Source: a virus. Taken from it: DNA of 31,595 nucleotides. Made by a program: the position numbers and the translations under genes. A model generated the notes under the pieces. It had not been told where the DNA came from. It did not search any database and saw nothing but the letters and a program-made list of their open reading frames with translations. This document shows positions 1 through 31,595 of the stretch, piece after piece (positions within the stretch are counted from its first letter, which is position 1; each line of letters opens with the position of its first letter). The DNA is taken from positions 1 to 31,595 of IMG/VR virus record IMGVR_UViG_3300030103_001056; one strand, 5' to 3'.

Positions 1-1
1 T

Positions 2-589
2 ACACCAGAATTAATCTGGTTAAAAGACAGGGATACCAATTCTAACAACAACCAGTTTCATGGTTGGCATAAAGATATTAACACTGATTATATTTACCTT
101 AGCACTGCTAACGCATCAGCTACTGAAGGTGATGGGTATGGCACGTTTAAGTCCGCGCACACTGATACACTCGTAAAGTTTCGCACTAACGGCAGTGCTA
201 ACACCATGACCGAAAGTGGTGATAAATATATCATGTACCTATTCTTTTCTATTGAGGGCTACAGTATGGTAGGAACTCATAAGGGAAACAACTCGGGAGA
301 TGGAACCTTTGTCTACACAGGATTCAGACCTGCTTACGTTATAATCAAAAACGTAGATTCTTCTGGTTCTTGGATTATTTTCGATGACACTAGAGAAGGG
401 GGTGTTATGAACATTGTTAATGACCACTTGATGGCAGACACTACGGCAGATGAGGGAACCGATAACGATATAGATTTTTTAAGTAATGGATTTAAATGTC
501 GACGTGCATCCGCATCTTTTAATACCGCCCATCAATTTATCTTTTTAGCGATTGCAGATTCGCCCTTTAAATTTTCTAATGCCAGATAG
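2..589 (+). CDS. Phage tail/fibre-type protein with DUF7483-like C-terminus (5' truncated)
   Basis: The frame is open from base 2, so the gene begins outside the window; about 195 C-terminal residues are visible. An internal ATG at 206 is unlikely to be the true start because the upstream frame reads as ordinary protein (WLKDRDTNSNN...). The visible part carries the pattern I associate with DUF7483 domains of marine phage tail proteins: GFRPAYVIIKN, a W..FD..R segment, DFLSNGFKCR, and a closing FIFLAIADSPFKFSNAR. Such domains are thought to be beta-rich and sit at the end of tail fibres or adhesins; the receptor-binding role is inference. It is followed after 11 nt by a tail-assembly-like gene, which fits the end of a tail-fibre gene. 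Confidence 0.7.
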   Translation, partial: TPELIWLKDRDTNSNNNQFHGWHKDINTDYIYLSTANASATEGDGYGTFKSAHTDTLVKFRTNGSANTMTESGDKYIMYLFFSIEGYSMVGTHKGNNSGDGTFVYTGFRPAYVIIKNVDSSGSWIIFDDTREGGVMNIVNDHLMADTTADEGTDNDIDFLSNGFKCRRASASFNTAHQFIFLAIADSPFKFSNAR

Positions 590-600
590 GAGAATATAAA

Positions 601-1173
601 ATGCCGTGGAAACATAATGGAAGGACCTTGATAGAGGGTCGAGAGTGGGTTGATGATAGCGGCAATCAACACTCTAAAGTGTGGACGCGGTATTCAAACT
701 CGCAAAAAGCTACTTTTAAGATAGTGTGGGAAGACCCACCAGCGAGTGAAGAACCTTTTGACTCTCGTTTTTACTCTGGTAGACAGAGTGATGGCACGTT
801 AATCCCAAAAAGCCTAACAGATGTAAATGTGGTTGATGACGATGGAAAGGCTGTTAATGACCCCAAGACTGGTCAACAAATAGTTCGGCTTGGTCTTAAA
901 TCTATTTGGGTTGCACAGACAAAAGAAACAGCAAATAGTAAATTGGCAGTTCATGATTGGTATATTACTCGTAAAGCTGAAAAGTCTACAGCCATACCTA
1001 GTTCAGTCACTACATATAGAGACGCCGTTCGCACTAAATGCGGAGAGATAGAGACAGCTTTGAATGGTGCATCTGATCTAGCAGCTTTTATGGCGTTGTT
1101 TCAAGATGAGCGTAATTCAGATGGTAGCCTAAAGACTATCGCTAAAATTAACGACTGGCCTGATGAGATTTAA
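601..1173 (+). CDS. Phage tail assembly/fibre-assembly-like protein
   Basis: This 190-residue soluble protein starts at an ATG preceded by AGGAG (590-594). The C-terminal part (YRDAVRTKCGEIETALNG, then DLAAFMALF and NDWPDEI) resembles the C-terminal region of phage tail-assembly chaperone-type proteins, in which YR..vr.kc.eIe.A and a terminal NDWP occur. The N-terminal region has a short beta-like sequence (WTRYSNSQKATFKIVWEDPP). It lies directly behind the fibre-type gene, the usual place for a fibre or tail assembly chaperone. No catalytic motif is visible. It could instead be a minor tail component; the family call rests on recalled pattern and position. Confidence 0.5.
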   Translation: MPWKHNGRTLIEGREWVDDSGNQHSKVWTRYSNSQKATFKIVWEDPPASEEPFDSRFYSGRQSDGTLIPKSLTDVNVVDDDGKAVNDPKTGQQIVRLGLKSIWVAQTKETANSKLAVHDWYITRKAEKSTAIPSSVTTYRDAVRTKCGEIETALNGASDLAAFMALFQDERNSDGSLKTIAKINDWPDEI

Positions 1174-1176
1174 ACT

Positions 1177-3063
1177 GTGCCTTTAACAAAATTGCAATTT
1201 CGTCCTGGAATAAATAGAGATATTACGTCTCACTCAAATGAAGGTGGGTGGGTTGACTGTGATAAGATACGTTTTAGGCAGGGGTTTCCTGAAGTTATAG
1301 GTGGTTGGGAAAAGTATTCTGAAGAAAGATATTTAGGAAGTGTAAGAGGCCTTCATAATTGGACAGCTTTAGATGGTTCTGATTTTTTAGGGTTAGGAAC
1401 TGAATTAAAATATTACATCGAACAAGGTCAACAATTTTACGACATCACCCCAATAAGAAAAACATCAACAAACAGTATAACTTTTGCTGCAACTAATGGG
1501 TCGTCTGTTATTACTGTTACGGACTCTAATCATTTAGCTGTACAAAATGATTTTGTTACTTTTTCTGGGGCTGTTTCTTTAGGGGGAAACATAACAGCTG
1601 CTGTTCTTAATCAAGAATATCAAATAGATACTATTGTCAACACTAATTCTTTTACAATTACTGCAAAAGATACAGCAGGCGCAGTAGTAACAGCTGCCGC
1701 TGGGGATAGTGGAAACGGAGGAGCTGGTGTTGATGGAGCGTATCAAATAAATGTAGGTCTTAATACAGGTGTAGGTGGTACAGGTTGGGGGGCTGGTACT
1801 TGGGGTAGAGGCACTTGGGGTTCTGCTGCAACACAAACTGTATTAACACAATTACGAATCTGGAGTCACGATAATTTTGGTGAGGATTTAATAATTAATC
1901 CTCGTGATTCTGGTATATTTTATTGGGATAAAAGTGATGGTATAACTGCAAGAGCAGTAAATTTAACGACTTTAGGTGGGGCAAATGGTGTTCCAACAAT
2001 AGCTAAACAAGTGTTAGTATCGGATAATGATCGTCATGTCATAGCTTTTGGTGCGGATATATTAGACGTAAATGAACAAGACCCACTCTTAATACGATTT
2101 TCCTCTCAAGAAAACCCTGTAGATTGGAGACCAACAGCTACTAATACCGCAGGTGATTTAAGAATAGGATCTGGTTCAGAGTTTGTTAGAGCTGTAGAAA
2201 CTAAGCGTGAGATTGTAATTTTCACAGATAGTTCTGTACATTCCATGCAATTTATAGGAGCACCCTTTACTTTTGGAATACAGCCTTTAGCTAGTAATAC
2301 TTCAATTATGGGTCCAAACGCTGCAGTTGCAGTAGAAGATGCTGTATTTTGGATGGGTAAACAAAACTTTTATATTTACGATGGTCAAACTAAACAACTT
2401 CCTTGTACAGTTAAAGAACGAATATTTTTTGATTTTGATTTTGATCAAGCTGATAAAACTTATGCGTCAGTTATATCTGAATTTAGTGAAATAATTTGGT
2501 TCTATCCTTCTAATACAAACTCTTTATCTAATGGCGGTACAGGTGAAAATGATCGTTATGTAATATTTAATTATGCAGAAAATATTTGGTATTATGGTAA
2601 TTTAGGTAGAACAGCATTTTTAGACAGAGGTATACGAAAGTTTCCAATAGCCGCATCTAATACTTACTTATTTAATCATGAAAGTGGCTACAACGACGAT
2701 GGATTGGTTATGGAATCTAGAATAGAGTCTAGTCCAATAGATATTGGGGAAGGCGATCAGTTTGCTTTTATTCGTAGAATAATTCCTGATTTTACATTTA
2801 ATGGTTCTACGAATACAGATCCCTCTGTTGATATTACCCTCCAATCTAATAATTTTCCTGCAGGTAATTTTTTACAATCTGAAATATCTCAAATAGATAG
2901 AACAGCTACTGCTACGACAGTTCCTTTTGAACAATATACTAATAAAGCAGATGTTCGGTTAAGAGGCAGAGCGTTTTCATTAAAAGTAAATTGCGATACG
3001 TTGGGGGTTCGTTGGAGATTAGGAAGCCCTCGCGTGGATATTAGACCCGATGGGAGAAGGTAA
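1177..3063 (+). CDS. Phage stabilisation / tail-hub-like structural protein (P22 gp10-like)
   Basis: This 628-residue protein starts with GTG three bases after the previous stop. The N-terminus (FRPGINRDITSHSNEGGWVDCDKIRFRQGFPEVIGGWEKY) matches a pattern frequent in podophage proteins annotated as phage stabilisation protein, and the body is rich in beta-type segments such as IFTDSSVHSMQFIGAP and VFWMGKQNFYIYDGQTKQL, reminiscent of repeated propeller blades. In P22, gp10 plugs the portal and joins it to the tail needle; a similar connector role is inferred. Residues of roughly 160-215 are Gly/Ala/Thr-rich (DSGNGGAGVDGAY, GVGGTGWGAGTWGRGTWG), a likely flexible or inserted loop. The next gene overlaps its stop (TAATG). 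Confidence 0.55.
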   Translation: MPLTKLQFRPGINRDITSHSNEGGWVDCDKIRFRQGFPEVIGGWEKYSEERYLGSVRGLHNWTALDGSDFLGLGTELKYYIEQGQQFYDITPIRKTSTNSITFAATNGSSVITVTDSNHLAVQNDFVTFSGAVSLGGNITAAVLNQEYQIDTIVNTNSFTITAKDTAGAVVTAAAGDSGNGGAGVDGAYQINVGLNTGVGGTGWGAGTWGRGTWGSAATQTVLTQLRIWSHDNFGEDLIINPRDSGIFYWDKSDGITARAVNLTTLGGANGVPTIAKQVLVSDNDRHVIAFGADILDVNEQDPLLIRFSSQENPVDWRPTATNTAGDLRIGSGSEFVRAVETKREIVIFTDSSVHSMQFIGAPFTFGIQPLASNTSIMGPNAAVAVEDAVFWMGKQNFYIYDGQTKQLPCTVKERIFFDFDFDQADKTYASVISEFSEIIWFYPSNTNSLSNGGTGENDRYVIFNYAENIWYYGNLGRTAFLDRGIRKFPIAASNTYLFNHESGYNDDGLVMESRIESSPIDIGEGDQFAFIRRIIPDFTFNGSTNTDPSVDITLQSNNFPAGNFLQSEISQIDRTATATTVPFEQYTNKADVRLRGRAFSLKVNCDTLGVRWRLGSPRVDIRPDGRR

Positions 3064-3353
3064 TGGCAACTAACGTAACTCCTTTTCCAAGATTACCGAC
3101 ACCACCAAGACAAATAGATGAAAAATATATAACAGATTTAGTAAGGGCTTTAGAAATATTCTTACGTCAGATGCAAAACCCTCAATTAAATTTTCAGGAG
3201 ATTCCTCTTGATGGTAATTTAAATCTTTTACAACAAGGAGATATTTATATTGCTGATGGGGGTTTCTTAAAAGTAGTGGGGAAAACAGAAATATTTAGCG
3301 GAAGTAATTTTGCAACAGGGGAGATAGGAACAGTTTCTGTTTCTATTTCTTAA
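3063..3353 (+). CDS. Small structural-module protein of unknown function
   Basis: The 96-residue ATG start overlaps the preceding TAA by one base, indicating translational coupling. The N-terminus is Pro-rich (PFPRLPTPPRQ), followed by an amphipathic helix (EKYITDLVRALEIFLRQMQ) and a short beta-rich C-terminus (GDIYIADGGFLKVV, TGEIGTVSVSIS). I do not recognise the family. Its place between a hub-like protein and the ejection-type proteins suggests a minor virion or tail-connector protein. A 53-nt gap with no clear structure separates it from the next gene. Confidence 0.6.
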   Translation: MATNVTPFPRLPTPPRQIDEKYITDLVRALEIFLRQMQNPQLNFQEIPLDGNLNLLQQGDIYIADGGFLKVVGKTEIFSGSNFATGEIGTVSVSIS

Positions 3354-3406
3354 GAACAGTTGCGTCATAATTAAGAAAGAGGTATCTTTCTAAAAAGGTG
3401 ATTAAT

Positions 3407-4498
3407 ATGCAACAGCCAGCTCCATATGAAAATATAGCAAGAGGGTTAGCTTCTCTTGGTCGGTATGAAGACGATTATATCGTTCATGCGGCTGAGGGAG
3501 AAACTGTAATACCTGCTGAAGTTTTTGAATCAAACCCCTCTTTAAAACAAAGTCTGTATAAACAGATGAGAGCAATCGGGATTGAAAATCCTGAACGATA
3601 TGTTGTTGGTAATGAACTTAATTCAATAAATCCAGATACAGGACAACCAGAGTTTTTTCTTAAAGGATTAGGTAAAACATTTAAAAAAGCATTACCTATG
3701 ATTGGTTCTGTTGTAGGTTTTGCATTAGGCGGTCCAACAGGTGCAGCTATTGGTGGTGGTCTTGGTGGTTTAGCTTCAGGTCAATCACCAGAACAAGCAT
3801 TAATGACTGCAGGTTTAAGTTTTGCTGGTGCTAAATATCTTGGTCCAGGATTAGATAAAGGTATTGCAGCGGCTACTGGATCAACAGCACCTACGTTAGG
3901 TGGTTTAGCTGGTCAAACTGCAGCAGGAGCATCTGGAGGTGGATTTTTAGCTTCATTAGGTAGTGTCCCAGTAGGTACAGCGGCTGCAGCAGCTTTAGCA
4001 CCTATGGCAACTGGTGCGATTGAAGATATGTTTTCTGGAGAAGAAGAAGGTGAAGTAGGACCACAAGATAGAAGAAGTGTTGTAGATAAATATTATGCAG
4101 CTCTTGCTAGAGGTGAAAACCCACCATTGCCTGATGAATTAACACCTCCTCCGCAAGATTCTTTATTCGGTATAGAACAAACAACAGCTTCTACAAACCC
4201 TCAAGATTATATTTCAAATTTTGATGCTGTTGCGAGAGATACTCTTGGAAGACCTGTATTTGGAAGACCAATGTTTAAAAAAGCAAATGTTGGAGGTTAT
4301 ATCAAAGGTCCAGGAGGTCCATTAGACGATAAAATACCAACTTTACTTTCTAATACAGAATTTGTTCAAACAGGTAAAGCTGTAGCAGGAGCTGACCCAT
4401 CAGGTAATAATAATCCTGATAAAGGTGCTAAAGTTATGATGGGTATTATGAGAGCGTTTGAACGCCGCGCTGATAACAATAAAAGTCAAATGGCGTAG
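3407..4498 (+). CDS. Putative internal virion/ejection-type protein with glycine-zipper region
   Basis: I place the start at ATG 3407 because AAGG (3395-3398) lies about 8 bases upstream; an in-frame GTG at 3398 has no well-spaced ribosome site. The 363-residue protein opens with YIVHAAEGETVIPAEVFESNPSLK, a pattern I recall from marine phage structural proteins. Residues of roughly 95-200 are a Gly/Ala-rich hydrophobic stretch (MIGSVVGFALGGPTGAAIGGG) that could insert into membrane. The C-terminal part has GGYIKGPGGPLDDKIPTLLSNTEFVQTGKAV, a repeat of the same Gly-Pro theme. It stands first in a row of four large proteins resembling podophage ejection proteins. The exact role is unknown. Confidence 0.6.
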   Translation: MQQPAPYENIARGLASLGRYEDDYIVHAAEGETVIPAEVFESNPSLKQSLYKQMRAIGIENPERYVVGNELNSINPDTGQPEFFLKGLGKTFKKALPMIGSVVGFALGGPTGAAIGGGLGGLASGQSPEQALMTAGLSFAGAKYLGPGLDKGIAAATGSTAPTLGGLAGQTAAGASGGGFLASLGSVPVGTAAAAALAPMATGAIEDMFSGEEEGEVGPQDRRSVVDKYYAALARGENPPLPDELTPPPQDSLFGIEQTTASTNPQDYISNFDAVARDTLGRPVFGRPMFKKANVGGYIKGPGGPLDDKIPTLLSNTEFVQTGKAVAGADPSGNNNPDKGAKVMMGIMRAFERRADNNKSQMA

Positions 4499-4507
4499 GA
4501 GTAAGTT

Positions 4508-5374
4508 ATGGCTGAAACACAAACTGTAGAAAATATTACTAGACTTGCTCCATTTATGGAGGATTATACTCGTAAATTACTCGAGTCTGGTTATCAACGT
4601 GTACAAACTCCTCAAAATGTTCCTAATATACAAGTTGCTGGTTTAACCCCAGAACAATTACAAGCAGGTCAATTAGCCCAACAAGGCGTAGGATCTTTTC
4701 AACCTTTTTTACAACAAGGAACAGCATTAACACAAGCTGGAGCAGCGTTAGCAGCAGACCCAACTGCTTATAGACAATTTATGAGTCCTTATACACAGGA
4801 CGTTATTGATAATCTTCGGACAGATATTGATCGTAATAGGCAGATACAATCGCAAGGTATTGCTGGTAATGCCGTAGCACAAGGGGCTTTTGGTGGGTCT
4901 CGTGAGCGGATAGCTCAAACAGAATTAGCAGGAGCGGCAGGACGTCAGTTTGCAGATAGTGCTGCAAAATTACGAGAGGCTGGGTATCAGTCTGCTCTTA
5001 ATCAACAACAACGAGTTGCTCAAGGTTTAGGTCAATTTGGTGGTCAATTAGCTAATTTAGGTGCACAAACACAGCAACTTGGACAACAGGATATATCTAA
5101 TTTACTTGGTATTGGTTCATTGTATCAACAGCAAAACCAAGCTATAGCCGATGCACAAAGGGCAACCGCACTTCAGCAATCTTATGAGCCTTACCAGCGT
5201 TTAGGGTTCTTTAGTGATTTACTTCGGGGTGTACCGACTACTCAATCTTCTCTATCTGTCGGAACGACACCTAGTCAGAGTCCATTAAGTCAGATTGCAG
5301 GCGTAGCGGCTACAGGACTTGGATTAGCTGGACAACTAGGATATAGACCATTCGATAACTCTGCTGGAGCGTAA
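4508..5374 (+). CDS. Putative internal virion protein, Gln/Ala-rich helical
   Basis: This 288-residue protein is preceded by TAGGAGTAAGTTATG, a good ribosome site. It is strongly helical and rich in Gln, Ala and Gly (TPEQLQAGQLAQQGV, QALNQQQRVAQGLGQFGGQ). A central segment (FMSPYTQDVIDNLRTDIDRNRQIQSQGIAGNAVAQGAFGGSRERI) is of a kind I recall in marine podophage virion proteins. No signal peptide, membrane segment or enzyme motif is evident, apart from a hydrophobic Gly/Ala C-terminus (IAGVAATGLGLAGQLG). It sits between other ejection-type genes, comparable in layout to P22 gp7-gp20-gp16 or T7 gp14-gp15-gp16, but homology to those cannot be seen here. Confidence 0.6.
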   Translation: MAETQTVENITRLAPFMEDYTRKLLESGYQRVQTPQNVPNIQVAGLTPEQLQAGQLAQQGVGSFQPFLQQGTALTQAGAALAADPTAYRQFMSPYTQDVIDNLRTDIDRNRQIQSQGIAGNAVAQGAFGGSRERIAQTELAGAAGRQFADSAAKLREAGYQSALNQQQRVAQGLGQFGGQLANLGAQTQQLGQQDISNLLGIGSLYQQQNQAIADAQRATALQQSYEPYQRLGFFSDLLRGVPTTQSSLSVGTTPSQSPLSQIAGVAATGLGLAGQLGYRPFDNSAGA

Positions 5375-5377
5375 TTA

Positions 5378-7825
5378 ATGTTTAATCCTAGAGATACATC
5401 TCCTGCAGCTGTGCGGTCTATGTTTTTACAACAAAACAGAGGAACCGCACCGCAATCTCAGTTTCCTGCTGACGCTCCTCTTATAGATCAAGTCATGCAA
5501 CAACAATCCCAGTTTCCTGCTGACGCTCCTCTTAGGCAAGAACCTATATCCTCTCCTTTAGAATCGAGGATCGGTAAATCACTTTCTGCACCTCGTTTAG
5601 GAATAGAAGATTTAATAAGAGGTGCAGATGATACAGCTGATGCGCCATTTGCGTCTAATAATGCTCAAAATAAGGCAGCTCAATCATTAGGCGAACAAAT
5701 ATTTGCGCAAGAAGAAGTAAATGCTGATGCTGATGAAATTTCAAAATTAGCGACAAATAATAGAGAAGATGTCCCTGACTCTCTTAAAGGTGTTTTTGAC
5801 GAAAATACAAATATAGCTCAAATTCTTGGTGGCATAGTTAAATTACAAAACGATAGTGAATCAACTAAATTATTAAAATCTTTAGTTGACGAAAAAACTA
5901 CTTCTGCAGATGCTAAAAAGCAAGTCGCAGATTTTTTTAATACAGGCGATGAAGTCCCTGTATGGGCTGATGTTGCATTAGCTATTGGTTTAGACCTTTT
6001 AGATCCGAAAACTGGTACAGGTAAGTTTTTTGGAGATGCTGCTTCAGCTGGTAAAGCTGGTCTAGCGGCGGCTAAAGCTGGTAGAGGCCGAAGCGATGCG
6101 ATGAATAAATTAGCTTTTGGTATTTATCGTGAAGATCAGAAAAATCGTCAAGCATTATCTGTACAACTTGCTAAATCAATAGGTGATGATAAAAAAGCAG
6201 CTCAAACATTAAGAATGGATTTTGCTAAATTTTTTCAAAATCAAGAAAAAATTAACCAAACTGAAGCAAATAACAAAGCTGCTAAAGTTATTTCTACTTT
6301 AGGTCTTTTAGATCAAGATCAAAAGAACGCTGCCTACCCTGTTGTTTCTCGATTACTTGTAAAAGGTGCATTAGATGGAGTATCTACTGAAGATGTTCCT
6401 GCTCATGTTTTTGGAATGTTAAAATCAGAAGGTTTAAAACTTGAAAATGTTAAAGGTTCTGAAGATATATCTCCCTCCGAAATAACTATTTCTGACGCTG
6501 CTACTTTTGCTGCTTATAAAGATAAATTTCCTAATAGATTTAATATGGAATTTCAAGAGGGTAAAACATATAAAGTTAAAGGTTTTGCAGATAAAACTGC
6601 AGGGGCAGATGAGTTAGCTTTTACAAATATTTTGAATGTAGATCCCTCTATTGGTGGTCAAGACGAGATTACGAGACTATTACAACAAAAATTTTCAATA
6701 GAAGATGAGTTAAGAAATAGAGGTGCTAATGATCAAAGTCAAGAGGCACAAGACCTAAGAACAAGATTAAAAACTGCTGATGACAGATTAGGAATTTTAA
6801 CAACACGTAAATCACCTATGACCTATGTTTGGTCAGATGGTCAACTATATGCTGCAGGTGAGGGAGCGGCAGGATCAGTCGCCGCATCAGATGCAGCGAG
6901 ACAAGCAAGTGAGATTAAATCTCAAGGTAATGCTCTTGCAGCTGCTTATGGGGTTGGCGATAATATATTAAGGTCGTTATCACAAACGGATGCCCCTGCT
7001 GATTCAGTTGGTATTGTAGCAAGCGCAGGAAAATTTATTGGTGGATTTAGAGGTCAATTAGACGCTGTAACAAATCTTTATGGAAATAAAGCGTCTGATA
7101 ACGCTGCTAATTATGCTAGTGGTGACATTACTGATTCAATGGCAAATAGTAATGAAAGAGTAGGTAATACAACTGTTGGTAAAGTATTTACTAATTTGAA
7201 AAAAATTGCACAAAATAACGCACAAATACAAAGCCAATTAATGAGTTTTGCTTATGCTCTTGCTGGTAGCCGTGAAACAGGTAAATTAACAGATAAAGAC
7301 GTTGCTGCAGCTCTTATTACTTTTGGTGGTGGCGATATAGCTGAAGGTAAATGGTTTGCAAGCGTTGATACTTTAATTGCAGGGGTTGACCAAGCTCTTG
7401 ATACTGCAACGAATGATTATGCTATTCGTTATGACGCTGTTCATCAAACAGGTCGTAATAAAAAATATCTTAGAGAAGAAGAAAAATTAAGTGAGACAGA
7501 AATAAAAGATAGAACTACTTTTAATTTAAGTAATTTTCTTACCCAAAACCAAGGCATTAGAGAGGGTCTTGCAGATAGAGTAGGACTAGTAAACGGACGA
7601 ATTAAATTTCAATCACTAGATAAATATAGAGGTGATGGGGCTGGTAACGTACCTTCACCAGATAGTCGGTATACTCCAGCTCAATTAAGTGATTTTGCAC
7701 TTATTGATAGAGCTGGAGTGCTTTTTGAAAATAATCCCAATGGTCTTAGCGATCTTTTAAATCAATTTGATGATGCGACCCTTCAGGCTTATAGAGAGTT
7801 TAAACAAAGTCAGGTAGAAGATTAA
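5378..7825 (+). CDS. Large internal virion/ejection-type protein (815 aa)
   Basis: An ATG three bases after the previous stop opens an 815-residue, mostly helical protein. Near the N-terminus a 17-residue unit beginning QSQFPADAPL is present twice in tandem, encoded by a near-perfect DNA duplication. The middle is Ala/Lys-rich helix (FFGDAASAGKAGLAAAKAGRGR). A segment near the C-terminal quarter, SFAYALAGSRETGKLTDKDV, resembles a motif I have seen in phage internal proteins. No peptidoglycan hydrolase motif is recognisable. Position and size fit the second of three ejection proteins that enter the host at infection; this is inferred. Its stop overlaps the next start by one base. Confidence 0.6.
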   Translation: MFNPRDTSPAAVRSMFLQQNRGTAPQSQFPADAPLIDQVMQQQSQFPADAPLRQEPISSPLESRIGKSLSAPRLGIEDLIRGADDTADAPFASNNAQNKAAQSLGEQIFAQEEVNADADEISKLATNNREDVPDSLKGVFDENTNIAQILGGIVKLQNDSESTKLLKSLVDEKTTSADAKKQVADFFNTGDEVPVWADVALAIGLDLLDPKTGTGKFFGDAASAGKAGLAAAKAGRGRSDAMNKLAFGIYREDQKNRQALSVQLAKSIGDDKKAAQTLRMDFAKFFQNQEKINQTEANNKAAKVISTLGLLDQDQKNAAYPVVSRLLVKGALDGVSTEDVPAHVFGMLKSEGLKLENVKGSEDISPSEITISDAATFAAYKDKFPNRFNMEFQEGKTYKVKGFADKTAGADELAFTNILNVDPSIGGQDEITRLLQQKFSIEDELRNRGANDQSQEAQDLRTRLKTADDRLGILTTRKSPMTYVWSDGQLYAAGEGAAGSVAASDAARQASEIKSQGNALAAAYGVGDNILRSLSQTDAPADSVGIVASAGKFIGGFRGQLDAVTNLYGNKASDNAANYASGDITDSMANSNERVGNTTVGKVFTNLKKIAQNNAQIQSQLMSFAYALAGSRETGKLTDKDVAAALITFGGGDIAEGKWFASVDTLIAGVDQALDTATNDYAIRYDAVHQTGRNKKYLREEEKLSETEIKDRTTFNLSNFLTQNQGIREGLADRVGLVNGRIKFQSLDKYRGDGAGNVPSPDSRYTPAQLSDFALIDRAGVLFENNPNGLSDLLNQFDDATLQAYREFKQSQVED
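5453..5534 (+). repeat. Tandem 51-bp-spaced direct repeat in an ejection-type gene
   Basis: Thirty-one bases at 5453-5483 recur at 5504-5534 with one mismatch (25 of them, from 5459 and 5510, are identical). The 51-base spacing is 17 codons, so it encodes the twice-present QSQFPADAPL unit. It looks like a recent in-frame duplication, which can vary in copy number between strains. Confidence 0.85.
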
Positions 7826-10782
7826 TGTCTGTTGATCCAGTTATTGATGCTATTATATCTCAAAGGTTACAACAGTCCTCACAACGGACAGCATCAACTG
7901 CCGCCCTCCCAACTATAACAGGCGGTTCTTCGTTCTATGATCAACAGACACCTCCTCCAGATACTATGGTGGGTCCAGGACGTAGTATATCTGTACAAGA
8001 TCAGATCCTTGGTCCAGAAGATGAATTTTTACTTGGTCAAACACCAAAGTCTACAGCTCAATTAATGGCTGAATCTGGTATCCTAAACGAAGGATTACCT
8101 ACAGAGCTTAGAGCAAAATTAAGTCTTACAAGTTTATTTGATGAAGAATTAAATAAAAAGAATATAGAATTTAATTTACAAAAATATTTTAAAAATCAAG
8201 GTCTTATTGACGATGGTTATGATTTTGGTCTTCGTATTGGTCCAATAAGTAAAAAGTTAGAATTTAAAGACCCAAGATTCGAAGGTAAATATAATGTAAC
8301 CGATCCTTTTGCTACCTTGCAAAATTTTGGTGATCTTCCTGGAGATATAGCTGATATTTCAGCAGATACTTTACTACCTGTAGCGGCTGAAGTTACAGCT
8401 GGTGTAGGTGCAGCTTTTATTCCAGGAGTAGGTCAAACTGGTTTGCCTTCCATTATAGCTGCTTCAGCTGCAGCTGGTACAAGTTCATTAGCTCGTTTAC
8501 TTTTTGCTAAACAACAAGGGTTATTACCTGAAGAAATTACTAATGAAGTAATTTTAAACCAAGCTCTACAAGAAGCAGGTTGGAGTGCTGGTTTTGGTAT
8601 AGGTGGCGCGGCTGCATTTAAATTATTTAGACCTATTCTTAGAAGTGTAGGTCTTGCTAATCCGAAATTTGATTTTGATATTGATGAAGCTACTTTTCTT
8701 AAGGCTTATGAAAAATATATAAATTCACCTGCTGGTAAAAAAGCGGCTGAAAAAGGTATTACTCCTTCTTCAGCTCAAATATTAGAAGCGGCGTCTAAAG
8801 ATGCAGGGGCGATGGAAGCAGGGGCAATGCAAGCGGCGGCTACTGAATTAGCTGAGCGAGAAGCACGTATTGTAACTTCTCCCTCTAGGGAGACAGCTGA
8901 AGCATTATTAACACCTAGTAGAACAGCCGCGCTTACTGCTGAAAAAGCTGTTAAAGAAGCTACGCAAGAAGCCCCCATGCCAGTCGGTATAGAAGGGCAA
9001 GCTGCTCGTATGGGAGAAGCTGAACGTGCTGCACTAGGACAAAATATACAAGAGCTGGCATCTACTCAATTACAAGTACAAACAGATCAACTTCGTAATG
9101 CTGTCGATATAGAATTGAATAATGCTGATAAAGCTATTAGCGATGCTGTAAATTTACCAACTACAGTTTCTGATGCTACTAACATAGGTAAAGCAGCTCA
9201 AGACGCTATTGCAGATTCATACGAAAACGCTAGTGCGCAAATTGGTAAACAATATGAAGATTTATTTAGGCGTTGGTCAGACTCTACAGGTATTAGTCTT
9301 GATTCTGTACAAGTTGGTAAAGGCGGTATAAAACCAACTGAAGCGGCTCAACTAGCAACTAATTTAAAAAAGACATTACCTGATCGTCCTTTTGCAAGTG
9401 CAGAAGATACAAAGGTTATAAATAAAGTTATAGATTCTTTCGTAATAGATCAAAAAGGTGCAGCGATAAAAGTAAAACCTGTATCGCTCCGTACTATAAA
9501 CGAAAATATACGTGACTTAAGAAGATTAGAACGTAAAGCATATAAGGCTTCTCAACGAGGTGAAGACGCGCCTAGCCCAGAAGTTATTTCAGGAATGGTA
9601 AAGGCGTTAGAAGACGCTCGCGCTAGAGTTTTAAATAGAAAAGACGCACCCGATGGTTTAGCCGATGAACTTAGATCTTTAGATGATGCATTTGCGGAAT
9701 TTTCTACTAAATTTAGGAATACTCAAAAATCTGCAGTAGCACAATTACGAAACGCTAAAAATCCAGAAGCGGCTTGGAATCTATTATTTAGAAAAGATCG
9801 TAATGGAAAAACTGCTGTTTTAGATATAGCTGACGAAATTAGAACTCCTGAAAACGCTAGTTTATATTATGATGTCAGTGCGGCTGTTCGTGATAAATGG
9901 TTAAAGACAGTTGTTAAAAGAGATAGTCGTGGTCAAATAACTAAAGTAGATGTAAACGCTCATAATCGTTTTATAGACGAATATGGTGCAGTTATGGATT
10001 CTTATTTAAGCACTGCGGAAAGAAACGCATTAGGTTCTGCTACAGAATTTTCTGAACAAGTATTACAAATACAAGCTAGACAAAATGCAGCTCTTCAAAA
10101 AATAAATCGTAAATTTGAATTAGCTGGCGGTACTAAAGTAGAACCAGAAACTATTTTTGAAGAAACTTGGAGAAACGATAGGTTTACCAAGTTTAATGAA
10201 GTTCATTTATTGTTACGAGAAACACCTGAACTTTTAGATACTTACAAAGCCTTTGTGTATAAAGACATATGGGATCCTGCAGCAAAAAGAGTTAAAACTA
10301 TTAACGGACGTCAGGTTATGGATCCTGATGCAATGCGTATATATGTAGATAAAAATAAAGATAAATTAAAAACTCTTTTTGGTCCAGACTATATTAATAA
10401 TTTAAATGTTGTTATCGACGCTACTGAAGCGGCTCTTACAGATGTTCCGACACGTGGTGCTAAGAGAGAAGGGAATATGCTAACAGGTCTTATAAGAGGA
10501 TACGTTGGTATGTTTACGCGTCCTGGACGTTTTTTAACAGCATTTAACAAAGTTCGAGGGAATATAAAGGAAGATGCTTTAACCACGGCTCTTGCTAACC
10601 CTAGAGCGATGGCTGAAGCCGCAAAAGCTGCTAGAAAATCTCCTTTATCTTCAGAATTAGAAAAAACTATTGGTCGTATACTACTTGGTAGATACGACTT
10701 TCCTACCGATGCTGACTTAGATGTAGATAAACCTAATTCAGCTAGAGCAATTTTACAGGAACTTGAAGCAGGAAATAGGTGA
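7825..10782 (+). CDS. Very large internal virion/ejection-type protein (985 aa)
   Basis: This is the largest protein in the window, translationally coupled to its upstream neighbour (TAATG). Residues 1-100 are low-complexity and polar; about 185-275 form a hydrophobic Gly/Ala region (AEVTAGVGAAFIPGVGQTG, GWSAGFGIGGAAAFKLF) that could cross or perturb a membrane. The remainder is long charged helix with likely coiled coils (AEREARIVTS..., QNIQELASTQLQVQTDQLR). No transglycosylase or protease motif is visible. Size, hydrophobic patch and position as the last long virion gene before lysis fit the largest podophage ejection protein (T7 gp16 or P22 gp16 analogues); sequence homology is not shown. 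Confidence 0.6.
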   Translation: MSVDPVIDAIISQRLQQSSQRTASTAALPTITGGSSFYDQQTPPPDTMVGPGRSISVQDQILGPEDEFLLGQTPKSTAQLMAESGILNEGLPTELRAKLSLTSLFDEELNKKNIEFNLQKYFKNQGLIDDGYDFGLRIGPISKKLEFKDPRFEGKYNVTDPFATLQNFGDLPGDIADISADTLLPVAAEVTAGVGAAFIPGVGQTGLPSIIAASAAAGTSSLARLLFAKQQGLLPEEITNEVILNQALQEAGWSAGFGIGGAAAFKLFRPILRSVGLANPKFDFDIDEATFLKAYEKYINSPAGKKAAEKGITPSSAQILEAASKDAGAMEAGAMQAAATELAEREARIVTSPSRETAEALLTPSRTAALTAEKAVKEATQEAPMPVGIEGQAARMGEAERAALGQNIQELASTQLQVQTDQLRNAVDIELNNADKAISDAVNLPTTVSDATNIGKAAQDAIADSYENASAQIGKQYEDLFRRWSDSTGISLDSVQVGKGGIKPTEAAQLATNLKKTLPDRPFASAEDTKVINKVIDSFVIDQKGAAIKVKPVSLRTINENIRDLRRLERKAYKASQRGEDAPSPEVISGMVKALEDARARVLNRKDAPDGLADELRSLDDAFAEFSTKFRNTQKSAVAQLRNAKNPEAAWNLLFRKDRNGKTAVLDIADEIRTPENASLYYDVSAAVRDKWLKTVVKRDSRGQITKVDVNAHNRFIDEYGAVMDSYLSTAERNALGSATEFSEQVLQIQARQNAALQKINRKFELAGGTKVEPETIFEETWRNDRFTKFNEVHLLLRETPELLDTYKAFVYKDIWDPAAKRVKTINGRQVMDPDAMRIYVDKNKDKLKTLFGPDYINNLNVVIDATEAALTDVPTRGAKREGNMLTGLIRGYVGMFTRPGRFLTAFNKVRGNIKEDALTTALANPRAMAEAAKAARKSPLSSELEKTIGRILLGRYDFPTDADLDVDKPNSARAILQELEAGNR

Positions 10783-10785
10783 CAT

Positions 10786-11295
10786 ATGGAACCTATATCC
10801 ACTGCCCTTGCTGGATTCGCACTCTTTAAATCTGCTGTCGATGGTATAAAATCAGCAATTAGCACTGCGAACGACGTAGGCGATATTGCTGGTTATATCG
10901 ACAACTTATTTGAAGGCGAAAGCCAAGTACAGAAAAAACGTAATAAAAAGTCTGGTGTAGGTGTAGGGGATCAGTTTGGTATAAAGTCAGTAGCGCAAGA
11001 AATTATAGATGCGAAGCTGGCAAAAGAACAAATGCAGGAAATAGCTTCTATGGTTGACATGCGGTTTGGTCATGGAACATGGGCGGGTATTGTAGCTGAA
11101 CGAGCTAAACGTATACAAGAAGCTAAAGAAGCTGCGGCAGTAGCTAGAAGGGCAGCTGCTAGAAAACAAAAAGAACTAGAAGAAAATATAAAAACAGCTT
11201 TGATTATAGTAGGAGTCATCACAGTAGTAATTGGGTTGTTCTTTATAATGATAGTATCTATGGCAAGAGCACAACAAGAGTTAATGATGTTATGA
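10786..11295 (+). CDS. Membrane-anchored phage protein with C-terminal transmembrane helix
   Basis: This 169-residue protein starts three bases after the previous stop. The N-terminus is amphipathic (ISTALAGFALFKSAVDGIKSAI), residues about 66-135 are a charged helix with HGTWAGIVAERAKRIQEAKEAAAVARRAAARKQKE, and residues about 137-158 form a strong membrane helix (ALIIVGVITVVIGLFFIMIV). I recall the HGTW..IV.ER..RI pattern from marine phages with no assigned function. It leads the lysis/membrane cassette and overlaps the next gene by four bases (ATGA), so it may be a late membrane protein or a minor virion protein; neither can be decided. Confidence 0.6.
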   Translation: MEPISTALAGFALFKSAVDGIKSAISTANDVGDIAGYIDNLFEGESQVQKKRNKKSGVGVGDQFGIKSVAQEIIDAKLAKEQMQEIASMVDMRFGHGTWAGIVAERAKRIQEAKEAAAVARRAAARKQKELEENIKTALIIVGVITVVIGLFFIMIVSMARAQQELMML

Positions 11296-11612
11296 CTCAG
11301 AAAAAATTACAAAAAGATAGTGTATATTCAGAATACGATGAAGATGGTGATGGTATCGTTAGCGATGATGAATTGTCACACATAAAAGCTATAAAAGAGA
11401 CAGAAACAGAGTTAAGAAAGAATTTAGCTCAATTACGAATGGCTCGTTATACTTTGATATTTATGGGATGTTATGCAGTATTTTTGGCTTCTCCTTGGTG
11501 TTCGGCAGAAAAACTACAAGGTTTAGGAGCAGTTACTGATCTTATTTTTCTTAGTGGGGCTGGCATCGTTGGAGCTTATATGGGTACAACAGCATGGATG
11601 TCGAAAAAGTAA
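11292..11612 (+). CDS. EF-hand membrane protein in the lysis cassette
   Basis: This 106-residue protein contains a complete canonical EF-hand loop at residues 16-27 (DEDGDGIVSDDE): Asp at positions 1, 3 and 5, Gly at 6, a hydrophobic residue at 8 and Glu at 12, the usual calcium ligands. A charged helix follows (KAIKETETELRKNLAQLRMAR), then two membrane segments at about 53-69 and 78-98. EF-hands bind Ca2+ in known families; binding here is predicted only. With the loop N-terminal and two helices it could sense cation concentration at the membrane. It overlaps its upstream gene by four bases and is followed immediately by a 56-residue gene. A holin-like role is possible but unproven. Confidence 0.65.
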   Translation: MTQKKLQKDSVYSEYDEDGDGIVSDDELSHIKAIKETETELRKNLAQLRMARYTLIFMGCYAVFLASPWCSAEKLQGLGAVTDLIFLSGAGIVGAYMGTTAWMSKK

Positions 11613-11783
11613 ATGGAAAATATTATAATAGCTGCAATGTTAGCAGCAATGATACATGGTCATGTTACAGGCGGTGAAAAACAAGAGTCTGTAAAGGACG
11701 ATATAAACTGGGAACTTGCTGGTAATTTTAGAACAGAAAGCACTCCTAATACTGTTCAGTGGGTGATAATCACTGATGAGTGA
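11613..11783 (+). CDS. 56-residue small protein with hydrophobic N-terminus
   Basis: ATG directly follows the TAA of the EF-hand gene, and the frame runs to TGA at 11781-11783, overlapping the next gene's ATG at 11776 by eight bases. The N-terminus (MENIIIAAMLAAMIHGHVTGG) looks like a short signal or membrane segment; the rest is polar and ends VQWVIITDE. It was found by reading the gap between larger frames; there is no other gene in that gap and the junctions are typical of this operon. No family is recognised. The ribosome site is weak (GAAAAAG), so expression may depend on coupling. Confidence 0.5.
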   Translation: MENIIIAAMLAAMIHGHVTGGEKQESVKDDINWELAGNFRTESTPNTVQWVIITDE

Positions 11784-12018
11784 GGTCCACCATACAGTTG
11801 AAACTTTATTTATACTTGTTATAAGTATGTGGGGTTTTGATGGTAATGAGTGGCAATATATTGGTAATCAAGTTTCTTTACAACAACCTATGACAGAGGC
11901 TCAATGTATATATTTGATTGATGAAAAAATGTGGAAAGCCACATATAATAATCAATATTATAAAATGGTCGCACATTGTTTTCCTACAGATTGTGCAGGA
12001 AAGGACAAGTGTGATTGA
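11776..12018 (+). CDS. Small secreted or membrane-tethered cysteine-containing protein
   Basis: This 80-residue protein has an N-terminal hydrophobic segment (TLFILVISMWGF) and then a compact polar domain with four Cys (residues 43, 67, 72 and 78), aromatic residues (NEWQYIGNQVSLQQPM, YNNQYYKMVAHCF) and a Cys/Lys-rich end. This suggests export to the periplasm with disulfides. I recall similar short W.YIGNQ..QC proteins in marine phage genomes without function. It overlaps the genes on both sides and lies between a membrane protein and a spanin-like candidate. A lysis-accessory or superinfection role is possible but not shown. Confidence 0.55.
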   Translation: MSEVHHTVETLFILVISMWGFDGNEWQYIGNQVSLQQPMTEAQCIYLIDEKMWKATYNNQYYKMVAHCFPTDCAGKDKCD

Positions 12019-12410
12019 TGCCAAAACTGAATGAAAATACTGAACTAAGTATGCCCATACGCAACTTGATTGCGTTGCTTATCGCTGCAACTGTTGGCAC
12101 ATGGGCTTACTTTGGAGTTATCGAACGTCTTAACACCACCGAGAACAAGTTGATTTTGATGGAAACAGATTTGGGGATGAATACAGAGTTCCGTATTAAA
12201 TGGCCGCGTGGCGAAATGGGGAGCTTGCCAGCTGATAGCGAACAGTTTATGATGATCGAACATTTGTCTAGTGAATTAGAAAAGTTGGCAGAAAATATAG
12301 AATCAGGTAATGCGCCACATGACCAGCAGCAGAAGCTAGTCTTAGAGTTTTATGATAGGCGATTGACAAAAATTGAAGACAATATTGAAAAGTTGGTGAA
12401 TCAAGAATGA
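12018..12410 (+). CDS. Single-pass membrane protein with C-terminal coiled coil (spanin-like candidate)
   Basis: I choose ATG 12018, which overlaps the previous TGA (TGATG), over an in-frame TTG at 12015. The 130-residue product has one membrane helix at about 16-34 (NLIALLIAATVGTWAYFGV), a middle domain with EFRIKWPRGEMGSLPADSEQFMMIE, and a C-terminal charged helix (EFYDRRLTKIEDNIEKLVNQE). An N-terminal membrane anchor followed by a periplasmic coiled coil is the layout of an inner-membrane spanin, and it stands just upstream of holin and lysozyme. No outer-membrane partner with a lipobox is obvious, so the call is tentative. The middle motif is one I recall as conserved in marine phages. 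Confidence 0.55.
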   Translation: MPKLNENTELSMPIRNLIALLIAATVGTWAYFGVIERLNTTENKLILMETDLGMNTEFRIKWPRGEMGSLPADSEQFMMIEHLSSELEKLAENIESGNAPHDQQQKLVLEFYDRRLTKIEDNIEKLVNQE

Positions 12411-12619
12411 TAGAGATGACTTTTGTTTTGTTACTTATGATAGGTGAAGAGCGAGTTGAGTACACGCCATATAAAAACCTTTCCGAGTGCCTGAACATAC
12501 GTCGTAAGATAAAACGGAATGTCGGACATACTACGGACTTTGACAAGAAGTGGTCATGTAAGCAACTAAAAGTGAGACTTGAGGCTGGAGAGATTTTAGA
12601 AATCTTGGAGGACGAATGA
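12407..12619 (+). CDS. Small protein with short hydrophobic N-terminus, lysis cassette
   Basis: This 70-residue protein starts within the previous stop (ATGA overlap) and ends overlapping the next gene. The first 13 residues are hydrophobic (MIEMTFVLLLMIG); the rest is polar and basic with two Cys (ECLNIRRKIKRN and WSCKQLKV) and an acidic end (LEILEDE). The layout resembles the 80-residue gene upstream: short export-like segment, then a small domain with Cys and Trp. No family assignment is possible. An exported accessory factor for lysis is a guess. Confidence 0.5.
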   Translation: MIEMTFVLLLMIGEERVEYTPYKNLSECLNIRRKIKRNVGHTTDFDKKWSCKQLKVRLEAGEILEILEDE

Positions 12620-12993
12620 TACAAGCATTAATTGGACCAATCGCTAATTTAGCTGGCTCTTTTATGGAGTCTAAAATAGAGCAGACTAAAGCCAAAGGTA
12701 GAGTCGCTCAGGCTAAAGCAGAAGCAGAAGCAGAAGTTATGAAAGTAGCTGCCACTCACGAAGCTGGGTGGGAGAAGATTATGGCACAAGCTAGTGATAA
12801 CAGCTGGAAAGATGAAGCATGGACAATACTGTTCATTATCATTATAGCTATGTGTTTTATTCCATTTACACAGCCTTATGTTGATGCAGGATTTGCAGCA
12901 TTATCTCGTACCCCTGAATGGTTTCAGTGGGCTATGTATGCCTCAATTGGTGCATCCTTCGGTATTCGTGGTATTAAAGGATTTAAAAAATGA
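12616..12993 (+). CDS. Holin of the 3-TM (GTA_holin_3TM-like) family
   Basis: This 125-residue protein has an N-terminal hydrophobic helix (ALIGPIANLAGSFM), an Ala/Lys/Glu-rich helix (KIEQTKAKGRVAQAKAEAEAEVMKVAA), the segment NSWKDEAWT, and two strong membrane helices at about 69-87 and 101-120. The order helix, charged helix, W-K-D-E, two membrane segments matches the holin family first noted in gene transfer agents (Holin of 3TMs). Holins collect in the inner membrane and trigger release of endolysin. The next gene, a lysozyme, overlaps its stop by four bases, giving the classic holin-endolysin pair. Confidence 0.75.
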   Translation: MIQALIGPIANLAGSFMESKIEQTKAKGRVAQAKAEAEAEVMKVAATHEAGWEKIMAQASDNSWKDEAWTILFIIIIAMCFIPFTQPYVDAGFAALSRTPEWFQWAMYASIGASFGIRGIKGFKK

Positions 12994-13436
12994 ATAAAGA
13001 TAAAATTAGAGAAGAAATAGCCGAAGATGAGGGGTGTAAATATGAAATCTATTTAGATCACCTCGGTCTTCCAACCTGTGGTATCGGACATCTTATTACC
13101 GAAAACGATGAGGAGCATGGTAAACCTGTAGGCACTGTTGTCGAACAAGATCGTGTACAAAATCTTTTTGCTTTAGATATGGCAGTAACTCTTGACGAAT
13201 GCAAAGTGTTATACCCAGACTTTGATGATTTACCAGAAGAAGCTCAACATATTATTTGTAATATGATGTTTAATATGGGCAGACCTAGACTTAGCAAATT
13301 TAAAGGTATGAAAGCTGGTGTCGATGCTCGCGATTGGGATAAGGCCGCAGATGAAATGGTGGACTCACGTTGGTATACGCAAGTCCCCAATAGAGCTAGG
13401 CGGCTGGTGGATCGTATGAGGGCTTTGGCTGAATAG
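12990..13436 (+). CDS. Endolysin, T4-type lysozyme (glycoside hydrolase family 24)
   Basis: This 148-residue enzyme aligns with T4 lysozyme over the catalytic region: EDEGCKYEIYLDHLGLPTCGIGH corresponds to T4 [22 protein letters not shown], so Glu14, Asp23 and Thr29 occupy the positions of the E11-D20-T26 triad. The C-terminal RWYTQVPNRARRLVDRM matches T4 WYNQTPNRAKRVITTF. It hydrolyses the MurNAc-GlcNAc bond of peptidoglycan. There is no signal peptide or SAR segment, so it should need the adjacent holin for access. Length is typical (T4: 164). Its last 41 bases are antisense to the HTH gene on the other strand. Confidence 0.93.
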   Translation: MNKDKIREEIAEDEGCKYEIYLDHLGLPTCGIGHLITENDEEHGKPVGTVVEQDRVQNLFALDMAVTLDECKVLYPDFDDLPEEAQHIICNMMFNMGRPRLSKFKGMKAGVDARDWDKAADEMVDSRWYTQVPNRARRLVDRMRALAE

Positions 13437-13614
13437 TCAACTCGTACCCCATTGTTTCTAATACTTTATTGAAGTTAGACAAGGTCGGCTGTCTTTGTCT
13501 AGCTTCCCAAGTATATACAGTAATTACACTAACTCCTGTATCGTCAGTAACTTGTTTTTGACTTAATCCAGACTTTTTTCTTATCGTTTTAAATTCATCA
13601 ATTAAATCAGCCAT
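13396..13614 (-). CDS. XRE/Cro-C1-type HTH DNA-binding protein
   Basis: On the minus strand I take ATG at 13614 (72 residues); an in-frame TTG at 13623 would add three residues. Residues about 18-40 form a clear helix-turn-helix (LSQKQVTDDTGVSVITVYTWEAR), with LSQKQV and V..YTWE.r typical of the XRE family, and the domain is preceded by DEFKTIRKKSG. It is about the size of a lone XRE domain plus a short Pro-rich tail (KPSYDPPAA). It overlaps the SNF2 helicase end by 13 bases, so both are probably one transcript. A repressor of its own operon is the expected role; possible operators are the ATACT..AGTAT repeats upstream of the helicase. Confidence 0.8.
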   Translation of the reverse strand: MADLIDEFKTIRKKSGLSQKQVTDDTGVSVITVYTWEARQRQPTLSNFNKVLETMGYELTIQPKPSYDPPAA

Positions 13615-15047
13615 TTTTTCCAATCTTCTCCAAGAACTTGTGTTGCTATATTTATCTTTTTACGCAAAGCAGTAACAATCTTTTCGTCTACTGTTTTTTC
13701 AGCAACTAGATCAATATATGTCACAGACGAAGTTTGTCCTATCCTGTGCGCTCTATCCTCGGATTGCAACCTTACTTCAAGATCATAATTATTACTATAA
13801 TAAATTACAGTATTTGCTGCAGTAAGCGTGAGACCATATCCACCAGTTCTAGGCTGTCCTACAAAGAATTTTAAACTATCGTCTTCTTGGAATCTGTTTA
13901 CTATGTCTTGTCTCTCTTCTCCAGGAGTGTCTCCAAAGTAAGACGCTACAGCTTCAGAACCATAGACCTTTGCTATTTCACTTTCTATCTGCATTATATC
14001 GTGTCTATAGTTAGCCCAGATAATCGCTTTACCATTAACCTCTTCAAGAATAGACATGAGTTCAGATAATCTATTATTCTTTATTTCTATAGTTAGTCCG
14101 TCATCTGTATTAACAAACCCACAACTAACTTGATGCAGTCTTAATAATTGTGTAATAACGGCATTAGCAGATACCATCTCCAGCCCATCTAAAATAGCAA
14201 CTGCTGTTTTCTTTAGCTGATTGTATATTTTCTTTTGTTCGGGCGTTAATTCTATAGACCTCTTAATATAATTTTTGTCAGGTAGATCTAAGCATTCATC
14301 TTTCGTAACTCTGTACGAAAAAGGTTGTATTGATTGTGTTAGTTCGTCCAAGTTTCTAAATCCTAATATCTGTTGATAACTATGCGACCCTGTCGTTCTT
14401 CTGACCATGTCAGCGTATCTACTACAAAAAGCGTAATACGATCTAAACCCTAAAAGCTCTTCATCTAAAAACAAGAACTGAGAGTATAGATCTAACGGAG
14501 ATTTAGTTATCGGAGAACCTGTTAATATTCTTTTATACTTAGCAAGTTTAGAAACTCGTACTGCGGCCTTGGTTCTTTTGGCCTTGTGGTTTTTAATAAC
14601 TGTAGATTCATCTATTGCAACCAAAGTTTTACCTTGGTGACTTTTAATAAACTTACTTGCAACCTCTTCTGCTTTGCCAACTGACAACGCTTCTATATTC
14701 ATTACGAGAACATGAAGATCGAAGTTTGGCGACCATATAGCTCTTATAGAGTCTTTATGAGCTACAGTAAGAGGAGACGCCCAGTATGCTGTATTACACT
14801 CTATATGGTCAGGCATATGAGCTGGGATCTCTTTACCAACCCAGTTTTTGTAAACTCCTTTGGGAGCGAATATAACAGCTGAATCTATTTTGCCAGAATC
14901 ATAAAGAGCTGATATAGTATCTATCAACACTTTCGATTTACCTGTACCCATGTCCATCAATAAGGCGTATTCTTCTTTTTGCCAAGAAGCCTCTAAAGCC
15001 TGTAATTGATGTTCATAGGGTTTCGTCTTAAATTTAAAACCACCCAT
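13602..15047 (-). CDS. SNF2-family SF2 helicase/ATPase
   Basis: This 481-residue protein shows the SF2 helicase motifs in order: Q-like YEHQLQALEA, Walker A MDMGTGKSK (31-39), motif Ia IFAPKGVYKNW, Walker B AIDEST (145-149; DEAH variant), motif III LTGSP (176-180), GYGLTLTAANTVIYY, and motif VI EDRAHRIGQ near residue 435. RAHRIGQ and the spacing are typical of SNF2 proteins, which use ATP to translocate on double-stranded DNA. Phage members are commonly found in replication regions. The ribosome site is AGGAGAAAG just before the start (minus strand). It reads opposite to all flanking genes and is transcribed towards the lysis genes; a role in replication or recombination is inferred. Confidence 0.93.
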   Translation of the reverse strand: MGGFKFKTKPYEHQLQALEASWQKEEYALLMDMGTGKSKVLIDTISALYDSGKIDSAVIFAPKGVYKNWVGKEIPAHMPDHIECNTAYWASPLTVAHKDSIRAIWSPNFDLHVLVMNIEALSVGKAEEVASKFIKSHQGKTLVAIDESTVIKNHKAKRTKAAVRVSKLAKYKRILTGSPITKSPLDLYSQFLFLDEELLGFRSYYAFCSRYADMVRRTTGSHSYQQILGFRNLDELTQSIQPFSYRVTKDECLDLPDKNYIKRSIELTPEQKKIYNQLKKTAVAILDGLEMVSANAVITQLLRLHQVSCGFVNTDDGLTIEIKNNRLSELMSILEEVNGKAIIWANYRHDIMQIESEIAKVYGSEAVASYFGDTPGEERQDIVNRFQEDDSLKFFVGQPRTGGYGLTLTAANTVIYYSNNYDLEVRLQSEDRAHRIGQTSSVTYIDLVAEKTVDEKIVTALRKKINIATQVLGEDWKKWLI

Positions 15048-15122
15048 TACTTTCTCCTAGCTTTCTACAGTTAGTTATACTAAAGTATGCGAGCTTGGTA
15101 AAGCTAAGAAAGGAAGAAAGTA
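15048..15122. promoter_or_regulatory. Divergent promoter region with TTATACTA..AGTAT repeat
   Basis: The 75-nt gap separates the leftward helicase operon from the rightward nucleotidase gene, so it must carry start signals for both. At 15075-15090 lies TTATACTAAAGTATGC, an inverted repeat (ATACT/AGTAT) that matches 13 of 16 bases of the perfect palindrome at 31061-31076. It could contain a -10 element (TATACT) or an operator. Ribosome sites AGGAGAAAG (leftward) and AGGAAGAAAG (rightward) flank it. I could not assign convincing -35 elements. Confidence 0.45.
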
Positions 15123-15734
15123 ATGAACTATTCTCGTAGCGAGGCACTATATAATCACCGCATGGCAGGACGTATTCGTAGGTTACATATAAAACCTATG
15201 AATGGAGATGAGCAAAATATAGCAGCTCATAGTTGGGGCGTAGCCATGATTTTATTAGACCTTTTTCCAGCGGTATCTAGAAGTTGTTTAATATATGCAC
15301 TTCGTCATGATGTTCCAGAAATAGTTACAGGTGATATTCCTGCTAATGTAAAATGGGAGCATCCTGGTCTTCAAAATACTTTAGAATTTATAGAGGAAGG
15401 GTTTTTAAATAAAATGGGTTGGCCTACGGAAAGTAAAAAACACGGAGTTCCGCATTTAACAGGGTCAGAAAATTGGCATAACGAAAGACTTTATATAAGA
15501 ATAGCGGATCGTGTAGAGCTTTTATTTTATTGTTTAGAACAAATTTACATGGGTAATTTGTTATTGATGGATGTTTTTAAAAATGCTCGTGATAAATTAA
15601 AAGATCATTTAGAGCTGATCGATCCTTCACAATCAATGGATGTGCATAAATATATAAAGGGCTATAGTGATTTTCTAGCAGAAAAGTTTCCTAAAGATCA
15701 TCCAGTGCCTCGCGACGTCTTATCTATCTCATAA
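15123..15734 (+). CDS. HD-domain 5'-deoxynucleotidase (YfbR-like)
   Basis: This 203-residue protein has the YfbR pattern: RIRRLHIKP, EQNIAAHSWGVA (His36), LRHDVPEIVTGDIP (His62-Asp63, Glu66, Asp71) and IADRVELL (Asp129). These are the HD metal ligands and the GDIP substrate motif of enzymes that dephosphorylate deoxyribonucleoside 5'-monophosphates. Length matches E. coli YfbR (199 residues). The start follows AGGAAGAAAGTA. It is the first gene of the rightward replication block. In this phage it may scavenge host dNMPs or remove ordinary dTMP to favour modified nucleotides; the latter is inference from the downstream modification genes. No other annotation fits as well. Confidence 0.85.
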   Translation: MNYSRSEALYNHRMAGRIRRLHIKPMNGDEQNIAAHSWGVAMILLDLFPAVSRSCLIYALRHDVPEIVTGDIPANVKWEHPGLQNTLEFIEEGFLNKMGWPTESKKHGVPHLTGSENWHNERLYIRIADRVELLFYCLEQIYMGNLLLMDVFKNARDKLKDHLELIDPSQSMDVHKYIKGYSDFLAEKFPKDHPVPRDVLSIS

Positions 15735-15815
15735 TGTCATAACTAATCTCATAGGATAGTTTAGTAATGTTTCCAAAGACTTGTATACTAAATTATGACA
15801 TTATGAGATTATGAC
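15726..15815. repeat. Perfect 17-bp inverted repeat with iterated GTCATAA/TTATGAC
   Basis: The arms ATCTCATAATGTCATAA (15726-15742) and TTATGACATTATGAGAT (15793-15809) are exact complements, separated by 50 nt. Further partial copies exist: ATCTCATA at 15746-15753 and TTATGAC at 15809-15815. The left arm overlaps the stop codon of the nucleotidase gene. Such iterated, AT-rich inverted repeats can be operators, iterons of a replication origin, or a large hairpin in RNA. The ten-base core AATGTCATAA recurs at 27609-27618, upstream of a regulator candidate. Function undetermined. Confidence 0.75.
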
Positions 15816-15888
15816 GAGCTTTTACAGTAAATTAAACTTTAAAACCTGTACAGATATATATAGGGTTAAATAAAAGGAAGAAAGAAGA
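15816..15888 (+). promoter_or_regulatory. AT-rich leader/promoter region of the replication operon
   Basis: Between the inverted repeat and the ATG at 15889 the DNA is extremely AT-rich, with TTTACAGTAAA, TACAGATATATATAGGG and a ribosome site AGGAAGAAAGAAGA. TATACTAAA at 15784-15793 lies just before the right arm. This is the only gap before six consecutive plus-strand genes, so a promoter is expected here; I did not identify it at base level. Confidence 0.35.
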
Positions 15889-16218
15889 ATGAGTCACGTT
15901 TACGTTATACAAGATTTCGGGACTTGGAACCTGACCCCAGCGATGGAGTTCGGTAAAATAAAAGTCTTACTGCCAGCACGACGGCAGATTATTTTTAGTT
16001 CAGCTCCAACAGTAAATAGGTTGAGGCAAGAGCTACGAGAAATTACCAACGATGACTACTTGTTATTGTCTGGTGATCCAGCGGCTATAGGGGTCGCATC
16101 CGCTATCGTTTCAGAATATCTGAATGGTAAATTAAATCTACTAAAGTGGGATAAACAAGAAAGGTTATATTATCCCATCAATATTAATCTTAAAAACTAT
16201 GGAGACATAGATGAGTGA
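15889..16218 (+). CDS. Conserved phage protein of unknown function, replication operon
   Basis: This 109-residue protein (VYVIQDFGTWNLTPAMEFGKIKVLLP at the start, DDYLLLSGDPAAIGVASAIVSEYLNGKLNLLKWDKQERLYYPI at the end) belongs to a family I have repeatedly seen in phages of Proteobacteria next to SSB or primase genes, with no known function. The GDPAAIG and LLKWD..  Y.P motifs are the recognisable core. It is soluble, with no enzyme motif. Stop and next start overlap by eight bases, so its translation is coupled to the next gene. A role as replication accessory is inferred from position only. Confidence 0.7.
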   Translation: MSHVYVIQDFGTWNLTPAMEFGKIKVLLPARRQIIFSSAPTVNRLRQELREITNDDYLLLSGDPAAIGVASAIVSEYLNGKLNLLKWDKQERLYYPININLKNYGDIDE

Positions 16219-16786
16219 TTATCTTGACGATATCCTCGGGAGCGAGGAATTAAATACTCTCAACGTCGAGACAAACGATGCAGATATGCGTCGCATTGTT
16301 GATCTGGCAAATAAACAGATAAATCTAGAGCAAGAGGTTGTTGGCTTAGAGCAACAGCTTAAAAATAAAAAGGAAGAATTACGCAATGTAAAAGAGCATG
16401 ATCTTCCCGATGCTTTTGCAGAGGTTGGTTTATCCGAAATAAAGCTACAAGACGGATCGAGAGTAAAAGTAGAACCATTTGTGAACGCACACATCAGTAA
16501 AGCTAATACCGAAAAAGCTCATGCGTGGCTTGAGGATAATGGCTTTGGTGATTTAATCGACAAAGAGCTAAATGCTAAGTTTGGTAGGACAGACGCGGAA
16601 CTTGAAAAGTTCCAAAGGATGTTTAGTCACCTAGAAGAAAATGGGTGCAAACTTACCACCAAAGAAGCGGTGCATCATATGCGATTAAAAGCGTTTGCAA
16701 AAGAACAACTCGAAAAAGGAACAGATGTTCCTGTTGACTTATTCGGTTTGTACACTGGATTAAAAACCACTATTGCCAAAAAGTAG
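16211..16786 (+). CDS. Conserved phage protein with coiled coil, replication operon
   Basis: This 191-residue protein has a long N-terminal coiled coil (IVDLANKQINLEQEVVGLEQQLKNKKEELRNVKEHDLP) followed by a small domain (FAEVGLSEIKLQDGSRVKVEPFVNAHISK) and HAWLEDNGFGDLIDKELNAKFGR. I recall this architecture in several podophages directly upstream of the SSB-like gene. Some coiled-coil phage proteins in this spot act as nuclease inhibitors or recombination accessories (Gam-like), but no direct similarity to Gam is visible. Start overlaps the previous stop; the next gene follows after nine bases with a strong AGGAGG-like site. Confidence 0.65.
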   Translation: MSDYLDDILGSEELNTLNVETNDADMRRIVDLANKQINLEQEVVGLEQQLKNKKEELRNVKEHDLPDAFAEVGLSEIKLQDGSRVKVEPFVNAHISKANTEKAHAWLEDNGFGDLIDKELNAKFGRTDAELEKFQRMFSHLEENGCKLTTKEAVHHMRLKAFAKEQLEKGTDVPVDLFGLYTGLKTTIAKK

Positions 16787-16795
16787 GAGGATACA

Positions 16796-17584
16796 ATGGC
16801 TCAAAAAACTTCAGAACTTGCTGTAAAAGCAGAAGGTGGATCAATAGCTGTAATATCAGATGATCTATTAGAATTTGGAACAGGACTAGAACATGTCACG
16901 TCTGACGACACTACTATTCCTTATCTTCGTGTTCTTCAAGCGTTAAGCCCAGAATTAAATAAAAATGATGGTAAACATATTCAAGGTGCTGAACAGGGTA
17001 ACTTGTTAAACACAGGACTTGGCGATGTATATGATGGTGACGTAGGAGCGTTAGTTGTTCCTTGTTATTATGAAAAAAGATATGTCGAATGGATTCCACG
17101 TGAAAAAGGCGGCGGTAAAGTAGAAGATCATAAAAGTCGCGATATCTTGACTAAGTGTACCAAAAACGATAGAGGCCAGTTCGTATTAGAAAATGGCAAC
17201 GAAGTAATAGAAACTGCATACTTCTATGTCATGCTTTGTTCCGAGGACGAGTCTCAATGGTCTACAGCAGTGATAAGTATGTCCTCTAGCCAGTTAGCGA
17301 AGGCTAGAAAATGGATAATGCAGTTACAAGCGCGTAGGGTACAAAATAGCGCAGGCAATATGGTCGAGGCTCCAATGTTTGCGTTTAAATATCGTGTGAA
17401 ATCGGTAGCCGAACAGAATGATCGTGGTTCTTGGTATGGGTATTCTATCGGTTTAGAAGGACCAACTACAAACGTCGAAATCATGAAAGAGGGGCAAAAA
17501 CTCCTGAAGATGATTAAAGGCGGTGAGGTTTCTATTAAAGAAGAAACCAAAAGCGATGAGCTGAATGACGACGTGCCTTTCTAG
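16796..17584 (+). CDS. Single-stranded-DNA-binding-like protein with SSB-type acidic tail
   Basis: This 262-residue protein is preceded by AGGAGGATACA. The central region (PYLRVLQALSPELNK, GDVGALVVPCYYEKRYVEWIPREKGGG, APMFAFKYRVKSVAEQNDRGSWYGYSIGLEG) reads as beta-rich, and the extreme C-terminus is DDVPF, nearly the DDIPF tip of bacterial SSB that recruits partner proteins. Placement beside a primase and helicase fits an SSB. The N-terminal domain is not recognisably the OB fold of bacterial SSB by eye, so the family is uncertain and it may be a phage-specific ssDNA-binding protein or annealing protein. A hairpin follows the stop. Confidence 0.65.
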   Translation: MAQKTSELAVKAEGGSIAVISDDLLEFGTGLEHVTSDDTTIPYLRVLQALSPELNKNDGKHIQGAEQGNLLNTGLGDVYDGDVGALVVPCYYEKRYVEWIPREKGGGKVEDHKSRDILTKCTKNDRGQFVLENGNEVIETAYFYVMLCSEDESQWSTAVISMSSSQLAKARKWIMQLQARRVQNSAGNMVEAPMFAFKYRVKSVAEQNDRGSWYGYSIGLEGPTTNVEIMKEGQKLLKMIKGGEVSIKEETKSDELNDDVPF

Positions 17585-17629
17585 GGTAATTAACATTTTA
17601 GGGCAGGGGAAACTCTGCCCTAATTACCC
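17584..17629 (+). terminator. Hairpin after the SSB-like gene (terminator or attenuator)
   Basis: TTAGGGCAG (17598-17606) and CTGCCCTAA (17615-17623) form a perfect 9-bp stem with an 8-nt loop. An overlapping alternative stem pairs GGGTAATTA (17584-17592) with TAATTACCC (17621-17629). There is no T tract, so it is not a typical intrinsic terminator; it may reduce read-through or protect the message between SSB and primase genes. Confidence 0.65.
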
Positions 17630-17647
17630 GACTAGAAAGGAATTAGA

Positions 17648-19183
17648 ATGTCAGCGGTATCCCACTTTGCAGAATTATTTGCAGGTCTCAGATTAGCTTA
17701 TGGTAGCTATAGACCTAATGAAGATAATGGTCCAGGAAAACAAAAAGGACAATATCGTGTTGTATCTGAAGAAATAGATGACGACCGACTTATTGAATTA
17801 TGGAAAAATCATTTAGAAGGTAAAGAGTCGTTAGGCATAGTTCCTATATGCGAGGATAATACTTGTGTATGGGGTGCAATAGATATTGATGATTATCCTC
17901 TTAATCTCGCAGAGCTTTCTGATCGTTTAATAAAACGAGGCGAAATGCCTTTTGTAATCGCTCGCTCTAAATCTGGGGGAGCGCATGTATTTTGTTTTGT
18001 ATCAGAGCCTGTACCAGCCTCACTTATGCAGTCTAAACTTAAAGAGATTGCAGCATCGTTTGGTTATGGAACGGCTGAGATTTTTCCTAAACAAGTTAAA
18101 TTATTATTAGAAAAAGGTGATAGAGGTAATATCCTCAATATGCCTTACTTCGGCGGTAAATCATCTACTCGGTATGCACATAATGACAAAGGCGAGGGCA
18201 TCCTTGATCTTGAAGAGTTTTTAAAATATGCAAACGATAAAAAGATAACGAAGCGTGAATTAGAAAACCTTGCCCCTCCGTCCATTGTTAATGCAGAAGA
18301 TAATCCTGATTTAGCTGGTGCGCCTCCTTGTTTAAAAGTCCTTTGTTCTATGGGCTTTCCCGAAGGCACTCGTAATAATGGTTTATTTGATCTCGGTGTA
18401 TATTTGAGAAAGAAGCACCAAGATGATTGGGATCGCAAGGTAGAAGAATTTAACTTTAAATATATGAAGCCGCCGCTTGGTGCTCAAGAAGTATTAACAG
18501 TGATAAAGGCACTAGGTAATAAAGATTATCAATATAAATGTAATGATCAACCTATTGCAGCTTTTTGTAATGCAGCGGTTTGTAGAACATGTGAGTATGG
18601 CGTAGGTGCTTCAGGTGGACTACCTCAGTTTGGTAATCTTCAAAAGCAGGATTCGTCACCCCCTATATGGTTTTTAGATGTAGAGGGGCAACGTATAGAG
18701 CTTACGACAGAAGAATTACAAAACCAAACTAAGTTTCAGCGTAGGTGTATGGACGCTATAAACACCATGCCGCCTACCCAGCGTCAAAATAATTGGCGAA
18801 CAACAATACAACAACTTTTAGATAGTGTTTCAATAATAGAAGTTCCTCAAGACGTATCGGTACAAGGCCAGTTCATGGAACTATTAGAAGCCTTTTGTAC
18901 AGAGCGAGCGCAAGCTCAAAATAGAGATGAGATACTTTTGGGTAAGCCTTGGACTGAAGAAGGTAAAACATATTTTAGATTAAAAGACCTATTAGATTAT
19001 TTTAATAGACAGCAGTTTAGAGAGTATGGACGTAATCACATAGCCGCAAGGCTTCGTGAGATAGGGGGCAGTCACCACTTCTTTCACATAAAAGGCAAAG
19101 GTATCACTGTTTGGTTTATACCCGAGTTCTCCTTACAGCAGGGTAATTATGATCTGCCTGATATGAAAGAGGAGCCATTTTAA
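17648..19183 (+). CDS. Archaeo-eukaryotic-type primase (AEP, TOTE-like primase domain)
   Basis: In this 511-residue protein the AEP signature is visible: hydrophobic-DID at 78-81 (WGAIDIDD), S-x-G-G-A-H at 107-113 (SKSGGAHVFCF) and EIFPKQ at 144-149, giving the metal-binding Asp pair and the nucleotide-binding His. This pattern corresponds to the primase domain found in TOTE-type systems and many phages. A Cys cluster (KCNDQPIAAFCNAAVCRTCEYGVG, near 300-330) resembles the metal-binding primase C-terminal module; the last third may be a winged-helix domain (FREYGRNHIAARLREIGGSHHFFHIKGKGITVWFI). The end MKEEPF echoes an SSB tip. It likely lays primers, possibly with polymerase activity; helicase start overlaps its stop. 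Confidence 0.8.
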   Translation: MSAVSHFAELFAGLRLAYGSYRPNEDNGPGKQKGQYRVVSEEIDDDRLIELWKNHLEGKESLGIVPICEDNTCVWGAIDIDDYPLNLAELSDRLIKRGEMPFVIARSKSGGAHVFCFVSEPVPASLMQSKLKEIAASFGYGTAEIFPKQVKLLLEKGDRGNILNMPYFGGKSSTRYAHNDKGEGILDLEEFLKYANDKKITKRELENLAPPSIVNAEDNPDLAGAPPCLKVLCSMGFPEGTRNNGLFDLGVYLRKKHQDDWDRKVEEFNFKYMKPPLGAQEVLTVIKALGNKDYQYKCNDQPIAAFCNAAVCRTCEYGVGASGGLPQFGNLQKQDSSPPIWFLDVEGQRIELTTEELQNQTKFQRRCMDAINTMPPTQRQNNWRTTIQQLLDSVSIIEVPQDVSVQGQFMELLEAFCTERAQAQNRDEILLGKPWTEEGKTYFRLKDLLDYFNRQQFREYGRNHIAARLREIGGSHHFFHIKGKGITVWFIPEFSLQQGNYDLPDMKEEPF

Positions 19184-20685
19184 TGCAAGACCCTAGCACA
19201 TGGTCGATTATCCTTGGTCCTCCTGGAACAGGTAAAACAACAACGATTCTTAACCTTATCGAAATGGAGATGGAACAAGGTACACCTCCTGACCGAATAG
19301 GATATTTTGCGTTTACTAAGAAAGCCTCAAGAGAGGGTAGAGAAAGAACAATTACAAGATTTGGTTTAGACGGAAAAGAATTACCAAATTTTAGAACGCT
19401 ACATTCACTTTGTTATAGGATGTTAGGTCTTTCTCGCCAAGGGGTTATGAACAGCTCTAGGTATAGAGAGTTCAGCGATATTATGGGTATGCGTTTAACT
19501 GGCGATTCGAAGATGGAAGAAGGCTCTATATCTATGTTATCTAAAGACGATAGACTTAGATTCATAGAGGGGTTATCTCGTTTAAGAAACGTAACATTAA
19601 GAGATCAGTGGCACGAACATTACGATGAAGATATAGACTGGCATTCATTAGAAAGATTTTCTAGGGGGCTTCAACAATTTAAAAAAGCTAGAGGCTTATT
19701 AGATTTTACAGACATGCTTTCTTTATGTGTTGAAAAAGAATTAGCACCAAAGTTAGAAGTGATGTTTGTAGATGAAGCTCAAGACCTTAGTCCTTTGCAG
19801 TGGCAGTTAGTAAGTGTCCTAGCTCAAAACTCTAACAGGGTTTATATAGCTGGTGATGATGACCAAGCTATATTTAGATGGGCAGGGGCAGACGTAGATC
19901 ATCTTGTTTCTATAAGTAAAGGTAACGCTAGAGTTTTAGATCAAAGTTATAGGATACCTAGTTCAGTTCACGAGATAGCTGATAAAGTAATACGTCGTGT
20001 TAAATTCAGAACAGATAAAAGTTGGAAGCCACGACAAGAAAGAGGACAAGTAATTAGTGAGGCAAGTTTTGAACACGTTGATCTTTTTACTGGCGAGTGG
20101 CTTATCTTATCACGTTCTAATTATTTATTAAACGAGATAGACGCACATTGTCGCAGTCTTGGTGTATACTTTGAACGTAAAGATAATCCCTCTATATCGG
20201 AAAAGAAGATAGATGCAGTTAAAAACTGGGAGAGATTACGAAAAGGATATACTGTTTATTCCGAACAAGCGGTTTCAGCTGTATCGTATATCAAAGGTTC
20301 GAAAAAGAAGGTACTTGAGGATGTCGAACCGAACGAAAAGCTCACGCTTGCGGAAGTCGTCGAAAAATCCTGTATAGGCGAACCTGTTGTATGGCACGAA
20401 ATGTTTGATGCTATTACTCCTGCTGAACGTAGTTATATGCTTTCTATGTTACGCAGGGGTGAAAAAATAACTAAATCCCCTCGAATAAAATTATCGACAA
20501 TACACTCAGCGAAAGGTGGCGAAGCCGATAACGTAATGTTACTTACTGATATCCCCCACCGCACTTGGAAAGAATATGAAAAAAGACCTGACGATGATAC
20601 AAGAGTTTTTTATGTAGGCTTAACTAGAGCTAAAGAAAACTTGCATATTATACAGCCAATGACCAATAAATATTTTCCAGTTTAG
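19183..20685 (+). CDS. SF1 DNA helicase, UvrD/Dda-like
   Basis: This 500-residue protein carries the SF1A motifs: Walker A GPPGTGKT (12-19), Ia YFAFTKKAS, Walker B MFVDEAQD, motif III GDDDQAIFRWAGAD, motif V-like STIHSAKGGEADNVMLL and motif VI VFYVGLTRAKENLHI. The motifs match UvrD/PcrA/Rep and T4 Dda helicases, which unwind DNA with ATP. It is shorter than UvrD (about 720), closer to Dda (439). ATG overlaps the primase stop by one base, implying a coupled primase-helicase unit. There is no DnaB-like helicase in the window, so this may be the replicative helicase; that is inference. Confidence 0.93.
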   Translation: MQDPSTWSIILGPPGTGKTTTILNLIEMEMEQGTPPDRIGYFAFTKKASREGRERTITRFGLDGKELPNFRTLHSLCYRMLGLSRQGVMNSSRYREFSDIMGMRLTGDSKMEEGSISMLSKDDRLRFIEGLSRLRNVTLRDQWHEHYDEDIDWHSLERFSRGLQQFKKARGLLDFTDMLSLCVEKELAPKLEVMFVDEAQDLSPLQWQLVSVLAQNSNRVYIAGDDDQAIFRWAGADVDHLVSISKGNARVLDQSYRIPSSVHEIADKVIRRVKFRTDKSWKPRQERGQVISEASFEHVDLFTGEWLILSRSNYLLNEIDAHCRSLGVYFERKDNPSISEKKIDAVKNWERLRKGYTVYSEQAVSAVSYIKGSKKKVLEDVEPNEKLTLAEVVEKSCIGEPVVWHEMFDAITPAERSYMLSMLRRGEKITKSPRIKLSTIHSAKGGEADNVMLLTDIPHRTWKEYEKRPDDDTRVFYVGLTRAKENLHIIQPMTNKYFPV

Positions 20686-20753
20686 AAAGTTTTGATATTT
20701 AAAAAATCTTAGATTTAGTCTAAACTCTTATTAGAGTAAGAGGAGAAAGAAGA
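20686..20753 (+). promoter_or_regulatory. Leader with two small hairpins covering the ribosome site
   Basis: TTAGA/TCTAA (20709-20713 with 20719-20723) and CTCTTA/TAAGAG (20725-20730 with 20737-20742) form short stems in front of AGGAGAAAGAAGAATG. The second stem takes in the first bases of the ribosome site, which could modulate translation. AT-rich sequence 5' of it (TTTTGATATTTAAAAAATC) could hold a promoter. Evidence is base-pairing only. Confidence 0.35.
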
Positions 20754-21173
20754 ATGGGTGGTTGGATACAATATGCGCCAGACGCATGGCAGTGGTCTCC
20801 TGACCACGATTTCGGGGAACAAAAAGAGTGGCCTCGTAATAAATATAAATCTCAATTCCATAAGGGGAAATGTATAATGCATCCTGATCAATTTAATAAT
20901 AAGGCTCAAAAGCATGCAGCTGAGGGGCGTTCTAATACAGGGCGTTTGAAGGTAGGCACTAGGATTGCTTTTGTTGAGTATCCTCAAAAAGGTCCACGAC
21001 AAATGATGGTAATATTAGAAAAACTTCAAGAGTTTGGAGAAGGCGGTATTACGATTGGTATGTTCTGGCAAAAGTTAGAAGGTCAGCTCAATACTAAACA
21101 AGATGTTGACCGCGTTTATAAACACTATCATCGTGAGATGGTCGACAAAGGATATATTCGTATTCTTAGCTAG
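20754..21173 (+). CDS. Unknown protein with possible C-terminal winged-helix domain
   Basis: This 139-residue protein has a Trp-rich N-terminus (GGWIQYAPDAWQWSPDHDFG), a basic middle and a C-terminal segment (MMVILEKLQEFGEGGITIGMFWQKLEGQLN, then DRVYKHYHREMVDKGYIRIL) whose helix-turn-helix-wing spacing resembles a winged helix. The start has a strong AGGAGAAAG ribosome site. It stands alone between the helicase and the modification cluster and is followed by a structured gap. It may regulate or bind DNA; no family is recognised. An internal ATG at 20877 also has a purine-rich site and might give a shorter form. Confidence 0.6.
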   Translation: MGGWIQYAPDAWQWSPDHDFGEQKEWPRNKYKSQFHKGKCIMHPDQFNNKAQKHAAEGRSNTGRLKVGTRIAFVEYPQKGPRQMMVILEKLQEFGEGGITIGMFWQKLEGQLNTKQDVDRVYKHYHREMVDKGYIRILS

Positions 21174-21185
21174 TCTCACTGATGC

Positions 21186-21295
21186 GGAAAGGGCGGTCAC
21201 ACTGGGGGTTACTACAGCTTGCTGTGTATGAACTTCACAAACTCGCCGTCCTTTCCACCCTATGGGGAGGGGTCAATCCGAAACACCTCTCCCCA
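21186..21295 (+). ncRNA. Two GC-rich stem-loops upstream of the methyltransferase (structured leader RNA candidate)
   Basis: The gap 21174-21317 holds a stem of GGAAAGGGCGG (21186-21196) with CCGTCCTTTCC (21246-21256), 11 bp with one G-U pair, enclosing a 49-nt loop. Next to it, TGGGGAGGGGT (21263-21273) pairs with ACCTCTCCCCA (21285-21295), again 11 bp with one G-U. Both are GC-rich within AT-rich DNA. No T tract follows, so they are not standard terminators. The ribosome site of the methyltransferase (AGGAGAAAG) lies downstream, so this could be a regulatory leader, a processed RNA or a terminator of the upstream unit. Confidence 0.5.
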
Positions 21296-21317
21296 CCATG
21301 CCTATTAGGAGAAAGAA

Positions 21318-22157
21318 ATGGCATCTATTAGAAAGAAACTCGCGGTAAACGCAAATAATTCAAAAAATACTCGTATGGATATAGCTAGTGCTGGTACTCT
21401 TGCTAACTGGCGTCCTGATGAGTTAGCTCATATATCAAGGTTCTGTAAAATGGGACAGATAATTATGGGCAGGGCTAAACAACTTGGTCGTCCTGTAGAT
21501 ATTTTAGAAATAGGATGTGGTGAAATTTGGACGTTACGTTATCTTTATAAGGCGTTCGTTTCTCGTAAATCAGAAATCGTAAACAGCTACACAGGTATGG
21601 ATATTGATCCTGCTTGTTTAGAAGATTGGTGGGTTGACGATAATCTTCCTGTTACAGAACATAAATGGTTTAAAACTATGTCAGGGGAAAAAGGTCGTAT
21701 CGTTTTACAAGACTTAACTGTTAATCCTGAGCCGCCTGTAGAAGATGAGTCTGTAGATGTATTTATGACAACAGAAGTTATTGAACATATGGGGAGAGAG
21801 TTCATTGAGCCATGGATCGAAGCCGCCTCACGTAAACTCCGTTCAGGGGGCGTTGCGTATGTCTCGACGCCGAACCACGATGGATCGAACGACGTCCTCC
21901 CCAAAGACCACATCTATGAGTGGGGATACCAAGAACTCAAAGAACTCCTCGAAAAATACTTCGTTATCGAAAGACATTACGGCACGTTTACCCAAATGAA
22001 TAACTTTAAAAATAACCACCGCGCAACTGCTCGTTGGCCACAGCATGTTATTGATGATATTCAGGGTCGTTTTGATAAACACTGGCAAAGGGTTATTCTT
22101 GCTACCGCTTATCCAGAAACAGCTAATAATGTGAACTGGATTATGAGGAAGAAGTAA
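21318..22157 (+). CDS. Class I SAM-dependent methyltransferase
   Basis: This 279-residue protein shows the Rossmann methyltransferase motifs: motif I LEIGCGEIW (63-71), the acidic end of strand 2 YTGMDID (91-97), DVFMTTEVIEHM (147-158), and LRSGGVAYVSTPN (174-186). EVIEHM and the post-motif resemble Methyltransf_11/23-type enzymes acting on small molecules or nucleotides; no DNA-methylase (N/D)PP(Y/F) motif is visible. The substrate is unknown. The gene overlaps the next, a pyrophosphorylase-like protein, by one base, so it is likely part of base modification, perhaps methylating an added side chain. The ribosome site is AGGAGAAAG. Confidence 0.85.
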   Translation: MASIRKKLAVNANNSKNTRMDIASAGTLANWRPDELAHISRFCKMGQIIMGRAKQLGRPVDILEIGCGEIWTLRYLYKAFVSRKSEIVNSYTGMDIDPACLEDWWVDDNLPVTEHKWFKTMSGEKGRIVLQDLTVNPEPPVEDESVDVFMTTEVIEHMGREFIEPWIEAASRKLRSGGVAYVSTPNHDGSNDVLPKDHIYEWGYQELKELLEKYFVIERHYGTFTQMNNFKNNHRATARWPQHVIDDIQGRFDKHWQRVILATAYPETANNVNWIMRKK

Positions 22158-22981
22158 TGGAGCCTGTTGAAAGGTTTTTCTGGTGGATCGAGGAGAGACA
22201 CCGCATTTTTCGTAGGAAGAATGCTGGTATCTCTCGCGACGACTGGACTAAAGACGAAATCTTAAAATCGTATCGCTTTACTAATCCATTTAGAGAAAAC
22301 GATAAGACAACTATCTGGTTTAGAGAAAATATGCGAGACCCACTTAAAGACCAATCTGAGGTCTTGATGGCCACGATTATATTCAGATGGTTTAATCTTA
22401 TCGAAACAGGTAAGACTCTTTTGTCTAATAACCTCCACATAGATTGGAAGCCAGAAGTGGCGCGACAGGAGATAAAGAAACAATCTAAATATGTAACAGG
22501 TGGTTACATAATTAAAACTCCTGACGGAATGGATAAAGTTGATGGGGTTATATGGTGTATCGACAAAATTTGGAAACAACGTGATAACCTCATTAACGAG
22601 TTAAAAGATAGTAGTCTTCAACGCTCTTGGCATGTTGTTATGCAATTTCCGTACCAAGGTCCATTCATGGCGTATGAAATAATTACTGATTTGCGTCATA
22701 CACATATTCTTGATCAAGCAAGAGATATCTATACATGGGCTAATGCTGGTCCAGGAGCCATGCGAGGTCTTAATCGTATACATGGTAGAGAACTAAATTA
22801 TAAAAGTAGAAACCATGATTGGAACCAAGAAATGTTTGAGCTTCTTAAGTTCTCTCCAGAATATCTTAGTGAAAAATTTCCTAAATTAGAAATGAGGGAT
22901 ATAGAGCATAGTTTATGCGAGTTTGATAAATATGAACGTGTTCGTAATGGCGAAGGCGCACCAAGAGGGAGATACCCATGA
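22157..22981 (+). CDS. Alpha-glutamyl/putrescinyl-thymine pyrophosphorylase-like protein (HMUDK_hel/aGPT-PPlase family)
   Basis: This 274-residue protein has the signature I associate with this helical family: FFWWIEERHRIFRRKNAG (7-24), WTKDEILKSYRFTNPFRENDKTTIWF (30-55), GGYIIKTPDG, MQFPYQGPFMAYEIITDLRHT (162-182, a helix-hairpin-helix-like piece) and YTWANAGPGAMRGLNRIHGRE (192-212). In hypermodified phages, members are proposed to replace the diphosphate of 5-diphosphomethyl-dU with an amine or amino acid; a related inactive domain is fused to hmdU DNA kinases. No P-loop is present, so it is not the kinase. It lies between a methyltransferase and a TS homologue, which supports base modification. 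The exact chemistry is unproven. Confidence 0.75.
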   Translation: MEPVERFFWWIEERHRIFRRKNAGISRDDWTKDEILKSYRFTNPFRENDKTTIWFRENMRDPLKDQSEVLMATIIFRWFNLIETGKTLLSNNLHIDWKPEVARQEIKKQSKYVTGGYIIKTPDGMDKVDGVIWCIDKIWKQRDNLINELKDSSLQRSWHVVMQFPYQGPFMAYEIITDLRHTHILDQARDIYTWANAGPGAMRGLNRIHGRELNYKSRNHDWNQEMFELLKFSPEYLSEKFPKLEMRDIEHSLCEFDKYERVRNGEGAPRGRYP

Positions 22982-23958
22982 GAGTCTTTTCGGGAAGAAA
23001 TGTTAATGAGCTGTTTCAAATAGCTGTTATGAGTTTTAGAGATGCGCATATGATCTCTGAAGATTCGCGTAATGGTAAAGTTCTAAGTTTCCCCAGACCA
23101 GTAACCAGTGTGTATAAATATCCTAAAGAACGTGTTTTACTTTCTCCAGAAAGAAACTGTAATCCTTTTTTCCATTTTATTGAAGGCTTATGGATGATCG
23201 AAGGTCGTGATGATCTTGGAACTTTAACCATGTTCGCTAAAAAGATGGCAGACTTCTCTGATGATGGCGAGCATGTTAATGGAGCATACGGCTACCGCTG
23301 GAGAGAATGGTTTGGTAGGGATCAACTATCTATGGTCATGGACTTACTAAAGAAAAACCCATTAGATAGACGTATTGTTTTACAGATGTGGGATCCGTTC
23401 AGAGATCTTGGTTCAAGCTCTAAAGATGTGCCTTGTAATACTCAAGTATATTTTAGGTGTGTTCATGATCGTCTAGACATGACAGTCACTAATCGTTCTA
23501 ATGATATGATCTGGGGGATGTATGGCGCAAATGCTGTTCATTTTAGTATGGTGCAAGAATATGTAGCAAGTATGGTGGGTATGCCTGTTGGTAAATATTA
23601 TCAGGTAAGTAATAATGCTCATATCTATATGGACGTCTGGGAGCCATTAAATCAAAAATTACCTATAGGCATTGCTCCTTGTTTTTATGAAATATCAGAA
23701 GTTAAACCCTCGCCTCTTGTAGATAATCCTAATACCTTTGATATAGAGTCAGCTCTATTTTTCGAGTGGCTACACGAAGGTGATCATTTTGGTTTTAAAT
23801 ATGAAAACTCTGTATTTGATAAAACTGCAATGCCTATGGTTGAAGCGTGGTGGCTTTATAAAGAAGGCATGCTTTCTGAAGCTATAGATAAAGCTAAAAC
23901 AATATTGGCAACTGATTGGAGAAAGGCTTGTGTAGAATGGCTAGAAAGAAAAAAGTAG
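22978..23958 (+). CDS. Thymidylate synthase family protein, probable dUMP hydroxymethylase
   Basis: This 326-residue ThyA-type enzyme retains Glu69 (IEGLWMIEG), GAYGYRWREW (102-111, TS YG..WR), DRRIVLQMW (Arg131-Arg132), catalytic Cys153 (VPCNTQ), RSND (173-176), Asn185 in YGANAVHFSM, and NAHIY (His215, Tyr217). The Asn aligned with E. coli Asn177 predicts uracil rather than cytosine substrates. Relatives with PCNT and YGANAVH are common in phages and include dUMP hydroxymethylases that make 5-hydroxymethyl-dUMP. In this operon a hydroxymethylase is more likely than an ordinary dTMP synthase, but the sequence alone does not settle it. It overlaps both neighbours. Confidence 0.85.
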   Translation: MRVFSGRNVNELFQIAVMSFRDAHMISEDSRNGKVLSFPRPVTSVYKYPKERVLLSPERNCNPFFHFIEGLWMIEGRDDLGTLTMFAKKMADFSDDGEHVNGAYGYRWREWFGRDQLSMVMDLLKKNPLDRRIVLQMWDPFRDLGSSSKDVPCNTQVYFRCVHDRLDMTVTNRSNDMIWGMYGANAVHFSMVQEYVASMVGMPVGKYYQVSNNAHIYMDVWEPLNQKLPIGIAPCFYEISEVKPSPLVDNPNTFDIESALFFEWLHEGDHFGFKYENSVFDKTAMPMVEAWWLYKEGMLSEAIDKAKTILATDWRKACVEWLERKK

Positions 23959-24311
23959 CATATGAAAAGCACGAAGATTATATGAAGCGTAGGTTTAAAG
24001 AAGAAAAGACGAGTAATATAATCTCAGTAGTCGGTAATCTATCTAAGGAGGATGTAGAGGGCTTAGATAAAGCTGAGAAGTCCTATGGCGACAGTTGGAG
24101 ACAGCGAGGCGGTATAGGTGCGTTCATGATGCTTGCTCGTAAATGGGATCGTTTAGAAAAACAGGTAAACGAGTTCGGTTATGACATATTCAATGCTATA
24201 GATAACGATACTCGTGACGAAGGTATCCTGGATGACATACGCGATTTAAGACGATATCTGTTTCTAGTAGAAGCGCATATGAGGATTGTTTTGGGTAGCC
24301 AAGATGACTAA
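23937..24311 (+). CDS. Nmad1/DUF1599-like nucleotide-modification-associated protein
   Basis: I place the start at ATG 23937 (124 residues), within the 3' end of the TS gene and with AGAAAGG upstream; a TTG at 23916 is less likely. The core KSYGDSWRQRGGIGAFMMLARKWDRLE (49-74) and DDIRDLRRYLFLVEAHMRI (99-117) fits the YGDSW proteins called Nucleotide modification associated domain 1, a group found beside modified-base genes and thought related to MazG-like all-alpha proteins. I see acidic residues that could bind metal but cannot name a reaction. Its position after pyrophosphorylase-like and TS genes agrees with the family name. Confidence 0.6.
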   Translation: MARKKKVAYEKHEDYMKRRFKEEKTSNIISVVGNLSKEDVEGLDKAEKSYGDSWRQRGGIGAFMMLARKWDRLEKQVNEFGYDIFNAIDNDTRDEGILDDIRDLRRYLFLVEAHMRIVLGSQDD

Positions 24312-24351
24312 TAACATAGTAAACTCTTCCAAACAAGATAGGAAGAAAGCT

Positions 24352-26232
24352 ATGCCAAACAGTCCTTTACAAGCTCCTTTATTTAGTCCTGATAGCACGT
24401 GGACTCCCCCAGAGTTCTTACCCGACCTTTCAAAAGCTAAAGATATTTGTATTGACCTTGAAACTAACGATCCATCACTTAAGGAAAAAGGTGCTGGTTG
24501 GGCGAGGGGTGAGGGAGAAGTTGTTGGTTACGCTGTGGCTACTGACTCTTGGTCAGGGTATTTACCTGTAGCGCATGCCGCTGGTGGTAATCTTGATAAA
24601 GGTCTCGTTAAAAGATGGATACAAGATCAAATAAAAAGTGGCTCGAATATCATATGCCACAATGCTTCTTACGATATCGGTTGGATGCGTAGAGAAGGTA
24701 TTAAACTACATGGCAATAAAATCATCGACACGATGGTTGCAGCTCCATTAATAGATGAAAATAGATTTAGTTATGCGTTAAACGCTCTCGGTAAAGAATA
24801 CCTAAAAGAAAAGAAAGATGAAAAGTTATTGAGAGATGCCGCTGAAGCATGGAACGTTGATGCTAAAGGTGGGTTACATCATTTACCTCCTATGTATGTT
24901 GGTCCATACGCAGAGCAAGATGCCTCATTGACACTTAAATTATGGGATTGGCAAAAGCAAGAATTAACACGGCAAGATTTATGGTCGATCTTTGACCTTG
25001 AATCTGGGATTACTCCTTTACTTATAGATATGCGCTGGGAAGGTGTTCGTGTTGATTTAGAAAAGACATCTAAAATATCAAAAATGTTTAGGGCTAGAGA
25101 GGAGGAGGCTCTTCATCATATAAAGTCAGCATGTGGCGAAGATATAGAAATTTGGGCTAACGCATCTATAGAAAAAGCATTCAACAAACTAGGCATTGAG
25201 TTTCCTCGCACCGAGCTTGGCGCACCATCGTTTCAACAAACATGGCTAGAGAATCATCAACATGATGTGCCGAAGATGATTGTCAAAGCTAGAAAGATGA
25301 ACAAAGCAAGGACTACATTCATTGATGGAATGATTATGTCAAACCAAGTTAATGGAAGAATACACGCTGAGTTGCATCCTTTACGCTCTGACGATGGCGG
25401 CACAGTTACTGGTAGGTTTAGTTATAGTAATCCAAACCTACAACAAGTTCCAGCTAGAGATCCAGAGATAGGTAAAGCCATAAGATCGTTGTTCATACCA
25501 GAAGAGGGATGTCAATGGGGTGCTTTCGATTACTCGCAACAAGAACCACGGATCGTTGTACATTATTCTTCTGTAATGGGGCTAAGAGGCGCAGACGAAG
25601 CTGTAGAGGCTCTTAAGAATAAAGACGCTGACTTTCATCAAATCGTTGCCGATATGGCAGGGATACCGCGTAAGCAAGCTAAGAACATTAACCTTGGTTT
25701 GTTTTATTCTATGGGTGTTGGTAAGTTATCAGGTGAGCTGGGGCTTACGATAGATGAAGGTAAACAATTATTTTCACAGTATCATGAACGTGTTCCGTTT
25801 GTAAAAGCATTAACAGAAAGAGCAATGCAACGAGCCGCTCAGCAAGGTAGTATCAGAACACTGTTAGGTCGTAGATGTCGTTTCGATAAATGGGAACCAA
25901 ATCAGTTTGGCACTCGTAAAATTATGGATCATAAAACTGCTTTTGCAGAATATGGAATGGGCGGTATTAAACGTGCATTTACATATAAAGCTATGAATAG
26001 ATTAATCCAAGGCTCGGCGGCTGATATGACTAAGATGGCGATGAAGCTCTTATATGAAGAAGGAATCAAGCCACATATTCAAGTTCATGATGAGTTAGAC
26101 TTTTCTGTAGAGTCAAAAGAACAGATTGAAAAGATAAAAGATATAATGGAGCATTGTGTAGAGATGCGTGTACCTAGTAAGGTTGACGTAGACCTTGGAC
26201 CAAACTGGGGAGATGCAAATGACTCTGGATGA
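24352..26232 (+). CDS. DNA polymerase I (family A) with 3'-5' exonuclease, Leu762 type
   Basis: I choose ATG 24352 because AGGAAGAAAGCT precedes it, as for other genes here; ATG 24304 and TTG 24286 are in frame. Exonuclease motifs are IDLETND (Asp35, Glu37), ICHNASYDIGW (Asn104, Asp108) and YAEQDAS (Tyr186, Asp190). Polymerase motif A is GAFDYSQQEPR (Asp393, Glu398), motif B is RKQAKNINLGLFYS (Arg440, Lys444, Leu448, Tyr452), and motif C is QVHDELDF (about 577-584). Leu448 takes the place of E. coli Phe762, a residue that tunes ddNTP selectivity and fidelity. There is no 5' nuclease domain, as in T7 polymerase. It is the replicative polymerase candidate. Confidence 0.95.
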   Translation: MPNSPLQAPLFSPDSTWTPPEFLPDLSKAKDICIDLETNDPSLKEKGAGWARGEGEVVGYAVATDSWSGYLPVAHAAGGNLDKGLVKRWIQDQIKSGSNIICHNASYDIGWMRREGIKLHGNKIIDTMVAAPLIDENRFSYALNALGKEYLKEKKDEKLLRDAAEAWNVDAKGGLHHLPPMYVGPYAEQDASLTLKLWDWQKQELTRQDLWSIFDLESGITPLLIDMRWEGVRVDLEKTSKISKMFRAREEEALHHIKSACGEDIEIWANASIEKAFNKLGIEFPRTELGAPSFQQTWLENHQHDVPKMIVKARKMNKARTTFIDGMIMSNQVNGRIHAELHPLRSDDGGTVTGRFSYSNPNLQQVPARDPEIGKAIRSLFIPEEGCQWGAFDYSQQEPRIVVHYSSVMGLRGADEAVEALKNKDADFHQIVADMAGIPRKQAKNINLGLFYSMGVGKLSGELGLTIDEGKQLFSQYHERVPFVKALTERAMQRAAQQGSIRTLLGRRCRFDKWEPNQFGTRKIMDHKTAFAEYGMGGIKRAFTYKAMNRLIQGSAADMTKMAMKLLYEEGIKPHIQVHDELDFSVESKEQIEKIKDIMEHCVEMRVPSKVDVDLGPNWGDANDSG

Positions 26233-26428
26233 ATTTAAAGATGAGTTAGCTAGATTAAATCATCGTGTGATGTTCTTTTATGAATATAATAAACCTGTAA
26301 AAGATCAAAGAAAGAATGCAAAGAATACAAGGTCTTATGTAAACGCTCAACGAGGCAACTTTTTCGGTAAGAATAATAAGAATGCAAACTTAAAACTCAT
26401 CGAGTTACGGAACCTTGTTAAGGATTAG
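26219..26428 (+). CDS. Small basic protein of unknown function after DNA polymerase
   Basis: I select ATG 26219 because GGGGAG at 26207-26212 is correctly spaced; TTG 26195 and ATG 26213 are alternatives. The 69-residue product begins TLDEFKDELARLNHRVMFFYEYNK and then is rich in Lys, Asn and Arg (DQRKNAKNTRSYVNAQRGN, NNKNANLKLIELRN), suggesting nucleic-acid contact. It overlaps the polymerase stop by 14 bases. No family is recognised. Confidence 0.6.
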   Translation: MTLDEFKDELARLNHRVMFFYEYNKPVKDQRKNAKNTRSYVNAQRGNFFGKNNKNANLKLIELRNLVKD

Positions 26429-26452
26429 TTTGGTATATATTGATTTTAATTG

Positions 26453-26487
26453 CTCCTATATTATAAAAATATAGCTACCTATAGGAG
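26453..26487 (+). promoter_or_regulatory. Hairpin that sequesters a ribosome binding site
   Basis: CTCCTATA (26453-26460) and TATAGGAG (26480-26487) are perfect 8-base complements with a 19-nt loop. The right arm contains AGGAG, the ribosome site for the GTG start at 26495. In RNA the pairing would hide it, so translation could respond to temperature, a protein or an upstream ribosome. AT-rich sequence in the loop (TTATAAAAATATAG) could also hold a promoter. Confidence 0.5.
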
Positions 26488-26494
26488 AAAGATT

Positions 26495-26716
26495 GTGACT
26501 ACACCACCTGTTAAAATAAACGCCGAGTTAGCGATGGCTATGTGGTCTCGCTTAAACGAGGCCGATGCTCCAGAGGCCGATATTCTTGCCGCCGCTATTA
26601 TAGGTCAGGGCTTTGAGCCTAGCTTAGAGGGGGCAGAGGCGTTAGACTTTTATCGTGAGTACCTTATTGTTAATGGTTATATCGACGAGGTTCCAGACAA
26701 AACTCAAATACACTAA
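26495..26716 (+). CDS. Small acidic protein of unknown function
   Basis: A GTG start at 26495 with AGGAG six bases upstream gives 73 residues; the longer frame from TTG 26450 lacks a ribosome site and reads through the hairpin. The product is acidic and helical (AELAMAMWSRLNEADAPEADILAAAIIGQGFEPSLEGAEALDFYREYLIVNGYIDE). No catalytic motif is visible and I recognise no family. It is a single small gene in the early-type region, and its hidden ribosome site suggests controlled expression. Confidence 0.6.
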   Translation: MTTPPVKINAELAMAMWSRLNEADAPEADILAAAIIGQGFEPSLEGAEALDFYREYLIVNGYIDEVPDKTQIH

Positions 26717-26743
26717 TATCCTCTAATAGAAAGCGAGAAAGAT

Positions 26744-27013
26744 ATGTTGGATAAATTAATAAAAGAATATGGCGACGCTTGCGCTCAAAAACAAAAAGCG
26801 AAAGACCATATGCGTAGTCTAATTATTGAGGCTAGAGATCATCGTATATATCCTAATTTGTACGAATATGCCACTCTTAGGTCTCCTTATTTTCTTAATG
26901 AGGCTACCAGCTGGATAGAATTAATTTTAGAGTGGGACACTATTGTTAAGTGGAAAAAAGAAAATCTTATTCAATATGTAGCTGATATGGAGCCGTATAA
27001 AGATGCCGCTTGA
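26744..27013 (+). CDS. Unknown small early-type protein
   Basis: This 89-residue protein starts after a GAGAAAGAT ribosome site. It is mostly helical: charged N-terminus (LDKLIKEYGDACAQKQKAKDHM), then LYEYATLRSPYFLNEATSWIELILEWDTIVKWKKENLIQYVADMEP. It overlaps the next gene by 11 bases. There is no signal, membrane helix or known motif. The function is unknown; the position among short genes downstream of replication is typical of host-takeover genes. Confidence 0.55.
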   Translation: MLDKLIKEYGDACAQKQKAKDHMRSLIIEARDHRIYPNLYEYATLRSPYFLNEATSWIELILEWDTIVKWKKENLIQYVADMEPYKDAA

Positions 27014-27500
27014 AGATGAAGAAATGCGTGAGCTTCGTATAGCTCGTCGTCAATGGATGGATCCCGATAGAAAGGAAAAAGTTATGGGTGCAGTCAAAAA
27101 GATGATTATGGACTATGATTATATGGATCCCAAGATGATACTTGGGGCTTTATCTGGTTCTTCTAACAGTAAACTATTAGGCTTCGGTGATGCAAGTTAC
27201 GCTGATTTAGAAAATGTACTTGGACCTCCGACCATAAAACAAGATCGTAGGTTCAATGGTTATGGTGTTCAGGACTTTAACGATAAAGTTCAGCGATTAG
27301 TTTGGTCTTGGACAGTTCGGGTTGCGTGGGGTATTAAGTGGAGCGATGACGCTGTAGTCGTTATTCATGATCGTGATAGTTCTGTTAAAGAGATGGAAGA
27401 TCTTAAACATTGGCACGTAACTGGAGATATCCGAGGTTGGGATAGATTAAATTCAGGCTTGGTTATTGATGATTATTGTGTCAAACTAACACGTGCATAA
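27003..27500 (+). CDS. Unknown protein, last gene before a terminator
   Basis: This 165-residue protein overlaps the previous gene and is followed by an intrinsic terminator, so it ends an operon. Visible pieces are MRELRIARRQWMDPDRKEKVMGAVKKM at the start, NVLGPPTIKQDRRFNGYGVQDF in the middle, and WSWTVRVAWGIKWSDDAVVVIHDRDSS and HWHVTGDIRGWDRLN near the end. It is soluble, with mixed alpha and beta. The middle-to-end part might form a small beta domain. No known family comes to mind. Confidence 0.6.
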   Translation: MPLEDEEMRELRIARRQWMDPDRKEKVMGAVKKMIMDYDYMDPKMILGALSGSSNSKLLGFGDASYADLENVLGPPTIKQDRRFNGYGVQDFNDKVQRLVWSWTVRVAWGIKWSDDAVVVIHDRDSSVKEMEDLKHWHVTGDIRGWDRLNSGLVIDDYCVKLTRA

Positions 27501-27527
27501 AGAGACTTATGCATCCTCCCTTAACTT

Positions 27528-27564
27528 GCTGGCGGCTTATTAGTCGCCAGCCTTTTCTTCTTTT
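27528..27564 (+). terminator. Intrinsic terminator
   Basis: GCTGGCG (27528-27534) pairs with CGCCAGC (27545-27551), a 7-bp GC-rich stem with a 10-nt loop, followed by the T-rich tract CTTTTCTTCTTTT. It ends the operon that includes the polymerase and the small genes after it. Strong on base-pairing and T tract. Confidence 0.85.
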
Positions 27565-27636
27565 AATAGAAAGTATGATCGGATATACTAAAATACTTAG
27601 AAAGTAAGAATGTCATAAATACACTGGAGGTATCCA
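27565..27636 (+). promoter_or_regulatory. Promoter/operator region of a regulator candidate
   Basis: This lies immediately after the terminator. TATACT at 27584-27589 could be a -10 box, with only a weak -35 (TTTTAA) 17 bases upstream. AATGTCATAA at 27609-27618 repeats the core of the 17-bp inverted repeat near 15735. The ribosome site is CTGGAGG before ATG 27637. A new transcript must start here; operator function is inferred. Confidence 0.5.
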
Positions 27637-28185
27637 ATGACAACAGAAAGCCATAAATCGGTAGCTATTGAGTTGCCTACATATAAAGTTTTGAAAGAAG
27701 TAGCAGAGAGAGAGTTTCGCTCTCCTTCAAAACAAATAGCCTACATGCTATATAGAGACCACCCCGAGTTGTTCAAAGACCCAGAGATATTAGTCGATGA
27801 CGATGATGGTATAAAAACTACTGATCATTATTTGATTAATAATCAAAAACGATCTATGTATCGCTCTTGGCAAATTATTATGTGTTTAAAAAAGAACGAG
27901 CATCTTTGTCCTTTATCGAAAGGACAAATATTAGATGGTATAAATTATCGTTATCAAAAAGGTTCGAACACTTTGCTGACAAGACCTATTGGTGTTGGTT
28001 TAGTAGCTAGGACAGAAAACGATCGTTTTGAGCTGACAGAGTTTGGTCATTACGTTTGTAAGCAGTTAAACTCTGATACACCTGTTCGACTTACTGAAGC
28101 TATCTTAGATGCGTTTCGTGTAAGTTTCAAACAGTCTAAAGCTCCTACTTTATCTTTAACAAAGAGGAGCTTGAACATACGATGA
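27637..28185 (+). CDS. Putative transcription regulator (RHH-like N-terminus plus winged helix)
   Basis: In this 182-residue protein, residues about 7-40 (SVAIELPTYKVLKEVAEREFRSPSKQIAYML) resemble a ribbon-helix-helix DNA-binding unit, with a beta strand then two helices. Residues about 76-145 (WQIIMCLKKNEHLCPLSKGQILDGINYRY, then GVGLVARTENDRFELTEFGHYV) look like a winged helix. This pairing suggests a DNA-binding regulator. It has its own promoter region just after a terminator, containing a copy of AATGTCATAA, which could be an autoregulatory site. I cannot name a family; an HTH gene of unknown target is the safe reading. Confidence 0.6.
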   Translation: MTTESHKSVAIELPTYKVLKEVAEREFRSPSKQIAYMLYRDHPELFKDPEILVDDDDGIKTTDHYLINNQKRSMYRSWQIIMCLKKNEHLCPLSKGQILDGINYRYQKGSNTLLTRPIGVGLVARTENDRFELTEFGHYVCKQLNSDTPVRLTEAILDAFRVSFKQSKAPTLSLTKRSLNIR

Positions 28186-28379
28186 CAGGTGAAATAAAAT
28201 CAGTTCCATATAATCAAGGCGCGGCTGATCGTTACTATGGCCGACGTCCATGGCCTAGAGTGGATAATGAGGTTCGTCAATTTATTCATGAAGAATATAA
28301 GCGCGGTTGGAACGAAGAAAAAGATCGTAAAGATTGGGGCGATGGACAATATGCCCCTCAACAATGTGATATAGAATAG
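28182..28379 (+). CDS. Small phage protein, RxPWP and Trp-rich, unknown function
   Basis: This 65-residue protein overlaps the preceding stop by four bases. It has PYNQGAADRYYGRRPWPRV near the start, a pattern I recall from short phage proteins of unknown role, and EYKRGWNEEKDRKDWGDGQYAP. It is rich in Arg, Tyr and Trp and probably soluble. Expressed with the regulator candidate. A long gene-free stretch follows. Confidence 0.6.
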   Translation: MTGEIKSVPYNQGAADRYYGRRPWPRVDNEVRQFIHEEYKRGWNEEKDRKDWGDGQYAPQQCDIE

Positions 28380-28803
28380 AGGGGGTGAACACGTTCCTTC
28401 GTAGGCGGCGAGCCTGAGTTTATCGTCGTCTCGGCAGAAGTATGCTTTTTGTCACGGAGACTATTTAGTAACTTTAAGATAACATAGAAAATTACGAACC
28501 ACAGTCGTAATCCTTCATTAATATGCTATTAAGAAGTTTGTTCATAATAGTCTTAGATCGAGCATATGGAAGTGAAATACAAGGCCACGGCTGTCCAACC
28601 ATTTTTGCCCTCGCGCGTCCTTTTTTGTTTGTTTTGGGGGACGTAGGTTATCGGAGATGGGGAAGATCTAAAGCTGGTTCACCTTAAAGATGATAGGCGA
28701 AGCCGTGGAATACTCACCGATTATTTTGTACTATTTTGTTATATATTGATACGCCGTTGTAGACTATAATAATATAGTAAATAGAAAGTAGAAAGGTATC
28801 ATA
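28380..28803 (+). other. 424-nt gene-free stretch, possible structured RNA and promoter
   Basis: No ORF with a credible ribosome site is visible until 28804. Pairings seen are: CCACGGCT (28585-28592) with AGCCGTGG (28701-28708), enclosing CGTCC (28616-28620) with GGACG (28639-28643); ATATGCT with AGCATAT (28521-28527 with 28561-28567); and AGACTATT (28458-28465) with AATAGTCT (28546-28553), which excludes some of the others. GC-rich blocks in AT-rich DNA are unusual for spacer. Eight-base matches occur by chance at this length, so a functional RNA is only a hypothesis. ACTATAATAATATAGT at 28763-28778 precedes the next gene and may be its promoter or operator. Confidence 0.4.
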
Positions 28804-29073
28804 ATGCCAAAGTATTCAGCGTGTATTTATCGTAAGACAAAAGATAAACATTGGCACACTCCCATTTATCCTAAAATCAGTTTAATAGAGCGATACATAC
28901 AGCAGTGGCCAGACATGACTGCAGATGTTTCAGAGATCGTTGTATTAAAAGAAAGAAGGCGTAACCAGATGCCAGTTATCCATGGCTATTATGATTGGGT
29001 TGATGGTAAGCTAAAACTCGATAAGAGTAAGCCAGCTTTTATTCATAATGTTTTGTATGGGCTGGGAGATTAG
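28804..29073 (+). CDS. Unknown small protein
   Basis: This 89-residue protein starts after AGAAAGTAGAAAGGTATCATA. It contains ACIYRKTKDKHWHTPIYPKISLIERYIQQWPDM and KERRRNQMPVIHGYYDWVDGKLKL, with clustered His, Tyr and Trp. It is soluble, with no known motif. It is first in a run of five tiny overlapping genes after the gene-free stretch. The function is unknown. Confidence 0.6.
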   Translation: MPKYSACIYRKTKDKHWHTPIYPKISLIERYIQQWPDMTADVSEIVVLKERRRNQMPVIHGYYDWVDGKLKLDKSKPAFIHNVLYGLGD

Positions 29074-29074
29074 T

Positions 29075-29254
29075 ATGGGTAGTTCAGGCGGTCTCAGTCA
29101 AAGCTATAAACAGTTCCTTGATGATCTTCGTGAGGGTGGTTCTATAAATATGTTCGGTGCTCCTGCTGTTCTTCAGCAGGAGTTTGGTTTAACTAAAGAC
29201 CAAGCTATTGATATTGTTAAGACTTGGATGAGGGAGTTTAAGAAAGATGACTAA
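29075..29254 (+). CDS. Small phage protein with UBA-like helical pattern
   Basis: ATG 29075 has GGGAG six bases upstream and lies just after the previous TAG; a longer frame from 29048 lacks such a site. The 59-residue product includes FLDDLREGGSINMFGAPAVLQQEFGLTKDQAIDIVKTWMREFKK, a short helical bundle pattern (GAP..L...FGL....A..IV..W) I recall in small phage proteins. It may be a protein-interaction domain. It overlaps the next gene by eight bases. Confidence 0.6.
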   Translation: MGSSGGLSQSYKQFLDDLREGGSINMFGAPAVLQQEFGLTKDQAIDIVKTWMREFKKDD

Positions 29255-29501
29255 TCAAGAGTTGCCTTTATCTTGGCGAGAAAAGATTGCCGATAGACAG
29301 TGGTATCCAAGCGGTATCCCTTATCAGGTGCAAGAAGATGGTTTTATCTTTGGTGAGTTTCATCGTTATGAGTATGCTATTCTTTTTGCTGAGGCTCTTC
29401 AAAAATCAGGTAAAGCTAGTTCTCATCTTAGTATCTGGGGTCCAGAGGGCTGGGTTGATCTTGTTATGTGTTTAAAAAAGTGGGGGAAAGAAAATGACTA
29501 A
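29247..29501 (+). CDS. Unknown small protein
   Basis: This 84-residue protein overlaps both neighbours. It has SWREKIADRQWYPSGIPYQVQ, FGEFHRYEYAILFAEALQK and WGPEGWVDLVMCLKKWGKEND, so it is Trp/Tyr-rich and mixed alpha-beta. No motif is known. An alternative 62-residue frame over the same DNA lacks a ribosome site and is hydrophobic by chance. Confidence 0.55.
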   Translation: MTNQELPLSWREKIADRQWYPSGIPYQVQEDGFIFGEFHRYEYAILFAEALQKSGKASSHLSIWGPEGWVDLVMCLKKWGKEND

Positions 29502-29733
29502 AACCGATAACGACATACATTTTCATAGCGATCACTGGTATCAGAAGAACGCGCAGGATAAGATTGAAAAACTTAAATTTCATTCTATGGCAAATACGAT
29601 TGCTATGCTAACCTTCTATGAGATTGACGAGTTAGTAGATGCTTTGGAAGATGTATCGCCTAGTCTACCCTACACCTTTCAAAGCGCACTGTTTGAAAAC
29701 CTAAAGAAAAGAAAAAACAGGAGTGAAAAATGA
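29494..29733 (+). CDS. Unknown small helical protein
   Basis: This 79-residue protein begins eight bases before the end of the previous gene. Its sequence has HFHSDHWYQKNAQDKIEKLKFHSMAN and EIDELVDALEDVSPSLPYTFQSALFENLKKRKN. It is helical and charged, with His residues at the start that could bind metal. The function is unknown. It is coupled to the next gene by an ATGA overlap. Confidence 0.55.
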   Translation: MTKTDNDIHFHSDHWYQKNAQDKIEKLKFHSMANTIAMLTFYEIDELVDALEDVSPSLPYTFQSALFENLKKRKNRSEK

Positions 29734-29873
29734 GAAGGTCATTGATATCTCTTCACATCGACAAAGCTACTGTTCCCTTGCATCAGCCTCGGTATCGTCT
29801 ATCTCGTGTTCTTACTGGGGTGACTGTAGCGTTGTTTTTAGCGGCGGCTTTTTACAGTATTTTGTTATATTAA
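29730..29873 (+). CDS. 47-residue membrane protein
   Basis: ATG at 29730 overlaps the previous stop (ATGA) and has GGAG at 29720-29723. The product MRRSLISLHIDKATVPLHQP... ends in a basic turn (RYRLSR) and a membrane helix (VLTGVTVALFLAAAFYSILLY), the classic layout of a single-pass membrane protein. A competing GTG frame (29723-29932) over the same DNA encodes a Ser/Cys-rich sequence and is less convincing. It may be a small inner-membrane inhibitor or exclusion factor; this is a guess. Confidence 0.6.
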   Translation: MRRSLISLHIDKATVPLHQPRYRLSRVLTGVTVALFLAAAFYSILLY

Positions 29874-29931
29874 TCGCCGCTGTTGTGGTTTATACTATAT
29901 TTATATTTAACGTGCAAGAAAGGAAGAACTA
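29840..29931 (+). promoter_or_regulatory. Hairpin and promoter-like region before the DUF932 gene
   Basis: AGCGGCG (29840-29846) pairs with CGCCGCT (29875-29881). TTATACTATATTTATA at 29890-29905 shares its first ten bases with the palindrome at 31061 and may supply a -10 element. The ribosome site is AGGAAG before ATG 29932. No convincing -35 was found. Confidence 0.4.
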
Positions 29932-30939
29932 ATGGCACACGAAATAGAAACTATGGCTTGGGCTGGCGACGTTCCGTGGCATGGCTTGGGTATCGAGGTT
30001 ACTTCTGACTTAACACCTGTTCAGATGATGCAAGCCGCTGAGCTTGATTGGACAGTATCTAAGCGTCCTGCTTATACACTTGAAGATCCAGAGTGGCACG
30101 AAAAAGTTAATGTTATGCCAGTCGACGGCCACCACTTCATTACTCGCGATAGCGATAAAAAGATTTTATCTCATTGCGGTGACGATTACGTTCCTATCCA
30201 AAACGATCAGATCTTCGACTTCTTTAAGAAGTTTACAGACGCTGGTCATATGACTATGGAGACTGCTGGTTCGTTGCGCGGTGGTTCTGAGATCTGGGGT
30301 CTAGCTAAGATTGCCTCAGACTTTGAGCTTGCTGGTGGTGATGAGGTTAAGGGTTACTTACTCATTAACCAGCCGCATGTTGCAGGTAAAGCTATGGTGA
30401 TTAAGTTCACTCCGATCAGGGTCGTATGTAATAATACATTGACAGTCGCGTTAAATGATGGCGGTGCAGCGTTTCGTATGCCACATATTCGCGAGTTCGA
30501 TATGGATGTTCGCGAGGCGGCAGAGACAGCTCTTGGACTATCTAAGGCTAGACAGCAGGAGTTCAAAGAACAGGCAGAGTTCCTCGCATCTAAGTCCTTT
30601 AAGACAGAGAGCGTCATGGATTATATCGCCGAGTTGTACCAGCCGCAGTTACTTATCGAAAAAGGTAAGGCATCCGTCAAGGACGATTTCATCATGCAAG
30701 AGAAGTTTAACAAGACCTCCGAGCTTGTACTTCAGTCTATCGACCAGTCTCCAGGGTCTACCCTCAAAGCTGCCAAAGGTACATGGTGGGGTGCTCTAAA
30801 CGGCGTGACTTATATGGAGGATCATAAGCGGCGTGAGACCAGTGGGGGTAACTCCCTTCATAGCGCATGGTTTGGGGCTGGTGCTAACCGAAAAGCTAAG
30901 GCTCTTTCAAAAGCTGTAGAGTACGCATCAGCTGCATAA
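29932..30939 (+). CDS. DUF932 family phage/plasmid protein (TIGR03299-like)
   Basis: The 335-residue protein matches the DUF932 pattern: MAHEIETMAWAGDVPWHGLG at the start, YVPIQNDQIFDFFKKFTDAG (46-51 area onward), GSLRGGSEIWGLAKI, KGYLLINQPH, IKFTPIRVVCNNTLTVAL, and a C-terminal W.ALNGVTYMEDHKRR...SAWFGAGANRKAKAL. Members are common on phages and plasmids of many bacteria and have no firmly established function; they are usually soluble and about 300-400 residues. The length is normal. It has its own promoter-like region and a strong terminator, so it is likely a single-gene transcript made in good amount. Confidence 0.88.
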   Translation: MAHEIETMAWAGDVPWHGLGIEVTSDLTPVQMMQAAELDWTVSKRPAYTLEDPEWHEKVNVMPVDGHHFITRDSDKKILSHCGDDYVPIQNDQIFDFFKKFTDAGHMTMETAGSLRGGSEIWGLAKIASDFELAGGDEVKGYLLINQPHVAGKAMVIKFTPIRVVCNNTLTVALNDGGAAFRMPHIREFDMDVREAAETALGLSKARQQEFKEQAEFLASKSFKTESVMDYIAELYQPQLLIEKGKASVKDDFIMQEKFNKTSELVLQSIDQSPGSTLKAAKGTWWGALNGVTYMEDHKRRETSGGNSLHSAWFGAGANRKAKALSKAVEYASAA

Positions 30940-30946
30940 AGATGTG

Positions 30947-30968
30947 GGGTCAGTCAGAAGGCTGACCC
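30947..30968 (+). terminator. Hairpin after DUF932 gene (first of two)
   Basis: GGGTCAG (30947-30953) pairs with CTGACCC (30962-30968) with an 8-nt loop. There is no T tract directly after it; it lies just before the stronger terminator and may protect the message end. Confidence 0.6.
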
Positions 30969-30975
30969 TCTACTC

Positions 30976-31011
30976 GCCCCAAGGTTCGCTGCTAACCTTG
31001 GGGCTTCTTTT
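30976..31011 (+). terminator. Strong intrinsic terminator
   Basis: GCCCCAAGGTT (30976-30986) pairs with AACCTTGGGGC (30994-31004), an 11-bp perfect stem with a 7-nt loop, followed by TTCTTTT. It ends the DUF932 transcript. Confidence 0.88.
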
Positions 31012-31041
31012 AGGTGATTAGTTTGTGGTATTTTGTAGTAT

Positions 31042-31097
31042 CTTTCTACTACTTTGTAGATTATACTATAGTATAACTTAAATAGAAAGGTAGAAAG
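31042..31097 (+). promoter_or_regulatory. Promoter/operator with 16-bp palindrome and ribosome-site pairing
   Basis: TTATACTATAGTATAA (31061-31076) is a perfect palindrome and may be an operator or overlap a -10 (TATAGT at 31067-31072, weak -35 TTCTAC at 31044-31049, 17-bp spacing). Separately CTTTCTAC (31042-31049) is complementary to GTAGAAAG (31090-31097), right before ATG 31098. If the transcript begins upstream, that pairing would hide the ribosome site. Confidence 0.5.
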
Positions 31098-31421
31098 ATG
31101 ATTTACATTTATGGAGAGCGCGAGGCTTGCGATGATCGTTTAGTTGCTACAAAAAACGAGCTTCACCACGTTGTACCCTTCCTTAATTTGCTAGACCAGT
31201 ATGGTCATTGGCCAGAGGGTTACGAGGCTGTTATCTTTTCCCCTGACGAGGGCGAAGATAATCAAGGTGTCGTTTATCACTTTACTGATAGACTTGAGAT
31301 GCTCGGTACTTTCGATACTCGTTCTTCGTTCTTGGTCGATAAGATGCCTGAGATTTTCTATAATCCTGGATCAGAGCCGTCATATGGTCCAGCCAGCGAT
31401 GCGCAAGAGTGGTGGGGGTAA
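31098..31421 (+). CDS. Unknown protein under its own regulatory region
   Basis: This 107-residue protein follows GGTAGAAAG. The sequence has YIYGEREACDDRLVATKNELHHVVPFLNLL, GHWPEGYEAVIFSPDEGEDNQGVVYHFTDRLEML and DKMPEIFYNPGSEPSYGPASDAQEWWG; it is acidic and soluble. No family is known to me. Its palindromic promoter region suggests tight control. The next gene starts two bases after its stop. Confidence 0.6.
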   Translation: MIYIYGEREACDDRLVATKNELHHVVPFLNLLDQYGHWPEGYEAVIFSPDEGEDNQGVVYHFTDRLEMLGTFDTRSSFLVDKMPEIFYNPGSEPSYGPASDAQEWWG

Positions 31422-31423
31422 TC

Positions 31424-31576
31424 ATGCATTGGGATAATCCTATCAAAGTAAAGCCCGAGGTCAAGCGAGACCTTGCTAAATTTTGTGAGGTACTCGCTAA
31501 TCGGTGGGGCGTTAAAAAAGTCAGCTACCCCATGGCTATCGAATATCTTTTATACAAAGAGTTAGAAGAAAGGTAG
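31424..31576 (+). CDS. 50-residue unknown protein
   Basis: An ATG preceded by GTGGGGGTAATC opens a 50-codon frame: MHWDNPIKVKPEVKRDLAKF, then ANRWGVKKVSYPMAIEYLLYKELEER. It is basic and helical. The C-terminal helix-rich pattern is like small ribbon-helix-helix or accessory proteins, but this is not enough for a call. The frame ends at 31574-31576 and the next ATG is at 31583. Confidence 0.5.
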   Translation: MHWDNPIKVKPEVKRDLAKFCEVLANRWGVKKVSYPMAIEYLLYKELEER

Positions 31577-31582
31577 AAAGTT

Positions 31583-31595
31583 ATGAAAGTAGGAA
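31583..31595 (+). CDS. Start of a further gene (cut by the window end)
   Basis: ATG at 31583 follows AGAAAGGTAGAAAGTT, the ribosome-site type seen before many genes here. Only four codons (MKVG) are visible, so nothing can be said about the product. Confidence 0.4.

What the first reader, a model, noticed from the sequence alone, without database searches (positions are those of the whole stretch)
21318..24311. Probable thymine-hypermodification operon
Four overlapping genes encode a class I methyltransferase, an alpha-glutamyl/putrescinyl-thymine pyrophosphorylase-like protein, a TS-family protein with PCNT and YGANAVH, and an Nmad1-like YGDSW protein, followed by PolA. The pyrophosphorylase and Nmad families are known from gene sets that replace thymine by decorated hydroxymethyluracil derivatives. 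The combination with a methyltransferase in first position suggests a methylated or otherwise new side chain. The sequence shows the genes and overlaps; the pathway is inference.
Basis: partly seen in the sequence, partly recalled or inferred. Interest (0 to 1): 0.85.

Follow-up and report, generated by a model that had tools for sequence, protein, structure and literature searches.

The report
Methyltransferase-type thymine hypermodification phage cassette
A marine phage carries a compact gene set that probably makes 5-hydroxymethyluracil in place of thymine and then caps it with a methyl group, using a methyltransferase where well-studied relatives use a DNA kinase; this points to an undescribed natural DNA base.

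Summary
The four overlapping genes exist as described, directly before PolA. Profiles confirm a class I SAM methyltransferase (MT), PF18723, and a TS-family enzyme closer to a CMP hydroxymethylase than to thymidylate synthases. PF18723, formerly aGPT-PPlase1, is now named the helical domain of 5-hmdU DNA kinase (hel). The small YGDSW protein is conserved, but no member tested matches Nmad1/DUF1599.

The new result concerns partners. The M6/ViI route needs a P-loop 5-hmdU kinase (PF18748) and an amino-acid transferase (PF18724). Both are absent here and from 36 related IMG/VR contigs. MT takes the kinase slot: in 49 non-redundant loci it precedes hel, nearly always overlapping it. Other hel loci carry glycosyltransferases instead. 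MT never shares a locus with kinase, ADDT or glycosyltransferase modules. Distant MT homologs (about 30%) sit with a dCMP-type hydroxymethylase in all 39 AXL3-type loci that could be scored. AXL3 DNA resists 35 of 37 restriction enzymes (PMC7504290).

Best reading: 5hmU is made, incorporated, recognised by hel and O-methylated by MT, giving 5-methoxymethyluracil. Cassette and partner swap are shown; the chemistry is inferred. The hydroxymethylase-hel pair near PolA was known in pelagiphages (PMC9599517); the MT partner was not noted there.

The parts
21318..22157 (+). Class I SAM-dependent methyltransferase (MT), 279 aa; takes the slot held by the P-loop 5-hmdU kinase in M6-type phages
   Evidence: PF13489 1.5e-8 and PF08241 1.2e-6; model pLDDT 80, Foldseek hits are class I SAM methyltransferases of small-molecule type; directly upstream of hel in 49 of 49 MT-type loci; dN/dS 0.027/0.419
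22157..22981 (+). HMUDK_hel (PF18723, formerly aGPT-PPlase1), 274 aa; proposed 5hmU-DNA recognition or base-flipping subunit
   Evidence: PF18723 6.6e-44; 35-42% to M6 gp55 and PaMx11 gp50; model pLDDT 95.6, Foldseek best hit 5-PmdU glycinyltransferase 8z2n (prob 0.95), then 8-oxoG DNA glycosylases (prob 0.66-0.80), all with weak E-values
22978..23958 (+). TS-family pyrimidine hydroxymethylase, predicted dUMP 5-hydroxymethylase, 326 aa (DVPCN; RSNDMIWGMYGANAVHF)
   Evidence: PF00303 1.1e-23, phrog_5131 4e-106; nearest solved structure CMP 5-hydroxymethylase 5b6d 3.8e-30 versus thymidylate synthase 6e-21, with Asn where the CMP enzyme has Asp
23937..24311 (+). Conserved YGDSW..RGG.GAFM..ARK.DR protein, 124 aa, function unknown; core gene shared by MT, GT and some kinase types
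   Evidence: 28 invariant columns in 13 diverse members; 44.6% to Pam3_54; no Pfam match
24304..26232 (+). DNA polymerase A; would have to accept hmdUTP
   Evidence: PF00476 1.2e-64; best relatives 023Pt_psg01 (55%) and pelagiphages HTVC027P and HTVC023P (50%)
15123..15734 (+). YfbR-like 5'-deoxynucleotidase (HD); possible nucleotide-pool accessory
   Evidence: PF12917 1.1e-15; HD gene also in Pam3 and the FkbM/GT-type and some kinase-type cassettes

Best explanation
The cassette replaces thymine by a methylated 5-hydroxymethyluracil. (1) The TS-family enzyme hydroxymethylates dUMP to 5-hmdUMP (inferred from family and active-site residues). (2) Kinases of host or phage make 5-hmdUTP and PolA incorporates it (inferred). 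(3) Hel, an all-helical protein whose closest solved folds are the 5-PmdU glycinyltransferase and 8-oxoguanine DNA glycosylases, binds 5hmU in DNA and presents the base (inferred from fold and from its pairing with the 5-hmdU kinase in other phages). (4) MT, encoded directly upstream and probably translationally coupled to hel, transfers a methyl group from SAM to the 5-hydroxymethyl oxygen, giving 5-(methoxymethyl)-2'-deoxyuridine as a protective cap (inferred). Shown here: the genes, their linkage, the absence of recognisable kinase and amino-acid transferase, and the exchange of catalytic partners around hel.
For: Hel is present, but PF18748 kinase and PF18724 ADDT are absent from the window and 36 related contigs, and found in all four controls M6, PaMx11, Sonora and Pam3. 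In six near-complete contigs the only credible P-loop protein is the helicase. MT lies directly upstream of hel in 49/49 non-redundant MT loci and none of these carries kinase, ADDT or glycosyltransferase modules; 47/49 show a stop/start overlap, a possible overlap or no gap. TAGT is absent from the window and all 16 other MT-type contigs tested, and present in 3 controls. In the nearest 56-kb relative the displayed modification-related families are hel, the TS family, MT and a YfbR-like HD protein. In the 13 closest loci MT is the most conserved cassette gene (87.6% versus PolA 78.3%, hel 70.8%). The TS-like enzyme is nearest to a hydroxymethylase, with Asn at the base-recognition position. 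Independently, 39 AXL3-type loci join an MT homolog to a dCMP-type hydroxymethylase (Asp motif) without hel. AXL3 DNA is cut by only 2 of 37 enzymes, both with A/T-only sites (PMC7504290). Bare 5hmU protects little: SP8 DNA resists 8.3% of enzymes (PMC7653180), so a further cap makes sense.
Against: No biochemical data. MT substrate and acceptor atom are inferred from linkage only; MT could act on nucleotides, a protein or another base. The Foldseek similarity of hel to DNA glycosylases has weak E-values (0.27-0.93). No cultured phage with the MT-hel cassette is in the phage collection. The window and all comparison contigs are classed linear, so an undetected divergent kinase cannot be fully excluded; the PF18748 profile scores even PaMx11's kinase below cut-off. 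AXL3's modification is chemically uncharacterised and MT identity to it is only about 30%.
Confidence: 0.5

Rival explanations
1. MT acts at the nucleotide level: it methylates hmdUMP (hmdCMP in AXL3-type phages) before polymerisation, and hel does something else such as binding modified DNA during replication.
For: MT is linked to hydroxymethylases also where hel is absent (39 AXL3-type loci with nucleotide enzymes); MT is of the small-molecule methyltransferase type, not a canonical DNA methyltransferase.
Against: In MT-hel phages MT is coupled to hel in nearly all loci and holds the slot of a DNA-level kinase.
Confidence: 0.2
2. The SAM enzyme transfers a group other than methyl (for example aminocarboxypropyl or carboxymethyl), or methylates carbon or nitrogen of the base.
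For: Class I folds include such transferases; phage CmoX uses carboxy-SAM on cytosine (PMC12783734).
Against: No CmoA-like or other SAM-derivative gene was recognised in the nearest 56-kb relative among the families displayed (11 weaker Pfam families not shown). Linkage to hydroxymethylases in two settings favours the hydroxyl as acceptor.
Confidence: 0.12
3. A full M6-type amino-acid pathway with a divergent or host-supplied kinase and transferase, MT methylating the amino-acid side chain.
For: Hel and hydroxymethylase are shared with M6 and PaMx11.
Against: No PF18748, PF18724 or small P-loop kinase in related contigs including near-complete ones.
Confidence: 0.06
4. Plain 5hmU (no further decoration), with MT serving an unrelated role, for example acting on a host factor.
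For: SP8 replaces all T by 5hmU without decoration (PMC7653180).
Against: MT was found beside hel or a pyrimidine hydroxymethylase in every locus with enough flank to be scored; strong conservation and coupling.
Confidence: 0.09
5. Ordinary nucleotide metabolism: the TS-like gene is a true thymidylate synthase and there is no DNA modification.
For: PF00303 membership.
Against: Nearest structure is a hydroxymethylase; similar (44%) and syntenic to the M6 TS-like gene, whose phage has 5-NedU in its DNA (PMC6449724); hel is otherwise tied to hypermodification loci.
Confidence: 0.03

Closest known systems
Pseudomonas phage M6 / PaMx11 and Pseudanabaena phage Pam3 thymidine-hypermodification loci
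   Same: Hydroxymethylase-like TS (about 42-45%) and PF18723 hel (about 36-46%) shortly before PolA; HD protein; Pam3 also has the YGDSW gene.
   Different: They carry the P-loop kinase PF18748 directly upstream of hel, plus ADDT PF18724 and PLP/radical-SAM or FAD/acetyltransferase genes; the window has MT in the kinase slot and none of the others.
HTVC023P-type pelagiphages, clades V, VIII and IX (PMC9599517)
   Same: TS plus aG/PT-PPlase1 (= hel) near PolA already reported as a hypermodification pair; PolA of the window is closest to this phage group.
   Different: The paper does not mention a methyltransferase (0 occurrences); in the passages read it does not treat the absence of the kinase or the exchange of partners.
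Stenotrophomonas phage AXL3-type cassettes
   Same: MT homolog (about 30%) linked to a TS-family hydroxymethylase and nucleotide enzymes; AXL3 DNA is restriction resistant.
   Different: Hydroxymethylase has the Asp motif of dCMP enzymes; has a dNMP kinase-like gene and a PRA-PH-type pyrophosphohydrolase; no hel.
TAGT and other glycosyltransferase cassettes with hel
   Same: Hel, hydroxymethylase, YGDSW gene and PolA shared.
   Different: Glycosyltransferases (PF20691 TAGT, GT4-like), FkbM methyltransferase or radical SAM in place of MT.

Membership tests
M6/ViI-type thymidine hypermodification pathway | TS-family dUMP hydroxymethylase | tested here: met
   By homology only: phrog_5131 4e-106; nearest structure CMP 5-hydroxymethylase; Asn motif. 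Activity not testable.
M6/ViI-type thymidine hypermodification pathway | HMUDK_hel / aGPT-PPlase1 (PF18723) | tested here: met
   6.6e-44 over residues 4-265
M6/ViI-type thymidine hypermodification pathway | P-loop 5-hmdU DNA kinase (PF18748) | tested here: not met
   Absent from window and 36 related contigs; 4 of 4 controls positive; P-loop scan of 6 near-complete contigs. Contigs may be incomplete.
M6/ViI-type thymidine hypermodification pathway | Amino acid:DNA transferase ADDT (PF18724) | tested here: not met
   Absent from the same contigs, 4 of 4 controls positive
M6/ViI-type thymidine hypermodification pathway | Decorated thymine in virion DNA | not testable with these tools
   No isolate; needs LC-MS
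Class I SAM-dependent methyltransferase | Methyltransf_11/23 domain and fold | tested here: met
Canonical DNA methyltransferases (m5C, m6A, m4C) | Match to a DNA methyltransferase family | tested here: not met
   No such Pfam family at E<=1; Foldseek top hits are not DNA methyltransferases
Nmad1 / DUF1599 (23937-24311) | Match to the Pfam profile | tested here: not met
   No match in window protein or 12 relatives at E<=10
HhH DNA-glycosylase-like fold (hel) | Structural similarity to HhH glycosylases / 5-PmdU glycinyltransferase | tested here: inconclusive
   Prob 0.66-0.95, TM-score (query-normalised) 0.35-0.45, E 0.27-0.93

The most novel reading that the evidence does not exclude
HMUDK_hel is a general reader or base-flipping subunit for 5-hydroxymethyluracil DNA whose catalytic partner is interchangeable: P-loop kinase, O-methyltransferase, TAGT or GT4 glycosyltransferases, each giving a different capped thymine. 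In the window's type the product is 5-(methoxymethyl)uracil, a base I know of in no organism, and its MT family makes the corresponding methoxymethylcytosine in AXL3-type phages.
Probability: 0.4. Interest if true: 0.85.

Novelty: new variant of a known kind. Interest (0 to 1): 0.72.

Why it matters
Thymidine hypermodification is known as a kinase plus amino-acid-transferase pathway. Here a large set of marine phages keeps the 5hmU-making enzyme and the PF18723 protein but swaps the kinase for a methyltransferase or glycosyltransferases. That predicts at least one undescribed natural DNA base, gives a testable role to PF18723 as a shared recognition subunit, and offers a cultured phage (AXL3) in which the methyltransferase prediction can be checked at once.

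Tried and rejected
Nmad1 assignment of the YGDSW ORF: rejected by profile search of 13 members. Kinase hidden elsewhere in the genome: searched by profile in the window and 36 related contigs and by P-loop pattern in six near-complete contigs, not found. Glycosyltransferase elsewhere in MT-type contigs: TAGT absent and my own GT models absent; the PF00534 search is uninformative because it also missed a known GT-type contig. Solved structure of hel by sequence: none. MT by sequence against PDB: only chance matches. Hel as a domain fused to the kinase in ViI: in ViI the two matches are separate genes. Lee 2018, Lee 2021 and Iyer 2013 are not held, so statements on their biochemistry rest on Pfam names, papers citing them and own knowledge. 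A 'methoxymethyl' phage base was not found in the literature held.
Full report
Observation. The window is a 31.6-kb IMG/VR record classed linear. Pfam gives Methyltransf_23 1.5e-8, HMUDK_hel PF18723 6.6e-44, Thymidylat_synt 1.1e-23 and DNA_pol_A 1.2e-64. The YGDSW ORF has no Pfam match, nor has any of 12 relatives a relevant one at E<=10. It is nevertheless strongly conserved and is similar to Pam3_54, annotated 'nucleotide modification'. All three tested genes are under purifying selection.

What PF18723 is. In M6 the Pfam scan assigns gp54 (labelled 'terminase small subunit') to PF18748 '5-hmdU DNA kinase', gp55 to PF18723 '5-hmdU DNA kinase, helical domain' and gp51 to PF18724 'Amino acid:DNA transferase'. 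So the window gene is the counterpart of gp55, not of the amino-acid transferase. Published work, as cited in PMC6449724, describes 5hmdU being phosphorylated in DNA by a 5hmdU DNA kinase and then decorated.

What is missing. PF18748 and PF18724 are absent from the window and from 36 related contigs (28-66 kb), and present in M6, PaMx11, Sonora and Pam3 used as controls. Six near-complete contigs contain no credible small P-loop kinase, only the helicase (up to about 2.4 kb of three of them was not fetched). In four near-complete MT-type contigs my models for kinase, ADDT, glycosyltransferases, radical SAM and FkbM find nothing, while the MT-hel-HMase-YGDSW-PolA block is complete. In the 56-kb relative G030 the displayed Pfam matches relevant to modification are hel, Thymidylat_synt, Methyltransf_23 and YfbR-like (11 weaker families not shown).

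Partner exchange. From scans of IMG/VR, GTDB contigs and phage records I collected 146 hel loci that differ by more than 5% in hel. They fall into modules: MT (49), TAGT glycosyltransferase (26), GT4-like with or without FkbM methyltransferase (13), a second GT4-like family, mostly with SPASM radical SAM (7), and kinase with or without ADDT, PLP, radical-SAM and FAD genes (about 25). The rest are ADDT-type loci without a called kinase, unclassified or cut loci, or distant homologs in Patescibacteria. TAGT, FkbM, CTP-transferase, SPASM and GT4-type identities are from Pfam; the matches of the second GT family are weak. MT never co-occurs with another module, and directly precedes hel in 49/49. 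On a quick hel tree a five-state partner label needs at least 12 changes; the MT loci form two neighbouring clades, grouped with GT and PaMx11-type kinase loci in a supported set of 68 rows (SH-aLRT only, some long branches). The sample is what capped, hel-seeded scans returned, so the counts are not population frequencies.

MT and its constraint. In 47 of 49 loci the MT stop overlaps, can overlap or abuts the hel start. In the 13 closest loci MT is 87.6% identical to the window, against 78.3% for PolA, 70.8% for hel and 62.3% for the hydroxymethylase. MT's model is a class I SAM fold close to small-molecule methyltransferases, with no match to DNA methyltransferase families.

An independent setting. 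Only four phage records match MT by tblastn at E<=1e-5: AXL3 (two records), PW916 and ctUtU524. In the two examined, MT sits beside a PRA-PH-type hydrolase, a dNMP kinase-like gene, a TS-family protein and dCMP deaminase. Among 43 AXL3-type loci, 39 hold the TS-family gene; the four that lack it have little downstream flank. None has hel. The motif there is RSSDxWLGVPYDVFNF, with Asp where the window family has Asn (RSNDxIWGxYGANAVHF). Asp/Asn at this place separates cytidine from uridine enzymes (established for TS and dCMP hydroxymethylase, own knowledge; the MilA alignment shows Asp). AXL3 DNA was cut by only TasI and Tru1I, both with A/T-only sites, of 37 enzymes (PMC7504290). T4 DNA, with all C modified, is likewise cut completely by MluCI (AATT) and MseI (TTAA) (PMC7653180). 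So the same MT family accompanies a uridine-type and a cytidine-type hydroxymethylase; what the two settings share is a 5-hydroxymethylpyrimidine.

Hel as DNA reader. The hel model is confident (pLDDT 95.6). Its best PDB neighbours are the 5-PmdU glycinyltransferase of PaMx11 (prob 0.95) and archaeal/Thermotoga 8-oxoguanine DNA glycosylases (prob 0.66-0.80), all at weak E-values. This suggests, but does not prove, a base-binding role.

Mechanism. Hydroxymethylation of dUMP, incorporation by PolA, recognition of 5hmU by hel and O-methylation by MT is the most economical pathway from these facts. Biological logic: DNA with only 5hmU (SP8) resists 8.3% of type II enzymes, while phosphorylated or decorated 5hmU resists more (PMC7653180). 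The main uncertainty is whether MT works on DNA with hel or on nucleotides, and whether the group is methyl.

Relation to the known. The HMase-hel pair near PolA was already described for HTVC023P-type pelagiphages as a hypermodification pair (PMC9599517), and PolA places the window near that group; the host is not shown. The paper contains no mention of a methyltransferase. The finding is therefore a new variant of thymidine hypermodification, not a member of the M6/ViI amino-acid pathway, two of whose defining enzymes were sought and not found.

Noticed in passing
L004:8393-8956 (M6 gp54), L005:7432-8001 (PaMx11 gp49): The 5-hmdU DNA kinase genes of M6-like phages are labelled 'terminase small subunit' in public records although M6 gp54 matches PF18748 (7.7e-18) and PaMx11 gp49 matches it more weakly.
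   Followed up: yes
L278, L283, L284, L288, L310, L317, L318 and related loci: Hel plus TAGT glycosyltransferase cassettes with the hydroxymethylase, and mostly the YGDSW gene, next to PolA: a probable glycosylated-5hmU type in marine phages.
   Followed up: partly
L033, L038, L039, L041, L045, L185, L203: Hel with a GT4-like glycosyltransferase, SPASM radical SAM and (in some) a cytidylyltransferase-cupin fusion: another candidate hypermodification chemistry.
   Followed up: partly
L156-L169 (Patescibacteria MAG contigs): Distant hel homologs (about 22-26% where aligned at length) beginning 'MELP..LK.LYRHW' in Patescibacteria contigs without modification enzymes recognised nearby; in L163 one sits between a TS-family gene and dCMP deaminase. 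Role unknown.
   Followed up: partly
L122:9220-10203 and L123 (kinase-like genes): The AXL3-type 'thymidylate kinase' is a two-part protein: P-loop N-terminal half and a C-terminal half with a conserved HPQ(H/Y)..RF end that resembled a uracil-DNA-glycosylase-type domain by eye; not tested.
   Followed up: no
window 13396-15047, minus strand: SNF2-type helicase (PF00176) and a small HTH-like gene on the strand opposite to the rest of the window; both are conserved in the close relatives L002 and L003.
   Followed up: no
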